Shown here: one piece after another, positions 1-64,000 of the stretch
How the letters are laid out: every line of letters starts with the position of its first letter
Position numbering within the stretch: the first letter of the stretch is position 1
Source of the DNA: Olivibacter domesticus
Lineage (GTDB): Bacteria; Bacteroidota; Bacteroidia; Sphingobacteriales; Sphingobacteriaceae
Direction: 5' to 3'
DNA: 64,000 nt
Assembly (NCBI RefSeq): GCF_900109575.1
Contig: NZ_FOAF01000004.1
Location: forward strand, 186,001-250,000
The notes under the pieces: generated by a model
Seen by the model: only the letters and a program-made list of their open reading frames with translations
Database searches by the model: none
What the model was told of the DNA's origin: nothing
Position numbers and translations under genes: made by a program

Positions 1-468
1 ACCGGTACTTTCATACAAAAATCCGTTATGGAATTCCAGTCCCTGTGTATAGGCATGGTCATCATGCGGGTAAGTATTTATCACGCTGAAGCTGTATTGT
101 TCTGGTAGTTTTGATGCAATGACCACCACGTTTGTATTCGCAGTTTCTGTCTCACCTTTAGCATATACAGTAGCTGTTACCAACCTGCTCCCCATTCGCA
201 AACTGTCTGTTCTAAGCCAAATGGCACTACTATCTTTCGTTATTCTATAAGGTTTATTATCCAATTTATAAACAATCGAATCATAAGGGAGATTGGCAGG
301 TATATTGAGTTGTAAGGCGACACTATCTCCTTTGTTGATTAATGTCCCTGATTCAGGTGATTCAAAATTGAAAGAAGTATCGGAAGAAGATCCATTAGCA
401 GATTTATCACGATTACAGGCTGCTACACTACATAAAGTTGCTAAACAGAACAGCAAAAATTTATTCAT
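1..468 (-). CDS. Glutaminyl-peptide cyclotransferase (glutamine cyclotransferase family) lipoprotein, 5' part
   Basis: The reverse strand is open from an ATG at 468 to the window edge (156 codons), so the gene is cut by the window. The N-terminus is a lipoprotein signal with lipobox VAAC, Cys18. An extracellular beta-sandwich-like segment follows. At residues 133-146 comes YPHDDHAYTQGLEF, then GFLYESTG, which I recognise as the opening of the glutamine cyclotransferase beta-propeller. The family converts N-terminal glutamine to pyroglutamate. The product would be an exported, membrane-anchored protein. The catalytic propeller itself lies outside the window. Confidence 0.85.
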   Translation of the reverse strand, partial: MNKFLLFCLATLCSVAACNRDKSANGSSSDTSFNFESPESGTLINKGDSVALQLNIPANLPYDSIVYKLDNKPYRITKDSSAIWLRTDSLRMGSRLVTATVYAKGETETANTNVVVIASKLPEQYSFSVINTYPHDDHAYTQGLEFHNGFLYESTG

Positions 469-520
469 ACACAAATATAGAATATGTAAGGTATATGACA
501 TAATTTAATAAGTATAAGCT

Positions 521-670
521 TTTGGTTATTGGTTATTCGTTGTTAGTTATTGGTAGCAAGACTATCTTAGTTACGAGTTGCCGGTTGCGAGTTGTGAGTA
601 TGATCACTACTTAAAGCTTGACAAATCAACTACTCAACGATTTAGCAAGTCAACAACTTAACGATTCAAC
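521..670 (+). repeat. Modular intergenic repeat, copy 1 (order A-B-C-D)
   Basis: This fills the gap between yraN and the cyclotransferase gene. Block A is GTTATTCGTTGTTAGTTATT-like (521-553). Block B is TAGCAAGACTATCTTAG (554-570). Block C is GAGTTGCCGGTTGCGAGTTG-like and ends in GATCACTACTTAA. Block D is a run of words such as CAACAACTTAACGATTCAAC up to 670. Blocks B and C recur almost identically, inverted, in the copy at 9945-10152. Confidence 0.85.
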
Positions 671-675
671 GCTAT

Positions 676-1044
676 TTACGAATATCTTGGCCAAAAAGCA
701 TCTTTGATATGTCTGATATTAAACTCATTATCCTGATTTGCAAATATAGAAACGACGTCAAATCTGATTTCTCCTTGATACCTTCTTTGGTGAATAAAAA
801 TATTTGCCGCTCTTGCCAATTTATGTTGTTTATGCCAATTTACAGATTCATAAGGCAAGCCAAAATTACCACTTGACCGTGTTTTCACCTCGACGAAAAT
901 TAAGATTTTTTCATCAGACATAATAAGATCAACTTCCAGCTGTTTATGCCGCCAATTCTTGCACTCCAATCGATAGCCCAACTTAAGCAGGTGAGCCAAC
1001 GCTGCCTCCTCTCCTTTTGCTCCGGTAATATGATGCTGCGCCAT
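676..1044 (-). CDS. YraN family (UPF0102) endonuclease-like protein
   Basis: This 122-residue protein has the usual length for the UPF0102/YraN family. Visible is a PD-(D/E)xK nuclease-type core: E37 and D39 in LEVDLI, then E52 and K54 in FVEVKTRSSG. The conserved Tyr/Trp-rich second half (YESVNWHKQHKL) is also present. The biochemical role is not settled. Homologues are linked to DNA processing, and the catalytic constellation suggests a Holliday-junction-resolvase-like fold. It sits 6 nt downstream of dnaG on the same strand, so the two are probably co-transcribed. The stop codon abuts repeat copy 1. Confidence 0.88.
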   Translation of the reverse strand: MAQHHITGAKGEEAALAHLLKLGYRLECKNWRHKQLEVDLIMSDEKILIFVEVKTRSSGNFGLPYESVNWHKQHKLARAANIFIHQRRYQGEIRFDVVSIFANQDNEFNIRHIKDAFWPRYS

Positions 1045-1050
1045 AATTCC

Positions 1051-3024
1051 TTATTTAACAATTACAGTCCCCAGAAATCCTGTCAACTCTCTTTCCATCG
1101 TTTTTAATTTCTGATACTTCCCCATCAGGATTTCAATGTTCTCCATATTGTCTTCCCGTTTTAACTCCTCTCTGATCTCTTGCATGTTTTGTTCTACCTT
1201 ACGCCTTTTTATTCTGTATAATGCGCCTAGTACAACATTTTTTAGGTTATCTGTTTCTTGAGCGACATATATTTTACGCTTTTCATCGTTCCAATTAGGG
1301 CTCAGGCTATAAGGAGAAGCTAATAAGGTGATGGCCAAATCAGCAATTTCCCTATCCTTATGCGTGATAAAATACCTTTCGTCGGGCAGTTCTTCCTTTT
1401 CCATAAATTCCAAATAAACGGCAGCTATTCGTTGGCATATGGGATCTGTAAACATGACGTCCTCTAGACCCGCAAAGAGTACAATCGCGATGGGATAATC
1501 TTGCTCCCACTTCGCAGGTATTTCGCCATAGTGCAGGAGAATCCGAATGATCTCACGTTCTTGAAGAACAAGCGATTCAGGACCGCTGATAGATTCATCA
1601 ACTTCTTCTGCCGATGGTCCAGCGCCTATCGGCATAGGATCCATAAAAAGATCAGGTGGAGGTTCATTCCCTCCAAAAGGAGGTTGGGGTCTTTCGCTCG
1701 CTTTTTGACTTTTCTTGGCCGCCGTAAGCTTTAATTTATTTAGCTCAGAAATCAGCAGACGTTCTTCAATATTTAATAGAAGACTACACTCTCTTATAAA
1801 AACCGAAGCCTTGATGTCATCCGGTATAAGCGAAATACTTTCTACAACATCGTGTATTACTTCAGCTCGCTTTATTGGATCATTCCCCGCGTCTTTTAAG
1901 AGAACATCTGTTTTATAAAAAATAAAATCTTTACTATTTCCAGCGATATATTGTTTAAAGGACTCTGCTCCATGCTTCATCGCAAAAGAATCAGGATCAT
2001 CTCCGTCTGGAAATAACAACACTTTTACATTCATCCCCTCTTCCAGCAACATATCTAAGCCTCTCAGAGAAGCCTTTATACCAGCCGCATCTCCGTCATA
2101 TAAGATGGTTACATTTTTTGTGTAGCGAGCGATTAACCGAATCTGCCCGGTAGTTAGTGATGTACCAGAGGAGGCCACCACATTCTCCACCCCTGCCTGG
2201 TGCATAGAGATAACATCTGCGTAACCTTCCACAAGGAAGCAATTATCTTGTTCCGTAATGGCCTTTTTGGCAAAAAATAAGCCGTAGAGTACATCCGATT
2301 TGTGGTAGATTAAACTTTCTGGCGAGTTGACATACTTAGGTACCTTTTTATCGGTTTTTAATGTACGTCCACCAAAACCTAACACACGGCCCGTTAGGTT
2401 ATGAATAGGAAACATAACACGCCCACGAAAACGATCATAACACTTACCATCATCCCGTTTTACAATAAGTCCTGTTTCCTGCAAAAATTCTTCTCCAAAA
2501 CCTTCTTTGATAGCCCGCTCATATAATGCTTCCCACGCCTCAGGAGAATAACCTAATTCGAACTTTTTGATGATATCTTCGCGATAGCCTCTTTCCTTAA
2601 AATAGCTTAAACCTATTGCTTGCCCATCATCCGAATTCCATAAGGTCTCCCGAAAAAATTTAGCTGCCCAATTAGTAACGATCATCAGGCTCTCGCGTTG
2701 ATCATTGGCGGCTAGTTGTTCGGCGGACTGCTCGGTCTCTTCTACTTCTATATTATATTTCTGAGCTAAATACCGGAGGGCTTCCGGATAAGAATATTTT
2801 TCGAGATCCATAACAAAACGCACGGAATCTCCCCCCGCACCACAGCCAAAACATTTATAAATACCCTTACTTACAGAAACATGAAAGGAGGGTGTTTTTT
2901 CATTATGAAAAGGACAAACGCCAATAAGACTTGTTCCCCGTTTTTTTAACTCAACAAAATCCCCCACTACCTCTTCTATACGAGCAGCATCTAATATCTT
3001 ACCTACGGTTTCTTGCTTAATCAT
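1051..3024 (-). CDS. dnaG: DNA primase DnaG
   Basis: Primase makes the RNA primers for chromosome replication, acting with the DnaB helicase at the fork. The 657-residue protein has the N-terminal CHC2 zinc finger (C37, H40, C58, C61). A catalytic TOPRIM domain follows, with the acidic residue in LVEGYADVISMH near residue 266 and the YDGDAAG motif. The C-terminal helicase-binding region is divergent. A Gly/Pro-rich linker at about 445-475 precedes it. yraN lies directly downstream. Upstream is a near-consensus -7 box ending only five bases before the ATG, suggesting a very short leader. Confidence 0.97.
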   Translation of the reverse strand: MIKQETVGKILDAARIEEVVGDFVELKKRGTSLIGVCPFHNEKTPSFHVSVSKGIYKCFGCGAGGDSVRFVMDLEKYSYPEALRYLAQKYNIEVEETEQSAEQLAANDQRESLMIVTNWAAKFFRETLWNSDDGQAIGLSYFKERGYREDIIKKFELGYSPEAWEALYERAIKEGFGEEFLQETGLIVKRDDGKCYDRFRGRVMFPIHNLTGRVLGFGGRTLKTDKKVPKYVNSPESLIYHKSDVLYGLFFAKKAITEQDNCFLVEGYADVISMHQAGVENVVASSGTSLTTGQIRLIARYTKNVTILYDGDAAGIKASLRGLDMLLEEGMNVKVLLFPDGDDPDSFAMKHGAESFKQYIAGNSKDFIFYKTDVLLKDAGNDPIKRAEVIHDVVESISLIPDDIKASVFIRECSLLLNIEERLLISELNKLKLTAAKKSQKASERPQPPFGGNEPPPDLFMDPMPIGAGPSAEEVDESISGPESLVLQEREIIRILLHYGEIPAKWEQDYPIAIVLFAGLEDVMFTDPICQRIAAVYLEFMEKEELPDERYFITHKDREIADLAITLLASPYSLSPNWNDEKRKIYVAQETDNLKNVVLGALYRIKRRKVEQNMQEIREELKREDNMENIEILMGKYQKLKTMERELTGFLGTVIVK

Positions 3025-3029
3025 TATTG

Positions 3030-3037
3030 TAAAGATA
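3030..3037 (-). promoter_or_regulatory. Candidate -7 promoter box of dnaG
   Basis: On the minus strand this reads TATCTTTA, one mismatch from the Bacteroidota -7 consensus TAnnTTTG. It stands five bases before the dnaG ATG. Transcription from it would give a nearly leaderless mRNA. No clear -33 TTTG is visible because repeat copy 2 begins just upstream. Confidence 0.4.
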
Positions 3038-3041
3038 GTAA

Positions 3042-3227
3042 TTTTGGTTGTTGGTTAATAGTTGTTAAGTATCAAGACAGAAGTATCAAGATTATAGTAG
3101 TTGTTGGTTGTTGGTTGTGAGTTATGTTCGTTGTTAGTTATTAGTAATAACGTTCCTTAGGGTAATACTATTCAACCACTTAACTAATCGACGACTTAAC
3201 TGTTCAACGGCTCAACTACCTAACGAT
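3042..3227 (+). repeat. Modular intergenic repeat, copy 2
   Basis: It fills the gap between dnaG and the MscS-type gene. Block A words (GGTTGTTGGTTAATAGTTG) are followed by block B variants (AAGTATCAAGATTATAG), then more A words (TTCGTTGTTAGTTATTAG), then block D (CAACCACTTAACTAATCGAC to CTACCTAACGA). The last codons and the stop of the downstream minus-strand gene (CGT TAG, 3220-3225) lie inside block D. Confidence 0.8.
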
Positions 3228-4536
3228 TGCTCTTTACCTTTAGTTCATTAGCGAATTTAATACCGAAAACATCAGAACCAGATTCCAGTTCAAAAATATT
3301 AAGATCAAAATAAGGTACTGCGGCAATCAAATGATCAAAAACATCCGCCATTATGTATTCGTATTCTGTCCACTTTGTTGTATTGGTAAAGACATAGAGC
3401 TCTAATGGTAAGCCATTTTCTGATGGCGCAAGTTGCCTCACCATTAATGTCATATCTTTCCGGATTCCCGGATGGTTATTGAGATACCAATCGATATACT
3501 TTCTATAAAGTCCGAAATTAGTAAAATTACGGCCATTCAATGCTACACTTCGATCCGCACCAATTTGCTCATTATGTTTTTTAATTTCCTGGCTTCTGTT
3601 CTCTATGTAATCTTTAATTCCTTGTATTTTTTGGAAGCGAGTTAATTCATCATCATTGATGAAACGAATACTGGATTGCTTAATGATGATGGACCGCTTA
3701 ATTCTTCGTCCACCAGAATCTTGCATACCACGCCAATTTTGAAAGGAGTCCGAAATTAAGGTATATGTAGGAATGGTCGTGATTGTTTTGTCAAAATTTT
3801 GCACCTTAACAGTAGTAAGATTAATTTCCATTACATCACCATCGGCTCCATATTTAGGCATCGTGATCCAATCACCTATACGCACCATATCGTTAGTCGT
3901 TACTTGTATACTCGCAACAAAACCCATAATACTATCTTTAAACATTAAAAGCAATACAGCTGATGCTGCACCCATCGCTGTAAAAAATGCCGCTGGCGAC
4001 TCTCCGGTTACAGTAGAGAATATAGATACTGCTCCGAATAAAAAAAACACCATTCGTACAACAGATAAATAGCTTTCCATTGGTTTTGCATGAAATGCAG
4101 GTCGTTCTCTTAACACATCCGTGCCCGAACGTACAATAGACATAATTATCGATATAATCATAAAGACCATATAAATATCCATTAGCATATCCAAGGGTTT
4201 GATAAGCGTTGGAAAATCGTCGAAAACGATCGGAATGGCGTTCTTAATTAAACTGAAAGGTGCTATTAAAGCAAGGAAGTGCGGAAATTTGTTTTTAAGT
4301 AGGTAATCAAAAAAGCGTAGATTAGAAGAGGTAGCTAATTTCGTAAAAACTATCCGAAGCATATTCCTCACTAAGTACTGAACAATGTAAACCAGTAATA
4401 TTAAAACGGCTAATAAAATAAAAACATTTACGTACGATGCGATACTTTCATTTACACCTGCGTCAATAAGCTTATGATAAGTAAAACGACTAATAAAATT
4501 GGAAGATTTTTCAAGACTATTTTCTAAGTTGTCCAT
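3220..4536 (-). CDS. MscS-type mechanosensitive ion channel (YbdG-like)
   Basis: The 438-residue membrane protein has several N-terminal hydrophobic helices (about 27-50, 70-95, 118-140, 165-190) followed by the MscS core. The pore-lining helix is MGAASAVLLLMFKDSIMGF. The beta domain follows (GDWITMPKYGADGDVMEINL), with a VQNFDKTITTIPTYTL stretch and a C-terminal cytoplasmic domain. Length and the insertion after the beta domain resemble E. coli YbdG rather than small MscS. The family releases osmolytes on membrane stretch. It appears monocistronic. The stop codon is inside repeat copy 2. Confidence 0.9.
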   Translation of the reverse strand: MDNLENSLEKSSNFISRFTYHKLIDAGVNESIASYVNVFILLAVLILLVYIVQYLVRNMLRIVFTKLATSSNLRFFDYLLKNKFPHFLALIAPFSLIKNAIPIVFDDFPTLIKPLDMLMDIYMVFMIISIIMSIVRSGTDVLRERPAFHAKPMESYLSVVRMVFFLFGAVSIFSTVTGESPAAFFTAMGAASAVLLLMFKDSIMGFVASIQVTTNDMVRIGDWITMPKYGADGDVMEINLTTVKVQNFDKTITTIPTYTLISDSFQNWRGMQDSGGRRIKRSIIIKQSSIRFINDDELTRFQKIQGIKDYIENRSQEIKKHNEQIGADRSVALNGRNFTNFGLYRKYIDWYLNNHPGIRKDMTLMVRQLAPSENGLPLELYVFTNTTKWTEYEYIMADVFDHLIAAVPYFDLNIFELESGSDVFGIKFANELKVKSNR

Positions 4537-4764
4537 TTGTTGGAATAGGTTTTTTAACTCGCCTTCCCTTAAAATAAGGATAAGGAAAATTAGATAAAAA
4601 AATAAGTTCTATTGTTTCCCGCCGGTTATTCTCAACGAATAAAGAGGTGATAGAATTAAATAAAGAGCTATAGAGAGCCCCTCATTGAAGTAAGCAAACT
4701 TAGATAAATTTTCTTTTATATGCAAGATAATCTCCTTGCATAGAGGAAATATACAATTTTGATC

Positions 4765-5949
4765 TTAGTTTCCAAGTTGTTTGATGGCAATGTAAGCCAT
4801 CAGCCCTGTACTAAGTGACAGTGCTTTTTCATCGATATCAAAATTTGGGGTATGAACGGATGCCGTAATCCCTTGTTGTTCATTACGGGTTCCTAAACGA
4901 TAAAAACAAGCATCTGTTAGTTGAGAATAGAAGGCAAAATCTTCTCCTGCCATCCACATATCTAAATCCAATACGTTTTCTTTCCCTAGGTAGTCTACAG
5001 CATAAGATTTTACATCGCTGGTTAACGCTTCATTATTCACTAAAAAAGGATAACCGTTCGCTATCTCAAAATCACAAGAACCGCCCATGCTTTCAGCAAT
5101 ACCTTCTGCCATCTTCTTCATTTTCTGGTGTGCTTCAACACGCCAGTCTTCATCAAAAGTACGGAAGGTTCCTTCCAATTTCACTTCGTTAGGTATAACG
5201 TTTGTCGCTCCGTTGGCAACTATTTTTCCAAAAGAAAGTACTGTGGGCATTTTTGGATCGGCGATACGACTCACGATCTGCTGTAAGGCTGTGATAATAT
5301 GCGCTGTAATAACAATGGGGTCTATGTTCTGTTGAGGTTGCGCTCCGTGTCCACCTTTACCTTTTACGGTTACGTATAACTCATCAGTAGAAGCCATGTA
5401 TTTCCCAGAACGAAATCCAACTTTCCCCGCTTCAATCAAAGGCATGACATGCTGCCCTACTATAGCCTGCGGTGCTGGGTTTTCAAGTACACCCTCTTTA
5501 ATCATGATGCTAGCACCCCCTGGTAATTTCTCTTCACCTGGTTGAAAGATCAACTTTATCGTTCCCGCAAACTGATCTTTTAGCGAATGTAATATCTTGG
5601 CTGTCCCTAATAAAGAAGAACTGTGTACATCATGTCCGCATGCATGCATAACACCCGCATTCTTAGACCCATAAACCCTGCCCTCCACTTCCGTTATAGG
5701 TAAAGCATCAATATCAGCCCTCAATGCTATAACCTTGTCGCTCGGTATGGCTCCCTGTATGAGGGCTACAATTCCGGTATTGGCCATTTCTTGCCAGTCA
5801 ATACCTAGCACATCAAGCTGTTGTTTAATAAATGTGGAAGTATTATATTCTACAAAAGAGAGTTCAGGATTCGCATGAATATGACGTCTATTTGCTACGA
5901 CTTCAGAAAAAATAGATTGGGCAAGGGCTTGTATAGTATCTTTTAACAT
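4765..5949 (-). CDS. M20 family metallo-amidohydrolase (N-acyl amino acid hydrolase type)
   Basis: The 394-residue M20D-type peptidase/amidohydrolase belongs to the hippurate hydrolase / N-acetyl-amino-acid deacylase group. Metal-binding motifs visible are MHACGHDVHSS (Cys/His/Asp region near 103-112) and GEEKLPGGAS (Glu pair near 138). A dimerisation domain with GKGGHGAQPQQNIDP follows, and then AGEDFAFY near the end. No signal peptide is seen, so it is probably cytoplasmic, cleaving N-acylated amino acids. The substrate cannot be told from sequence. It lies 12 nt upstream of no other minus-strand gene start, but follows the SPOR gene by a 12-nt gap. Confidence 0.88.
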   Translation of the reverse strand: MLKDTIQALAQSIFSEVVANRRHIHANPELSFVEYNTSTFIKQQLDVLGIDWQEMANTGIVALIQGAIPSDKVIALRADIDALPITEVEGRVYGSKNAGVMHACGHDVHSSSLLGTAKILHSLKDQFAGTIKLIFQPGEEKLPGGASIMIKEGVLENPAPQAIVGQHVMPLIEAGKVGFRSGKYMASTDELYVTVKGKGGHGAQPQQNIDPIVITAHIITALQQIVSRIADPKMPTVLSFGKIVANGATNVIPNEVKLEGTFRTFDEDWRVEAHQKMKKMAEGIAESMGGSCDFEIANGYPFLVNNEALTSDVKSYAVDYLGKENVLDLDMWMAGEDFAFYSQLTDACFYRLGTRNEQQGITASVHTPNFDIDEKALSLSTGLMAYIAIKQLGN

Positions 5950-5961
5950 GAGGGCCTAATA

Positions 5962-6423
5962 TTAATATTCAATATTGACGGTTTCCGTGAATATGAAGAC
6001 TGCGCTGAAATTCTTTCTTAACTGATTCATCAATGCCTGCGCTTGACTTCGGCTGGTAAAATCGCCAACTTTAACCCTATAATTGGGTTGTTCATAACCT
6101 AAATAGGTATTTAAATCTTGGTATACTTTTTTAAATCTAGCTTGGGCGTCATATGCTTCTGATCTGCTAGATCCTGAATAAATTTGCACACGATAGCCAC
6201 GTGCCGTTACTTTCCTTCCCGTTTTCTCAGGAACACCAGGCTTATTACTACTGTTTTCTGGGCTCCCGCCATTTGGCATACTGCTTCCCATCAACATTCG
6301 TTGTTTTTGCAAGCGACCAATGAGTGCACTTTTATGCTCCTCTACAATTCCATAGCTATCTTGCGCGTAAGAAGCAATAGATAACAAACTAAAAAAACAC
6401 GTTAAAAGAAAATATCTTTTCAT
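5962..6423 (-). CDS. SPOR domain-containing exported protein
   Basis: The 153-residue protein has a cleavable signal peptide (residues 1-20, ending SIASYAQ). A low-complexity Ser/Asn/Pro linker follows (about 45-70), then a C-terminal SPOR domain from GYRVQIYSGSSRSEA to the end. SPOR domains bind denuded septal peptidoglycan, so a periplasmic cell-envelope or division-site role is likely. The stop of this gene and the M20 start are separated by 12 nt on the same strand, so they may be co-transcribed by chance. Upstream lies a hairpin-forming repeat (6426-6502). Confidence 0.85.
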   Translation of the reverse strand: MKRYFLLTCFFSLLSIASYAQDSYGIVEEHKSALIGRLQKQRMLMGSSMPNGGSPENSSNKPGVPEKTGRKVTARGYRVQIYSGSSRSEAYDAQARFKKVYQDLNTYLGYEQPNYRVKVGDFTSRSQAQALMNQLRKNFSAVFIFTETVNIEY

Positions 6424-6425
6424 AG

Positions 6426-6502
6426 CGTTGTGAGTTGTGAGTTATCAGCTATGAGGCCTAAAAATTCTCGTAACTCATAACTAAAAACTCGTAACTGATT
6501 TT
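6426..6502. repeat. Modular intergenic repeat, copy 3 (hairpin of block C with its inverse)
   Basis: Block C words (GTTGTGAGTTGTGAGTTATC) are followed by the inverted words (CTCGTAACTCATAAC, CTCGTAACTGA). Together they form an imperfect inverted repeat. It lies between secA (stop at 6501) and the SPOR gene (start at 6423), and could fold in the secA read-through transcript. Confidence 0.65.
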
Positions 6503-9500
6503 ATACCTGTCCTATGCCGTGACAGTTTTTATACTTCTTGCCACTTCCACAAGGACAAGGATCATTTCTTCCAATTTTATTATCGTTTCTTATGGGTTGA
6601 GTCTTCTGAATTTCTCTTGTATCTTCTACTGGAATCCCTCCCCCAGATGTGGCTGAAGCCAGTTCTGGTTTAGAAACTTGTACTTTAGGCTCTTGGTTTG
6701 GTATTTTACGTGCTTCCCGTACTTCTTGCGGTTGTTGATGAGGGATCTCCCCCTTGAACAAGAAAGATACGATATCTTTATTCATCGTTACCAACATCTG
6801 TTTAAAGAGATTGAAAGCTTCCATCTTATAAATAATGATAGGATCCTTCTGCTCATAAACTGCATTTTGTACAGATTGCTTTAGATCATCCATTTCTCTT
6901 AAATGTTCTTTCCAAGCTTCATCAATCAACGATAACACCACACCCTTTTCGAAAGACTTAAACACTTCTTTTCCTTCCGTTTCCACTGCCCTCTTCAAAT
7001 TAGCGGCTACCTGTAATCCTCTTAAACCATCCGTAAATGGCACTACGATATTTTCAATCTGCTCGCCTCTTGTCGCAAACACATCTTTTAACACCGGTAA
7101 AGTTTGTGCGGCTATATTGGTAGCTTTACGATGATAGAAATCTATCACGTTTTCAAATACAGTATCCGTTAAAGATGCTATATTTCCACTATCAAAAGTA
7201 TTGGCATCTAATGCAGGATCGACAGAAAAAACGCGGATAAATTCCAACTGAAAATCTTCATAGGTTCCTGTCTCTTTAAATTCAGTTACGATATCTTCTA
7301 CAACATCATAAACGGTGTTATTTAAATCTACATCTAAACGCTCCCCGAATAACGCATTTTTCCTTTTAGCATAAATGACGGTACGTTGGGAATTCATTAC
7401 GTCATCATATTCTAATAGACGCTTCCGTATCCCGAAATTATTTTCTTCTACTTTTTTCTGTGCTCTTTCGATTGATTTGGTAATCATCGAGTGCTGAATT
7501 ACTTCCCCCTCTTCAATCCCCATACGGACCATAATGTTCGAAATTCGTTCAGAACCGAACAATCTCATCAAATTGTCTTCCAGTGAAACGAAGAACTGCG
7601 AAGAACCGGGATCTCCTTGACGACCTGCACGTCCACGTAACTGACGGTCAACACGTCGAGACTCATGCCGCTCAGTACCAACGATGGCCAACCCACCAGC
7701 ATCTTTCACGCCTGCTCCCAATTTAATATCCGTACCACGACCGGCCATATTGGTTGCGATTGTTACCGTACCTGCTTGACCAGCTTCAGCAACAATGTCT
7801 GCCTCCCTTTGGTGTAATTTTGCATTCAGCACATTGTGTTTAATACCCCGAAGTTTCAGCATTCGGCTCAATAGCTCCGATATTTCAACGGAAGTAGTAC
7901 CCACTAATACGGGTCTTCCTGCTTCTGTTAGTTTCTGAATTTCTTCTGCTACCGCATTGTATTTCTCACGTGCCGTACGATAAACCAAATCCTCACGATC
8001 GTCACGTTGAATATTAACATTGGTAGGAATTTCTACCACATCTAATTTATAAATTTGCCACAGCTCACCTGCCTCCGTTACTGCCGTACCTGTCATCCCC
8101 GCAAGCTTGTGATACATTCTAAAATAGTTTTGCAAGGTGATGGTAGCATAAGTCTGCGTAGCATCTTCCACCTTTACGTTTTCTTTGGCCTCTATTGCTT
8201 GATGTAAACCATCAGAGTAACGGCGACCCTCCATAATACGGCCGGTTTGCTCATCTACAATTTTAACCTTAGCTTCTTCAATAATATATTCTACATCTTT
8301 TTCAAAAAGTGTATAGGCTTTCAACAATTGATTAACGGAGTGAATACGTTCAGATTTGATAGAAAAATCGCGCATTAATTCATCCTTCTTCTGTGCCTTC
8401 TCTTCATTTGAAATCTGTAATTTCTCAATCTCAGCAATTTCAGACCCCACGTCAGGCATCACAAAGAAATGAGGATCTTCGCCAGAAGTGGTAATCAACT
8501 CAATCCCCTTTTCTGTAAGTTCAACCTGATTATTCTTTTCATCTATTACGAAGAACAGTTCCGCATCTACCTTTGGCATATTTTTGCTCTGCTCTTGCAT
8601 ATAGTAGTTTTCCGTCTTTGTAAGAACCTGACGGTTACTCCCTTCGCTTAGGAATTTAATTAACGCTTTACTTTTCGGTAAACCTCTATGAGCACGTAAC
8701 AAAGCTTTGCCTGCTCCATCAACATCCGTTTCACCGGCGTTAATCCCTTTTTTTGCCTCATTGAGTACGCCGTTAACGAATGCTTTTTGTGCATTTACTA
8801 ATCGCTCAATTCTAGGTTTAAGATCATAAAACTCATGCTCATCGCCACGAGGTATAGGGCCTGATATAATTAAAGGTGTACGCGCATCATCAATTAGCAC
8901 TGAATCCACCTCATCCACCATTGCATAATGTAACTTACGCTGTACTAAGCCTTCAGGAGCCTGCGACATGTTGTCACGCAAATAGTCAAAACCAAATTCA
9001 TTATTAGTACCAAAAACAATATCAGCGGCATAAGCGTTCCTTCTTGCTGCAGAATTAGGTTGATGTTTATCTATACAGTCTACCCGCAATCCATGAAATT
9101 CAAATAAAGGACCGTTCCATTCAGAGTCACGACGTGCCAGGTAGTCATTCACCGTTACAATATGAACCCCTTGACCGGAAAGCGCATTCAGATAAGCTGG
9201 CAAAGTACCCACTAAGGTTTTACCTTCACCCGTGGCCATTTCGGCTATCTTACCTTCATGCAACACAATACCGCCTATTAACTGTACATCGTAATGTACC
9301 ATGTTCCAAGTAACGGTAGTACCTGCAGCCATCCAAGAATTCCGCCACAAAGCTTTATCTCCCTTTATTTCAATATTGCCCTTCTGTGCAGCCAATTCTC
9401 TATCAAAATCGTTTGCTGTCACTTCTAATGAAGTGTTCTCAGTAAAGCGTCTTGCTGTTTCTTTCACTACAGCAAATGCTTCTGGAAGTATTTCCATTAA

Positions 9501-9806
9501 TACTTCCTCTAATTTTTTATCGCGTTCTTTTGTTAGCTTATCAACTTTGTCATAAATGGCATTTTTTTCTGCCATTTCTACCTCTGCTTGCTCAGCTTCT
9601 GTTTTTAAACTATTTATTTCTTGATCTATATCTGCTAGATATGCTGTAATACGTTGCTTGAAATCGGATGTCTTAGCCCGCAGTTCATCGTTACTTAACG
9701 ACTCCAGTTTTGCAAACTCCTCTTTTATTTTATCAACTAGGGGACGAATATGTTTTATATCGCGGTCAGATTTACTGCCAAAAATTTTACTTAAGAATCC
9801 TAACAT
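6501..9806 (-). CDS. secA: Preprotein translocase ATPase SecA
   Basis: SecA drives post-translational export of unfolded proteins through SecYEG. I set the start at the ATG giving [20 protein letters not shown] (9806). A longer frame to 9866 adds 20 residues with no family similarity. The 1101 residues are long for SecA, typical of Bacteroidota, with extra segments inside the DEAD motor. Visible are Walker A (MATGEGKT), [14 protein letters not shown], the [13 protein letters not shown] motif, and a C-terminal SEC-C zinc site ([14 protein letters not shown]) for SecB or ribosome contact. A probable promoter lies at 9895-9902. Confidence 0.97.
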
Positions 9807-9894
9807 GTTAAAAATAAATCTAATAATATACGCTTTTGGTTTCAACAAATGCGCCAAATTCTGCAATCCGTCATATTGACATCAATACAATTGA

Positions 9895-9902
9895 CAAAGT
9901 TA
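9895..9902 (-). promoter_or_regulatory. Candidate -7 promoter box of secA
   Basis: On the minus strand this reads TAACTTTG, a perfect match to TAnnTTTG, about 88 nt upstream of the chosen secA start. It lies just outside repeat copy 4. No convincing -33 element is visible. If it is the promoter, the 9866 start would also be transcribed, but lack of homology argues against it. Confidence 0.4.
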
Positions 9903-9944
9903 GTGATTTTTATATAGAATATTTGTTCGCGTAGGTTAAATTAT

Positions 9945-10152
9945 GAATGAGTGTTGAGTGATGAGTGATGAATTATTGAATGGTTAAGTAGTTAAATTGT
10001 TGAGTAGTTCATTGGTTAAATAGTCGAATAGTTAAATCGTTAAGTTGTTAAATCGTCAAGTTTTAAGTAGTGATCATACTCACAACTCGCACTCGTAACT
10101 AAGATAGTCTTGCTACTAATAACAAATAACTAACAACCAATAACGAATAACT
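9945..10152 (-). repeat. Modular intergenic repeat, copy 4 (inverted, D'-C'-B'-A')
   Basis: Reading the minus strand gives the same block order as copy 1. From about 10070 to 10125, blocks B and C match copy 1 over roughly 60 nt with a single 7-nt gap (TGCCGGT missing here). Extra words GTGATGAGTGATGAATTATT (block E) sit at the secA-proximal end. The A' end runs into the stop codon of the downstream gene at 10151. Confidence 0.85.
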
Positions 10153-11398
10153 ACTTAGCCACAACAGCCCAAACCGTATTACCGGCATCATCAGCCACCA
10201 GCATATAACCTTGCTTTGCAAAAGCGATCCCAACGGGTCTTCCGTATACCGCAGCGTCCGTGCCATCTCCAACAAAACCAGTAAGAAAATCTTTATGTTC
10301 CCCAATGGGGTTTCCATTTTCGAAAGGAACAAAAAGAACCTTATAGCCAACAAGTTGTGAACGATTCCAAGAGCCATGTTGGCCAACATATGCTCCTGCT
10401 TGAAATCTATTCGATTTGCTAAAAGCCAGACCCAGGGATGCCGTATGAGCACCTACCGCAAAATCAGGAATAATTGATTCTGCAACGAGGTCTTCTCTTT
10501 TTCCTTTCATCCGAGGATCAGCGTTTTTACCCCAATAGGCATATGGCCAACCATAAAAGCCGTTTTCTTGAACACTTGTAATATAATCGGGCACTAATTG
10601 ATCGCCAAGCTCATCCCGCTCATTAACAGCGGTCCATAATTTACCAGTGCTTGGCTCCCAGGCCAGTCCCACTGGATTTCTCAGACCAGCAGCAAAAACC
10701 CGCTCATTGCTTCCCTCAGGATTTACAACAAGGATGTTGGCCCTCCTTCGTTCCTGTTCCATACCGTTTTCTCCCACATTGCTCCCTGAACCTACGGTTA
10801 CATAAATACTTGAGCTATCTTGGCTCGCTAAGATATTACGCGTCCAATGATTATTGTACCCACCAGCGGGAAGCGATAAAATCTTTTGACCTTTCGTTGA
10901 AAGCTTAGTATCTCCAGATTTGTATGGATACCTTAATAAACCATCTGTATTTGCGACATAGAAGTACGCTCCCAGCAGTAGCATACCAAACGGACGATTA
11001 AGTCCTTCGAGAAAGGAACTTTTCGTATCCGCTATTCCATCTCCATTAGTATCACGAAAAAGGCTAATGCGATTCGCCTCAGATTCGGCGACAAAAACAT
11101 CTCCGTTAGCCGCAACATAAACCCATCTGGGACTCTTGAGTTCACCAGCAAATTTTACTACACGATACCCGGCAGGTGCTATAGGCGTTTTTTCGGCCGG
11201 CCAGCCAACAACTTTTGGTCGTACTGACACAGACTTTGTAGCAAAAGGTTCAGCGAGTGTAACAGTTGCCCCGTATTCACTCACCGAATCTGTAGGTGTG
11301 TCATCTTTCTTGCCTTCATCAGGCCCACTCCCTTTACAAGACGTAATGCAAGCGAGTGAAAGGAATGATATGAAAACGAATAACACTTTTAATTTCAT
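10151..11398 (-). CDS. Sorbosone dehydrogenase-like (PQQ/soluble glucose dehydrogenase fold) lipoprotein
   Basis: The 415-residue lipoprotein has lipobox ITSC, Cys21, followed by a Gly/Asp-rich spacer. The rest is a six-bladed beta-propeller of the glucose/sorbosone dehydrogenase family: WVYVAANGDVFVAESEANRI, DTNGDGIADTK, YNNHWTRNI, NPVGLAWEPSTGKLWTAVNERDELGD. Such proteins are periplasmic or surface-anchored and may oxidise sugars with PQQ, though many homologues have no proven activity. It lies downstream of pgi on the same strand with a 50-nt gap. Substrate unknown. Confidence 0.85.
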   Translation of the reverse strand: MKLKVLFVFISFLSLACITSCKGSGPDEGKKDDTPTDSVSEYGATVTLAEPFATKSVSVRPKVVGWPAEKTPIAPAGYRVVKFAGELKSPRWVYVAANGDVFVAESEANRISLFRDTNGDGIADTKSSFLEGLNRPFGMLLLGAYFYVANTDGLLRYPYKSGDTKLSTKGQKILSLPAGGYNNHWTRNILASQDSSSIYVTVGSGSNVGENGMEQERRRANILVVNPEGSNERVFAAGLRNPVGLAWEPSTGKLWTAVNERDELGDQLVPDYITSVQENGFYGWPYAYWGKNADPRMKGKREDLVAESIIPDFAVGAHTASLGLAFSKSNRFQAGAYVGQHGSWNRSQLVGYKVLFVPFENGNPIGEHKDFLTGFVGDGTDAAVYGRPVGIAFAKQGYMLVADDAGNTVWAVVAK

Positions 11399-11448
11399 TG
11401 CATTTAGGCTATTGTTCTATAGCTCAACACCGTGAAATTAAAAAAGTT

Positions 11449-13095
11449 TTATCGCCAAGCTTTATACTTATTAATTAGACCATTTGTAGATCCATCGTGA
11501 GAGATCACGTCTTCATTGTTTCTCAATTCGGGAAGTATTTTCCCTGCCAACTGCTTACCGAGTTCAACTCCCCACTGATCAAAACTAAAGATATTCCAGA
11601 TCACGCCTTGTGTGAAAATCTTATGTTCATATAAGGCGATCAAGCTTCCCAACGTATAAGGAGTAATTTTTTTAATAAGAAACGAATTACTTGGACGATT
11701 GCCTTCAAAAACTTTGAAAGGTATCAGTGTTTTAATCTCTTCTTCTGACTTTCCTGTAGCGCGGAGTTCCTCTTCTACTTCATCTTCCATTTTTCCGTTC
11801 ATTAAGGCCTCTGTTTGGGCAAAGAAATTAGAAAGCAACAAGACGTGATGATCACCTATAGGATTATGGGTTTGCGCAGGCGCTATGAAATCGCATGGAA
11901 TCATTTTTGTGCCTTGATGAATGAGTTGATAGAATGCATGTTGTCCGTTAGTGCCGGGCTCTCCCCAAATGATTGGCCCTGTTTGATATTCAACGGGAAC
12001 ACCGTTTCTATCTACATACTTACCGTTACTCTCCATATCACCTTGCTGGAAATAGGCAGCAAAGCGATGCATATATTGGTCGTATGGCAATATAGCATGA
12101 CTTTCGGCATCGAAGAAGTTATTATACCATATGCCTAAAACAGCCATAATGACAGGAATATTTTCTTCGAAAGGTATATTCTTAAAATGTTCATCGGCGG
12201 CATGCGCACCAGTTAATAGCTCATAGAAATTATCATAGCCTACTCCCAAAGCGATTGAAAGACCTATAGCGCTCCATAAAGAATAACGTCCACCTACCCA
12301 ATCCCAAAATTCAAACATATTTTTAGGATCTATCCCAAAACTTTGGACTGCTTTTGTATTGGTACTTAAGGCTACAAAATGCTTAGCTATATCATTTTCG
12401 TTCGCGCCCTTAGATAAAAACCAATCACGCGCACTATGTGCATTGGCCATTGTTTCTTGTGTAGTAAAAGTTTTAGACGCTATTAAAAACAAGGTGGTTT
12501 CAGCATTAACTGTCTTTAAAACTTCTGCAATGTGCGTACCATCAACGTTTGAAACAAAATGTAAATTCAAATGATTTTTATAAGCTTTCAACGCTTCTGT
12601 AACCATTACCGGACCTAAATCAGAGCCGCCAATTCCTATATTAACAATATCTGTAATGGCCTTACCGCTGTAACCCTTCCAATTACCATTGATAACCGAC
12701 TCACTAAATTCTTTCATATGATTTAGCACGCTGTTTACGGCTGGCATTACATCCTGACCGTCTACTTTTATCGATTTACCACTCACGTTCCGCAGTGCAG
12801 TATGAAGTACCGCACGGTTTTCTGTTTGATTGATGGGTGAACCATCAAACATGGCTTCAATAGCTTCTTCAAGTTTGCATTCTCTCGCCAACTGTATGAG
12901 TAAAGCAATTGTTTGTTCATCAATACGATTTTTTGAATAATCAAATAAAATATCTTCAAACGCAATTGAAAACTTTTCAAAACGATTAGGATCATAAGCG
13001 AACAAATCGCGTAGATGCTTCGGAGCAATATTAATGTAGTGGTTACTTAAATAGCTGTAAGCATCTGTTTCGGTGAAATTTATTTTTGGTAACAT
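11449..13095 (-). CDS. pgi: Glucose-6-phosphate isomerase
   Basis: The enzyme interconverts glucose-6-phosphate and fructose-6-phosphate in cytoplasmic glycolysis and gluconeogenesis. At 548 residues it matches the E. coli-type long form. Both family signatures are visible: [14 protein letters not shown] and [20 protein letters not shown]. The sugar-phosphate-binding [11 protein letters not shown] and [10 protein letters not shown] are present too. Catalytic Glu and His lie in the [13 protein letters not shown] region. A dehydrogenase-like lipoprotein gene follows. Upstream is a 463-nt non-coding stretch shared with the divergent gene at 13559. Confidence 0.97.
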
Positions 13096-13558
13096 AATTG
13101 CATCAAAATTTTCACGAAACTACAATTTTCATTTGAATAAAATTGTCTTTTAAAGGTAATGAAGCTATTTGCTGATCAGTAAATTTTCTTAAAGATAGTG
13201 CTCACCATTTATTGACTTAATAATAGCTATTAGCGTACCGCCCCTGGTCCACAAGCGTGTTTCATTCTCTCTTGCGTTAAATATCATTATCCATTATCAT
13301 TTTTTTATAGCTCAACACCCCAACACAAAAAAATCGGTACAATATTAATTTAATTTGCGTTGATCAAAGAGATGATCGAGCGATTGCTTGTGGCATTATT
13401 CTCATTATTTATACATTTAGTCTTTTTAACATTTTTTGCTTTAAAAAAACATAAAATTTCAATACCTTTATCGTGATGATTTCACAAAAAACATTTGTAA
13501 ATCAGCTATTAAACTAAACGGCTAAAAAATGTATCAACCATCTTAAAGGGAGTTCGAG
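13096..13558. other. 463-nt divergent intergenic region between pgi and the anti-sigma-like gene
   Basis: No convincing ORF, tRNA or hairpin-plus-T-run is visible. For the plus-strand gene, TACCTTTA at 13463-13470 resembles a -7 box, preceded at about the right distance by TTTTTGC (a -33-like TTTG/TTG word). The word TATAGCTCAACACC occurs at about 13308 and again near 11417, on both sides of pgi. I cannot say what it is. Confidence 0.4.
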
Positions 13559-14290
13559 ATGACTGATGTAAATTACGAAAATATTGAACGTTACCTCGCT
13601 GGCGACATGTCTGAAAAAGAGCGTGACAGCTTTGAAAACGAGTTAGATGAAAATGAAGATCTAGCTCAGGAACTCCATTTTTATATGTATGTCAATCAAA
13701 GCATTTCAGAATGCCTTCATCATCATTCTTCTTTTAAATATTACGACGAGCATACCACCTTTAAATCCCTAAACACAAAAAAACAACAAGACATGAGCAC
13801 CATCAGATGGGTTGCCCTAATTACAATTGCTTTAATTTTTGGGGGTATTCTTATTTGGTCGCCTTGGCAAAATAATAGAATTCAAGAAGCAACCAAAGTA
13901 AAAATGACTACGGTTAGTGCCGAAGGAATACCTGTTGACAACAAATATGCTGATATCATTGACTTATTCAATAAAAACAAATATGCCGAAGTACTACCGC
14001 TTCTAAATACTGCGCTCACTGAAAAGCCTGATGACCTGTATATACGCTATTATAGGGGCCTCACCTTTCTAAATCTAAAATACCTGGGTTCTGCCCGTAG
14101 AGATTTTTTAAAGATTTATACTGCCAACACTGTACAAATGTATGAAGCAGCTTACTATATAGCGCTTAGCTATACAGAAGAGGAGGATGAAGAGGATTAC
14201 AAGGAAAGTGCTTTAAAGTGGCTTAAAAAAATCCCAAAGGAATCGTCAATTTACCCAAAGGCTGAAGAATTGCGTAAGACATTGATTTAA
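13559..14290 (+). CDS. Anti-sigma-factor-like membrane protein with TPR domain
   Basis: The 243-residue protein opens with a segment (residues 1-50, ENIERYLAGDMSEKERDSFE) like the cytosolic N-terminus of Bacteroidota anti-sigma or zinc-finger-like regulators. It lacks a CxxC zinc pair. A single transmembrane helix follows at about 83-103 (VALITIALIFGGILIWSPW). The C-terminal 125 residues look like tetratricopeptide repeats (DLFNKNKYAEVLPLLNTAL). No sigma-factor gene is adjacent, so regulation of a partner is only suggested. A purine-rich AAGGGAG precedes the ATG. Function not assigned. Confidence 0.7.
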   Translation: MTDVNYENIERYLAGDMSEKERDSFENELDENEDLAQELHFYMYVNQSISECLHHHSSFKYYDEHTTFKSLNTKKQQDMSTIRWVALITIALIFGGILIWSPWQNNRIQEATKVKMTTVSAEGIPVDNKYADIIDLFNKNKYAEVLPLLNTALTEKPDDLYIRYYRGLTFLNLKYLGSARRDFLKIYTANTVQMYEAAYYIALSYTEEEDEEDYKESALKWLKKIPKESSIYPKAEELRKTLI

Positions 14291-14292
14291 TG

Positions 14293-14489
14293 TTTAGTAG
14301 CAAGATATCAGTAGCAAGTAACAAGACTATATCGGTTGCGAGTTGTGAGCATATATTAGTTCCGAGTTGCCGGTTGCCAGTTGTGAGCAATTACTGATCA
14401 CTACTTGACGACTCGACAACTTAACGATTTAACTATTCAACGGTTCAACCACTTAACTATTCCACCGCTTAACGATTCAACTACTTACA
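14293..14489 (+). repeat. Modular intergenic repeat, copy 5
   Basis: It starts right after the stop of the anti-sigma-like gene. Block B variants come first (TAGCAAGATATCAGTAGCAAG). Two block C words follow (GAGTTGCCGGTTGCCAGTTG), then CTGATCACTACTTGACG, then block D (CGACAACTTAACGATTTAAC and similar) to 14489. It ends 11 nt before the prfB -7 box. Confidence 0.85.
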
Positions 14490-14499
14490 CAAAAATCAT

Positions 14500-14507
14500 T
14501 AACTTTG
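14500..14507 (+). promoter_or_regulatory. -7 promoter box of prfB
   Basis: TAACTTTG is a perfect TAnnTTTG match lying four bases before the prfB ATG. Transcription would start at or within a few bases of the start codon. The region upstream is repeat copy 5, so any -33 element would have to lie in repeat sequence. Confidence 0.55.
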
Positions 14508-14511
14508 CAGC

Positions 14512-15598
14512 ATGACCAAAGAGAATATTCAAAGTTTGAGGGATAGAGCAGCTTCCCTGAGGAGGCATCTTTGACATTGACGCCAAACAAAAGCTAATAA
14601 ACCAAGAGCAGGAAATCACGCTTAGTCCCACTTTTTGGGATACTCCAAAAGAAGCAGAAAAGGTACTTCAATCTATTAAGAGTAAAAAAATCTGGACGGA
14701 TAGTTTTGATGAGCTAAGCAAAGCGATCGATGACGCTTCTGTTATGTTTGATTTCTATCAAAGCGGTGATGCTTCCGAAGCAGAAACCGAGGATATATAT
14801 CAGGATGCATTAAGCAAAATAGAGGAGTTAGAGTTCAAGAATATGCTCAGTGCCGAAGAAGATCAGCTTACAGCCATTTTACAGATTACTGCTGGAGCAG
14901 GTGGAACAGAAAGTTGTGACTGGGCCGCGATGCTTATGCGAATGTACATCATGTGGGGAGAAAAAAATGGTTATAAAGTCACAGAACAGGATTTTCTTGA
15001 GGGGGATGTTGTTGGCGTAAAATCGGTAACACTTCAATTTGAAGGAAACTTTGCTTATGGGTATTTAAAAGGTGAAAACGGTGTGCATCGTCTTGTGCGC
15101 ATTTCCCCTTTTGATTCAAATGCAAAACGGCATACCTCGTTCGCGTCTGTATATGTATACCCCTTGGTAAATGATACTATTGAAATCGATGTAAAAGATG
15201 CAGACATAGAGTGGGACACTTTTCGCTCCGGTGGTGCTGGCGGTCAAAATGTAAATAAAGTAGAAACCGCAGTTCGTTTGCACCATAAACCTTCGGGCAT
15301 CGTTATTAAAAATCAGGAGTCACGCTCTCAGTTGCAGAACAAAGAAAATGCAATGAGATTACTTAAATCTCAGCTGTATGAAATTGAAATGCGGAAACGA
15401 ATGGAAACCACCGCTGCCATTGAAGGGAACAAGAAAAAAATTGAATGGGGCTCTCAGATTAGAAATTATGTGTTACACCCTTATAAATTAGTGAAAGATT
15501 TAAGAACGAGCCACGAAACGTCCAACACACAAGCTGTACTGGACGGGGAAATTGATGAGTTCTTAAAATCTTATCTAATGGAATTTGGTGGTAACTAA
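14512..15598 (+). CDS. prfB: Peptide chain release factor 2, with programmed +1 frameshift
   Basis: RF2 releases peptides at UGA and UAA. Translation starts at ATG 14512, runs 20 codons to CTT (14569-14571) and meets an in-frame TGA (14572-14574). A +1 slip on CTTTGA continues as GAC-ATT-GAC into the long frame. The slip site has the canonical layout: internal Shine-Dalgarno AGGAGG at 14560-14565, 3 nt, then CTT TGA C. The product is about 361 residues. SPF (stop-codon recognition) is near 198-200 and GGQ (peptidyl hydrolysis) near 243-245. The frameshift gives RF2 autoregulation. Its stop overlaps the convergent dcd stop. Confidence 0.97.
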
Positions 15599-16131
15599 AA
15601 TTTATTCTTCCACATCATAGATTCTACGGGGCGTGTTGTTTTACGGTTATACTTTGCATTACCCTTTGTGTTATACATGGTGTGGACATCTCCTTCCACA
15701 CTAAAGTAAATAAGCTGTCCGATTGGCATTCCGGCATAAACCCTTACAGGCTGTGCTACGGAAATTTCCAATGTCCAGGTATTACAGAACCCCACATCGC
15801 CTTTCCCTGCAGTAGCGTGTATATCGATCCCCAATCGGCCGGTACTACTTTTACCTTCCAGAAAAGGAACATGTTTATGCGTCTCCGTATATTCTAAGGT
15901 CACCCCCAGATACAACGTGTTTGGTTCTAACAAATAACCGCTTTTTGGAATCTCAAAATGTATAATCTCATTATGCGCTTTCGCATCGAGCACTCTATCT
16001 TTATAGGTAGCCAAATATTTACCCAAATGAACGTCATATGAATTAGAACCTAAGCACTCTTTCTCGAACGGCTCGATAATAATGGTTCCTTTTTCTATTT
16101 CTTCTAGGATTCTTTTATCTGATAAAATCAT
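15595..16131 (-). CDS. dcd: dCTP deaminase
   Basis: The enzyme deaminates dCTP to dUTP, feeding dTMP synthesis. At 178 residues it has the family's length. The conserved block [20 protein letters not shown] (substrate-binding Ser/Arg region) is intact, as is the beta-roll sequence [20 protein letters not shown]-like region. I cannot exclude a bifunctional dCTP deaminase/dUTPase from sequence alone. It is convergent with prfB: the TAG (15595-15597) overlaps the prfB TAA (15596-15598). A TATGTTTG box lies about 50 nt upstream. Confidence 0.93.
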
Positions 16132-16180
16132 TTTTTTGAGATTGTATTTACGCTGTATATTCTTCGATCAAGAAGAACGA

Positions 16181-16188
16181 CAAACATA
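16181..16188 (-). promoter_or_regulatory. Candidate -7 promoter box of dcd
   Basis: On the minus strand this reads TATGTTTG, fitting TAnnTTTG, and leaves a leader of roughly 45 nt before the dcd ATG at 16131. No strong -33 element is seen. Confidence 0.4.
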
Positions 16189-16260
16189 GACAATTTGCTT
16201 TTATCTGCAATGCCACCTTTTATCTATTTTTTAATTTAGATATTTTGCTTAATTTAGATC

Positions 16261-16902
16261 ATGGCACTAGTATACCTTAAAGAAATTAATCAACATACAC
16301 GTTTTGCTATATGGAAAATAGAAGAATCTGCAGATGAATTACTTAGTAAGCTACAGTTAAGCAGAAGCGAACGGGCGTTTTTGGAACGACTAAACAAAGG
16401 TAAACGTACGCTCAATTGGTTAGGCACGCGTGTGCTGCTACGCTCCATGTTAGACACACCCGGTTATATCGATTGTCCGTCAGATGAAAATGGGAAACCT
16501 TACCTGGTAAATTTTCCTCATAAGATCTCACTGAGTCATTCTTTTGATTATGCTGCCGTGATGCTCAGTACCCAACATGAAGTAGGAATTGACATGGAAT
16601 TGGTAAAGCCAAAAATCGAACTCATTGCAAATAAATTTATGCAGGAAGGGGAACTAAATCAGCTTTCAGCCAATCAGTATATAGAACAGCTATATGTCTG
16701 CTGGTGTGCCAAAGAAGCGGTTTACAAGCTACAAGGCAAAAAGGGAGTTTCATTCAAAGATAATATCTGGGTCGACCCATTTTCTTATCAATCGGAAGGT
16801 GGTTATATTACAGCGCATTTGAATGGCCCTTATCAAAACGTCACCTACAAAGTATATTATGAGCGCTTTCAAGAATATATGTTAGGTTATGTGATGGGGT
16901 AG
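16261..16902 (+). CDS. 4'-phosphopantetheinyl transferase (Sfp superfamily)
   Basis: This cytoplasmic enzyme transfers the 4'-phosphopantetheine arm from CoA to a serine on acyl- or peptidyl-carrier proteins. The 213 residues fit the Sfp/AcpT-type pseudodimer. Mg2+/CoA residues are visible as D111 and E113 in VGIDMEL. The second signature is W148, K151 and E152 in CWCAKEAVYKLQGK. A carrier-protein partner is not encoded nearby, so whether it serves fatty acid synthesis or a secondary pathway is open. It stands between dcd (divergent) and repeat copy 6. Confidence 0.92.
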   Translation: MALVYLKEINQHTRFAIWKIEESADELLSKLQLSRSERAFLERLNKGKRTLNWLGTRVLLRSMLDTPGYIDCPSDENGKPYLVNFPHKISLSHSFDYAAVMLSTQHEVGIDMELVKPKIELIANKFMQEGELNQLSANQYIEQLYVCWCAKEAVYKLQGKKGVSFKDNIWVDPFSYQSEGGYITAHLNGPYQNVTYKVYYERFQEYMLGYVMG

Positions 16903-17148
16903 ATTAGTTGTTGGTTATCAGTTGTTCGTTATTGGTTATTAGTAGCAAGACATCAGTATCAAGACAATATTAGTTACGAGTTGTGAGTTGTGAGCATTAA
17001 TTGTTGGTTATTAGTTATCAGAGCCACAAATTAACAATCCCTACATAAAATTTTGCTATTTAACTATTCGACCATTTAACAAATCAACCACTCAACTAAT
17101 CAACAACTTAAACCATTTAACGATTCGACTATTTAATAAATCAACAAA
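16903..17148 (+). repeat. Modular intergenic repeat, copy 6
   Basis: It begins directly after the stop of the phosphopantetheinyl transferase gene. Block A (TTAGTTGTTGGTTATCAGTTG), block B variants (AGTAGCAAGACATCAGTATC), block C (TACGAGTTGTGAGTTGTGAG), a second A word set, then a long block D (CAACCACTCAACTAATCAAC and similar) run to the lipB promoter. Confidence 0.85.
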
Positions 17149-17159
17149 ATAAAAATCTA

Positions 17160-17167
17160 TACCTTTG
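17160..17167 (+). promoter_or_regulatory. -7 promoter box of lipB
   Basis: TACCTTTG matches TAnnTTTG exactly, 25 nt before the lipB ATG. It starts just after block D of repeat copy 6. The short leader is A-rich with AAAGAG near the start. Confidence 0.5.
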
Positions 17168-17192
17168 TAAAAAATCTCCAAAAGAGAAAAAA

Positions 17193-17912
17193 ATGAATAA
17201 AAAAGTGTTTTTTCAAGACTGGGGCATGGTGGAGTATCAAGGAGCTTGGAACCGTCAAGAAGGTATTTTTGCGCAGGTGGTCCAACAAAAAATGGATAAT
17301 CGAGTAAATGGAACAAGCAATCCTACCGATAACTACTTGGTTTTTGTAGAGCACCCACATGTTTACACGCTAGGTAAAAGCGGCAAACCGGAAAACTTGT
17401 TGTTAGACGAACAGGGATTGCTTGATAAGCACGCAACTTATTATAAAATCAACCGTGGAGGCGACATCACCTATCATGGCCCCGGACAATTAGTTGGATA
17501 CCCTATTTTAGATCTAGATAATTTCTTTACGGATATCCATCTTTATATGCGAACGATTGAGGAGGCCGTTATTTTAACACTAGCCGATTATGGTATAGCA
17601 GCCGGCCGCTATCCTGGCTATACGGGTGTGTGGTTAGATGCCGACAATGACAACGCACGAAAAATCTGTGCCATCGGTGTGCGCGCCAGTAGATGGGTAA
17701 CCATGCATGGCTTTGCATTTAATATTAATACCGATTTATCTTATTTCAATAATATCATTCCCTGCGGCATTGAAGACAAGGCAGTAACCTCCATGAAAGG
17801 TGAACTGGGAGAAGAAGTAAACATTGAAGAGGTTAAAGACAAACTAAAGAAGCATCTCACGAATTTGTTTGAAATGGAGTTGATGAATGAAACAGATATC
17901 GCCATAAAGTAA
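17193..17912 (+). CDS. lipB: Lipoyl(octanoyl) transferase
   Basis: LipB transfers octanoate from octanoyl-ACP to the lipoyl domains of 2-oxoacid dehydrogenases and GcvH, the first step of de novo lipoylation. The 239-residue protein has the signature RGGDITYHGPGQ at 88-99, catalytic Lys157 (KICAIGVR) and Cys191 in IIPCGI. lipA is not adjacent. The C-terminus overhangs the catalytic core by about 30 charged residues. A hairpin at 17996-18021 separates it from convergent sdaA. Confidence 0.95.
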   Translation: MNKKVFFQDWGMVEYQGAWNRQEGIFAQVVQQKMDNRVNGTSNPTDNYLVFVEHPHVYTLGKSGKPENLLLDEQGLLDKHATYYKINRGGDITYHGPGQLVGYPILDLDNFFTDIHLYMRTIEEAVILTLADYGIAAGRYPGYTGVWLDADNDNARKICAIGVRASRWVTMHGFAFNINTDLSYFNNIIPCGIEDKAVTSMKGELGEEVNIEEVKDKLKKHLTNLFEMELMNETDIAIK

Positions 17913-17995
17913 CAAAAAAGCTTACTCAATCGTTCCACAGTATACACTATCAGAAATCTTATCAAATAGCGTATCTCTAAAAGCTGCGTATACAT

Positions 17996-18021
17996 GTAAC
18001 TAGAAGCGAAGGTCTAGTTAC
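17996..18021. terminator. Hairpin between convergent lipB and sdaA
   Basis: A perfect 9-bp inverted repeat, GTAACTAGA / TCTAGTTAC, with an 8-nt loop, immediately before the sdaA stop codon. Its position between convergent genes suggests a bidirectional terminator, although there is no T-run. Confidence 0.5.
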
Positions 18022-19449
18022 TTAACACTCAGGCAAACTCAACGGAATGTTGGTAGCCAAGCCGCCATCAGATGTTTCTTTATATTTAGCATTCATATCC
18101 AGGGCCGTTTCCCACATGGTATGAACCACCGCATCTAAACTTACTTTTGCTTTGTCTGGATTAGATTGCAAGGCCAGTTGAGAGGCGGTAATTGCTTTTA
18201 TTGCTCCCATTGTGTTCCGCTCAATGCAAGGAACTTGGACCAAACCTCCGATGGGATCGCAGGTGAGTCCTAAATGATGCTCCATCGCAATCTCAGCGGC
18301 CATTAGTACTTGTCGTTGCGAACCTCCGAGACATTCCGTGAGAGCAGCAGCGGCCATAGCGGAGGAAACACCTATCTCCGCCTGACATCCTCCCATTGCT
18401 GCGGAAATAGTAGATCCTTTCTTAAAAATACTCCCAATTTCGGAAGCAGTAGCGATAAATTGCAATATTTTATCTTCTCTATAACCATCACAAAAAGTTA
18501 GATAATACTGCATGACCGCTGGTATGACGCCAGCAGCACCATTGGTAGGGGCAGTAACCACCCTACCAAAGGAAGCATTTTCTTCATTTACAGCTAACGC
18601 AAAACAGCTAACCCAATCTAATGTGTATTGAAAGGATGCTCCCCCTGCCCGAATAGCCTCCATCCAACTATTATAATCTGAATACGTGCGCCCGTTCAAA
18701 AGTTTTTTATTTAGTTTAGCCGCTCTACGCTCAACATTTAGCCCTCCAGGTAAAACCCCTCCAGTATGACATCCACGGTATATACAATCACGGATAGTAT
18801 AGTATAAATTCAAAACCCCTTTGTCAGTTTCTTCCTCACTGCGCCATGCATGCTCATTTTCCATTACTATTTCCGACACCTTTAAACCGGTACGCATACA
18901 CCATACCAGTAGCTCTTTTGCATTTTGAACCGGAAATGGCAAATCTACTTCTTTTGAGCCGTCACGCTCTTCTTCCTCTTGGACAACAAAGCCTCCTCCT
19001 ATGGAGTAGTAGGTCTCTGAACGCGCCCTTCCATCATTTAATAGTGCTTGAAAAGTAACAGCGTTCGGATGATAAGGCAAACTTTCATTAAAAAGAAACA
19101 GTAAGTCATCTATATAATTAAATTCAATCGAATGTGTTCCTCCAAGTGCAATAACTTCTCTCTCTTTGATCGTATTTACTTTTATCTGTATTAAGCTAAC
19201 ATCACAGGTAACAGGATCATCGCCACTTAAACCAAGCAGTATTGCTATATCTGTACCGTGCCCTCTACCCGTCTTTGCGAGCGATCCATATAATAGAATC
19301 TTGATACGTTCCGTGGAAGCGAGCAATCCCTCCCCATCAAGCTTCTGTATGAACTTTTGGGCCGCACGCCAAGGGCCTAAGGTATGTGAACTAGAAGGCC
19401 CCACACCTATCTTAAAAATATCAAAAATTGAAATTTGCTCTTTATTCAT
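18022..19449 (-). CDS. sdaA: L-serine ammonia-lyase (iron-sulfur type)
   Basis: The enzyme deaminates L-serine to pyruvate and ammonia with a [4Fe-4S] cluster. At 475 residues it is the single-chain type. The N-terminal beta domain carries GPSSSHT (17-23). The C-terminal alpha domain carries cluster-region cysteines in [13 protein letters not shown] and [16 protein letters not shown]. Cytoplasmic. It is likely monocistronic. Upstream is a 339-nt region shared with a divergent gene. With the SerB-SerA fusion elsewhere in the window it marks serine turnover, without a physical link. Confidence 0.95.
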
Positions 19450-19788
19450 TCAAAAGTTACGCTCTTATCTGTGAAACACCATATCAAGTCGGCCTTTACA
19501 TTATTTGACAGCAATGAACAATGTAAAAATGCCCTACGAAGTTAAGCTATATTATCGTTATTTCATTACGAGTTAACGCTGCTTCAATTATCATTATCCT
19601 AAAATATTTAACTTAAACAAAACATTTTAACCGTTTTTTCAGTTGCTCTTTTTATATTTGGTTATTATAAACCAATAAACTTAAAAAACGATTAATTTTT
19701 CTTTATTATTTCTACCTCTAAAGTGGTAGGCTTGAATGTAAAAAAACAATAGATAAAACCTTATTTCATCACTAATTCAACAATCAAT
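19450..19788. other. 339-nt divergent intergenic region
   Basis: No ORF or RNA gene is visible between sdaA and the DUF5684 gene. TATATTTG at 19653-19660 fits TAnnTTTG and probably serves the plus-strand gene, leaving a leader of about 125 nt. The leader is A/T-rich with no recognisable riboswitch. Confidence 0.4.
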
Positions 19789-20298
19789 ATGGACACTTAC
19801 AATTATGACGAGTCAATGGGCTCAGGCTTTTTAGCTGGTATTGGCATCGGTGGTACGCTGATTGGCCTTGCTGCGGCTGTGCTTGCAATCGCTGGATTAT
19901 GGAAAATGTTTGAGAAGGCTGGCAAACCCGGATGGGCCGCTATTATTCCGGTCTACAATTTTATTATCATGTTAGAAATCGTTGGAAAACCCCTTTGGTG
20001 GATCATCGGCATCCTTATTCCCTGTGTAAATTTTGTAGTAATCATTTGGGTTACTAACCTGTTAATAAAAAGTTTTGGGAAGGATGTTATCTATACCGTT
20101 CTAGCCCTTATTTTTCCGTACATCATCTATCCTATGATTGGCTTCGGTAGTGATCGTTATTTAGGTCCAACGGCAGCAGAAGCACAAGGTGGTGACTCTT
20201 TTAATCAATTTAAAAACTACAAGAATCCCTTTGACAATAATGATAAACCCCAAGATCCACCGAAAAACGACGACAGGCCTCAAGATCCAACCGTTTAA
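19789..20298 (+). CDS. DUF5684-type small membrane protein
   Basis: The 169-residue protein has four or so hydrophobic segments (about 15-38, 47-62, 66-88, 100-120). The motif AGKPGWAAIIPVYNFIIMLE and the phrase GKPLWWIIGILIPCVNF mark the DUF5684 family of unknown function. The last 35 residues are hydrophilic and repetitive (Asn/Asp/Pro/Lys, with repeated QDP). No signal peptide. Its 3' end is overlapped by the next gene's frame. Role unknown. Confidence 0.8.
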   Translation: MDTYNYDESMGSGFLAGIGIGGTLIGLAAAVLAIAGLWKMFEKAGKPGWAAIIPVYNFIIMLEIVGKPLWWIIGILIPCVNFVVIIWVTNLLIKSFGKDVIYTVLALIFPYIIYPMIGFGSDRYLGPTAAEAQGGDSFNQFKNYKNPFDNNDKPQDPPKNDDRPQDPTV

Positions 20299-20635
20299 TA
20301 GGTATATCTCAAGGGCTATATTCCTAATTATTTGCAGTCAAGACTTCATATCTTGGCTGCAACACCATTTAATTCCTTGCCCTTTTAAATTTGTTACTGG
20401 TATTGACTGTCCGGGATGTGGCTTTCAACGTTCCTTGTTACACCTCATGCAGGGTGACTTAAAAGCGAGCATTCAACTATATCCGCCTGCCATTCCCTTG
20501 ATATCTTTAGGTATTTTCTTTCTTGTAAAACATTATTTTATATTCAAAAAAAGCGAATCAATTGCCACTATTCTTGCCTGTCTTGTGGGCGGAATTATTA
20601 TTGCATCTTATATTCAAAAAATGTGGCAGCTTTAA
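20189..20635 (+). CDS. DUF2752 family membrane protein (start uncertain)
   Basis: The conserved part, from about residue 60, contains CPFKFVTGIDCPGCGFQR, the Cys-rich signature of DUF2752, followed by two hydrophobic helices. The frame's first ATG (20189) lies 110 nt inside the DUF5684 gene. Another ATG at 20240 also overlaps. There is no ATG/GTG/TTG between the upstream stop and the conserved core, so real overlap or translational coupling is likely. The first 35 residues look unlike a protein domain. Function unknown, probably an inner-membrane protein. Confidence 0.72.
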   Translation: MVTLLINLKTTRIPLTIMINPKIHRKTTTGLKIQPFNRYISRAIFLIICSQDFISWLQHHLIPCPFKFVTGIDCPGCGFQRSLLHLMQGDLKASIQLYPPAIPLISLGIFFLVKHYFIFKKSESIATILACLVGGIIIASYIQKMWQL

Positions 20636-20699
20636 TAAAACAGAAGAAACCGGCCGCAAAAAGACGAGCGTGGAAGGTCTTGGAATTTGCCATTTGAGT

Positions 20700-21452
20700 C
20701 TACACTAATCCTGTAGATCTATCAGTTCTCGATGTTAAATAATTATAATCTTTAATTATTTGCTGTAAGAATTGCAGTTCGTCCATTGCTTCGGGGATTG
20801 TTACTCCTATTGTCTCTCTAACCTTCATTGCCATTTTATAAATAAGCATATCATTACCCGATTTATTGAAATTACTTATCACCTCATGTACAAGCGCAAT
20901 TTCTTGATCTGATAACTGCATCGCTTCAGGCAACAATGGCACATAATCGTCTTCCTGTATCTGCGGTTTAAAAACAACAGCATCTAGTGAGGTACGTGGT
21001 ACTGTTTTTATCAGTGTGGTGCCGGCAACGAGATCTCCAATACGCTGCTTATTGGGGGTTACAGCAGCACAGATCAATCCTCCAACTTGTAGGGTAAGCG
21101 TAAAATCGACAAAACGAAATAACCACCTCAAAAAATATTGACCCAAGCTGGGTTGATAACCATCTAAGCTTATTACTTTAATATGCAATACTCGTTTCCC
21201 TATACTTTGTCCGTTAAAAAGTGTTTCGCAGAGTAAATCGTAAAAAACGAACAAAACACCGAATATAATTAATAATATAATATAACCGCTATTATCAATC
21301 AAGCCTAGAGAACCAGCACTAATTAAAAAGAATAGATATATGGCTAAAAAAATAGCATAATCAATCATCCGGGCGGCGATTCTTTCGCCCACCCCAGCCA
21401 CATCATAATCGATGGCAATATTCTGCGAAGTGACAACACTTACATGATTCAT
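20700..21452 (-). CDS. RDD family membrane protein
   Basis: The 250-residue protein has the RDD signature: GVGERIAARMIDYAIFLAIY at the first helix, then GQSIGKRVLHIKV between helices and RRIGDLVAGTTLI-like RIGDLVAGTTLIK. It has three or four membrane helices in residues 25-145 and a C-terminal cytoplasmic tail of about 95 residues. It is divergent from, and 240 nt away from, the spoIIM-moxR operon. RDD genes commonly accompany that operon, so it is probably part of the same module. Substrate or role unknown. Confidence 0.85.
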   Translation of the reverse strand: MNHVSVVTSQNIAIDYDVAGVGERIAARMIDYAIFLAIYLFFLISAGSLGLIDNSGYIILLIIFGVLFVFYDLLCETLFNGQSIGKRVLHIKVISLDGYQPSLGQYFLRWLFRFVDFTLTLQVGGLICAAVTPNKQRIGDLVAGTTLIKTVPRTSLDAVVFKPQIQEDDYVPLLPEAMQLSDQEIALVHEVISNFNKSGNDMLIYKMAMKVRETIGVTIPEAMDELQFLQQIIKDYNYLTSRTDRSTGLV

Positions 21453-21642
21453 CTTTAGCTAAATTATATTAAAACGGGGAGATTTAGAAATAAAATGAAT
21501 ATTCTTAATTGGACATTGACAAAATGTTTACTCCTCATATACCAACCCATGGCCAAAAAATAGACTTTAGCGAAATAGTTGTTTGTTAGTGTAGGTGTTC
21601 AGCCCTATTTCTTATTTAATTATATTTAAATTAGATTTTTGT

Positions 21643-21650
21643 TACTTTTG
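21643..21650 (+). promoter_or_regulatory. Candidate -7 box of the spoIIM-moxR operon
   Basis: TACTTTTG matches TAnnTTTG, 41 nt before the ATG of the SpoIIM-like gene. It is the only good match in the divergent gap with the RDD gene. No clear -33 TTTG. Confidence 0.4.
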
Positions 21651-21691
21651 GATAATACCTAAGTAGTTTAAATTTTTACACCTCAAATCGT

Positions 21692-22651
21692 ATGCGAGAG
21701 GCATTATTTGTAAAGCAGAACAGTAACAAATGGGAAATTTATGAACAAATGCAAGTAAAGCATCCCGATGAGCTGGCAGAGCGCTTCATAGAAATTACGG
21801 ATGATTTAGCTTTTTCAAAGACTTTTTATCCAAAATCGAAAACAACTGCGTATCTGAATGGTCTAGCAGCGCGTCTCCATCAATCTTTATACATCAATAA
21901 AAAGGAACAAACCAGTAGATTCGTCACTTTTTGGAAATTGGAACTTCCCTTAATTTTTTATGAGTATCGTAAACAATTATTATATGCGTTTATCTTTTTT
22001 ATAACATTTGTTGTTATTGGTGCCTTTTCAGCAGCAAAAGACGACACTTTTGTCAGGCTTATATTGGGTGACGCTTATGTTGATATGACAAATGCCAATA
22101 TAGACAAAGGTGATCCCTTCGGCGTTTACAAAAAAATGGACCCCTTTATGATGTTTTTAATGATTGCTGTAAACAACATCAAGGTATCATGCTTCGCTTT
22201 TTTATTGGGCATTTTATGTTCCGTAGGAACTGTTGTGTTACTTATGTATAATGGTATCATGCTCGGATCTTTCCAATATTATTTTTTCAGTAAGGGTTTA
22301 GGATTAGCTTCTGTGATGGTAATCTGGGTACACGGAACACTTGAAATAGCGGCCATCATCCTTTCGGGAGCCGCAGGCCTTATTTTAGGTAATAGTTTGC
22401 TCTTTCCTGGCACTTACACAAGATTGATCTCCTTTAAACGGGGAGGAAAGGACGGTGTTAAAATAATCATTGGTTTAGTTCCAATTTTTATTGCTGCTGC
22501 CTTATTGGAGTCTTTTGTGACAAGGCATACAGAAATGCCTACATGGCTTAGCGGCTTAATATTAATGGGCTCTTTAGTTTTTCTCATTTGGTACGTAATT
22601 ATATATCCAAGAAAAATTTTAAAAAACAGTGCATTAAATGGAAAATATTGA
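21692..22651 (+). CDS. Stage II sporulation protein M-like (DUF95) membrane protein
   Basis: The 319-residue protein has a cytoplasmic N-terminal region of about 100 residues. Five or so membrane helices follow (about 108-127, 166-195, 203-230, 253-275, 283-303). The conserved SpoIIM/DUF95 stretch is VIWVHGTLEIAAIILSGAAG. In Bacillus SpoIIM acts with SpoIID/P at the septum. Outside spore formers the family is widespread and of unknown role. First gene of a co-directional operon: it overlaps the next gene by 14 nt. Confidence 0.85.
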   Translation: MREALFVKQNSNKWEIYEQMQVKHPDELAERFIEITDDLAFSKTFYPKSKTTAYLNGLAARLHQSLYINKKEQTSRFVTFWKLELPLIFYEYRKQLLYAFIFFITFVVIGAFSAAKDDTFVRLILGDAYVDMTNANIDKGDPFGVYKKMDPFMMFLMIAVNNIKVSCFAFLLGILCSVGTVVLLMYNGIMLGSFQYYFFSKGLGLASVMVIWVHGTLEIAAIILSGAAGLILGNSLLFPGTYTRLISFKRGGKDGVKIIIGLVPIFIAAALLESFVTRHTEMPTWLSGLILMGSLVFLIWYVIIYPRKILKNSALNGKY

Positions 22652-23543
22652 ACCAAAAATAGAGTTCCGGCAGGTTAGGGATTTTAGCCAAACTATCAAT
22701 GATAGTTTTACTTTTATAAAGCAGAATTTTAAAAATTTGATTCGTCCAATGCTCTATATTTGTGGATTTTTTATCATTGCGACGATGGCTAGCTCAGTAA
22801 TGCAGCAACTAAAAACGGTGCGGCTACTAGGGCTTGCTAAAGCTTCCACCACAAAGACTTATTCGACAGAATTTTCATCTTATGTCTTTGGTGTTGAATA
22901 TGTACTGCTTATATTGTTTAGTGTGCTTACCGTTGGAGCTATTTATTTAGTCACTTACTGCTATATTAAATTATATAAAGACCGACACAACAGCCCACCC
23001 AGTGCGGAGGAAGTTTGGCTTGCTTTTAAGCGTAATGCACTCCGATATTTTATTGCCATGATACTGCTGAGTATTCTATCTGTTATTGGCTTTCTCTTCT
23101 GCTTAATCCCTGGATTTTATCTTCTACCGATCGTTACACTAGCTTTGCCAATCATGGTAATGGAGGAGAAGGGTATAGCAGATTCATTTTCCCGAAGTAT
23201 GGAATTGTTAAAAGACAATTGGTGGAAAACCTTTGGGCTAATTCTAATATCAGGATTAATCGCTTATTTTAGTATGGGTATACTCGGACTTCCTGGTGCA
23301 CTATTAAATATTTTTGCATTATTTTTAGAGGATTCTCCCAATTTAGTGTTAGCTGGAAGTATTTTTAGTTCTCTTTTAACAGGCATCTCTCAAATAATAT
23401 ACATACTCCCGGCCATTGTGAGCGCATTATGGTACTATAGTTTAAGTGAGGAAAAAGATGGCCTAGGTCTTTTTGAAAGGATCGAAAATTTTGGCTCAAA
23501 TGAGCGCAACGATCAAAACGACTGGCCCAAAGAGGAATATTAA
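22638..23543 (+). CDS. Multi-pass membrane protein of the spoIIM-moxR operon
   Basis: The 301-residue protein begins with a soluble stretch (RQVRDFSQTINDSFTFIKQN). About six hydrophobic segments follow, including GFLFCLIPGFYLLPIVTLAL. This resembles the glycerophosphodiester phosphodiesterase-type membrane domain found in many Bacteroidota hypothetical proteins. The short C-terminal tail is acidic. The start overlaps the SpoIIM-like gene by 14 nt and the DUF4129 gene follows after 3 nt, so translation is coupled. I cannot give a function beyond membership of this module. Confidence 0.75.
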   Translation: MENIEPKIEFRQVRDFSQTINDSFTFIKQNFKNLIRPMLYICGFFIIATMASSVMQQLKTVRLLGLAKASTTKTYSTEFSSYVFGVEYVLLILFSVLTVGAIYLVTYCYIKLYKDRHNSPPSAEEVWLAFKRNALRYFIAMILLSILSVIGFLFCLIPGFYLLPIVTLALPIMVMEEKGIADSFSRSMELLKDNWWKTFGLILISGLIAYFSMGILGLPGALLNIFALFLEDSPNLVLAGSIFSSLLTGISQIIYILPAIVSALWYYSLSEEKDGLGLFERIENFGSNERNDQNDWPKEEY

Positions 23544-23546
23544 TTT

Positions 23547-24287
23547 ATGAATAAAAGACGAATCTTTTTTTTCTTTGTTTTTACCATTCTTCATATATCT
23601 GCTGCGATAGGTAGAGACCCTCAGCAGCATGTGGTTAAAGACACACTTAGGATAAATACCGACAACACTGTTCCTCTTTTTAGGTCATTCAAAACAGAAA
23701 AATTAGCTGCTTACAAAACGGATCCTGCTTTTAACTATACGGAAGAGATGGCCCCTTCAAATTGGTGGCAACGATTTAAACATTGGTTTTATAATAAACT
23801 CGGTAGTTTGTTAGTAAACAAAAAGTCGACTATCGTCGCTAAATGGTTCTTTATTTTATTGGGGGCAAGCGCACTTATTTTCCTTGTATACAAACTATTG
23901 GGAATGGACATCATGTCTGTTTTTGGAAAAAAAAGCCATTCAGATCAAAATCAGTTGGTTGATCCGGCTGAAAACATACATGTGATAGATTTCGATGCAG
24001 AACTACGGCAAGCTATTGAAAATAACAATTTCAAATCAGCTATTAGACTTCTTTACCTTCGGAGCTTGAAACAACTTACAGATCAGCAATATATTGATTG
24101 GCAACCCGGAAAAACGAATCAAGCATATATTCAAGAATTGAGCGAGAGATCTTTTCAAGCTAATTTTGCATTGCTCACCAGTCAGTTTGAATATACTTGC
24201 TACGGAGATTTCGCTGTACAAAAACAACACTTTATTATCATCAAAGAAGCATTTAACAATTTAACACAGCTAATAAGTGACAAATAG
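23547..24287 (+). CDS. DUF4129 domain-containing membrane protein
   Basis: The 246-residue protein has a signal peptide (1-21) and an exported region of about 70 residues. A single transmembrane helix lies at about 99-118 (WFFILLGASALIFLVYKLLG). The C-terminal cytoplasmic DUF4129 domain follows (IRLLYLRSLKQLTDQQYIDW, FALLTSQFEYTCYGDF). DUF4129 also occurs at the C-terminus of transglutaminase-like membrane proteins. In Bacteroidota it is regularly found with MoxR and DUF58. No catalytic residues are visible. Probably a structural partner in the module. Confidence 0.82.
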   Translation: MNKRRIFFFFVFTILHISAAIGRDPQQHVVKDTLRINTDNTVPLFRSFKTEKLAAYKTDPAFNYTEEMAPSNWWQRFKHWFYNKLGSLLVNKKSTIVAKWFFILLGASALIFLVYKLLGMDIMSVFGKKSHSDQNQLVDPAENIHVIDFDAELRQAIENNNFKSAIRLLYLRSLKQLTDQQYIDWQPGKTNQAYIQELSERSFQANFALLTSQFEYTCYGDFAVQKQHFIIIKEAFNNLTQLISDK

Positions 24288-24311
24288 ACGGCTAAGAAAG
24301 AAACGATAAAC

Positions 24312-25505
24312 ATGAAAGATCTAAAAATATATCTCATTGTAGCCTTTTTTATGCTGGGTCTTTACCTATTTGTAGAATATAATAAGCCTATTCCGCTGGA
24401 CTGGACACCTACCTTTAACAGGACTGATAAAATTCCTTTCGGCACTTATGTATTATATCATGAACTTCCTCAGCTCTTCAAGGCGGGGATCACAAGCGCT
24501 AGAGAATCTATAACTGAAACACTTCAGAAGGCAGATACTTCAAGTTTGTTAATTATTGCACCCTCTATTGATATCAGTACTGTCGACTACCAGCGGATGC
24601 GTGAGCACATGAATAAGGGTAACGATATCTTCATTGCAGCTAATAACTTTAATCATTCCTTACTAGACTCTTTAAATTTAGCCCTTCAATCACGGGATAT
24701 TCTATTTGCCAAAGACAGTCTTCGTTTCCATTTTTTAAACCCTCGATTAGATTCTACAAAAAATTACAAATTTGATCGCGGCATGGCTTCTCACTATTTC
24801 AGCAAATTTGATACGACAAAGACCATTGTGCTTGCCCGGAATAACAAAGGTGACGCAAATTTTCTGCGCTATCAATATGGTAGTGGTTCTTTATATTTAC
24901 TAGCTTCGCCTGATTTTTTTAGTAACTATGCGCTATTAAATACAGAGGGGGCCTTATTCGCCGCCACTGCGCTATCCTATCTCAATCCTGATCGTCAACT
25001 CTTATATGATGAGTTCCAACTTCTCGGTATGCGAGGGGCGAAATCAGTACTACGGGTAATTTTTGAAAATCCTGCATTAAAATGGGCCTATTACATCACT
25101 TTACTCGGTCTCGTACTTTTCGTATTATACGAAATTAAACGTCGACAACGTGTTATTCCCTTAGTGGACCCTATGTCTAACACAAGTGTGGAATTCGCAA
25201 AAGTAGTGGGAAGTATCTATTATCAGCAGCGGGATAATAAAGACATTGCCAATAAGAAAGTGATTTATTTATTAAATTATATCCGTACAAATTATCGTTT
25301 AAAAACAAGAGATCTGAACGATGAGTTCCAAGAACTCCTCATCCAACGATCAGGTGCAAACGCTGACACTGTGCGTGAACTAATTAAGGAAATCAAAGCC
25401 ATTTATAAAGGAAAATACCTCAACGATCAGGAGTTGATTGAACTGAATAATAATATTGAAGCATTTTACGACCAATCCGGGACATATGGAACAAGAATTT
25501 TTTGA
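24312..25505 (+). CDS. DUF4350 domain-containing membrane protein
   Basis: The 397-residue protein has one N-terminal helix (residues 5-23, also an uncleaved anchor). An exported DUF4350 domain of about 230 residues follows (SLLIIAPSIDISTVDYQRM, YGSGSLYLLASPDFFSN). A second helix at about 256-276 leads to a cytoplasmic C-terminal domain (VGSIYYQQRDNKDIANKK). The fold of DUF4350 resembles glutamine-amidotransferase-like domains, but no catalytic triad is evident. It is overlapped by the MoxR start (20 nt) in the same operon. Confidence 0.82.
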   Translation: MKDLKIYLIVAFFMLGLYLFVEYNKPIPLDWTPTFNRTDKIPFGTYVLYHELPQLFKAGITSARESITETLQKADTSSLLIIAPSIDISTVDYQRMREHMNKGNDIFIAANNFNHSLLDSLNLALQSRDILFAKDSLRFHFLNPRLDSTKNYKFDRGMASHYFSKFDTTKTIVLARNNKGDANFLRYQYGSGSLYLLASPDFFSNYALLNTEGALFAATALSYLNPDRQLLYDEFQLLGMRGAKSVLRVIFENPALKWAYYITLLGLVLFVLYEIKRRQRVIPLVDPMSNTSVEFAKVVGSIYYQQRDNKDIANKKVIYLLNYIRTNYRLKTRDLNDEFQELLIQRSGANADTVRELIKEIKAIYKGKYLNDQELIELNNNIEAFYDQSGTYGTRIF

Positions 25506-26463
25506 ACGAAGAACAGATTTGACCGAATTAAATGAGGCGGTTCGCCATATTAAAGAGGCCTTATCTCAAATAATAGTAGGCCAACAGGAAATGATAGAAC
25601 TGCTAATTGCTGCAATTCTAGCTGATGGACATGTTTTAATTGAAGGCGTGCCTGGAGTAGCCAAAACTTTAACGGCAAAATTAATAGCGAAGTGCATTGA
25701 TGCGCAATTCAGTAGGATTCAGTTCACACCGGATCTTATGCCATCGGATGTATTAGGCACATCCATTTTTAATCCGCAACGTACTGATTTTGAATTTAGG
25801 CGGGGACCTATTTTTGGCAATATTATTTTAGTGGATGAAATAAATAGGGCTCCAGCAAAAACGCAATCGGCATTATTTGAAGTAATGGAAGAACGTCAAA
25901 TAACAATGGATGGTAACTGCTATAAAATGGAAGAGCCCTTCATGGTGCTAGCAACGCAAAATCCCATTGAACAGGAAGGCACCTATCGCCTGCCTGAAGC
26001 ACAACTAGATCGCTTTTTATTTAAAATCGAGGTTGGTTACCCTTCACTTGTTGAAGAAACCGATATCTTGGCTAAACACCATCAACATAATACTGAAGAG
26101 AAACTACTATCCTTATCACCCATTCTCAATATCACGCAGATCAAGATGTTCAGGCTTCTTACTAAAAACCTACATGTAGAAGATAAATTATTAGAATTTG
26201 TGGCCAAAATTGTTTACCAAACCCGAAATAATAAATCTTTGTTTCTGGGAGGGTCACCTCGTGCGTCCCTCGCTATTATTAACAGCGCAAAAGCCATCGC
26301 TGCCATGAACAGTAGAGACTTTGTAACACCAGATGATATTACAAAAGTAGCCCTACCTGTTTTGCGACACCGAGTAATGTTAACACCCGAGAAAGAAATG
26401 GAAGGCATAACAGCAGATGATGTCATTAATCAAATTATTAAAAACATTGAAATACCGAGGTGA
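25486..26463 (+). CDS. MoxR family AAA+ ATPase
   Basis: I choose the ATG at 25486 (MEQEFFERRTDL). An upstream ATG at 25456 adds ten residues without similarity. The 325 residues carry Walker A GVPGVAKT, Walker B LVDEINRAP, sensor ATQNPIEQEGTYRLPEAQLD and the C-terminal lid domain. MoxR proteins act as chaperone-like ATPases, usually with VWA-domain or DUF58 partners, in maturing complexes or envelope stress. The DUF58 partner follows after a 107-nt gap filled by repeat copy 7. Cytoplasmic. Confidence 0.95.
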   Translation: MEQEFFERRTDLTELNEAVRHIKEALSQIIVGQQEMIELLIAAILADGHVLIEGVPGVAKTLTAKLIAKCIDAQFSRIQFTPDLMPSDVLGTSIFNPQRTDFEFRRGPIFGNIILVDEINRAPAKTQSALFEVMEERQITMDGNCYKMEEPFMVLATQNPIEQEGTYRLPEAQLDRFLFKIEVGYPSLVEETDILAKHHQHNTEEKLLSLSPILNITQIKMFRLLTKNLHVEDKLLEFVAKIVYQTRNNKSLFLGGSPRASLAIINSAKAIAAMNSRDFVTPDDITKVALPVLRHRVMLTPEKEMEGITADDVINQIIKNIEIPR

Positions 26464-26469
26464 TGATAT

Positions 26470-26561
26470 TGAAACGTTAAGTAGTCAAATAGTGATGAAC
26501 GATGAGGGATGAACGTCTTGATACTTTAATCTTGCTACTTGCTACTATAAATCTTGATACA
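26470..26561 (-). repeat. Modular intergenic repeat, copy 7 (inverted, partial)
   Basis: It sits inside the moxR-DUF58 operon. Block D' (GAAACGTTAAGTAGTCAAAT), block E (AGTGATGAACGATGAGGGATG) and two B' words (CTTGATACTTTAATCTTGCT, CTTGCTACTATAAATCTTG) can be recognised. Block C is missing. Confidence 0.7.
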
Positions 26562-26570
26562 TGATAAAAT

Positions 26571-27920
26571 ATGAATCGATTATTTAGGCTTTTCTACACT
26601 GATCTTTTCCTTTGCAGTCGTCTGTTTATTGCATTAGGTTTAGCCGCGCTATTATTTTTGTTTTCTTTTTTTTTCCCTTGGTTAGGAATTATTCCGGTAA
26701 TTTTTCTGTTAACCGTTGCCATTGTGTTCGTTGCCGATTTATTTTTATTGTATGCAAGTAAGGGCGCTAAGGTGACTACAACCCGGGAGGTTGCATCTAG
26801 ACTTAGTAATAGCGATGATAATGACATCCATTTAACCATCAAAAATCATTATCCATTTAATGTGCATGTGGGTATTATTGATGAAATACCGACACAGTTT
26901 CAAAGAAGAGACATTTGGTTTAATAAAACACTTCTTGCCAAAGCGACAGAAGGTATTACCTATCAGCTTCGTCCGGTAAAAAGAGGAATTTATGCTTTCG
27001 GCGATATTCACACATTTGTTCAATCGCCCATAAAGTTTATTCAACGGAGATTTAACAGTGCTGCGGCAATAAACATTCCGGTATATCCATCTTTTCTTCA
27101 AATGAGGCGTTATGAGCTCCTAGCGATTTCTGATCGCTTAAGTGATTATGGTCTAAAAAAAATACGTCGACTTGGGCATAGCATGGAATTTGAACAGATC
27201 AAAACATATGTACAGGGTGACGATTATAGGACATTGAATTGGAAGGCAACGGCGAGACATGGTAACTTAATGGTCAATTCTTATATAGACGAAAGATCAC
27301 AACATGTTTATTGTATCATCGATAAATCGAGATCTATGAAGATGCCCTTTGACGGCTTAAGTTTACTTGATTATGCGATCAATGCAAGTTTGGTACTATC
27401 AAATATTGCTTTAAAAAAAGAAGATAAAGCAGGTTTAATTACCGTATCAGAAAAAATAGGAAGTGTAGTTCCTGCCGACAAACGCCCCATTCAACTTCAC
27501 TACATTATGGAAGTGCTGTACAAAGAAAAAACGAGGTATCTGGAAACCAATATGGAAGTATTGTACAGTATCATTAGGCGTACAATGAAACAAAGAAGCT
27601 TGGTTTTACTGTTTAGCAATTTCGAAAGTATTTCCGCTTTAAACCGCCAATTACCTTATCTCAAGAAAATAGCTCAATTTCACCTATTGGTGGTCATTTT
27701 TTTTGAAAACACAGAACTGACAAACCTCAGTCGAGAAAAGGCTTATAACGTAGAGGGGATATATCTAAAAACCATAGCTGAGAAATTCGTATATGAGAAA
27801 AAAATGATTGTGAGAGAGCTCACAAGACACGGCATCCAGTCGATTCTCAGTCCGCCGCACTTACTGACGGTAAATACCATTAATAAATATTTAGAGATAA
27901 AAGCTAAACAGAAAATTTAG
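26571..27920 (+). CDS. DUF58 domain-containing protein
   Basis: The 449-residue protein has two N-terminal membrane helices (about 14-35, 38-62) and an exported or cytoplasmic beta-rich region. DUF58 follows with the signature GDDYRTLNWKATARHGNLMV. A C-terminal von Willebrand A-like fold is suggested by VYCIIDKSRSMKMPFDG, a DxSxS MIDAS-type motif with Lys in place of the first spacer. DUF58 proteins partner MoxR ATPases. Last gene of the operon. The start was chosen at the first ATG before the hydrophobic segment. Repeat copy 7 separates it from moxR. Confidence 0.88.
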   Translation: MNRLFRLFYTDLFLCSRLFIALGLAALLFLFSFFFPWLGIIPVIFLLTVAIVFVADLFLLYASKGAKVTTTREVASRLSNSDDNDIHLTIKNHYPFNVHVGIIDEIPTQFQRRDIWFNKTLLAKATEGITYQLRPVKRGIYAFGDIHTFVQSPIKFIQRRFNSAAAINIPVYPSFLQMRRYELLAISDRLSDYGLKKIRRLGHSMEFEQIKTYVQGDDYRTLNWKATARHGNLMVNSYIDERSQHVYCIIDKSRSMKMPFDGLSLLDYAINASLVLSNIALKKEDKAGLITVSEKIGSVVPADKRPIQLHYIMEVLYKEKTRYLETNMEVLYSIIRRTMKQRSLVLLFSNFESISALNRQLPYLKKIAQFHLLVVIFFENTELTNLSREKAYNVEGIYLKTIAEKFVYEKKMIVRELTRHGIQSILSPPHLLTVNTINKYLEIKAKQKI

Positions 27921-27943
27921 AAAACACTGTACCAAGAGATACC

Positions 27944-28202
27944 TACCAATGACGTAGTAGACCCCAATCTAAATCGTCTTTTCGAGAGTTCAGTTTTTTA
28001 GCAAACACAAAAGAGTCCAAATGACGATTTAGTTATATTCCCTGGCCCTGTAGGGCTCCAAGGAACAGCTGTTCGTTAGCTAAAAACTGGCCTCCAAATC
28101 TTCGGATAGCACTAGCTAAGTAGAAGTACTAACTTTGAAAGAAGATTTGCAGTCAGGAGTTTTTGGTTACTTTTTGCGGAAAAAAGTAACACGTCATTGG
28201 TA
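27944..28202. repeat. Structured MITE-like intergenic element
   Basis: The ends are a perfect 12-bp inverted repeat: TACCAATGACGT (27944-27955) and ACGTCATTGGTA (28191-28202). Inside are two further inverted pairs: AAATCGTC (27971) with GACGATTT (28023), and AAATCTTC (28096) with GAAGATTT (28141). A hairpin GTTACTTTTT/AAAAAGTAAC lies at 28166-28190. No ORF is evident. It occupies nearly all of the gap between the convergent DUF58 and GH3-like genes, so it could also act as a terminator region. Confidence 0.6.
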
Positions 28203-28223
28203 CCAAGAGTGGTGTAAGAGGCA

Positions 28224-29744
28224 TTAATATTTTTTTAAAAGTGGCAGCAAGGTTTCCAAATAAGTACGATCGTTTGATAGACGAGGCACCTTATTCTGTC
28301 CGCCAAGTTTATCTCTACCTTTCATCCATTTGTAGAATGTTCCCTCAGGTGCAATATGAATAATCGGTTCCTTTAAAGCGAGGTTACGAAATCGTTTAGC
28401 ATCATAATCCGAATTCACTTCCCTTAATTTTTCATCTAATAGTTGTGAGAAACGCGTCACGTCATCAGGTTTTTGCTCAAACTCAATAATCCATTCATGT
28501 GCTCCCGCTTCCTTATCTTTAAAATAAACAGGTCCAGCGGTATAATCTCTTACGATGGCGCTGGTCGCTCTACAGGCTGCTTGAAGTCCATCATCGGCAT
28601 TATCTACTATAAGTTCTTCTCCAAAAGTATTGATATACTGCTTCGTTCTTCCTGTAATTTGTATTCGGTATGGATGTAGCGTAGTAAATTTGATGGTATC
28701 TCCAATCATATATCGCCATAATCCTGCATTAGTAGAAATTATCAAGGCATAATTTTTGCCCAATTCTACCTCATCCAAACTTAGTGTCTTAGGATTTTCA
28801 TCGTAGAGGTGTTCAATAGGCAAAAACTCGTAGTAAACGCCATAATCTAACATGAGTAATAAGTCTTCCGAATCCGATTGGTCTTGAATACCAAAATATC
28901 CTTCAGAAGCGTTATAATTCTCCAGATAATACATATTATCGGAAGGTATAAGTTGTTTAAACTGCTCTTTATAAGGCTTAAAACTAACCCCTCCATGTAA
29001 GTAAAGCTCTAAATTAGGCCATACTTCCAATAGATTATTCTTACCTGTAAGCTCTAGAACCCTTTTAGCAAGTACAACATTCCAAGTGGGGACACCCGAG
29101 AGATTCGTTACATTTTCATGAATGATCAAGTTCGCCACGCGCTCTATTTTTTCTTCAAAATTAGGATTCAACGTAGTTTCCAAATCAGGTGTTCGGTACA
29201 TCTCCGCCCAAAAAGGAAGGTTGCTGATTAAGATTGCAGATAAGTCTCCCGAGCTTGTTTCTCCATTCCCAATCTGATTTATTTTGTGGCTTCCTCCGAG
29301 CACAACACCTTTACCCGTAAACACCTTAGCGTCTGGCCTATTATGGCAGTAGATAGACAATAAATCTTTACCTCCTTGAAAGTGGCAATCTTCCAAGGCC
29401 TCCTCGCTAACCGGGATAAATTTACTTCGATCTGAAGTAGTACCAGAGGATTTTGCAAACCATTTAATATCTGAGGGCCACAGCAAGTTCTGCTCTCCAG
29501 CAATCATACGATCAATAAATGGTTTGATGCTATTATAATCTTGAATCGGCACACGTTCTTTAAACGTAGCGATCGTGCATATGGAATTATAGTCGTATTT
29601 CTTTCCCCACTCCGTCGCTTGAGCAGTCGTTATAAGGCTCTGAAACCACTCTTCTTGCACTTCATGAGGATACTTCATGAAAAGCTCAATTTGGTGGATG
29701 CGCTTTTTCATTATCCAATTGATAATGGAATTTACTATTGCCAT
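28224..29744 (-). CDS. GH3 auxin-responsive promoter family protein (acyl-adenylating enzyme-like)
   Basis: The 506-residue protein belongs to the bacterial branch of the GH3 family, relatives of plant acyl-acid amido synthetases. Three ATP/AMP motifs are visible: SSGTTSDRSKFIPVS (motif I), NASEGYFG (motif II) and YMIGDTIKF (motif III). The plant enzymes adenylate a carboxylic acid and join it to an amino acid. The bacterial substrates are not known to me, so only the adenylation chemistry is inferred. Cytoplasmic. Upstream lies repeat copy 8. Confidence 0.85.
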   Translation of the reverse strand: MAIVNSIINWIMKKRIHQIELFMKYPHEVQEEWFQSLITTAQATEWGKKYDYNSICTIATFKERVPIQDYNSIKPFIDRMIAGEQNLLWPSDIKWFAKSSGTTSDRSKFIPVSEEALEDCHFQGGKDLLSIYCHNRPDAKVFTGKGVVLGGSHKINQIGNGETSSGDLSAILISNLPFWAEMYRTPDLETTLNPNFEEKIERVANLIIHENVTNLSGVPTWNVVLAKRVLELTGKNNLLEVWPNLELYLHGGVSFKPYKEQFKQLIPSDNMYYLENYNASEGYFGIQDQSDSEDLLLMLDYGVYYEFLPIEHLYDENPKTLSLDEVELGKNYALIISTNAGLWRYMIGDTIKFTTLHPYRIQITGRTKQYINTFGEELIVDNADDGLQAACRATSAIVRDYTAGPVYFKDKEAGAHEWIIEFEQKPDDVTRFSQLLDEKLREVNSDYDAKRFRNLALKEPIIHIAPEGTFYKWMKGRDKLGGQNKVPRLSNDRTYLETLLPLLKKY

Positions 29745-29790
29745 TCTGGTATATCAGGTACTATAGGTAATAAGCGCTAAACTAATAAAA

Positions 29791-29856
29791 ATTATTGGTT
29801 GTTTATTAATGGTTATTCCTTATCGTTGTTCGTTATTAGTTACTAGTTGTTGGTGC
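29791..29856 (+). repeat. Modular intergenic repeat, copy 8 (block A only)
   Basis: Words ATTGGTTGTTTATTAATGG, TTCGTTATTAGTTACTAG and TTGTTGGT correspond to block A. Blocks B-D are absent. It lies between the GH3-like gene and lptB. Confidence 0.6.
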
Positions 29857-29980
29857 TAGCTTCATTATTAAATGTGTCTTCCATGTGTACCGGTCATGCA
29901 AACGATAATATGCTAATCTTCCACCCGCTGCTGCCTACTTTTGATGCTCCTATATTAACTACTTGATTAAGGAGACAGAT

Positions 29981-30733
29981 TTACTTAGTAACGGCTCCGC
30001 CCAGCTTCTTTCTTCTCAATTCAAAATGTTGTCCAAGATAGAATGTCCTTGCCATCTCATTCACTGCTATTTCTTCGGGTGTTCCGGTAAGCATAATTTT
30101 ACCCTCCGTAAGGAGATATGCTCTATCAGTAATGGAAAGGGTTTCCTGAACGTTGTGATCAGTTATTAAAATACCTATGTTTCTATGCTTAAGTTTATGA
30201 ACGATCGTTTGTATTTCTTCTACGGCGATGGGATCAACACCAGCGAATGGCTCATCCAACAAAATGAAGTGTGGGCTTGCGGCTAGTGCACGCGCTATTT
30301 CGGTACGTCGGCGCTCTCCTCCAGATAAAAGATCACCTCGATTTTTTCGAACTTTATGTAGACTAAATTCATTGATGAGCTCCTCGAGTTTTTCCTTTCG
30401 AACTTCCTTATCCTTATGATGTATTTCTAAAACAGCCATAATATTATCTTCCACAGAAAGTTTTCTAAATACGGAGGCCTCTTGCGCTAAATAACCTATC
30501 CCTTTTTGAGCTCTTTTATACATAGGATCTTCCGTAATATCATGCTCTTCAAGAAAAACATTTCCCGAATTTGGTTTAATCAAACCAACGATCATATAAA
30601 AGGAGGTCGTTTTACCTGCTCCATTAGGCCCCAACAAGCCGACAATTTCACCTTGTTCAACATGAAATGAAACATCGTTAACAACAGTACGTTGCTTATA
30701 TTTCTTAACCAGATGTTCTGCTTTTAAAATCAT
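29981..30733 (-). CDS. lptB: LPS export ABC transporter ATP-binding protein LptB
   Basis: The 250-residue ABC ATPase energises extraction of lipopolysaccharide from the inner membrane together with LptF/LptG and LptC. Walker [11 protein letters not shown], the signature [16 protein letters not shown], Walker [16 protein letters not shown] and the switch His (ITDHNVQE) are intact. Sequence and length fit LptB (YhbG) rather than general importers. Partners are not in the window. It lies between recJ and the GH3-like gene, all on the minus strand, with repeat copies 8 and 9 on either side. Confidence 0.93.
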
Positions 30734-30739
30734 TTTTTT

Positions 30740-30918
30740 AGCTATTCGATGTTAGTTACTGGTTATTCGTTGTTAGTTATTAGTTACGAACTGTAAGCAT
30801 GATTTAGTCGTTTTGATTTACCTAAATTAATGATCACAGCCCAAACTCACTTTCAAATAACGACCCACCTATTCAAAGACTCACCTATTGAACTACACAA
30901 CGATTTAACGACTTAACC
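30740..30918 (+). repeat. Modular intergenic repeat, copy 9
   Basis: Block A (ATGTTAGTTACTGGTTATTC) and a degenerate C (TTACGAACTGTAAGCATGA) are followed by TTAATGATCACAGCCC, then block D (GAACTACACAACGATTTAAC). It begins 6 nt upstream of the lptB start and fills the gap to recJ. Confidence 0.75.
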
Positions 30919-30933
30919 CATTTACATTATCAA

Positions 30934-32637
30934 TTAACTTCCCAACCTTATTCCCTTTAAATTCAACTGAAGGGATCTTTTGTCTCTCCAGACATTCTCC
31001 TCAATGCTAAAACATGCATCAAACGGTATGCCTTTATTAATGAGCGGTAAAAATTCACCTAATCCGAAACCAATACTATCAAAAATCCCAGCACCTTCTT
31101 GTGTGAGGGTCATTTTCAAATGATTAACGCCAACTAATGCTGCGGCTCCAACCGTATATAGATTCCGCGCAATAAAAACGGGGGCATTATTTTCCGGTCC
31201 GAATGGTGCAAATTGCTGCAGCACTCTAAAGAACTTAGCTGTTATATCTACTAACTTTATTTCTGCGTCGATGCTTATTTCCGGTTCAAGTAATTCCGGG
31301 TCGATGCTTTGGGCCACTACTTCTTCAAAACGTTTTTGTAGCGCAATGACATTTTCAACCTTCATTGTCAGCCCGGCAGCATATTTATGACCTCCAAACT
31401 GATCCAATAAGTCACTACACTCAGAGAGAGCCTCATACAGATCAAAGCCAGCAACTGACCTTGCCGAACCTGCCACGTGACCATTTGATTTGGTCAGCAC
31501 AATAGTTGGCCGATAATACTTTTCAGTTAACCGAGACGCCACGATTCCAATCACTCCTTTATGCCAATCTTCCTGATAAACAACAGTTGTTTTTCGTTGC
31601 ATGAGATGCTCATTTGCCTGTATTTGCTCTAGGGCTTCTGCTGTTATACGGGCATCGAAGTCTTTCCGCTGCATGTTTTGTATATCAATCAGTCCACAAC
31701 ACGTTTTAGCTTCTTCCGAACTTTTAGCTATCAACAACTTAACAGCGTCTTTGGCATGGTCGATTCTTCCTGCAGCATTGATACGTGGACCTATTTGAAA
31801 AATAACATCGGTTAAACTCAAATCACTGCTTTTGGTCGCTAAATCAATCAATGCCTTTAAACCAAAGCAAGGATTGTTATTCAGTTTCTTCAAACCATAA
31901 TAGGCCAACACTCTATTTTCCCCAGTGATCGGCACAATATCAGAGGCAATACTAACCGCTACCAAATCCAAATATTGATACACTGTAATATCTTCCAGCT
32001 GATTTATTTTGGCAAATGCCTGAATAATTTTGAAGGCTATACCGCAACCAGAGAGTTCTTTATAGGGATAATCACAATCTTTTCTTTTAGGATCTAGTAC
32101 AGCTACAGCTTGCGGCAGCTCGTTTCCCGGGGTGTGGTGGTCTCCGATTATAAAATCTATTCCTTTAGTACGAGCGTATTCAACTTTATCGATGGACTTT
32201 ATACCGCAGTCTAGGGCAATTATCAACGAATAATTGTTTTGTGCCGCATAATCAATTCCTTGCGTTGAAATACCGTATCCTTCTTTATATCGATCGGGAA
32301 TATAATATCCTATATGATTATAAAAACGATTCAGAAAACTGAAGAGTACAGCGACCGAAGTGGTTCCATCTACATCATAATCTCCGTAGATTAAGATATT
32401 TTCTTTCATGCCAATAGCACGCTCAATACGACCAATGGCACGTTCCATATCTTTCATTAGGAATGGATCGTGTAAATGTTCTAGTCGCGGTCGGAAGAAG
32501 TTACGCGCCTGATCGAAGTCGTCCACCCCCCGCTGAATAAGCAATGTAGCCAACACTTTATTAATGTTGAGCGCACTAGCTAATGTTTCTACCTTATTAG
32601 TATCTGCTTTGTATCTGTCTACCCACCTTTTTTGCAT
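30934..32637 (-). CDS. recJ: Single-stranded-DNA-specific exonuclease RecJ
   Basis: RecJ is a 5'-3' single-strand exonuclease used in recombination and mismatch repair. The 567 residues contain the DHH phosphoesterase core: DYDVDGTTSV (motif I), DCGIKS, GDHHTPG (DHH motif III) and SVASDIVPI-type SIASDIVPITGENR. The DHHA1 motif FGGHKYAAGL and the C-terminal OB-fold follow. All metal-binding Asp/His residues are visible. Cytoplasmic. It appears to be the first gene of a possible recJ-lptB unit, but repeat copy 9 separates the two. Confidence 0.95.
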   Translation of the reverse strand: MQKRWVDRYKADTNKVETLASALNINKVLATLLIQRGVDDFDQARNFFRPRLEHLHDPFLMKDMERAIGRIERAIGMKENILIYGDYDVDGTTSVAVLFSFLNRFYNHIGYYIPDRYKEGYGISTQGIDYAAQNNYSLIIALDCGIKSIDKVEYARTKGIDFIIGDHHTPGNELPQAVAVLDPKRKDCDYPYKELSGCGIAFKIIQAFAKINQLEDITVYQYLDLVAVSIASDIVPITGENRVLAYYGLKKLNNNPCFGLKALIDLATKSSDLSLTDVIFQIGPRINAAGRIDHAKDAVKLLIAKSSEEAKTCCGLIDIQNMQRKDFDARITAEALEQIQANEHLMQRKTTVVYQEDWHKGVIGIVASRLTEKYYRPTIVLTKSNGHVAGSARSVAGFDLYEALSECSDLLDQFGGHKYAAGLTMKVENVIALQKRFEEVVAQSIDPELLEPEISIDAEIKLVDITAKFFRVLQQFAPFGPENNAPVFIARNLYTVGAAALVGVNHLKMTLTQEGAGIFDSIGFGLGEFLPLINKGIPFDACFSIEENVWRDKRSLQLNLKGIRLGS

Positions 32638-32784
32638 ATCTTTGCACTAATCAACGGGTAAATATACGTTTTTAATTGTGGAGCGAAAAGCTTAAAGCGA
32701 AAAGTGATACCCTCGCTGCGATTGATCTAATACCCAATCCTGTAAATGGTGCAGGTTTTTTAATTTTTAATTTTACTTATCAGC

Positions 32785-33567
32785 ATGCAAGTATTTTCTT
32801 TATACGAAGGTTCATATTCTGTCGATAGTTCAAAAAAATTCATTCCTTTCGATCCTGAAAAAGACGACAAAAAGGATAGAAAGGGTTCATTATTTATACA
32901 TGTTCATCCTTTTCTAATTGAAACCTCGAATGATTTAATTCTTTTAGATACAGGTTTAGGCTACACTGACGAAAAAGGAGAATTGATTTTACATAAAAAT
33001 ATAAAAAGTAAAGGCTTTTCTCCCGATGATGTAAGTTTCGTGTTGATGTCGCATTTACATCAGGATCATGCTAGTGGCATGGTGTATGAAAAAGACGGAA
33101 AATTACAGCTATCATTTCCGAAAGCGGAGTACGTTGTTTCACGTGGAGAGTGGGAAACCGCCTACAGTGGAAAATCTACCTCCTATAAAACGGCTGTTTT
33201 TGATATTTTACAACGAAGTGGCAATCTTCAGCTGGTAGAAGGAAATGGTTCTATAAATGGAGAAATCTCCTATGAACACAGCGGTGGGCATACCGAATTT
33301 CATCAAGTATTTCACGTAAAAGAAGGTAACGAACATTATTTTTTCGGTGGTGACGAACTACCGGAACCGGAGCAATTACTTAGAAAATTTGCCGCCAAAT
33401 ATGACTTTGACGGAAAGAAGGCGATGCATCTTCGGGAAGAATATGGCGAACGTGCTGTGAAGGATGGCTGGATTTGTATGTTTTATCATTCTACCAGAGC
33501 GCCATTTGGAAAGATTTCAAAAGTAGAAGATGCGTTTAAAGTAGAAGGAATGCAGGTTAGTAGCTAA
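32785..33567 (+). CDS. MBL-fold metallohydrolase
   Basis: The 260-residue protein has the metallo-beta-lactamase signature SHLHQDHASGM (HxHxDH), a later metal-binding His in HSGGHTEF and an Asp in FFGGDELPE. There is no signal peptide, so it is cytoplasmic. It resembles the lactonase/glyoxalase-like branch, where substrate prediction from sequence is unreliable. It is convergent with the GH140-like gene, and their 3' ends overlap by 11 nt. Upstream is a short A/T-rich leader. Function beyond hydrolase is not assigned. Confidence 0.85.
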   Translation: MQVFSLYEGSYSVDSSKKFIPFDPEKDDKKDRKGSLFIHVHPFLIETSNDLILLDTGLGYTDEKGELILHKNIKSKGFSPDDVSFVLMSHLHQDHASGMVYEKDGKLQLSFPKAEYVVSRGEWETAYSGKSTSYKTAVFDILQRSGNLQLVEGNGSINGEISYEHSGGHTEFHQVFHVKEGNEHYFFGGDELPEPEQLLRKFAAKYDFDGKKAMHLREEYGERAVKDGWICMFYHSTRAPFGKISKVEDAFKVEGMQVSS

Positions 33568-34912
33568 CAAGCAAGACCCAATCTTTTTTATATGCTCCCT
33601 TTGGCGGTATAAAGCTCATCTGATTTTGCTTCTGTGCTGTTTCTTTGCTGATAATTTTTCCACTGGAAGGTTCGAACCATTCAATTTTTATGGTAGATGA
33701 TTCAAACCAAGATAAATCGACCTGCACAGCTTTAGCAACTGGCAGGTAAAACATTGCCAGTTTATTTTTTTGACATTTTAACGCGGCAATGTATTCACTT
33801 GCATCATGCTGTTTATCCAACACAAGACGCTGATCTGGTTCCCGATCATTTGAACATCTTGTTTCTATTAATTGTTTAAGGTATTGCATCTGTGTGGCTG
33901 CAGGTCGATTAAGCGCCTCATACCAATACATCTTTGCGAAAGCTGTGTTTGGCACTTCTTTACTATAAAATTGCCAAACAGAGTGATGCCCGTAAGTTAC
34001 ACCCGCCGCTCCTGAAAAAACAGACCTATAAACCTGCTTCCGAATGTCGTAATCATTAAAATAACCATTAGCTTTTTTCCAATTTATAGGATGATCCTCA
34101 TAGGACGGCTCTCCATCAATGATCGGTTTTGTTGGATTAATTGAACGATCCCTTAGGACCCACTCCCAAACAGGGATATCCTTGCGTGCATGACCAGACT
34201 GTAGCATATTAAAATCCAATATGTTTTCCTCTTTCCAAAAATTAGTGGATGAAGACTCTCCCGCAGGATGGTATGTGATTAAATTTTTATTTGTATTGCC
34301 CTTTCGAAGTCCTTTTATCATGGCTCTCCATATAGGACGGGTATCCATTGTATCCACATATGCGGGTCTATCTCCTCCTGCAATCCATATCACATTTGCG
34401 AACTTAGCATAACGTTCAGCCAAAAATAATCCGTATTGATAAGCATTTTTTTCATTGAATACTACCGGCCCCTTTCCCCATGCTTTCATGACCTTATCAC
34501 CCCAAGTTGGAAGAAGTGCTATAAATAGCCCCTTTTGTGCTGCCTTATTAACTACCCAATCAACAAATCGAAAATATGCTTCATTTGGTCTGGATGGATC
34601 TAATCCATTAAAGGGCACTTCACCTTCTTTATTAGGAGCTTGAAGGCCATCCATCTCTGCTAGTATTACAGCCTGTATAACATTAAACCCTTTAGATTTT
34701 CTATTATCCAAGTACTTGTTAATCTCTTCCTTCGTAAGTCTATGAAAAAGCTCCCATGCAGTGTCGCCGAGCCAGAAGAAAGGACTGCCATCGTTGTACT
34801 GAAAAAAATGACCATCCTTGGTCACCGCTATTCCTTTTGATATTTTCTGTGCCTGTAAATAGCCGATAGACGAACATAAAAAAAAGATTAAAAGACCCGT
34901 AATTCGTTTCAT
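33557..34912 (-). CDS. GH140-like (DUF4038) exported glycoside hydrolase
   Basis: I chose ATG 34912 (MKRITGLLIFFLC), which begins a signal peptide ending YLQAQ. A longer frame to 34963 lacks similarity. The roughly 450-residue mature protein has a TIM-barrel of the DUF4038 family (FFWLGDTAWELFHRLTKEEI, NVIQAVILAEMDGLQ, ANVIWIAGGDRPAY, DGEPSYEDHP). A C-terminal beta domain follows (putative collagen-binding type). The founding characterised relative is an apiosidase acting on rhamnogalacturonan II. Periplasmic glycan breakdown is likely, substrate uncertain. Confidence 0.85.
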   Translation of the reverse strand: MKRITGLLIFFLCSSIGYLQAQKISKGIAVTKDGHFFQYNDGSPFFWLGDTAWELFHRLTKEEINKYLDNRKSKGFNVIQAVILAEMDGLQAPNKEGEVPFNGLDPSRPNEAYFRFVDWVVNKAAQKGLFIALLPTWGDKVMKAWGKGPVVFNEKNAYQYGLFLAERYAKFANVIWIAGGDRPAYVDTMDTRPIWRAMIKGLRKGNTNKNLITYHPAGESSSTNFWKEENILDFNMLQSGHARKDIPVWEWVLRDRSINPTKPIIDGEPSYEDHPINWKKANGYFNDYDIRKQVYRSVFSGAAGVTYGHHSVWQFYSKEVPNTAFAKMYWYEALNRPAATQMQYLKQLIETRCSNDREPDQRLVLDKQHDASEYIAALKCQKNKLAMFYLPVAKAVQVDLSWFESSTIKIEWFEPSSGKIISKETAQKQNQMSFIPPKGAYKKDWVLLVSY

Positions 34913-35021
34913 AAAAAGGCGTGGTTTATAATTAATGTATACGACAGGTACAAAAGAAAACAATTCTCTATGAAGGAAGAAATTGATATTTTCTCTAAAT
35001 ACTACTTATGAAAAAAGCGAC

Positions 35022-35654
35022 CTAAATTAACTGGTATTGACTCGCAACCCTAATCAAAGCGGCAGCATTAGAGACCTGAAATTTCTGCATCAGGTTTCGT
35101 CGGTGTGTCTCTACCGTATGTGGACTGATAAACAAGGTATCTCCAATCTCAGCTGTTGTTTTTCCTTCTGCAATGCAGCGAAGTACTTCCTGTTCTCTCC
35201 GTGTAAGTTTTGGTAAATCCAAAGGGTCATCTAAGGCCGCTTCAAAAAGGGATTTTTGTACTTCAGGACTGAAGTACACTGTTTTTTTTACTACTGCCCG
35301 AATGGCGTCAATAATTTCTTCTGCAGAAGCATTCTTAAGCACATAACCTGTCGCACCATTTTGCAACATCTTGGTAATCATGCTTCTTTCATTGTAGTTG
35401 CTAATAGCAACGATATGTATATCAGCGTACTGTTGCTTTATTAACTTGCATAAATCTATACCACTAATATCAGGCAGGTTAATATCTAACAAAATAACAT
35501 CTACCTTATTTTCGAGTAAAAACGCCAACGCATCCTGACCATTGCTACAGCAGGCGTCCACTTCCACCATATCATTATCCTGTAATAAAGCCTTCATACC
35601 TTCCAATACGACAGGATGATCGTCAACAATTAATATATGTATACGCTGTTCCAT
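35022..35654 (-). CDS. NarL/LuxR-type response regulator
   Basis: The 210 residues comprise a receiver domain (acidic pair D11/D12, phospho-acceptor D57 in LLDINLP, conserved Lys in GYVLKNAS). A C-terminal LuxR helix-turn-helix follows (LTRREQEVLRCIAEGKTTAE). It is a DNA-binding regulator. Its gene follows the histidine kinase gene by 12 nt on the same strand, so the two form a two-component pair. Targets are not known. The adjacent divergent outer-membrane-like gene at 37929 is one candidate by position only. Confidence 0.93.
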   Translation of the reverse strand: MEQRIHILIVDDHPVVLEGMKALLQDNDMVEVDACCSNGQDALAFLLENKVDVILLDINLPDISGIDLCKLIKQQYADIHIVAISNYNERSMITKMLQNGATGYVLKNASAEEIIDAIRAVVKKTVYFSPEVQKSLFEAALDDPLDLPKLTRREQEVLRCIAEGKTTAEIGDTLFISPHTVETHRRNLMQKFQVSNAAALIRVASQYQLI

Positions 35655-35666
35655 TTAATATAACAT

Positions 35667-37703
35667 TTATACCAAAATCGCTTGTTTATTTGTTTCATTG
35701 ATAAGATTAAATTCGATGTTTATCGTCGTTCCAACATGTCTTTCAGATTGTATGTCGAGCTGACCATTGAGATAGCTCACACGATTTTTAACGTTATGTA
35801 AACCGATACCTTTTTTCTGTTCAAGCTCATTAAGATTAAAGCCCAAACCATCATCTTCTACCGTAATATAGGCCTTTTCTTCATTTTGAATGCATTGCAC
35901 CAAAATATTCTTTGCCGAAGCATGTCGCACAGCATTATTAATCAGTTCTTGCAAGATGCGATAAATCATAATTTGCTGATTTTTATCATCTTGTGGAGAA
36001 AAACCATAGGTTTGAAGCGATATTTTTACGCCTGATCTTTCCAGGTCTTCACAGAAATCCCGCAAAGCGGTGACCAATCCGAATCGTAAAAGTGTTTCTG
36101 GCATCATATTTCTGGCTATCCTTCTTAATTCATTCACCGCAGCGTCTAGTTTGTTTAAGATAGTCTGATGCTGTTGCTGCGCCATTTCATTTTCCTCTAC
36201 ACATGGATTTTTCGACAAAAGGAGTTTGATATTCGACAAGAGGCCGCCCAAACCATCATGCAAATCGCTTGCAAGCCTTTTTCTCTCTTGCTCTTGTCCT
36301 TGTATCATGGCATTAAAAAAATTCAGTTGTTGTTCTTTTCTTAATCGCTCTATTTGCTGCTCATGAAGCTCTTTCTCCTGTTTGGAAAGCATTTGTTTAT
36401 TCCTATATAAAAGATACCCTAAAAACAACAAGATCAGTAATAGGCCCAGTGCTAAAACCGTTCCCGTCAATATGGCCCGATTATACTTCAATTCAACTGC
36501 ATTTAGGTGATTTTCAGCCTTCAGCTCAACGATCTCTCTCTCTTTTTTTTCATGTTCGTATTTCTGTTCAATGAGGTTAAGTTTTACATTCGTTTGCTTT
36601 TTGTTAACCGTATCAGCTAAATCAACGTATTCTTTGAGTAGAGAAAAAGCTCTGTCCTTATTTCCCAATACCTCCTCCACATCAATCAAATTTTTTAGAT
36701 TAATGAGTTTATTTCTAGAAAGAGGATAATTCGCATTTTCTTTATAAACGCTATAAGCCATATCCCGGGCTTTGGCGTATTGTTTTTGATCATAGAACAA
36801 ATAATACTTACGATTAAGCAGTTCAATGCGGTTATATGGTTCCTGTCGTTTGTCGGCAAAAGCTAAACCTTTGTTATAATTAGCTAAAGCCTCGGGATAA
36901 TTTTTATTTACATATTGTTGAAACATTCCTTGTAAAATATAATACCCTAACCAGGGATAGGCTTGGGGATGATTCTTCAATAACTGGAAAGAAAAAGTCA
37001 GATTATCTTGCATTTTTTTCTTGTTCGCAGTAGAGAAATCTTCTTGATAAAGTAATGCTTTGACCATTCCTAAACGGCTTTCTACTGCTTGTGCATATCC
37101 ATTATGCGCTGAAAATATATTGGAAGCTTTTTGGAAATAGGAAAATGCCTTCCCGTATTGTCTAATATCACAGAATACATTTCCTATATCATAATAATTC
37201 CCGGCAAGCAGAAGAGAGTCACCTATACGCTCTAAAATCGGACAGGCTTTTTCTATTAAGAGTCGAAGAAATTCTTCTGTATTATCTTCGCGCTGAGCGA
37301 TCGCTCCTATATTATGCCACGTTCTGGCTAAATATCGTTGCGCCGTGTAAGAAGTATCTGTCTTTAACAGAGATACTGTTCGCTGAAATTCATTTCGAGC
37401 TTTTATCAAATTATAGTGCTCCATATAGACACCTGCCACATAATAGTGTGCGATAGCAGTGGCCAAGTTATCGTTGGTTTTAACACTTCGTGCGAATGCA
37501 TTTTGCGCATATTGCATCGACTTAGCCGAATCTATATAAAGCCAATGATCTGATAAATCTTGAAGGGCCTGTATTTTCTGCTTTTCAGAAGTATTGCCAT
37601 TGACGACATTCAGCAAGCTGTCTTGATTGAAAGAAAGCTTTTGTTGCGCGTTTACTTTAAAGCAAAAGGCAACGCACATTCCTATTACGAATAAATAGTG
37701 CAT
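35667..37703 (-). CDS. Sensor histidine kinase with periplasmic TPR domain
   Basis: The 678-residue protein has a signal peptide (MHYLFVIGMCVAFCFKVNAQ) and about 360 residues of tetratricopeptide-type helices. A coiled segment and a transmembrane helix follow (about 408-430, LALGLLLILLFLGYLLY). The DHp helix is of HisKA_3 type (LASDLHDGLGGLLSNI, phospho-His near 480). The HATPase domain carries ELINNAVRHA and VEDDGLGFNL. This is the NarX/DesK kinase family. The periplasmic TPRs suggest sensing by protein contact. It is cotranscribed with the response regulator. Confidence 0.92.
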   Translation of the reverse strand: MHYLFVIGMCVAFCFKVNAQQKLSFNQDSLLNVVNGNTSEKQKIQALQDLSDHWLYIDSAKSMQYAQNAFARSVKTNDNLATAIAHYYVAGVYMEHYNLIKARNEFQRTVSLLKTDTSYTAQRYLARTWHNIGAIAQREDNTEEFLRLLIEKACPILERIGDSLLLAGNYYDIGNVFCDIRQYGKAFSYFQKASNIFSAHNGYAQAVESRLGMVKALLYQEDFSTANKKKMQDNLTFSFQLLKNHPQAYPWLGYYILQGMFQQYVNKNYPEALANYNKGLAFADKRQEPYNRIELLNRKYYLFYDQKQYAKARDMAYSVYKENANYPLSRNKLINLKNLIDVEEVLGNKDRAFSLLKEYVDLADTVNKKQTNVKLNLIEQKYEHEKKEREIVELKAENHLNAVELKYNRAILTGTVLALGLLLILLFLGYLLYRNKQMLSKQEKELHEQQIERLRKEQQLNFFNAMIQGQEQERKRLASDLHDGLGGLLSNIKLLLSKNPCVEENEMAQQQHQTILNKLDAAVNELRRIARNMMPETLLRFGLVTALRDFCEDLERSGVKISLQTYGFSPQDDKNQQIMIYRILQELINNAVRHASAKNILVQCIQNEEKAYITVEDDGLGFNLNELEQKKGIGLHNVKNRVSYLNGQLDIQSERHVGTTINIEFNLINETNKQAILV

Positions 37704-37724
37704 AAAATAACGTTAACTCCCTAA

Positions 37725-37732
37725 CAAATCTA
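37725..37732 (-). promoter_or_regulatory. Candidate -7 promoter box of the two-component operon
   Basis: On the minus strand this reads TAGATTTG, fitting TAnnTTTG, about 21 nt upstream of the kinase ATG. No convincing -33 element. Confidence 0.4.
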
Positions 37733-37928
37733 CTTATTCTATGAAGCATAAAGAAAAGGTTTTATGATATACCTGAAAACCATTAGAGAAAAATACCGTA
37801 AGCACAGTATATTATAAACGAAAAAAAAGCAACATTTTTGAGGCATGACATTTCTTTGAATCTGCATAAATAATTAGTGGAAAAAAGAAGGAAAGATCTA
37901 GTAATTAACCTTAATAATTAAATATAAA

Positions 37929-38402
37929 ATGAAACAATTTTTTCTATTTTCAACTTTCTTCGTGTTACTTCAGGTTGTTCTGCTAAAGCCTGCGTCAGCT
38001 CAGAATAGTACGCCGTATAATACGGCTTTTGGCTTATTTTTAGATCTAGGTAATGGGGGCACCTATGTCGGTCCGCATGTAAAACATTTTTTTACTGCAC
38101 AAGACGCCGGACAAGCGATGGTACTTTTTGGCAACGATATTACAATTTTGGGAGTAGAATATTCTTATAATAAAGCAATCCCTAATGCAGGTGGTTTAAT
38201 GTGGAACGCTGGAATTGGGCCGCAAGTGCTTTTTGGAGATGGTGATACAGGTTTTGTGATTAGACCGCAAGTAGGTTTAGAATATAAGGTATCTCAAATA
38301 CCTATTAGCGTTGGTTTCGACTGGCGGCCGGCATGGACTATATCGCCGGGCTCTGACTTTGAGGCAGGAAGATTTGGTCTTACTTTTAAGTATACACTAT
38401 AG
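37929..38402 (+). CDS. Small outer-membrane beta-barrel-like protein
   Basis: The 157-residue protein has a signal peptide (1-24, ending PASAQ). The rest is a series of amphipathic beta strands rich in Gly and aromatic residues (FGLFLDLGNGGTYVGPHVKH, FVIRPQVGLEYKVSQ), ending in FGLTFKYTL with a C-terminal hydrophobic/aromatic pattern like an outer-membrane barrel. Family unknown to me. It is divergent from the kinase operon by 225 nt. A strong bidirectional terminator follows at 38435. Confidence 0.75.
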   Translation: MKQFFLFSTFFVLLQVVLLKPASAQNSTPYNTAFGLFLDLGNGGTYVGPHVKHFFTAQDAGQAMVLFGNDITILGVEYSYNKAIPNAGGLMWNAGIGPQVLFGDGDTGFVIRPQVGLEYKVSQIPISVGFDWRPAWTISPGSDFEAGRFGLTFKYTL

Positions 38403-38434
38403 ATCAACTTAATTCAAATACAACAAATTAAGTC

Positions 38435-38465
38435 GAAAAAGCCCCGTTTTTTTTGGGGCTTTTTC
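38435..38465. terminator. Strong bidirectional terminator
   Basis: The perfect stem GAAAAAGCCCC / GGGGCTTTTTC has a T-rich loop. It lies between the convergent beta-barrel gene and uvrB and has A- and T-runs on both sides, a typical bidirectional intrinsic terminator. Confidence 0.85.
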
Positions 38466-38531
38466 TTTACATAGCTCTATTAGTAGCATACTTCATTGGC
38501 CAAAGAGTTCCTAACAAGATTAATTGGCTTA

Positions 38532-40562
38532 CTACCCGAACTTTTCATTAAATGTTTTTTCCAATGCAAACATTTCATCTCTCAGTTTAGCTGCTTGTAA
38601 GAAGTCCATTTCCTTTGCAGCCTTTTCCATATCCTTTTTAGCCGTATCAATCGCTTTTTGCAATTGGCCCTTGCTCATATACTGTACTACAGGGTCGGCC
38701 GCAACACTACTTGCGGGATCAGGATCCACATAAGCTTTTGCGGCTCCACCTTTAAAATCGGCAACAGACGTTTGCTCCATAATTGCCTCTCGGCTTTTGC
38801 CCACTGTACGCGGTGTGATTCCATGGTCCTCATTGTATGCAATCTGTTTTTCTCTTCTTCTATTCGTTTCGTCAATAGTAGCCCGCATGCTATCCGTAAC
38901 CTTATCTGCATACATAATCACTTTTCCTCGATCATTTCTAGCAGCTCTTCCAATCGTCTGTATAAGAGACGTTTGAGAACGTAAAAACCCTTCTTTGTCG
39001 GCATCTAAGATAGCTACTAGGGTAACTTCCGGTAGATCTAAACCTTCCCGTAGAAGATTAATCCCTACTAAAACGTCAAATTCCCCTAAGCGTAATCCCC
39101 TGAGAATTTCGACACGTTCTAAGGTTTTAATTTCAGAATGTATATAACGTACTTTAATACCCAAACGAGTCATGTACTTGGTAAGCTCTTCCGACATTCT
39201 TTTGGTGAGCGTAGTTACTAATATTCTACCACCCTCTTTGGTTACTTTATCCACTTCATCAAGCAGGTCGTCAACTTGATTAATTACTGGCCTAATTTCA
39301 ATGGTTGGGTCTAATAAGCCCGTAGGTCTAATCACCTGCTCAATGACAACACCCTCTGTTTTCTGAAGTTCATAATCACTTGGTGTGGCACTTACATAAA
39401 TTGTTTGCGGAGCAAGTGATTCAAATTCCTGAAAATTAAGCGGTCTATTATCTAAGGCCGCAGGCAACCGAAATCCATATTCCACAAGTGAAATTTTTCT
39501 TGACCTATCACCTCCATACATCGCCCTTATCTGTGGAACGGTAACATGGCTCTCATCAATTACCATTAAATAATCATCAGGAAAATAGTCTAATAAACAG
39601 AAAGGTCTCATCCCAGGCTGTCTACCATCGAAAAATCTGGAATAATTTTCTATGCCACTACAATATCCCAATTCACGCATCATCTCCAAATCATAGTTCA
39701 CGCGTTCTTCCAGCCGCTTAGCTTCCAGCATTCTGCCATCTTTTACAAGTTGTTCTTTCCGTTGAACTAGCTCGTCTTGAATAGCCCAGATTGATTGCGT
39801 GAATTTTTCCTTGGGAGTGACAAATAAATTTGCCGGAAACAAGGCTAATGTTTCCATTTTTTCTAGGGTTTTCCCCGAGACAGGATCAATAATACTGAGC
39901 TCTTCTATTTCGTCGCCAAAAAAAATAATGCGGTAGGCATCATCCATATAAGCGGGGAATACATCAACAGTATCACCTTTTACTCTGAAGGTACCTCTTT
40001 TAAAATCAGCGGTAGTACGCGCATATAAAATTTCCACGAGACGATGTAAAAAAGCGTTCCGGGTAATAGTAGTACCTACCCCAAAACGGAATATCGATCG
40101 AGAAAAATCTTCTGGGTTACCCATACCATAAATACAGGATATAGATGAAACGACGACAACATCTCTTCTTCCCGACATCAGTGCGGAAGTAGTTCTAAGC
40201 CTCAATTTTTCTATTTCATCGTTAATCTGCAAGTCTTTTTCTATATACGTATTGGAAGTTGCGATGTAAGCTTCTGGCTGATAATAATCATAATAAGAAA
40301 CAAAATAGTTCACCGCATTTTCAGGAAAAAATTGCTTCATCTCTCCATATAGCTGTGCTGCTAAGGTTTTATTATGGCTTAAAATTAATGTTGGTCGCTG
40401 CGTCTGCTCAATGACGTTCGCTACGGTAAAGGTCTTCCCCGAACCGGTTACGCCTAATAGTGTTTGGTAATGCTCGCCTCCATTTATTCCTTCTACCAAC
40501 TGACGAATTGCTTCTGGCTGATCGCCTGTTGGTATGTATGTTGATGATAGTTTAAATTTCAT
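38532..40562 (-). CDS. uvrB: Excinuclease ABC subunit UvrB
   Basis: UvrB verifies DNA damage handed over by UvrA and recruits UvrC in nucleotide excision repair. The 676-residue protein is full length: Walker A GVTGSGKTFTVA, the beta-hairpin region YYDYYQPEAYIATSNTYIEK, helicase motifs DESHVT and QTIGRAARN. A C-terminal UVR motif (KKDMEKAAKEMDFLQAAKLR) contacts UvrC. Its leader contains the repeat shared with the TlpA-like gene. uvrA is not in the window. Any SOS-type control is not evident. Confidence 0.97.
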   Translation of the reverse strand: MKFKLSSTYIPTGDQPEAIRQLVEGINGGEHYQTLLGVTGSGKTFTVANVIEQTQRPTLILSHNKTLAAQLYGEMKQFFPENAVNYFVSYYDYYQPEAYIATSNTYIEKDLQINDEIEKLRLRTTSALMSGRRDVVVVSSISCIYGMGNPEDFSRSIFRFGVGTTITRNAFLHRLVEILYARTTADFKRGTFRVKGDTVDVFPAYMDDAYRIIFFGDEIEELSIIDPVSGKTLEKMETLALFPANLFVTPKEKFTQSIWAIQDELVQRKEQLVKDGRMLEAKRLEERVNYDLEMMRELGYCSGIENYSRFFDGRQPGMRPFCLLDYFPDDYLMVIDESHVTVPQIRAMYGGDRSRKISLVEYGFRLPAALDNRPLNFQEFESLAPQTIYVSATPSDYELQKTEGVVIEQVIRPTGLLDPTIEIRPVINQVDDLLDEVDKVTKEGGRILVTTLTKRMSEELTKYMTRLGIKVRYIHSEIKTLERVEILRGLRLGEFDVLVGINLLREGLDLPEVTLVAILDADKEGFLRSQTSLIQTIGRAARNDRGKVIMYADKVTDSMRATIDETNRRREKQIAYNEDHGITPRTVGKSREAIMEQTSVADFKGGAAKAYVDPDPASSVAADPVVQYMSKGQLQKAIDTAKKDMEKAAKEMDFLQAAKLRDEMFALEKTFNEKFG

Positions 40563-40590
40563 CCGTTTATATTTTGTTTTTTTAGCTGTA

Positions 40591-40666
40591 AGATGGAACC
40601 TTTGATGGTTAAGGTGATCATTGCCTTATGTGTTTAATGATTATATTAATCATGTCGGGTTCATTT
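40591..40666 (-). repeat. Leader repeat, uvrB copy
   Basis: Block 1 (AGATGGAACCTTTGATGGTTAA on the plus strand, 40591-40612) and block 2 (40618-40666, starting TCATTGCC and ending GGGTTCATTT) recur at 61128-61251. By eye block 1 agrees at 20 of 22 positions and block 2 at 41 of 49. The element starts 29 nt upstream of the uvrB ATG. Confidence 0.75.
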
Positions 40667-40751
40667 ATCTTGTTTTATAGTCGACTACTATAACAGAATG
40701 GTCTAAAGCAATCTTGATTGGTATGTAAACAAAGATACGAAAAAGGTGTTT

Positions 40752-40853
40752 GATAGTTAATTGAATCCTTAAATAGTTGTATCGTTAAGTTGTTAAATCG
40801 TTGCGTAGTTAGGTGGTTTGAGGGATAACTAACAACAAATAACTAATAACCAA
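40752..40853 (-). repeat. Modular intergenic repeat, copy 10 (inverted, D'-A')
   Basis: Block D' words (GTTGTATCGTTAAGTTGTTA, AATCGTTGCGTAGTTAGG) are followed by A' words (AACTAACAACAAATAACTAA). Blocks B and C are missing. It lies in the divergent gap between uvrB and upp, ending 11 nt before the upp ATG. Confidence 0.75.
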
Positions 40854-40864
40854 AACAAGCAGAC

Positions 40865-41509
40865 ATGACCTTTATCTTAAGTAATCATACGAGCATCGCA
40901 AATCATTTTATCTCGGAGTTGCGTGATATAAAAATTCAACGGGATCGCATGCGTTTTAGACGTAACATGGAACGCTTAGGAGAAATATTTGCTTATGAAA
41001 TAAGTAAAACCATGTTCTACGAACCGGGGGAAGTAGAAACACCGCTGGGCATCTCAGAAACATTATTAATTCCTGATCAACCTGTACTTATGACGATTGT
41101 AAGAGCAGGCATTCCGCTACATCAAGGCTTATTGAACTATTTTGATAAGGCAGATAGCGGCTTTATTGGCGCCTATCGCAAAACGAAGAAAAGTGGCGCC
41201 TTCGAAATAGAGAAGAAATATGTTACTTCTCCGGATTTAAAAGATAAGATTGTTGTCATGGCAGACCCCATGCTGGCAACGGGAAGAAGCATGGTATTAT
41301 GCTGCAAAGAGCTGTTGGCTACCTATCCAATTAAACAACTACACATCGTGTCGGCCATTGCTAGTGAAGAAGGTATTGAACATGTAAAAGCCTATTTGCC
41401 CAAGGCAAAATTATGGATTGGAGCGGTGGATAGCGAGATGACCAGCAAGGCTTATATTGTGCCAGGTCTTGGCGATGCAGGTGACCTATCTTATGGAGAG
41501 AAGATGTGA
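40865..41509 (+). CDS. upp: Uracil phosphoribosyltransferase
   Basis: The enzyme salvages uracil with PRPP to UMP in the cytoplasm. The 214-residue protein has the PRPP-binding loop VVMADPMLATGRSM. Other family blocks are MTIVRAGIPLHQGLL and VPGLGDAGDLSYG near the end, where uracil is bound. It is slightly divergent from the E. coli type, as usual in Bacteroidota. A noncanonical-nucleotide phosphatase of the YjjG type follows after a 99-nt gap that holds a long perfect hairpin. Confidence 0.93.
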   Translation: MTFILSNHTSIANHFISELRDIKIQRDRMRFRRNMERLGEIFAYEISKTMFYEPGEVETPLGISETLLIPDQPVLMTIVRAGIPLHQGLLNYFDKADSGFIGAYRKTKKSGAFEIEKKYVTSPDLKDKIVVMADPMLATGRSMVLCCKELLATYPIKQLHIVSAIASEEGIEHVKAYLPKAKLWIGAVDSEMTSKAYIVPGLGDAGDLSYGEKM

Positions 41510-41520
41510 AGCTTTTAGAG

Positions 41521-41588
41521 AGTTGTGAGTTGCCAGTTATGAGTTGCCAGTGTAAAAACTCGAAACTCATAACTGGCAACTCACAACT
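41521..41588. repeat. Modular intergenic repeat, copy 11: perfect 23-bp inverted repeat of block C words
   Basis: Arms at 41521-41543 and 41566-41588 are exact reverse complements (left arm begins AGTTGTGAGTTGCCAGTTAT). The 22-nt loop contains another GCCAGTG word. The arms are block C of the modular family. It lies between upp and the YjjG-type gene and could act as a transcript-ending or stabilising hairpin, though there is no T-run. Confidence 0.8.
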
Positions 41589-41596
41589 AAAATCAC

Positions 41597-41604
41597 TATC
41601 TTTG
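41597..41604 (+). promoter_or_regulatory. -7 promoter box of the YjjG-type gene
   Basis: TATCTTTG is a perfect TAnnTTTG, four bases before the ATG at 41609. This is the same spacing as in prfB and implies a leaderless or almost leaderless transcript. Confidence 0.5.
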
Positions 41605-41608
41605 CCCT

Positions 41609-42310
41609 ATGCGTTACTCAAACAAAAAGCATATATTTTTTGATTTAGATCATACCTTATGGGATTTTGACAAAAATGCAACGGAAGCTTTACAAGAGCT
41701 TTTTCTGGTTTATAAATTTGTTGATTTAGGAATAAGTTCTGCGGATAAGTTCATCGAAACCTACGGAAGGAACAATCAGCGCGTATGGGCTTTATACCAT
41801 AACGGAAAAATAGATAAGGCACAATTACGCAAAGCACGCTTTGCAGATACTTTTACGGAACTAGGGCTGTCTCCTACTTTGTTTCCTGCTTCTTTTGAAG
41901 CTGATTATCTACGCATCTGCCCCACTAAAACAAATTTATTTCCAGGCACACATGAGACGCTTTCTTACTTAAAAGAAAAGTATGTTCTTCATTTAATTTC
42001 TAATGGTTTTAAGGACGCTGCAGAAATTAAGGTAGAGAAAACAGATCTCAAAAAATATTTTTCTCAAATCGTGATCTCAGAAGATGTTGGTGTACACAAA
42101 CCTCATCCTGATATTTATCAGTATTCACTTCGGGCAGCGAAAGCCGAAAAAGCAGAAAGCATTATGATTGGCGATAGTGTTGAGGCAGATATTAGGGGTG
42201 CTCAGGCATTTGGGTTAGAGGCCATTTATTTCAATCCGAACGGGCTTCAGGAACCAACAGACATCAAACATAGTATTAAAGAGCTAGTGGAGCTCAAAGA
42301 CCTGTTTTAA
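41609..42310 (+). CDS. YjjG family noncanonical pyrimidine nucleotidase
   Basis: The 233-residue HAD-superfamily phosphatase has motif I FFDLDHTLWDF (nucleophile D12 with D14), motif II LHLISNGF, a Lys in the VHKPHPDIY stretch, and motif IV MIGDSVEADIRGAQ. Length and the LWDFDKNATEAL start match YjjG, which removes phosphate from noncanonical dUMP/TMP-type pyrimidine nucleotides. Cytoplasmic. It follows upp, in keeping with pyrimidine metabolism, but has its own -7 box. Its 3' end overlaps the convergent ROK gene by 17 nt. Confidence 0.88.
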   Translation: MRYSNKKHIFFDLDHTLWDFDKNATEALQELFLVYKFVDLGISSADKFIETYGRNNQRVWALYHNGKIDKAQLRKARFADTFTELGLSPTLFPASFEADYLRICPTKTNLFPGTHETLSYLKEKYVLHLISNGFKDAAEIKVEKTDLKKYFSQIVISEDVGVHKPHPDIYQYSLRAAKAEKAESIMIGDSVEADIRGAQAFGLEAIYFNPNGLQEPTDIKHSIKELVELKDLF

Positions 42311-43166
42311 GAGCTCCGGCCGCACCATATATAGCAGCCATTTCACCTAACTGCGCAATTTTGATAGGAAGTGATATCCCTCTCTCTTTTAACCTGTCTT
42401 GTGTATGACTTAGAAAGTGTTCATATCCTTTTGCAATATTGCCTCCAAGAATAAGTCCTTCAGGTTCTTTATCCAATAGGTGCTCAGAAACAAACTCTGC
42501 TAAGGTATAACCAAACTCACGTAAAATTGCGCTCGCATCCGCATCTGCTTCTGCAATGGCACACAATGCTTTTACGCTCTCTATGTGTTTGCCTGTACGT
42601 TTTATATAGGTGCTTTTCAGCCAATGTCCTGAAAGGTAATCTTCTGCAATGCTCTCCCTAAATTTCACACACCATAGGTCTCCATCCTCCGCATGCCCAT
42701 TCAGGAACAATGCACTACCCAACCCTGTTCCTAGCGTTAAACCGACCGCACGTTTAAATAACACCCCAGCACCAGCAAACATCTCCCCCTGTAGAAAGCA
42801 AGCAGCATCATTTAAGAAAGTAATGTCTTCTGTATTTATACCAATTTTTTTTGCCAATAGTACTTTCACATTGATCTCATAAAGCGCCTCGTATTTATTT
42901 TGGTTCTTCATGAGACTTACGCCCTTCTCATAGTCAAATGGACCAGGGATAGCGATACCAATGGCAGTAGTTTCTAAATTGCCCTTTTTCATAGAAGACT
43001 GTATGCAGTCACTCCACGAATCAATAATAGCGGCTATCTCGTCGTGTGAATTTACGGTTTGTCTTTCAAAGGTATCTTCTACTAAGATTCTATTCTCCAG
43101 ATCAACCAAAGCGGTTGAAATATGTGATCCGCCGATATCGCAACCTACAACGATCTTATTATTCAT
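42294..43166 (-). CDS. ROK family sugar kinase-like protein
   Basis: The 290-residue protein has the ROK/actin-type ATPase fold: phosphate-1 motif GCDIGGSHISTALVD, the catalytic Asp in FLNDAACFLQGE, the phosphate-2 motif GLTLGTGLGSALFLNG and the adenosine motif LILGGNIAKG. The usual zinc site (a His followed by CxCGxxGC) is missing after the phosphate-2 motif. ROK kinases phosphorylate glucose and related sugars. Here the substrate may be a sugar from the neighbouring uronate locus, which is inference from position only. No DNA-binding domain. Cytoplasmic. Confidence 0.82.
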   Translation of the reverse strand: MNNKIVVGCDIGGSHISTALVDLENRILVEDTFERQTVNSHDEIAAIIDSWSDCIQSSMKKGNLETTAIGIAIPGPFDYEKGVSLMKNQNKYEALYEINVKVLLAKKIGINTEDITFLNDAACFLQGEMFAGAGVLFKRAVGLTLGTGLGSALFLNGHAEDGDLWCVKFRESIAEDYLSGHWLKSTYIKRTGKHIESVKALCAIAEADADASAILREFGYTLAEFVSEHLLDKEPEGLILGGNIAKGYEHFLSHTQDRLKERGISLPIKIAQLGEMAAIYGAAGALKTGL

Positions 43167-43365
43167 TCGTAAATATTATTAAAGTTTTTGGTCCTGTTTG
43201 CTTACCTGCAATGCTCTATAAATATGCAGATTTCATTAAAGTTTACAATTTTATTAAAACGTGTGCAAATATAGTTAAATCGTTTTAGCAAAAGACAAAC
43301 ATAAAAATATTCCTGAAATTACTCAACAAAATCCATTTTTTTTTATCGCTTTTTTGAATAAATAT

Positions 43366-44637
43366 TTAAGGGTAAACAACGCTTGCGTTATTGCTTCTCA
43401 CTCCCGTTACAATCGCTTTATATCTTTTCAATGCTTGAATATAGTAATAATCTGCGTAAGGTAATGGCACATCCACTTCAGCCATAACAGGTATGTAACC
43501 CGCACCATGCATGAGTATGAACCCACCATTGGCCCCCAGAAGAGATGTATATGCAGGAGAGGCGAGTGTTTCCAGCATTTTTTCCGCTGCTTTGAAATAT
43601 GTCTTTCCATTTTCTTGTGTATAACCGGAGAGTTCCAGCAAGGAAGAAGCCATAATAGCGCCAGCAGAGGCATCACGATAGGTGTTCGGTATCTCGGGCG
43701 AATCAAAATCCCAATACGGAATTTTATCCTTCGGAAGATTTGGGTGATTTAAAATATAATCAGCAACATTTTTTGCCAGTGCTAAATATTTTTGGTCTTT
43801 GGTTTCCCGATATAATACGGTAAGACCATAAAGCACCCAAGCTTCTCCACGCGCCCAAGTAGATGTATCATTGTATCCCTGTGCATTACGTCTTTGCTTG
43901 AGTTTACCGGTCTTCGTATCTAAATTTACAATTTGGCATGTACTGTAATCTTCTCTTACATTATTCTTCAGAACTGTTTCTGCATGGTTAACCGCCATTT
44001 TATAATAAGATGAATCGCCCGTTGCATGTGTAGCCCAAAATAATAATTCGAGGTTCATAAGATGATCGATTACGATAACGAACTCTTTATCATTTTGCTT
44101 TGTATCCCATGACCTGATAGCCTTTACTTTTTTATTATATCGTTTAGCCAGTGTTTTAGCGCTCGTAAGAAGCGTTTTATGGTAGGAGATAGCAGGTTCT
44201 ATTTTCATAGCATTACCAAAACTATTATACATAATAAACCCCAGATCGGCTGATTTTTGATTATTTTGTTGTTTAGCTAATATGCTCATCGCTCTATTTG
44301 CTTCTTTTTGAAGAGTGGAATCCTGTGTCTCTTCAAATAAATAAAGCAAGGTACCGGGATAAAAACCGCTTGTCCACCAATCGGGGCCGCTGGTTTCGAA
44401 ATAATTTTTATTTTTCACAAATGTCTTGGGAAACTTATCATCAGGGAGGTCTTCCATCATCAGTTTATATTGCGTAGCAGCATGCTTAAAACGCTGATCA
44501 ATGGTTTCCGTTAACAATGTATTCCCTTTTGGCGCATTACGATTTATACGAGCCGCCTGTTGGGGTGTATTACATGCCATAATCGTAAACAGAAAAAAAA
44601 GATAAAGAAGGTTTTTTGATAAGATAGTTTTGCTCAT
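43366..44637 (-). CDS. GH88 family unsaturated glucuronyl hydrolase, lipoprotein form
   Basis: GH88 enzymes remove the 4,5-unsaturated uronate from oligosaccharides made by polysaccharide lyases, using a hydration mechanism. The 423 residues open with a signal peptide whose lipobox is IMAC (Cys22), so the enzyme should be membrane-anchored. Family motifs visible are GPDWWTSGFYPGTLLYL, TWARGEAWVLYGLT and YWDFDSPEIPNTYRDASAGA with its catalytic Asp. A second, clearly related GH88 lies at 47719. Upstream is a 16-bp hairpin. Locus partners are kduD, kduI and a DUF4861 gene. Confidence 0.92.
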   Translation of the reverse strand: MSKTILSKNLLYLFFLFTIMACNTPQQAARINRNAPKGNTLLTETIDQRFKHAATQYKLMMEDLPDDKFPKTFVKNKNYFETSGPDWWTSGFYPGTLLYLFEETQDSTLQKEANRAMSILAKQQNNQKSADLGFIMYNSFGNAMKIEPAISYHKTLLTSAKTLAKRYNKKVKAIRSWDTKQNDKEFVIVIDHLMNLELLFWATHATGDSSYYKMAVNHAETVLKNNVREDYSTCQIVNLDTKTGKLKQRRNAQGYNDTSTWARGEAWVLYGLTVLYRETKDQKYLALAKNVADYILNHPNLPKDKIPYWDFDSPEIPNTYRDASAGAIMASSLLELSGYTQENGKTYFKAAEKMLETLASPAYTSLLGANGGFILMHGAGYIPVMAEVDVPLPYADYYYIQALKRYKAIVTGVRSNNASVVYP

Positions 44638-44647
44638 ATATAAAACA

Positions 44648-44684
44648 GTGTAATTATTTACAGGACATCTGTAAATAATTACAC
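44648..44684 (-). promoter_or_regulatory. Perfect 16-bp inverted repeat upstream of the GH88 lipoprotein gene
   Basis: GTGTAATTATTTACAG and its exact complement CTGTAAATAATTACAC are separated by five bases. The element ends 10 nt before the GH88 start on the minus strand, and TGTTTTAT follows. It could be an operator for a dimeric regulator, or a hairpin that attenuates read-through from kduD. Confidence 0.5.
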
Positions 44685-44722
44685 TTTCCTATAACGATTT
44701 TACAAGCCATTTGTTGTTTCAA

Positions 44723-45493
44723 TTAACGTCCCATCCAACCACCGTCTACCGTCAGGATAGTGCCATGCACGTAGGCCGCCGCATCCGAGGATAAAAACAC
44801 AATAGGTCCTTTAAAATCGTCTGGCTCACCCCACCTTCCAGCGGGAATGCGTGCCAGTATCGACTGACTTCTATCCCCGTCTGCGCGCAGGGCAGAAGTG
44901 TTATCTGTTGCAATATAACCAGGAGCAATCGCATTTATATTTACACCGCTTCCTGCCCATTCATTCGCAAATGCTTTAGTGAGCTGACCTACAGCACCTT
45001 TTGATGCTGCATATCCAGGTACATTAATACCCCCTTGAAAAGTTAATAAAGAAGCGGTGAAAATTATTTTACCGGATCCACGGGCAACCATCTCCTTTCC
45101 AAATTCACGTGTAATAATAAATTGGGCTGTTTGATTTATAGCGATGATTTCATCCCAATATTCGTCTGGGTGTTCCGCAGCGGGCTTCCTTAATATATTA
45201 CCGGCATTGTTTACAAGGATATCTACTTGAGGATGATGTGTTTTTACCTCATTTATAAAATTGTAAAGCGATTGGCGCTGAGCGAAGTCGCATTGATAGG
45301 CATAAAACTTACGCCCTAGCGCAGAAACTTCTTGAGACACCTGGCTGTTTGTCAGCTCCAAAGAAGCTGAAACACCAATAATATCAGCTCCTGCCTCTGC
45401 CAAAGCAACTGCCATTGCTTTTCCAATACCTCGTTTACAGCCTGTAACAATTGCTAACTTACCTGTTAAATCAAATTTATTTAATGTGGACAT
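44723..45493 (-). CDS. kduD: 2-dehydro-3-deoxy-D-gluconate 5-dehydrogenase (KduD)
   Basis: KduD reduces 2,5-diketo-3-deoxygluconate, the KduI product, to KDG with NADH in the cytoplasm. The 256-residue SDR has the nucleotide motif TGCKRGIG (17-24), NNAG at 95-98 and the catalytic S148, Y161 and K165 (PGYAASKG). The C-terminal VHGTILTVDGGWMGR matches KduD proteins. It is 4 nt from the upstream DUF4861 gene, so both are co-translated within the uronate operon. Confidence 0.93.
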   Translation of the reverse strand: MSTLNKFDLTGKLAIVTGCKRGIGKAMAVALAEAGADIIGVSASLELTNSQVSQEVSALGRKFYAYQCDFAQRQSLYNFINEVKTHHPQVDILVNNAGNILRKPAAEHPDEYWDEIIAINQTAQFIITREFGKEMVARGSGKIIFTASLLTFQGGINVPGYAASKGAVGQLTKAFANEWAGSGVNINAIAPGYIATDNTSALRADGDRSQSILARIPAGRWGEPDDFKGPIVFLSSDAAAYVHGTILTVDGGWMGR

Positions 45494-45497
45494 ATAT

Positions 45498-46640
45498 TTA
45501 CTTTATTGAAACTTTTAACGGATTTTTCAAATTATGCTGATATTGTAGCAAGTATTCCTCCCATGCTTTTGCTGATGTTATGTTGCCGGCCTTATCCCAA
45601 GCCCCTCCATTATAATAAATAAGAGGTTTACCTTTAGAAGCACTTAACAAGCTAAGCAATTGCCCTTCCGCTTTAAAACTTTTTTTAACCGGCTCTGCTG
45701 TTAAAACCCCCACACCTAACGTGCCATCAGCACCATGCGTTGGTTCCCAATAGGCCATTAGCCCTTGTTCGGCTTTTTCTATCGTCTCGCCTGCTTCATC
45801 GCGCAACACAATTCCTGCTACAACAGGTAGTGCTTCCTCTCCATCGTAATCATAAACAACTTCCACTTTATTTAACTGTGACCCTGCATCTAACGTGATA
45901 GTTTTTGTAACAGACACAGCCTTACCGCCTACATCCCAAGGTTCAAAAGTTAATTTGAAAGTACTTCTAAGCGGTCCGTTATCCAAGATTTCGTGCTGCC
46001 GATAATGTTTTGAATAAATTATTCTATCTTTCACAAAAGGTGCGATATCCCCTGCTCCCAATGTCATACCAACGGAATAATAATCTAATCCTTTCCCGTG
46101 ATCCTTATGGTAATCGCCCGTTTTATACCATTCATCAACAACTAAAGCATCAGTTCTTTTTGCCCATATATCTGTTCCTTGTGCATCATCCGGCCTTCCT
46201 TCCAATGCTTTTCCATACATTCTAAAAGCAATTTTATCATTCTCCCAAGCGAAGTCATCAAAACGTTCCGGCACGTAACGCGCGAAAGTTTTAGCCCTTA
46301 CCTTGGCGGGTTCGCCCTTATCGACTGTAAGTTGTACTTCACTATTCGCTGGGATTTCCACCCATATGAGTACATTTGCGATACTGTCCGTTCCTAATTT
46401 TTCAAGCTGGTAACTACATTCCTTTCCTTGCTCATCTATAATTTTAAAAGCATTTGAATGATTATAAGCTTGCTTAAATGCTTGAAAGGGTATACTGGCC
46501 ACTTCCGCTCTTTTTACATTAGAAGGATTAGCAATTATAATTGTCTTATTGTGCTTATTCGCCGTGTTACAAGACATTAAGATCAGCGACATCAAAGCTA
46601 TCAGCGTGCCCAAGTACCCCGTTTTTTCGATTTTTCCCAC
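45498..46640 (-). CDS. DUF4861 family lipoprotein
   Basis: The 380-residue lipoprotein has lipobox LMSC (near residue 24). The mature part is beta-rich: NVLIWVEIPANSEVQLTVDK, AFRMYGKALEGRPDDAQG, WYKTGDYHKDHGKGLDYYSV. This is DUF4861, a family I associate with uronate-degradation clusters but for which I know no proven reaction. The pattern of conserved Asp/His (DYHKDHGKG) suggests a carbohydrate-active or sugar-binding protein in the periplasm. It sits between kduI and kduD. The fold may be galactose-mutarotase-like, which is speculation. Confidence 0.82.
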   Translation of the reverse strand: MGKIEKTGYLGTLIALMSLILMSCNTANKHNKTIIIANPSNVKRAEVASIPFQAFKQAYNHSNAFKIIDEQGKECSYQLEKLGTDSIANVLIWVEIPANSEVQLTVDKGEPAKVRAKTFARYVPERFDDFAWENDKIAFRMYGKALEGRPDDAQGTDIWAKRTDALVVDEWYKTGDYHKDHGKGLDYYSVGMTLGAGDIAPFVKDRIIYSKHYRQHEILDNGPLRSTFKLTFEPWDVGGKAVSVTKTITLDAGSQLNKVEVVYDYDGEEALPVVAGIVLRDEAGETIEKAEQGLMAYWEPTHGADGTLGVGVLTAEPVKKSFKAEGQLLSLLSASKGKPLIYYNGGAWDKAGNITSAKAWEEYLLQYQHNLKNPLKVSIK

Positions 46641-46725
46641 TTCTTTATTATCTATTTGTTAATTTTTATAAATACTCTTAACTGGTCGGCATGTAATAAT
46701 TACCCCTTAGCAAAAGCTACCCTGT

Positions 46726-47568
46726 CTATCTCAGCTCGGTAATTGCACAAGCATCCATATCGCCATAATCCATATTTTCGCCAGCCATCCCCCAAATAAA
46801 GGTATAATTGGAGGTCGCAGCTCCGGCATGAACAGACCATGGTGGAGAAATTACAGCTTGTTCATTCTGCATCCAAATATGTCTTGTTTCTTGCGGCTGG
46901 CCCATAAAATGGCATACTGACTGACCTTGAGGCACCTCGAAATAGCAATATACTTCCATTCGTCGATCATGTGTATGAGCGGGCATTGTATTCCAAACGC
47001 TCCCTGTTTTTAATTCCGTCATTCCCATTTGTAATTGACAGGTCTTTACCACACTCGCCACTAATAATTTATTTATAATTCGATGATTAGCCGTCTCCAA
47101 ACTGCCTAGCTCTACAATTTCTGCATCTGCCTTGGTAACTTTTTTGATTGGAAATACCTGATGAGCAGGAGCTGAATTAAGGTAAAATTTCGCGGGGTTA
47201 CTCGCATCATTACTAGCAAACAGCACTTCTTCGTTTCCTTTTCCAACATAAAGAGCCTCTTTAAAATCAATGTCGTAAACATCACCGTTGATGGTAACAG
47301 TACCTGCCCCACCGATGTTGATTATTCCGAGCTCTCTTCGCTCTAAAAAGTAAGGCGCCTTCAATGCATCAATCGTTTCGAGCTTAATTGTTTCGCTAAC
47401 AGGCATTACTCCTCCTGCTATATAACGGTCATAATGAGTATATACTAAATGAATCTTGTTCTCTTCAAAAAGTTTTTCAATTAAAAAATTCTTGCGCAAA
47501 GACTCCGTGTCCATCTGTTTCGTTTCATTAGGACTGGAAGCATAACGGGTTTCATACGTTGTAGCCAT
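46726..47568 (-). CDS. kduI: 5-dehydro-4-deoxy-D-glucuronate isomerase (KduI)
   Basis: KduI isomerises 5-keto-4-deoxyuronate, formed from unsaturated uronate, to 2,5-diketo-3-deoxygluconate. The 280-residue cupin has the zinc ligands H198, H200, E205 and H247 (PAHTHDRRMEV and PPWSVHAG). They correspond one for one to the E. coli enzyme. Cytoplasmic. It is the first gene of the kduI-DUF4861-kduD group. A LacI-type operator candidate lies at 47641-47654, 73 nt upstream of its ATG. Confidence 0.95.
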   Translation of the reverse strand: MATTYETRYASSPNETKQMDTESLRKNFLIEKLFEENKIHLVYTHYDRYIAGGVMPVSETIKLETIDALKAPYFLERRELGIINIGGAGTVTINGDVYDIDFKEALYVGKGNEEVLFASNDASNPAKFYLNSAPAHQVFPIKKVTKADAEIVELGSLETANHRIINKLLVASVVKTCQLQMGMTELKTGSVWNTMPAHTHDRRMEVYCYFEVPQGQSVCHFMGQPQETRHIWMQNEQAVISPPWSVHAGAATSNYTFIWGMAGENMDYGDMDACAITELR

Positions 47569-47640
47569 TTTAAATATATTTATTAAAACAATTAGATTAA
47601 GGGTTTACAAAGTGCTAATATACATTTATTAACAGACAAG

Positions 47641-47654
47641 CGCAAACGTTTACA
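47641..47654. promoter_or_regulatory. Candidate LacI-family operator upstream of kduI
   Basis: CGCAAACGTTTACA fits the LacI/GalR operator pattern TGNAANCGNTTNCA at all fixed positions except the first T. The centre AAACGTTT is a perfect palindrome. It lies 73 nt upstream of kduI, and the LacI gene is at 49096. Confidence 0.6.
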
Positions 47655-47718
47655 TTTTAGTTAGTTAAAAAATGCCTTTTAAAGGCTCATAAAGCAAATC
47701 TGATGGATAATTTGGAAA

Positions 47719-48900
47719 TTATAAATACCACTCTTTATAGCGCTTCAGCGCTTCAAGAAAATAATAATCTGCATAAATAATAGGGATATCAATTTCTGAA
47801 TTAAGCGGTAGAGCTCCTGTACTATGAGCAAGTAAGAATCCGCCATTTTCTCCCGTATCAGACCGATACGCACTGCTGGCTAAGGATCGGATCATTTGTT
47901 CGGCATTTTTTCTGTAAAACTCCTTCTTATTTCCCTCTACATACTGACCTAGCTCTAATAGCGCTGAGGCAATTAATGCTCCAGCAGAAGCATCACGGAC
48001 TGTAAATGGCATAAAAGGAGCATCGAAATCCCAATAAGGTATTTTATCCTTTGGTAAATTTGGATGATTTAATATAAAATTTGCAATACCTTCTGCCTGT
48101 TTCAAATACTTTTTATCTTTAGTATCACGATACATCATTGTATAACCATATAAGGCCCAACCCTGTCCTCTGGCCCACGCAGAACTGTTAGCCGCTCCTT
48201 GCCAAGTAGCTTTTCTAATAACACTACCATTATCAGGATTATAATCTACTACGTGATAGGAACTATAATCTGTTCTAAAATGGTTTTTCAATGTTGTATT
48301 CGCATGTGTTTTGGCAATATCTTTAAATTTTGAATCCCCGCCATTGTCGCTTACCCAATTTAACATCTCCAGATTCATCATGTTATCAATGATTACTGGA
48401 CACTCCCAATATTTATTTTTGTTCCAGGATTGTATTGCGCTTATACGTGGGCGATAACGGGTAGATAAAGATTCGGCAGATTGAAAAATGATATCTTTGT
48501 AAGATTTTTCTTTTGTAATACGGTAGGCATTTCCATAACTGCAGAACATCATAAAACCTAAATCATGATTACCTGTAAACGTTTTATTTGCTTCAATTAC
48601 CTTAAGTGACCTTAGTGCCTCTTGATGTATTTGTTCATCTTTCGTTTGTTCATAAATTAGCCATAATGATCCGGGATAGAAACCACTACACCACCACTGG
48701 ATATTTCTTGCATCAATTTTTCCAGTTTTTGGATCAAATGACTGAGGAAGTTTATCCGACGGAATATTCTTTGCCAAAACCTTATATTGTTCTTTTGCAA
48801 AGTTAAAATTGTCGTCGATCAAGGTTCGCATCTGAATTTCCTGAGCGGAAATTTTTGTTACCAGCAAGAATGCTAATAGTAATAAATTGAATTGTTTCAT
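47719..48900 (-). CDS. GH88 family unsaturated glucuronyl hydrolase, secreted form
   Basis: This is a second GH88, about 393 residues from ATG 48900 (MKQFNLLLLAFLL). The longer frame to 48954 adds a leader with no signal-peptide logic. A cleavable signal ends at KISAQ, so it is probably soluble in the periplasm, unlike the lipoprotein paralogue at 43366. Shared motifs are WWCSGFYPGSLWLI, SSAWARGQGWALYGY and KIPYWDFDAPFMP with VRDASAGAL. Two LacI-type operator candidates lie at 49045 and 49062, between it and the regulator gene. Confidence 0.93.
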   Translation of the reverse strand: MKQFNLLLLAFLLVTKISAQEIQMRTLIDDNFNFAKEQYKVLAKNIPSDKLPQSFDPKTGKIDARNIQWWCSGFYPGSLWLIYEQTKDEQIHQEALRSLKVIEANKTFTGNHDLGFMMFCSYGNAYRITKEKSYKDIIFQSAESLSTRYRPRISAIQSWNKNKYWECPVIIDNMMNLEMLNWVSDNGGDSKFKDIAKTHANTTLKNHFRTDYSSYHVVDYNPDNGSVIRKATWQGAANSSAWARGQGWALYGYTMMYRDTKDKKYLKQAEGIANFILNHPNLPKDKIPYWDFDAPFMPFTVRDASAGALIASALLELGQYVEGNKKEFYRKNAEQMIRSLASSAYRSDTGENGGFLLAHSTGALPLNSEIDIPIIYADYYFLEALKRYKEWYL

Positions 48901-49044
48901 TTGTATGGTGCTTAATGGTTGGTTTCTTTGGCAAATAAGCAGGATAACCACCAATCATGTATATAAACATCAATACTTGGTTTTTTTGATGAGGGGGATA
49001 GCTTACTTATTGTAATGGCTAAAGTAAGCTATTTAAAAATGAAA

Positions 49045-49058
49045 TGCAAACGATTACA
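49045..49058. promoter_or_regulatory. Candidate LacI-family operator 1 upstream of the secreted GH88 gene
   Basis: TGCAAACGATTACA matches TGNAANCGNTTNCA at every fixed position. It lies between the LacI gene and the GH88 gene, about 145 nt upstream of the latter. Confidence 0.65.
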
Positions 49059-49061
49059 TCA

Positions 49062-49075
49062 AACAATCGATTGCA
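49062..49075. promoter_or_regulatory. Candidate LacI-family operator 2
   Basis: AACAATCGATTGCA has a palindromic centre CAATCGATTG and fits the LacI pattern except for the first two bases. It is spaced 17 nt centre to centre from operator 1, so two dimers could bind side by side. Confidence 0.5.
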
Positions 49076-49095
49076 TAAATTAATAACAAACCCGA

Positions 49096-50136
49096 CTATG
49101 TTGTCATCCTTCTCACCATCGTTACAGGAACTATTTCTTTACGGTTTGTTTCGGCATGTTCCCTTGCATTTTTATCTTTCAATAAGTGCAAAAGTTTATA
49201 CGCTACACGATGTGCCATCTCGTCTGGATGCTGATCAATGGTGGTAATAGGAGGAGAGATTATAGATGCACGAGGGTCATTAGAATATCCAATAATCTTC
49301 AGTTCTTGGGGAATTTTTATTCCTTGCTCACGTGCAAATTCAACGGCGGCAACGGCAGTGGTATCATTTGAGGCAAAGATAGCTTCGGGCACCTCGTCGC
49401 CTGCAAATATTTGCCTTAAGCTGTTCCATGCGTTCTCTGCTGTAAGTTCTTGGTAAAAACACCATTTTTTTGCCAATGTCACTTTCGCCTTTTTCAATAC
49501 ATGTTTTAATCCCTCTGTGCGCTCTCTATAGATACTACAACTTAATGGCCCGGAGATATACGCGATTTTACTGCATCCCATCTCAATTAGATGATTTCCG
49601 GCAATTACGCCTCCACGATAATCGTCACCTTGTATAATATGGGCGGGATAATCCTTTGTTGGAACACGGTCATAGAAAATTAGTGGAATTCCGCGATTAA
49701 TAAATCCGTCGAAATGAGCATAGTTCTCTGTATAGAGTGCCAAAGACACCACTAAGGCATCCACTCTTGACGAATATAAGGTGTTCGCTAACTTTTGTTC
49801 GACAGCCACCGAATCATTTGATTGACAAACCATAAGACTATACCCTTCGTTCTGTAGTCTGTTTTGCAATGCCGTAATAAAGACCGCATGAAAGTACATG
49901 GAAATACGCGGCACAATTAATCCAATAATCTTGGATTTTTTATTTCGTAGAGATGAAGCCATGCTATTATGTCGGTAACCAAGTTCAATAGCCTTCTCTT
50001 TCACGCGTTTTCTGGTGGCTTCACTAATCCGCGGATTATCATTAAGTGCTCTAGAAACAGTTGCCGCTGAAACCCCTAAGGCTTTCGCGATATCTACGAT
50101 ACTTTTTTCCGTATTTTCGTTTTTATCTATCTTCAT
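49096..50136 (-). CDS. LacI family transcriptional regulator
   Basis: The 346-residue regulator has an N-terminal LacI helix-turn-helix (about 12-35, DIAKALGVSAATVSRALND) and hinge. A periplasmic-binding-protein-like sensor domain follows (KIIGLIVPRISMYFHAVFIT, DALVVSLALYTENY, KIAYISGPLS, AIFASNDTTAVAAVEF). It is at the upstream end of the uronate locus. By position it is likely to control kduI and the GH88 genes through the operators at 47641 and 49045-49075, with a KDG-pathway intermediate as inducer. The inducer is inference. Confidence 0.9.
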   Translation of the reverse strand: MKIDKNENTEKSIVDIAKALGVSAATVSRALNDNPRISEATRKRVKEKAIELGYRHNSMASSLRNKKSKIIGLIVPRISMYFHAVFITALQNRLQNEGYSLMVCQSNDSVAVEQKLANTLYSSRVDALVVSLALYTENYAHFDGFINRGIPLIFYDRVPTKDYPAHIIQGDDYRGGVIAGNHLIEMGCSKIAYISGPLSCSIYRERTEGLKHVLKKAKVTLAKKWCFYQELTAENAWNSLRQIFAGDEVPEAIFASNDTTAVAAVEFAREQGIKIPQELKIIGYSNDPRASIISPPITTIDQHPDEMAHRVAYKLLHLLKDKNAREHAETNRKEIVPVTMVRRMTT

Positions 50137-50199
50137 TTAATGGTTTATTCATTGGTTGTCGTTACATCTAATTTATGAAATTAATCTCTTTAAAATTAA

Positions 50200-50559
50200 T
50201 CAATACTGTCCGGTACTTAATAAAACTAGGGTACAAGCATATACCGTGTCTATGCCCTTCTCTTTTGCTAATGCAACGAGTTGCGCATTTTCGGTACCCG
50301 GATTAAATATGATACGTTTTGGATGGGTATCCATAAGATAGCTGTAATACTGTTCCTGCAATTTAGGTCCAATGTATAATGTTACCGTATCGATGTCTTG
50401 TAACGGTTCAGAAGGCAGCTGAATTGGGACACCCGCCACGTCACCCTTTTTTATACCAATATTGACAATTTCGTGTCCAGCAGCTGTTAAACGGTGAGCA
50501 GCTAAATATGCATAACGGCTTGGATTAGGAGTAGCTCCAAGAATTAGTGTCTTTTTCAT
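50200..50559 (-). CDS. CoA-binding domain protein (YccU type)
   Basis: I start at ATG 50559 (MKKTLILGATPNPSRYAY). A further ATG four codons upstream at 50571 lies on the edge of repeat copy 12. The roughly 119-residue protein is a single Rossmann-like CoA-binding domain (GATPNPSRYAYLAAHRLTAA, IIFNPGTENAQLVALAKEKG). Relatives include YccU of E. coli and the CoA-binding part of succinyl-CoA synthetase, without its catalytic subunits. Cytoplasmic, role unknown. Confidence 0.85.
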   Translation of the reverse strand: MKKTLILGATPNPSRYAYLAAHRLTAAGHEIVNIGIKKGDVAGVPIQLPSEPLQDIDTVTLYIGPKLQEQYYSYLMDTHPKRIIFNPGTENAQLVALAKEKGIDTVYACTLVLLSTGQY

Positions 50560-50571
50560 TGCTTCTGTCAT

Positions 50572-50918
50572 TAGTTATTCGTTGTTGGTTATTTGTTATT
50601 CGTTACTAGTTGTTGGTTATTCGCTGTTAGTAGCAAGACTATATTAGTTGTGAGTTGTGAGTTACGAGTTGTGAGCAGATATTCGTTGCGAACTGTCAGC
50701 ATTAGTTGTTGGTTATTAGTAATCAGACTCAAAAATTAATGAACACTACTTAAAACTTGACGATTCAACAACTTAACTATTAAACGATTCGACAACTTAA
50801 CCAGTCAACTTAGCTACTCCACGCCTCAACTACCTGACGATTTAACCATTCAACTATTTAACGATTCCACTACTTAACGACCCAACCATCCATCACTCGC
50901 TCACTCAAACTACCCTAA
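50572..50918 (+). repeat. Modular intergenic repeat, copy 12 (longest)
   Basis: This copy has everything: A words (GTTATTCGTTGTTGGTTATT), B (TAGCAAGACTATATTAG), C (GTGAGTTGTGAGTTACGAG), a second A set, CACTACTTAAAACTTGACG, then about 170 nt of D words (TTCAACAACTTAACTATTAA and similar). It fills the gap between the CoA-binding gene and the FAD oxidoreductase gene, touching the start of the former. Confidence 0.88.
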
Positions 50919-50925
50919 CCGCTTA

Positions 50926-52470
50926 TCAACGTCTACCAATTTGCAAAACACAGTTCATGCCATCGATAGCTGCTGAAACGATACCGCCTGCGTAACCAGC
51001 TCCTTCACCACAAGGATAAAGCCCGATTATCTGGGGGTGTTGAAAAGTTTCTTTATCTCTTGGGATCCGAATTGGAGATGAGGTTCTTGACTCAACACCA
51101 ACTAATACAGCCTCGTTTGTATAATATCCAGCCATCTTTTTTCCGAAGATAGGTAATGCGCCCTTCAGTGCTTTATGCACAAAGTTGGGTAATACATCGC
51201 CCATTTCAACCGACTTCACTCCCGGTTTATAAGAGTTAACAGGTAAATTAGATGAAAGTTTACCTTCCACAAAGTCAACCATGCGCTGTGCCGGAGCAAC
51301 CATAAGTCCGCCACCTAGTTGAAAAGCTAAACGCTCTATATTTTTCTGAAAATCCAATAGCGCGAAGGGATCTCCTGTCGCTTCCTTAATGTCTTCCACA
51401 TTTACTTGAACTACCGTTCCCGAATTGGCATACGGATTGTTTCTCTTGGAGGGCGACCATCCATTTACGACAATTTCTCCCTCATCCGTAGCACAGGGAG
51501 CAATTATACCCCCCGGGCACATGCAGAAGGAGAAGACCCCTCTTCCATTCACTTGCTCTACTAAGCTATAATATGCAGGAGGTAAAAACTCGCTTCTTAC
51601 CGCACAATGATATTGAGCGCTATCAATTATTTCTTGCGGATGTTCTATTCTAACGCCTAAAGCAAATGGCTTCGCTTCCACGAGCCAGTTTTTCTTATGA
51701 AAAAGTTCAAAAATATCTCTTGCAGAATGGCCTGTTGCCAACACTATATGGTTAGCTTCCAACGTTTCTCCCGAAGCTAGCTGCACACCGCAAACTTTTC
51801 CAAACTGAACAGATATATCTGCAACCCGCGTGTTAAAATGAATTTCTCCACCACACGTTTTTATTTTTTCTCTTATTGCTTCTATAATATGCGGTAACTT
51901 ATTTGTACCGATATGAGGGCGAGCGTCTATTAATATTTCGGTTGTTGCACCGTGCTCGACGAGCAACTGTAGTACTTTTTGTACATCACCCCGTTTATTA
52001 GATCTTGTATATAATTTGCCGTCCGAATACGTTCCTGCTCCCCCTTCACCAAAACAGTAATTAGAATCGGCATTGATTTTACCTTCTTTATTAAGAACGG
52101 CAAGGTCACGCCGCCTATCTTTAATCATTTTTCCTCTTTCCAGCACAATCGGTTTTAAACCCTGTTCGATACATTGTAAAGCCGCAAATAATCCCGCAGG
52201 TCCGGCTCCAATAATAAGTACAGGCGCTGCCGCGGAAACATTGGCATAAGAACGAGTCATCAATTCCGCTGTTGGCAGCTCATCAATGTAGACAATAACA
52301 CGTAAGCGATAAACGACTTTTTTACCACGTGCATCAATGGACCTTTTTCTTACTTTAACCGAATTAATACTTGATATTGAAATATTTAGGTTTTTAGCCG
52401 ATTCCTCTAAAATAAAATTCACATCAGAAATTTTCTCCGGAATGATGGCTATTTCAATTTCTTTTTGCAT
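50926..52470 (-). CDS. FAD-dependent oxidoreductase (uncharacterised COG2509-type)
   Basis: The 514-residue flavoprotein has a short N-terminal domain (1-90). A FAD-binding Rossmann motif follows at about 98-110 (VLIIGAGPAGLFAALQCIEQ), then the EGGAGTYSDGKLYTRSNKRG segment characteristic of this family, then ATGHSARDIFELF and a C-terminal GEGAGYAGGIVSAAIDGM. Annotated relatives are dehydrogenases of unknown substrate. No signal peptide, so cytoplasmic. It is divergent from lemA; a -7 box for it is at 52503-52510. The 3' side is repeat copy 12. Confidence 0.85.
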   Translation of the reverse strand: MQKEIEIAIIPEKISDVNFILEESAKNLNISISSINSVKVRKRSIDARGKKVVYRLRVIVYIDELPTAELMTRSYANVSAAAPVLIIGAGPAGLFAALQCIEQGLKPIVLERGKMIKDRRRDLAVLNKEGKINADSNYCFGEGGAGTYSDGKLYTRSNKRGDVQKVLQLLVEHGATTEILIDARPHIGTNKLPHIIEAIREKIKTCGGEIHFNTRVADISVQFGKVCGVQLASGETLEANHIVLATGHSARDIFELFHKKNWLVEAKPFALGVRIEHPQEIIDSAQYHCAVRSEFLPPAYYSLVEQVNGRGVFSFCMCPGGIIAPCATDEGEIVVNGWSPSKRNNPYANSGTVVQVNVEDIKEATGDPFALLDFQKNIERLAFQLGGGLMVAPAQRMVDFVEGKLSSNLPVNSYKPGVKSVEMGDVLPNFVHKALKGALPIFGKKMAGYYTNEAVLVGVESRTSSPIRIPRDKETFQHPQIIGLYPCGEGAGYAGGIVSAAIDGMNCVLQIGRR

Positions 52471-52502
52471 ATTGTATTGCCCAGTTTTTATCTGAGATGT
52501 AA

Positions 52503-52510
52503 CAAAGGTA
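52503..52510 (-). promoter_or_regulatory. -7 promoter box of the FAD oxidoreductase gene
   Basis: On the minus strand this reads TACCTTTG, a perfect TAnnTTTG, about 33 nt upstream of the ATG. The overlapping plus-strand word TATAAATTTTG may serve lemA, with one extra base between TA and TTTG. Confidence 0.5.
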
Positions 52511-52563
52511 TAAATTTTGCTATCAAAGTATTAAATTGATCAACTATATTAAAAGAGACAGTA

Positions 52564-53145
52564 ATGATTAAGAAATTTATTTTTGGATTAGTTGGCTTGT
52601 TTGCCACACTTTCTTTAAGCTCATGCGGGTATAACAGCATGGTTAAATTAGACGAAAATGTTCAATCTAAATGGGCCGAGGTAGAAAATGCCTATCAACG
52701 AAGGGCAGACCTTATTCCCAATCTTGTAAACACGGTAAAAGGCGCTGCCAATTTTGAGCAACAAACATTAACCAATGTTGTAGAAGCCCGGGCTAAAGCT
52801 ACTTCCATTAACATTGACCCATCCAATTTAACCCCTGAAGCCATTAAGAAATTTGAAGATGCGCAGGGTGCTTTAACAGGTTCTTTAAGTCGTTTAATGG
52901 CTGTGGCAGAAAATTATCCAGAGCTGCGGGCGACTGAAAACTTTCAAGGCTTACAAGCACAATTAGAAGGTACAGAGAATCGTATTTCAGTTTCTAGAAG
53001 AGGTTTTAATGAAGCTACTCAACAATATAATTCTACTATCCGTTCTTTTCCAAATAACCTGATGGCAGGTATTTTTGGCTTCAAGTCGAAGGGATATTTC
53101 ACATCGCAAGCGGGAGCTGATAAAGCGCCAGAAGTAAAATTTTAG
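52564..53145 (+). CDS. lemA: LemA family protein
   Basis: The 193-residue protein is a lipoprotein-like or membrane-anchored LemA. The N-terminal helix holds a possible lipobox LSSC (near residue 20). LDENVQSKWAEVENAYQRRA begins the alpha-helical core, with NLMAGIFGFKSKGYFTSQ near the end. The function of LemA is not clear. It is commonly followed by TPM-domain genes, as here (two of them), suggesting an envelope role. First gene of the lemA-TPM-TPM operon. Confidence 0.9.
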   Translation: MIKKFIFGLVGLFATLSLSSCGYNSMVKLDENVQSKWAEVENAYQRRADLIPNLVNTVKGAANFEQQTLTNVVEARAKATSINIDPSNLTPEAIKKFEDAQGALTGSLSRLMAVAENYPELRATENFQGLQAQLEGTENRISVSRRGFNEATQQYNSTIRSFPNNLMAGIFGFKSKGYFTSQAGADKAPEVKF

Positions 53146-53221
53146 AAAGGATTCACAGTCATTTAATTTACCCTTCTATGCTGTGGAACAATTGTATTGT
53201 ATTTTAGACAAAGGATAAACA

Positions 53222-53659
53222 ATGGATATTTTTAATAGTGAAGAACAGGAGCATATTTCACATGCAATAGGCTTGGCTGAGGCAAACACCTCCGGCGAAA
53301 TACGCGTTTGCATTGAACGTACTTGTGAGCAAGATGTTTTGGAAAGGGCTGCTAGCTGCTTTAATAAATTAGGTATGCATAAAACGAATCTCCATAATGG
53401 AGTGCTTGTTTATCTTTCAGTAGATGATCATAAATTTGCCATCATAGGCGATACTGGTATTAACAATAAAGTAGAAGAAGGTTTCTGGGACACGACAAAA
53501 GAAAAAATGTTAGCTCATTTTAAATCTGGTGACCTCGTTAATGGCCTTATTGCAGGTATCACATGCGCGGGAGAGAAACTAAAAATATTATTTCCTTCGG
53601 CACATGATGATGTGAATGAATTGCCTAATGACATTGTTTTTATGAATCGCCAAAAATAA
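53222..53659 (+). CDS. TPM domain protein, soluble
   Basis: The 145 residues are a TPM (TLP18.3/Psb32/MOLO-1) domain alone: ANTSGEIRVCIERTCE, HNGVLVYLSVDDHKFAIIGD, GFWDTTKEKMLAHFKSGDLV. There is no signal peptide or membrane helix, so it would be cytosolic, in contrast to the next gene. TPM domains are found in photosystem-repair and envelope proteins; acid phosphatase activity has been reported for plant TLP18.3. Second gene of the lemA operon, 9 nt before the next start. Confidence 0.82.
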   Translation: MDIFNSEEQEHISHAIGLAEANTSGEIRVCIERTCEQDVLERAASCFNKLGMHKTNLHNGVLVYLSVDDHKFAIIGDTGINNKVEEGFWDTTKEKMLAHFKSGDLVNGLIAGITCAGEKLKILFPSAHDDVNELPNDIVFMNRQK

Positions 53660-53668
53660 GCTGTATCT

Positions 53669-54463
53669 ATGAGAGCTACTCGCCTACTGTTATTATCCTT
53701 CGTTATTCTTTTATTGCCTACATTCGTAAAAGCGCAAGACTTCCCCCCTCGTTCAACTACCTTGGTAACCGATTTTACAGGCACTTTATCTGATTCGGAA
53801 CGCCAGAACCTTGAAAACAAACTGGTTGCTTTTGACGACAGCTCTTCTACACAGATTGCTGTAGTGATTATGACCTCCGTAGGAGACTACGACATTGCAG
53901 ATTATGGCGTGCGACTTGCACAACAATGGGGTATCGGTAGTAAAGGGAAGGACAATGGCATATTACTGCTAGTTGCCAAGAATGATAGAAAGGTTACGAT
54001 ACAGACCGGTTATGGTGTTGAAGGCGCTGTGCCAGATGCTATTGCTTTTCAAATCATCAGACAAATTATTACACCGGCCTTTCGAGCTGGGGACTATTAT
54101 GGCGGTATTAATAGAGCGACAGATGCTCTTATTTCTTACACAAAAGGAGAATTTAAGGCAGACCCGAAAAAAGGAAAGAGTGGAAGTGGCACCGGTAGTT
54201 TAATTATCATCGTTATTATCATTGCAGTTGTGATTAGCCTTATTTCTCGAGGTGGTGGTGGCAAAGGTGGCGGAGGGCAAGTAATTGGTGGCCGTGGTAG
54301 TTCTGATTTATTCTGGTTAACTTTGCTTGGAAGCGGATTGGGACGTGGAGGCCAAAGAGGCGGTGGAGGCTTCGGTGGAGGGAGTTTCGGCGGCGGCGGC
54401 GGGGGATTTGGCGGCTTCGGTGGAGGAGGTTTTGGTGGTGGTGGATCTAGTGGAAGTTGGTAG
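53669..54463 (+). CDS. TPM domain protein, exported, Gly-rich tail (YgcG type)
   Basis: The 264-residue protein has a signal peptide (1-22, ending VKAQ). An exported TPM domain follows (about 30-150: VTDFTGTLSDSERQNLENKL, KGKDNGILLLVAKNDRKVTI), then a transmembrane helix (about 172-192, LIIIVIIIAVVISLISRG). The C-terminus is very rich in Gly/Phe/Ser, ending GGGGSSGSW, where the DNA is G-rich and low-complexity. Membrane-anchored, TPM outside the cytoplasm. It belongs with lemA and the soluble TPM gene. Confidence 0.85.
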   Translation: MRATRLLLLSFVILLLPTFVKAQDFPPRSTTLVTDFTGTLSDSERQNLENKLVAFDDSSSTQIAVVIMTSVGDYDIADYGVRLAQQWGIGSKGKDNGILLLVAKNDRKVTIQTGYGVEGAVPDAIAFQIIRQIITPAFRAGDYYGGINRATDALISYTKGEFKADPKKGKSGSGTGSLIIIVIIIAVVISLISRGGGGKGGGGQVIGGRGSSDLFWLTLLGSGLGRGGQRGGGGFGGGSFGGGGGGFGGFGGGGFGGGGSSGSW

Positions 54464-54472
54464 TAGGCGTAA

Positions 54473-54698
54473 AGAAGTGATGAACAATGAATTATGAATT
54501 ATCGTGAGTGATGAGTGATGAACAATGATCAGTGGAGTAGTTAAATAGTGAAGTTGTTGAATCGTCAAGTTTTAAGTAGTGATTCGTAATTTTAGGACTT
54601 AAAATGAAGATTTTAATGCTCACAACTCGCAACCGGCAACTCACAACTAATAATATGCTTACAACTCGCAACTAACAACTGATAACTCACAACTAATA
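54473..54698 (-). repeat. Modular intergenic repeat, copy 13 (inverted)
   Basis: Block E (GTGATGAACAATGAATTATG) and D' (GAAGTTGTTGAATCGTCAAG) come first, then TTTTAAGTAGTGATTCG, then two C' words in tandem (ACAACTCGCAACCGGCAACT and ACAACTCGCAACTAACAACT). The phrase CACAACTAATATATGCTTA ends the element and includes the start codon of the next gene. Confidence 0.85.
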
Positions 54699-54699
54699 T

Positions 54700-55098
54700 A
54701 TGCTTAAAAGAGATTCTTTAACTGCGCAAATGCAGCAACTGAGCCATACCTTAGCCAAGGTTAAGCGCTTGATATTGGAAGATCAGGAGTTAAAAGCGCT
54801 TGAAGATGTCAACTATACGCTGTCTCATTATTATGGCGTAACAGAACAGGAAATGATTGATATGCCTGGTGATTTATTCACGGATAGGCTCCGTGAGCAA
54901 CAATATAAAGCTGAAGAGTTAAATATGCTGGCAGCATTTTTGGATGAACTTGCCGGATTAAGTGACGATGGATTGACGCGCAAAAATCTTTGGGCGAAAG
55001 TAATATCAATTTATGATCTATTGGAGAAAGAATACCATATATTATCCTTTGAACACATTGCCAGACGAGATCTGTTAGCGAATGCTTTAGGGCTTTAA
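54700..55098 (+). CDS. DUF6483-like hypothetical protein
   Basis: The 132-residue, mainly alpha-helical, charged protein has no signal peptide. The N-terminus MLKRDSLTAQMQQLSHTLAK resembles the DUF6483 family. Function unknown. Its ATG (54700) and second codon lie within the final word of repeat copy 13: the same ATATGCTTA word occurs about 50 nt earlier in the repeat without being a start. A later internal start (codon 11, M) would leave the family N-terminus incomplete, so I keep this one. Confidence 0.72.
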   Translation: MLKRDSLTAQMQQLSHTLAKVKRLILEDQELKALEDVNYTLSHYYGVTEQEMIDMPGDLFTDRLREQQYKAEELNMLAAFLDELAGLSDDGLTRKNLWAKVISIYDLLEKEYHILSFEHIARRDLLANALGL

Positions 55099-55203
55099 TA
55101 GAAGCAATATCAAGGTAAATAGGAAGAATTAACTGAGAAAACTAATTTTAAAAATAATTACCTAATCGTTTAAAACTCTATAACTAATCAATAAAATTCT
55201 TAA

Positions 55204-56136
55204 ATGATGAACCTCAAAATTGTTTTAATTATCATGTTATCGATGGCATATCAGTCATTACTTGCCCAGACAGGCGGCGATTTTAAGGCCATATACCCAG
55301 AGGGAAGGATACCCAATACAACGACTGGAAAAGTAAGACTAAAAGAAGAAAGTGTAATCGGCCAGGATGGGAAGGAACGTATATCTGGCGTGAGTATACC
55401 TACTATGCGTTATTACGCGCCAGATAAAAGCAAAAGCAAGGGTTCTGCCATCATTATATGTCCAGGCGGAGGCTATGCTATTTTAGCGATGAGCCACGAG
55501 GGTGATGAGATTGCCAAAAAATTTGCAGAAAATGGCATTGCTGCATTTGTTCTAAAATACCGCCTACCAAGTGATTTAATTATGGCTGATAAAAGTATTG
55601 GCCCTTTACAAGACGTGCAACAAGCTTTTAAAATTGTACGAGAGCATGCGACAACATATGACATTAAACCTAATAAGATAGGCATTATAGGTTTCTCCGC
55701 TGGTGGGCATCTTTCTTCTTCGGCTGGTGTTCACTATAATGATATAAAAATTGAAAATCTAAAAAACACCAGTCTACGCCCCGACTTCATGTTATTATTG
55801 TATCCTGTTATAAGTATGGATACAACGATTACACATGGAGGATCCAGAAATAATCTATTAGGCAAGCAACCAGATGAGGCTTTGGTAAAGTATTTCTCTA
55901 ATGAAACACAGATTACCAAGGACACTCCTCCTACTTTATTAGTACACGCGGAAGATGACAAAGCAGTTCCTATTGCCAACAGTAAACGGTTTTATAACGC
56001 GCTACAGAAAAATAAAGTTTCTTCAAAACTTATAACCTACCCGCAAGGTGGGCACGGCTTTGGGTTGAACAATAAAACAACCGATGATAAATGGTTTGAC
56101 CACGCACTGGAATGGTTGCACCAAGAGGGTTATTAG
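55204..56136 (+). CDS. Exported alpha/beta hydrolase (BD-FAE/acetylxylan-esterase-like)
   Basis: The 310-residue protein has a signal peptide (1-22, ending SLLAQ). It is an alpha/beta hydrolase of the BD-FAE / acyl-ester group: oxyanion-hole region IIICPGGGYAILAMSHEGDE, nucleophile elbow GFSAGGHLSSS, catalytic Asp in HAEDDKAVP and His in PQGGHGFG. Relatives act as carbohydrate esterases or peptidases; substrate unknown. Periplasmic. Start ATG 55204 (an ATG-ATG doublet). Confidence 0.85.
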   Translation: MMNLKIVLIIMLSMAYQSLLAQTGGDFKAIYPEGRIPNTTTGKVRLKEESVIGQDGKERISGVSIPTMRYYAPDKSKSKGSAIIICPGGGYAILAMSHEGDEIAKKFAENGIAAFVLKYRLPSDLIMADKSIGPLQDVQQAFKIVREHATTYDIKPNKIGIIGFSAGGHLSSSAGVHYNDIKIENLKNTSLRPDFMLLLYPVISMDTTITHGGSRNNLLGKQPDEALVKYFSNETQITKDTPPTLLVHAEDDKAVPIANSKRFYNALQKNKVSSKLITYPQGGHGFGLNNKTTDDKWFDHALEWLHQEGY

Positions 56137-56325
56137 TTTTAGTTATTGGTTATTAGTAGCAAGACTATATTAGTTGCGGGTTGTGAGTATTGTTTTTCGT
56201 ATCAAAGTACGTACCTAAGGATCACAACTTAACTACTCCACGATTTAACAACTCAACGATTTAACCATTCAACTAATTAACCTCTCAACGATTCACCGAC
56301 ATGATATCTTGATACTTGCTACTTT
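56137..56325 (+). repeat. Modular intergenic repeat, copy 14
   Basis: Starting right after the hydrolase stop: block A (TTTTAGTTATTGGTTATTAG), B (TAGCAAGACTATATTAG), C (TTGCGGGTTGTGAG), D (CAACTCAACGATTTAACC), and B' (CTTGATACTTGCTACTTTTC) at the end. It fills the gap to the convergent arginase-fold gene. Confidence 0.85.
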
Positions 56326-56326
56326 T

Positions 56327-57508
56327 CTACGAAAGCTTTTGAAAGGTTCGCCACCACAAATCTGGCATTTCGCCCTCAATAGCCATTAAATAATCTTCAT
56401 ATCTGCACGGAACCAAATGGAAGCGTTCATTCACTGATTTTGTATTAGGATAAGGTACTTGCATCCACCAGCGATCTGTTTTTTTACTTTTAATGAATAT
56501 GAGTTCGTAGCTATCATCGTTTAATGATGCACGATAAGTCACATAAGAAGATTTAGGCTGTAATGGAAAATCCTTCTTCCGATTATAAAATCCATCGACA
56601 AAATACCATAACATTTGAGCGAGTAAGGTGGCCGTTTGGCCATTTTGGTCAAATGCCGGATTGAATTCATAAAACCCAATAGAGCTTAATTTATCACTCA
56701 TTCCGGCATACCTAGATAGTTGACAAGCCTCTTCTCCATAAAAGCCGTTTGGTGAGGCATTTCCGTTTCCACAGGCATCAGTAGATCGAATAGCACCTAT
56801 ATCAAAGCTGAGCATATCTGCATTTCGGATTACGGGTTCCGCCTGATCTGTATGTCTGGCAAATAATCCCAGCCGATAAGAATCGAAGTACAATTTATCC
56901 ATCGCTTTTAAGCTGTCTTGGCTTACGTAATAGGTTTGATAGCCGATATTACTATAATTAAACAAAAAATTTGGCTGATGAAGCATGATCTTTGTCAAAT
57001 AGGTTTGAGAGTTCACCTCATTATCATCATCAACTTCTTCATCTAAATCAAGGTGAGAGTCAATTACCACAATATCGACCTTCTGTTCCAATTTTTCATA
57101 TCCTTGGAATTGAGCGTACGTGACATCCTGTCCTCCCCCAATTATTACGGGAATTATATTTTTTTTTATTAATTCCTCTACAACAGTTTTTACTGCCACA
57201 TAAGTGTCCTTTGCGGTATTACCAGCTTTGATATTACCGAAGTCTGCAATCTTTATCGCGTAATCTCCTTTGTGCAAACTATACAGTTTCTCCCTCACAT
57301 AATCCGGTGCCAAGGAACAACCCTGATTATCTACAGCATTTCGATCTTCCATCACGCCTATAATTACTAAATCAAACTGCTCTTTCTCATGATCTGGAAA
57401 TTCATCTGTAAAAACTTGTATATGTGTTCCAAGCTGACTGGTATAAAAACCTTTAGCGGGAATAAATTTCTGAATATCTACGGGAGCAAAAAAATCAACT
57501 AATGACAT
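56327..57508 (-). CDS. Arginase/ureohydrolase-fold protein annotated as formimidoylglutamase type
   Basis: The 393-residue protein has the arginase fold, but with altered metal motifs. The first motif reads IGGGQDVTYA, where arginases have GGDHS, so the His is Gln. The DAHxD motif is intact as DSHLD. The DxDxxDP motif reads SFDIGAIRSTD, so the second Asp is Gly. Bacteroidota relatives are commonly called formimidoylglutamase; whether they hydrolyse formiminoglutamate, or anything, is open. No histidine-degradation genes are near. Cytoplasmic. It is divergent from the epimerase gene. Confidence 0.75.
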   Translation of the reverse strand: MSLVDFFAPVDIQKFIPAKGFYTSQLGTHIQVFTDEFPDHEKEQFDLVIIGVMEDRNAVDNQGCSLAPDYVREKLYSLHKGDYAIKIADFGNIKAGNTAKDTYVAVKTVVEELIKKNIIPVIIGGGQDVTYAQFQGYEKLEQKVDIVVIDSHLDLDEEVDDDNEVNSQTYLTKIMLHQPNFLFNYSNIGYQTYYVSQDSLKAMDKLYFDSYRLGLFARHTDQAEPVIRNADMLSFDIGAIRSTDACGNGNASPNGFYGEEACQLSRYAGMSDKLSSIGFYEFNPAFDQNGQTATLLAQMLWYFVDGFYNRKKDFPLQPKSSYVTYRASLNDDSYELIFIKSKKTDRWWMQVPYPNTKSVNERFHLVPCRYEDYLMAIEGEMPDLWWRTFQKLS

Positions 57509-57570
57509 CTAATCGGAATTGAACTGTTGTATTTTTAATTAAAGTTTGTGCAAATATCCATTTATTAACT

Positions 57571-57578
57571 TACTTTTG
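57571..57578 (+). promoter_or_regulatory. -33/-7 promoter of the epimerase gene
   Basis: TACTTTTG fits TAnnTTTG and is preceded, 22 nt upstream, by TTTG at 57545-57548: a complete Bacteroidota -33/-7 pair. Transcription would begin near 57583, consistent with a GTG start at 57614. Confidence 0.55.
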
Positions 57579-57613
57579 AAAGTATTAATGATCAATCTAG
57601 CATAAAATAAGAA

Positions 57614-58579
57614 GTGATATTAGTTACTGGCGGAACAGGTTTTTTGGGTTCGACGCTTATAAGGCAATTACTTGCTCGCGGGCATCAGCTACGGGCAACT
57701 AAGCGCGACTCCTCTTTCATTCCCGCCGACATTGCCAATCATCATCATATACAATGGGTAACGGCTGATATTAATAATTTCTTTGAATTAAAAGATGCCT
57801 TTGAGGGAGTGACAAAAGTATACCATGGCGCTGCTCTTGTTTCTTTTGAACCTTCTGAAAAAAAAGCGCTCTTAAAAGTAAATGCCGAAGGTACGGCTCA
57901 TATTGTAAATCTTTGTATACAACATAATGCCCGCTTACTTCATATAAGCTCAGTAGCCGCCATCGGAGGCCCGAAGCCGGGAACAGCCGAAGCAGATGAA
58001 AATGATATCTGGGAATTTGACGGTACGCAGCATGGCTATTCTATTTCCAAATATGAAGCCGAAATGGAGGTTTGGAGAGGTATTGTCGAAGGATTAAATG
58101 CCGTTATTGTTAATCCATCGCTCATCATCGGGCAGCAGGCAGGACATGAAAGCACTGGTGCTATTTTTAAACTATTAAAAGACGGACTTCGTTATTATAC
58201 GACAGGTAGCGTCGGCCTTGTCGATGTAGACGATGTTGCAAGAGCTGCCATTGTACTAATGGAAAAAGAAGATATTCAAGCGGAACGTTTTATTATTAGC
58301 AACACAAACATGGGTTATCGAGAGCTTTTCTCCATATGCGCTAATTATATGGGTATTCCCGCACCAAGTAAAAATGCTACACGACCTATGTTAGGCATTG
58401 CGTGGCGAGCAGCTAAAGTCATGTCATGGTTTACCGGAAAAAAACCTGGATTAACGAGAGATACCGCGCATTCATCTTTAATGAAACAAGCTTTTTCGAA
58501 TACAAAATTTAGGGAACGGTTGAACTTTACATACAAACCCTTAGATAAGACTTTAAAAGAAATATGCGAACATATATAA
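57614..58579 (+). CDS. NAD-dependent epimerase/dehydratase family protein (extended SDR)
   Basis: The 321-residue extended short-chain dehydrogenase starts with GTG (codon for residue 1, MILVTGGTGFLGST). The only nearby ATG, at about 57588, meets a stop after five codons. The NAD(P) motif is TGGTGFLG (5-12). The catalytic Tyr-Lys lies in GYSISKYEAE, with Ser in HISSVAAIGG. Similarity is to dihydroflavonol-reductase/3-beta-HSD-like proteins. Substrate unknown. A complete -33/-7 promoter precedes it. Confidence 0.87.
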   Translation: MILVTGGTGFLGSTLIRQLLARGHQLRATKRDSSFIPADIANHHHIQWVTADINNFFELKDAFEGVTKVYHGAALVSFEPSEKKALLKVNAEGTAHIVNLCIQHNARLLHISSVAAIGGPKPGTAEADENDIWEFDGTQHGYSISKYEAEMEVWRGIVEGLNAVIVNPSLIIGQQAGHESTGAIFKLLKDGLRYYTTGSVGLVDVDDVARAAIVLMEKEDIQAERFIISNTNMGYRELFSICANYMGIPAPSKNATRPMLGIAWRAAKVMSWFTGKKPGLTRDTAHSSLMKQAFSNTKFRERLNFTYKPLDKTLKEICEHI

Positions 58580-58641
58580 AACAACGTCAAAAAAGGAAAT
58601 TCCGCAAAATCTGAACATTAAGCATTTAATAAAAGCAAAAA

Positions 58642-59934
58642 ATGAAGCATTACTACATCATTGATTTCGACAGTACCTTTACACAAGTTGAAGCGCTTGA
58701 TGAATTAGCCCGAATCTCTCTTGAACATCACCCTGCAAGAGAACTTATCTATAACGAAATAGAAAGACTCACCAACGCAGCAATGGAAGGGAACATCTCC
58801 TTTCGCGAAAGTTTAGCCGGCCGCGTTAAACTTCTTCAAGCTAATAAGTCCCATTTAGATAAATTAATAGCGATTTTAAAGAAAAAAGTTTCCTCCTCTT
58901 TTTCACGTAATAGAGATTTTCTTAAAGCCCATAACGAGGACGTGTTAATCGTTTCAGGTGGCTTTAAAGAATTCATAACCCCTGTAGTAACCCCATATGG
59001 CATAAAAACAGAAAACATTTATGCCAACACGTTTCTTTTTGATCCAGCGGGAAATATCATTGGCTATGATGAGTCAAATCCTCTTTCGGATGAAGGTGGA
59101 AAAGTAAAACTTTTAAAAACCATGGATCTTGATGGGACTATTTACGGAATAGGTGACGGTTATTCTGATTTTCAGTTGAAAGAATCTGGATTAATTGAGA
59201 AATTTTACGCATTTACCGAAAATATTGAACGCAAATCAGTCTCAGAAAAAGCAGATCACATCACGCCAAGTTTAGATGAATTTTTATATGTAAATCATCT
59301 ACCAAGAGCCATTTCCTATCCAAAGAATAGGATACTATGTTTAATCGTTGGAGATGTTCCTGAGATTTCGGTGCACTTGCTTAGAAGGGACGGTTTTTCT
59401 ATTCGCCATAAAGAAACACTAGAAGAGAAATACCTGAAAGATGTTGGAATGTTATTGATTGCAAATGGTATAAGTGTAAACAATGAGCAATTAAAACAAG
59501 CTGAAAAGCTAAAGACAATTGGCTATTTGGGAAATAGCAAAGGAGTCATAAATCGTGACCTATGCAATGAAATGGGTATTGTAATTTTTGACGATAAGAA
59601 AGGTAAAAAGCGCAGTGGAGAATTTATACCGAAAAGAATGGCTGATTTCATTAATAAGGGTGATACAGCTATGAGTAGAAATTTCCCTAACATGCAACTC
59701 CCAAGAATGCACCAGGCGCATCGTTTAATTCATATCCATCAAAATGTACCTGGAATCATGGCTCAAATCAATAATGTTTTTGCCGAACACCACATTAACA
59801 TTGTAGCTCAATTTTTAATGACAAAGGGAAATATAGGCTATGTTATAACTGACATAAGTAAAGGATACGACGATAAATTATTAAAGGAGCTTAAGCAGAT
59901 TATTACCACCATTAAGCTAAGAATATTGTACTAA
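58642..59934 (+). CDS. Phosphoserine phosphatase fused to a PGDH remnant with ACT domain (SerB-SerA fusion lacking the NAD domain)
   Basis: Residues 1-210 are a SerB-type HAD phosphatase: motif I DFDST (D8, D10), VSGGF, GGKVKLL, GDGYSDFQL. Residues about 225-340 resemble the N-terminal substrate-side part of D-3-phosphoglycerate dehydrogenase (LLIANGISVNNEQLKQAEKL, IGYLGNSKGVINRDLC). Residues 358-430 match the ACT end of SerA: HRLIHIHQNVPGIMAQINNV, ending RILY. The NAD-binding Rossmann domain and catalytic Arg-Glu-His set of SerA are absent. So the active part is the phosphatase, and the rest probably a serine-sensing regulatory domain. Overlaps a terminator stem. Confidence 0.85.
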   Translation: MKHYYIIDFDSTFTQVEALDELARISLEHHPARELIYNEIERLTNAAMEGNISFRESLAGRVKLLQANKSHLDKLIAILKKKVSSSFSRNRDFLKAHNEDVLIVSGGFKEFITPVVTPYGIKTENIYANTFLFDPAGNIIGYDESNPLSDEGGKVKLLKTMDLDGTIYGIGDGYSDFQLKESGLIEKFYAFTENIERKSVSEKADHITPSLDEFLYVNHLPRAISYPKNRILCLIVGDVPEISVHLLRRDGFSIRHKETLEEKYLKDVGMLLIANGISVNNEQLKQAEKLKTIGYLGNSKGVINRDLCNEMGIVIFDDKKGKKRSGEFIPKRMADFINKGDTAMSRNFPNMQLPRMHQAHRLIHIHQNVPGIMAQINNVFAEHHINIVAQFLMTKGNIGYVITDISKGYDDKLLKELKQIITTIKLRILY

Positions 59935-59977
59935 AAAATTAGAGCCGATTAGCTAAAGCTAATCGGCTCTAATTTTT
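59934..59977. terminator. Bidirectional terminator between the SerB-like gene and the TlpA-like gene
   Basis: A perfect 14-bp stem, AGAGCCGATTAGCT / AGCTAATCGGCTCT with a 2-nt loop, is flanked by AAAAATT and AATTTTT. It lies between the two convergent stop codons, overlapping both. Confidence 0.85.
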
Positions 59978-61100
59978 ATAATAATTCTTGTAACTTACTA
60001 TGCAATTCTTCACCGCGAAGATTTTTTGCAATAATTTTACCTTGCGGATCTATTAAAAAGTTTGCCGGGATACCACGTACACCGTATAATTTAGCCGCGG
60101 CATTATTCCAGAACTGTAAATCTGAAACCTGCGTCCAAGCCAATTTATCATCATTAATAGCCTTTAACCAAGCATCTTTTGCATTAGGTCTATCTAATGA
60201 AACCCCTAAAATAGTGAAGTTTTTATCTTTGAATTTATTGTAAGCGGCCACAACATTTGGGTTTTCCTGCCTACATGGCCCACACCAACTTGCCCAAAAA
60301 TCGATCAATACATATTTTCCTTTAAAAGACGATAATGCCACTGGTTTACCCGTAGTATCGTTCATGGTAAATTCCGGTGCAGCAACGCCTATGCTGGTAC
60401 CTTTTGCTACAGAAAGCAGCTCTCCGTACTCTGCACCAATTTTACTAGTTTGCACATCTTTCGAAAGACCGCTATACAATTTTTGCGCCTTTTCAAAATC
60501 TCTATTCGGATCTATGCCAGAACGCAAGGTGTACATACTAACCAATGAATTCGAATGCTCTGTAATAAAACGCTCCAATATATCCTGCTGCTTTGTTTGT
60601 AATGCCTCATAATGCTGTTCAAATTCTTTCTGAAATGCTTCTGTAGCCCTTGTTTCATCCGACGCTCCATAGTACATAGCCATTACCGCTGCTTCATCCC
60701 CTTTAATAGCGCTCATCTCTTTATTTAATACTGCCTGATCTTTATTGAGGGAAGTACCCCCCAAAGAGGCCTTAGCAAGCGAATCATCTGACGTAACTGT
60801 AATCTCGCCCTTTTCCAAGTATATAGGCAATAAATCCGGTGCCTCTAATTGCATGACCGGTTCACCTTTGTGTGCCATTACGAGTACCGCATTAGCCGGA
60901 TCTTGCACCGAACCTTTAAACGTAAATGCTCCATTAACAATAGCAGCCGAATCGAGTTGATTTGCACCATTAAGTCTATAAGATATATACGCTTTTGCAG
61001 GCGCATTTAAATTTCCAACTTTTCCTTTGATAACATAATCCTGTTGCGCATTCACAATCGCAGGTAATGCTAATAATGTTCCTAAAATTATTCTTTTCAT
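59976..61100 (-). CDS. TlpA/AhpC-TSA thioredoxin family protein with N-terminal DUF4369
   Basis: The 374-residue exported protein has a signal peptide (1-18, ending VNAQ). An N-terminal DUF4369 beta domain follows (KGKVGNLNAPAKAYISYRLN), then an alpha-helical middle. The C-terminal thioredoxin fold has the redox pair in DFWASWCGPCRQENP and cis-Pro in RGIPANFLIDP. Such proteins are periplasmic disulfide reductases of Bacteroidota; the partner is unknown. The leader carries the repeat shared with uvrB. Confidence 0.9.
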   Translation of the reverse strand: MKRIILGTLLALPAIVNAQQDYVIKGKVGNLNAPAKAYISYRLNGANQLDSAAIVNGAFTFKGSVQDPANAVLVMAHKGEPVMQLEAPDLLPIYLEKGEITVTSDDSLAKASLGGTSLNKDQAVLNKEMSAIKGDEAAVMAMYYGASDETRATEAFQKEFEQHYEALQTKQQDILERFITEHSNSLVSMYTLRSGIDPNRDFEKAQKLYSGLSKDVQTSKIGAEYGELLSVAKGTSIGVAAPEFTMNDTTGKPVALSSFKGKYVLIDFWASWCGPCRQENPNVVAAYNKFKDKNFTILGVSLDRPNAKDAWLKAINDDKLAWTQVSDLQFWNNAAAKLYGVRGIPANFLIDPQGKIIAKNLRGEELHSKLQELL

Positions 61101-61127
61101 CTGTTTATTTTTTGTTCTTACTTGGTC

Positions 61128-61251
61128 AGATGGAGCCTTTGATGATTAAACCCCGAAGGGCTCATGAACACAAAAGCCACCTTAAAATCTGTGAATAAAT
61201 AATCATTACCCTGTGTATTTAACAATTATTTTAATCATATCGGGTTCATTT
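61128..61251 (-). repeat. Leader repeat, TlpA-gene copy
   Basis: Block 1 (AGATGGAGCCTTTGATGATTAA, 61128-61149) and block 2 (61203-61251, from TCATTACC to GGGTTCATTT) match the uvrB leader. About 53 extra nt lie between the blocks here, containing CCCCGAAGGG, a small hairpin. The element starts 28 nt upstream of the ATG, as in uvrB (29 nt). Confidence 0.75.
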
Positions 61252-61557
61252 GAAAGTATTCTTAAAACCGCCGAGCATTTTATAAAAATCGCTCAATTAA
61301 TTATGTCTACTCCACGAATTCATGCAGTCTTCTACAAATGTAACATTTAAAATTTCTTAAGCTAAATAGTTAACAATTATTAACGAAAACACCGTTAGCA
61401 TCGATTATGAAAGGAGTTGAAACTTACTTAGTAGCAGCTAATGTTGCTTATTTGTTTTTAAGCTGTGTCTAATCAACTTTAAACAGTCGCCAAGTATTTG
61501 CCTTGTTTTCTAATTTTTCCTAACTTGCACTTCTACAAAGTATATAAAAATTTTACA
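61252..61557. other. 306-nt non-coding region upstream of ilvE
   Basis: No ORF, tRNA or riboswitch is recognised. TAACTTGC at 61521-61528 resembles a -7 box lacking one T, and would start transcription near 61533, downstream of the TTG at 61498. This argues for the GTG start of ilvE. Confidence 0.4.
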
Positions 61558-62622
61558 GTGGGACATCCGTATAATATTGAAGTAGAGTTAACACAAAACT
61601 CACAGTTGGAAAAGGTTGATTTTAACAATCTTAAATTTGGACAGATTTTATCTGATCATATGTTGGTAGCAGATTATGATGATGGTGAATGGAAAGAAGT
61701 CAAAATTGTTCCTTATGGCAACATAAGTTTAAGTCCGGCTACATCTGCCTTGCATTATGGGCAAGCAATTTTTGAGGGAATTAAAGCATATAAATTTGAA
61801 GATGACCGTGTAAGTATCTTCAGACCAGACAAAAATTTTGAACGCTTTAACAAGTCGGCTTTACGCTTGGAAATGCCGGCCGTCCCAAAAGAAATTTTTA
61901 TTGACGGCTTAAAAAAACTCATTGATATTGATCGGAATTTTGTACCTAATACCGCAGGCGCTTCCCTATATATCAGGCCCTACATGTTTGCCACAGAGGC
62001 GGCATTAGGAGTACACCCTTCTAAATCTTATAAATTCGTAATTATTACCGGGCCTGTAGGCGCTTACTATAATAAGCCGCTTCGTGTTAAAGTAGAGACT
62101 TTCTATACGCGCGCTGCTGCCGGCGGTGTTGGCTTTTCTAAAAACGCAGGGAATTATGCCTTAGCGTTATATCCTACAAAGCTGGCCCAAGACGAAGGTT
62201 TCGATCAATTAATCTGGACCGATGCCAAGGAACATAAATATGTAGAAGAAGCCGGTACAGCAAATCTCGTATTCATGCTTGGCGACACATTGGTTACTCC
62301 TGGATCAGACACTGTTTTACAAGGTGTTACTCGTCATAGCATTATGGATATTGCTAACAGTTGGGGCATAAAAACCGAAACACGAGACGTTAGTGTGAAA
62401 GAACTAATTGACGGCATTGAAACGGGACAGGTGAGCGAAGCTTTTGCCGCCGGTACTGCCGCCACACTTACCCCAATCAGCGAAATAGGATTTGAAGGAA
62501 AAGTTTACAAATTAAGTGATCCAGAAACTAGAACCTTCTCCAATAGGGTAGTGAATTATCTTAATGACTTACGTTATGGTAAAATTGAAGATCCTTTTGG
62601 ATGGAACTTTATTGTAGAATAG
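61558..62622 (+). CDS. ilvE: Branched-chain amino acid aminotransferase
   Basis: IlvE exchanges amino groups between Leu/Ile/Val and 2-oxoglutarate with PLP. I choose GTG 61558 (354 residues), near the usual length. A TTG at 61498 would add 20 hydrophobic residues without family similarity, and a probable -7 box lies between the two. Visible are the fold-type-IV features: SATSALHYGQAIFEGIKAY, the catalytic Lys in FSKNAGNYALALYP, EEAGTANLVFML, and AAGTAATLTPISEIG. Cytoplasmic. Convergent with the AsmA-like gene. Confidence 0.93.
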   Translation: MGHPYNIEVELTQNSQLEKVDFNNLKFGQILSDHMLVADYDDGEWKEVKIVPYGNISLSPATSALHYGQAIFEGIKAYKFEDDRVSIFRPDKNFERFNKSALRLEMPAVPKEIFIDGLKKLIDIDRNFVPNTAGASLYIRPYMFATEAALGVHPSKSYKFVIITGPVGAYYNKPLRVKVETFYTRAAAGGVGFSKNAGNYALALYPTKLAQDEGFDQLIWTDAKEHKYVEEAGTANLVFMLGDTLVTPGSDTVLQGVTRHSIMDIANSWGIKTETRDVSVKELIDGIETGQVSEAFAAGTAATLTPISEIGFEGKVYKLSDPETRTFSNRVVNYLNDLRYGKIEDPFGWNFIVE

Positions 62623-62626
62623 CTAA

Positions 62627-62663
62627 ATTTAGGCATTGTGAACTGTATTCGCAATGCCTAAAT
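62627..62663. terminator. Inverted repeat between ilvE and the AsmA-like gene
   Basis: A perfect 12-bp stem, ATTTAGGCATTG / CAATGCCTAAAT with a 13-nt loop, lies between the convergent stop codons. There is only a weak T-run, so terminator function is likely but not certain. Confidence 0.6.
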
Positions 62664-62667
62664 GATA

Positions 62668-64000
62668 TTACTTTTCGTCCTTTTGTTCTTTTTTCTTAAA
62701 AATTCCTTTAAAAAACTTCTTCAATTTACCCGCGGTTTTATCTGCCTCCTCAGCAGTGTTCATCAGTTTAGCTTCGCGTTCTTTTGTTACCCCTACACTT
62801 GCTTTTACCCCTTCAAATAAGCTCTTCCATAAGAAATTAAAAAAGGAAGATGTTAGTGGCCTCTTATAATAAACAGGGCCCGGGTGGAACTTTTCATTCG
62901 CATCAGGGTTACTGTCGTTTATAATAAATTTATTTGTCAGTACCGAAACAATATCATTTTTAGCTTTACTTCCGTCTTTATCCTTTAAAATCACCTGTAC
63001 TGCTAAATTATTATAGTAAAAATAAACGTTACCCCTTGCCTTATATGTGTCGGCCTTTACGTCAAAACTTAACTTTCTAAAGTGTCCTGAACTTACTTCT
63101 ATCATTGCCAAGGGTTTCGTTAGCGGATTCAGCGAGCGTGCATTCATATTTGTTAATGCCCCTTTGTAAGTAAATCCCCCTAACCTGTCTAACATATCAA
63201 AAGAGAAGTGGATATGTAAATTTCCGTTATCCATAAACCTTGAATGTATATTCGCGGTTAAGAACCTGTTCTTAGCAAGCGCTACAGAGTCATTAGTAAC
63301 ATTATGAAAAACACCTTTCGTGTTATTAAAAGTAACTTTTCCTGTTTGTGCTGTTTTGCCATTATGTTCAACATAACTTATCAGCACATCCTTTAGCAGT
63401 AAAGTGTCTATTTTTAGCGGCAAAGCTAATTTTCTTAATTGTTGATGAGGATACTTAGCAATTTTTTCTGTCTTTCTTTTGCTTGGGTAAGCCGTATTAT
63501 TATAGATCTCTACCCTCGAATGCCCCAGCGTAACATTATTGGCATATAACTTCTGTTGTTTAAGCAATTTAAAAAGATCTATACGGTTAATACTTATCGT
63601 ATCAAACTCCAATTCATACCTTTCCTTTGCATGCTTTGTTTGTTTGTAAAAATCGACTTTATTATGCCGCGGCATCATCTTTAGTCCGTTTACTACCACA
63701 CTTCGACTAGCCGATTTAAAATGAATACCCTTTAAATCTATATAATATAAGCTATCTCCCGTAGCTATACGGTAATCATCCATCTTAAAGTCCACCGAAC
63801 GCGCATTATAAAAACGCATACTATCCACCTGCGAGGCCGAATCGACCCGTAAATCATCCACATTAATATTTACGTTCTTTAACTTTGTTATTTTTTCTTT
63901 GGCTTCATTGCGATTGGTATAGATTACATTAACATTTTCAAAAGCTATGTTATCAATTGTCAATTCATTTAAAATTTTTGATATTTTTTGATATAGCGTT
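62668..64000 (-). CDS. AsmA-like/DUF748-type large exported protein, 3' part
   Basis: The reverse frame stays open to the window edge (codons up to 64000), so only the last 444 residues or so are seen. The TTG at 63963 is internal. The sequence is beta-rich with repeated phrases of the AsmA type: FENVNVIYTN, IDTLLLKDVLISYVEHNGK, MLDRLGGFTYKGALTNMNAR. The C-terminus is highly basic (KKFFKGIFKKKEQKDEK). AsmA-like proteins are periplasm-spanning and linked to envelope lipid transport. Assignment is by general resemblance only. Confidence 0.65.
   Translation of the reverse strand, partial: TLYQKISKILNELTIDNIAFENVNVIYTNRNEAKEKITKLKNVNINVDDLRVDSASQVDSMRFYNARSVDFKMDDYRIATGDSLYYIDLKGIHFKSASRSVVVNGLKMMPRHNKVDFYKQTKHAKERYELEFDTISINRIDLFKLLKQQKLYANNVTLGHSRVEIYNNTAYPSKRKTEKIAKYPHQQLRKLALPLKIDTLLLKDVLISYVEHNGKTAQTGKVTFNNTKGVFHNVTNDSVALAKNRFLTANIHSRFMDNGNLHIHFSFDMLDRLGGFTYKGALTNMNARSLNPLTKPLAMIEVSSGHFRKLSFDVKADTYKARGNVYFYYNNLAVQVILKDKDGSKAKNDIVSVLTNKFIINDSNPDANEKFHPGPVYYKRPLTSSFFNFLWKSLFEGVKASVGVTKEREAKLMNTAEEADKTAGKLKKFFKGIFKKKEQKDEK

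Follow-up and report, generated by a model that had tools for sequence, protein, structure and literature searches.

A 430-amino-acid protein of Olivibacter domesticus joins a phosphoserine phosphatase to what is left of a phosphoglycerate dehydrogenase (PGDH, SerA): the two flanking parts of the substrate-binding domain and the ACT domain are in place and the whole NAD-binding domain is missing, an architecture confirmed by sequence comparison. The protein is encoded in the window, by which we mean the whole 64,000-nucleotide stretch of DNA that was analysed. Its phosphatase is probably the serine-feedback point of the pathway, the sensor having moved from the first step of serine synthesis to the last, a reading drawn from the residues that were kept and lost. 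Comparison across related families slightly favours a broader view in which the fused first-step enzyme was retired repeatedly, by deletion twice and by decay twice more, with the serine sensor kept each time and now sitting on the last-step phosphatase. Feedback control would then have moved along a pathway in a repeatable way, with intermediates still alive today, and the reduced product would since have passed horizontally to Chitinophaga.

A phosphoserine phosphatase joined to a SerA remnant

The protein is encoded by a single ATG-initiated open reading frame with exact bounds (Table 1). An earlier note on this DNA had proposed a SerB-SerA fusion without the NAD-binding half of SerA, and Pfam and NCBIfam domains, profile alignment and structure superposition agree on this, the gap being the NAD domain. 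Pfam matched HAD at residues 7-179 and ACT at residues 362-425; the 2-Hacid_dh family (PF00389) remained below threshold at residues 234-317 when the single sequence was searched (E 0.0042), and the NAD-binding family (PF02826) had no match in the 430-aa protein. Among NCBIfam models, serB/HAD-IB covered residues 4-183, and the best stretch for SerA model NF008759 paired residues 323-430 with profile positions 303-410. The top NCBIfam match of the protein was a PGDH model, far under its cut-off (145 of 404 bits), which calls for caution in annotation, as a PGDH model is the best match of a protein without a dehydrogenase domain.

Table 1 Features of the open reading frame, in window positions
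Feature	Position	Strand	Extent or evidence
Whole ORF, phosphoserine phosphatase and SerA remnant with ACT domain	58642..59934	+	430 aa plus stop
HAD-IB phosphoserine phosphatase domain, residues 3-215	58648..59286	+	Pfam, NCBIfam, structure match to 3kd3 and human PSP
SerA substrate-binding domain, N-terminal half, residues 224-325	59311..59616	+	hhalign to SerA 3-111; R60-equivalent Arg absent
Junction after residue 325; the NAD-binding domain (192-193 residues) sits here in full-length fusions	59616..59617	+	
SerA substrate-binding domain, C-terminal strip and linker, residues 326-357	59617..59712	+	NF008759 profile, structure superposition
ACT domain, residues 358-430	59713..59931	+	Pfam; residue table against E. 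coli SerA

The relation of residues 225-340 to SerA, which the earlier note had set as the point on which its reading could fail, was recovered by hhalign: a profile of the short form (residues 222-330) aligned to standalone SerA 3-111 with a probability of 98.6 and an E-value of 1.1e-15, and the HAD part, compared with SerA as a control, was negative with a probability of 0.8. A search of the frame for an intact NAD domain, the other point so named, found none. Against full-length fusions, one block of 192-193 residues was absent after residue 325 in all seven comparisons. The NAD domain is likewise absent in all 18 short rows of a residue table (44 rows: 18 short, 5 from family f11 and 15 full-length read in detail, among others; codes of this kind are our handles for families, genomes and loci). 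In the same 18 rows R60, R240, E269 and H292 of the dehydrogenase are all gone and the R60 position is replaced, in line with the claim that the NAD domain with the catalytic residues had been skipped. Judged by these sequence marks (the NAD domain with its GxGxxG, R240, E269 and H292, and R60), the 430-aa protein should not be a dehydrogenase. Residues 274-277, at the former phosphate site of the dehydrogenase, vary among 80 named loci (the best 80 of 577 relatives), and the pseudo substrate-binding part is the fastest evolving, with a mean pairwise identity of 0.58 compared with 0.77 for HAD and 0.70 for ACT. Analysis of dN/dS gave no ratio, synonymous sites being saturated even within a genus.

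The phosphatase half is intact by its sequence marks. HAD motifs I-IV read DxDxT, S, K and GDxxxD, and D8, D10, S105, K154, D172 and D176 are invariant in 80/80 named loci (best 80 of 577). Model TIGR01488 scored above its cut-off (57 of 45 bits) and the serB model TIGR00338 below (66 of 144 bits); these marks place the protein with the HAD-IB phosphoserine phosphatases. It is the sole gene of its genome that matches TIGR00338 over most of the model (6-195 of 219), the other HAD matches to the serB model being partial, and the sole gene that matches the 430-aa protein is its own. Protein and serB-model searches of the genome found neither a second SerB nor a second ACT-bearing SerA, and by these searches the protein is the sole evident phosphoserine phosphatase of the genome.

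The serine site of the ACT domain is retained

Residues R361, H366, N368 and N386 correspond to E. coli SerA R339, H344, N346 and N364. They are identical in 80/80 named loci (best 80 of 577), and the four positions are kept in 44/44 rows of the residue table, whether full-length, decayed or short. The named loci are the nearest relatives (63-76% identical), and their invariance is less telling than the agreement of families f14 and f11. By these residues the ACT domain carries the serine ligands of a type II PGDH; the earlier note had called the tail serine-binding and regulatory, and the site for it is there.

According to the part of PMC6300728 available, serine sits at the ACT interface of E. 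coli PGDH, bound by H344, N346 and N364'; side chains grip its amino and carboxyl groups, and its hydroxyl is reached via water only. Serine turns the unit of substrate and ACT domains against the NAD domain; the ACT domains form one of the two subunit interfaces, the NAD-domain surface being the other (PMC6300728, same part). The same source describes non-serine-binding ACT domains of mammals, in which the ligand residues are changed. Because such non-sensing domains drifted, the retention seen here argues for a site in use.

Predicted structure of the short form

An AlphaFold2 model of the monomer was built from 53 sequences, the protein itself (P0001) and 52 of the 80 named loci, with a mean pLDDT of 84.6 and a pTM of 0.64. 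Confidence is low at about residues 191-230, the joint between phosphatase and tail and the weakest part of the model. Residues 1-226 superpose on phosphoserine phosphatases over 201-209 residues (Francisella 3kd3, Z 20.4; human PSP, Z 20.0), which share the HAD domain but are without the tail. Residues 227-430 superpose on SerA 7-410 (2p9e_B, 203 residues, 1.6 Å, Z 27.4), and across the SerA structures 2p9e and 3k5p the tail fits over 203-204 residues at 1.6-1.7 Å with Z about 27. Whole-length superposition on SerA by Foldseek was poor (TM 0.23-0.24, rmsd above 20 Å), as would be expected for a chain whose first half differs from SerA; the good fit appears only in an alignment that skips phosphatase and NAD domain. 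In the model, ACT sits against the substrate domain as it does in SerA, even with the NAD domain missing, and the predicted substrate-domain fold persists despite the loss of R60.

The short form in Sphingobacteriaceae and its apparent transfer to Chitinophaga

The short form is not peculiar to O. domesticus: it is the form of nearly all Sphingobacteriaceae sampled. Among 60 relatives it was found, from residue 1-4 to 430, in 33 of the 37 genomes of the family. In a wider family sample 387 of 399 genomes matched, 386 of them with one match each, at E-values no higher than 4e-155. These 386 were scored as short form, since full-length fusions gave two matches, none better than 1.8e-93; match positions cover part of the 387 matching genomes, and one of those covered (G715) has an inner stop. 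G742 gave two matches (best E 1.4e-92) and may hold a full-length or contig-broken gene. No match was found in 12/399 family genomes, nine of them in three small-genome genera (g11, g23 and g24). An assembly artefact or recent deletion is ruled out by the 33/37 genomes, which include the one-contig genomes G003 and G019, and by the 399-genome sample.

Labels among the best 80 of 577 relatives were Sphingobacterium, Parapedobacter, Pedobacter, Mucilaginibacter, Arcticibacter, Pararcticibacter and Pseudopedobacter, together with unspecified Sphingobacteriales, Sphingobacteriaceae and Bacteroidota bacteria, two Chitinophaga and one 'Flavobacteriaceae bacterium'; by these labels the family is taken to be Sphingobacteriaceae. 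Two neighbouring genes, named by eye, recur in these 80 named loci (best 80 of 577): an arginase/formiminoglutamase-like gene (window 56327-57508) in 66/80 and a NAD-dependent epimerase-like gene (window 57614-58579) in 67/80. Both lie upstream in the loci with positions seen, and neither has an evident link to serine synthesis.

The two Chitinophaga short forms (L129 and L133, from C. eiseniae and C. niastensis) nest in the tree within the Sphingobacteriaceae clade. A topology constrained to unite the family without them was rejected (AU p 0.00016), and the two loci share 0/5 flanking genes with the window locus. Nesting, rejected constraint and foreign flanks together point to an apparent horizontal transfer of the short form to Chitinophaga. 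Both genomes also encode a standalone 411-aa SerA with ACT, and it is possible from their gene content that they have serine sensors on the first and last enzymes at once.

Four family genomes of 2.0-2.4 Mb (G014, G026, G027 and G036) keep serC and the short PGDH and have no full-span SerB-like protein; either another phosphatase acts in them or SerC and PGDH serve another pathway. In all four short-form-less family genomes checked, from three genera, serC and the PGDH-like gene are present and no other clear SerB was detected, which counts against the feedback reading: the link between SerC and PGDH-like presence and the short form is not absolute.

Full-length fusions and routes of loss

In an even sample of the class, 78 of 395 genomes matched the 430-aa protein. 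By frame and two-piece match, 49 of the 78 hold a full-length SerB-SerA fusion, 47 in one frame of 627-732 aa and two broken over contigs; they come from 12 families, those of f42 and f46 being included on frame and matches. The 78 also include 15 Sphingobacteriaceae short forms, five f11 proteins and two genomes with a match to the SerA end only. Full-length fusions (e.g. L040, L041 and L173) have the same domain order as the short form, are 44-51% identical to it (five aligned) and begin the tail in the same way, with SYPKNRI or SYPKSRI. Unlike the short form they have the NAD domain, and 14 of 15 full-length rows keep R60, R240, E269 and H292; in f25 (one genome, full-length frame) G stands at both R60 and R240. 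The suggestion of the earlier note that the protein is the remnant of a full-length fusion is thus upheld by full-length forms in 12 other families, among which the short forms branch, and the search for intact fusions and short forms that it had called for indicates that loss most likely occurred more than once.

All five f11 proteins lack R60, R240, E269 and H292, and their NAD domain is still recognisable (PF02826 at E 5.8e-22 in L159). In these proteins (L159-L163, 597-616 aa) the nucleotide-loop glycines of the dehydrogenase domain are kept, and the pseudo-dehydrogenase might still bind nucleotide. Family f14 has a short form in three genomes, one whole, one apparently frame-broken and one broken over contigs. 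In f14 genome G092 the short-form gene (L158) and the PGDH gene (C1:2117090-2118042) both appear split across two frames, a pattern suggestive of sequencing errors in the assembly that shift the frame. In four f12 genomes of one genus, SerB (231-233 aa) and SerA are adjacent genes, with a SerA of 407 aa in three and a cut one in the fourth; in the tree, three of these split pairs (L154, L155 and L157) nest within a clade of fusions, and fission of a fusion is the likely origin.

The tree of shared columns held 15 of the 33 family rows, the two Chitinophaga, one of three f14 short forms, 15 of 49 full-length fusions, all five f11 proteins and three of the four split-gene loci; L158 (frame-broken), G128 (broken over contigs) and L156 (unknown bases) were left out. 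The f14 short form falls among full-length fusions, a 100/99 branch away from Sphingobacteriaceae. Forcing the two together cost 30.5 log units (AU p 0.025), in a test whose groups were named after the tree had been seen and in which L039 is a long branch; with that reservation, a single deletion for all short forms is disfavoured. The f11 proteins adjoin Sphingobacteriaceae at 79/78, which suggests that the two may share a first step of decay. From these alignments and the tree, the NAD domain was most likely deleted twice, in Sphingobacteriaceae and in f14, and the dehydrogenase most likely decayed in place in f11 and, in one genome, in f25.

A probable separate first-step enzyme beside serC

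The O. domesticus genome has one serC, directly followed by the gene for a 315-aa protein that has no domains other than the substrate and NAD ones. Its best match is TIGR01327, a model of 525 positions, below cut-off (289 of 454 bits), and it is under the cut-off of a second PGDH equivalog model too (200 of 404 bits). From its sequence and position this protein is likely the real PGDH of the genome. Five strong NAD-domain proteins were found in the genome, and by frame length none has room for ACT (318-348 aa, and 315 aa for the one beside serC). A second PGDH-like protein of 318 aa (P0004; contig C15, L055:5171-6127) lies near genes that by eye are ksgA-like and pdxA-like; it was set aside as PGDH on its lower TIGR01327 score (248 vs 289 bits) and the pdxA-like neighbour, and may be a vitamin B6 enzyme. 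SerC and the PGDH-like protein next to it may also serve vitamin B6 synthesis. The 315-aa protein has counterparts in 35 of the 37 family genomes, beside serC by coordinates in 35/35; of the two genomes that lack it, one is 71% complete and one lies in 230 contigs. According to the available part of PMC6300728, type III PGDHs, which lack ACT, are not regulated by serine.

A relative of this enzyme was counted, at E 1e-60 or better, in 48 genomes (46 of the 63 genomes of other families that matched the 430-aa protein, plus both Chitinophaga); it was present in 23 and absent in 25. Such a spare PGDH was found in f11 (4/5), f14 (3/3) and f25 (1/1) and in 15/15 genomes across f4, f10, f12 (the fused genus), f42, f46, f47 and f54. 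At the same threshold it was absent from f2 (0/7, one of them fusion-less), f15 (0/5), f49 (0/2), f68 (0/4), the split-gene f12 genomes (0/4) and Chitinophaga (0/2). The spare enzyme thus occurs in all 4 reduced families as opposed to 7 of 11 other searched families with full-length fusions, and one of the five f11 genomes has a decayed fusion and no spare. Loss appears to have occurred in families where the spare exists, yet the spare does not force loss, and the families are too few to prove a link.

Proposed serine feedback at the last step and alternative readings

The usual account of amino-acid pathways places the brake on their committed first step, and the phosphatase step of serine synthesis is irreversible. 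Here an unregulated PGDH appears to carry out the first step, and the sensor of the old regulated PGDH is found on the phosphatase. In the history that we envisage, SerB was once fused to an ACT-bearing PGDH of type II in a single bifunctional protein. Given a separate type III enzyme, encoded next to serC and devoid of ACT, the fused dehydrogenase would have been dispensable and would have lost its catalytic residues first and the NAD domain next. What remained would serve the phosphatase, the substrate-binding flanks as a strut and ACT as its serine sensor: when L-serine binds where two ACT domains meet, the strut would rotate and the phosphatase would slow down, giving feedback at the last step. 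We propose a serine-responsive phosphatase because the ligand residues, in contrast to the variable old phosphate site, have been kept; that the protein dimerises by its ACT domains, that it binds serine, that the effect is inhibition and not activation, and in what order the events took place are what we infer beyond this. The earlier note had regarded feedback on the last step as unusual, a view to be corrected by a precedent: in the part of PMC10564941 available, mycobacterial SerB2, a phosphoserine phosphatase with ACT domains, is inhibited by L-serine with a Ki of 22 µM.

The SerA tail could instead be a structural remnant that oligomerises or stabilises the phosphatase and senses no serine. 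The substrate-binding part is indeed the least conserved (0.58 identity), and ACT domains provide a subunit interface in E. coli PGDH (PMC6300728, in part). Oligomerisation, however, needs no serine-ligand side chains, yet these are identical in 80/80 named loci (best 80 of 577) and are also kept in the separately reduced f14 and f11, whereas non-sensing mammalian ACT domains carry changes at these positions (PMC6300728, in part). We regard this reading as improbable.

There is only a slim chance that the tail works in trans, docking on the ACT-less PGDH or on SerC and thereby bringing serine control or channelling. IlvN is such a regulatory subunit for acetohydroxyacid synthase. The PGDH-like protein has no ACT domain of its own, and both genes co-occur in most family genomes; but they lie on different contigs (C9 vs C12), and the NAD-domain surface, the other subunit interface in the available part of PMC6300728, is just the part deleted.

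Least probable is a tail whose ACT domain responds to serine, or to a different amino acid (glycine or cysteine, for example), by activating the phosphatase. In E. coli PGDH the ligand hydroxyl is contacted only via water (PMC6300728, in part), but activation of the last step by its end product would seem to have no evident use, and the closest functional precedent, SerB2, is inhibited (PMC10564941, in part).

Relation to known systems

Residues 226-430 share with type II PGDH (E. coli SerA; 1psd, 2p9c) the substrate-binding flanks, the ACT domain and the serine-ligand residues, at 30% identity and 1.7 Å over 203 residues for 2p9c. Lacking the NAD domain, R240, E269, H292 and R60, the short form should not be a dehydrogenase. 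Like SerB2/MaSerB (3p96, 5jlp), it is an ACT-bearing phosphoserine phosphatase, and its HAD domain matches 5jlp residues 180-389; SerB2 has two ACT domains ahead of HAD, whereas here a single one stands behind it, within a decommissioned dehydrogenase. With one C-terminal ACT domain, the protein is by its architecture not of the SerB2 type. ACT-bearing phosphoserine phosphatases were already known, and what appears to be new here is one whose regulator is a decommissioned SerA.

Neither the SerB-SerA fusion nor the short form appeared in a title or the start of an abstract in the literature searched, most subscription journals lying outside that search, and neither is described in the available parts of PMC7311316, PMC5715807, PMC2705460, PMC6300728, PMC10564941 and PMC5764234. 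Related families still carry the full-length, decayed and deleted forms, and the order of fusion, redundancy, decay and deletion can therefore be tested directly, as can the onset of serine control over the phosphatase. Another phosphatase-dehydrogenase fusion is seen in the Dunaliella glycerol-3-phosphate dehydrogenase (PDB 6iuy), which contains a SerB-like stretch.
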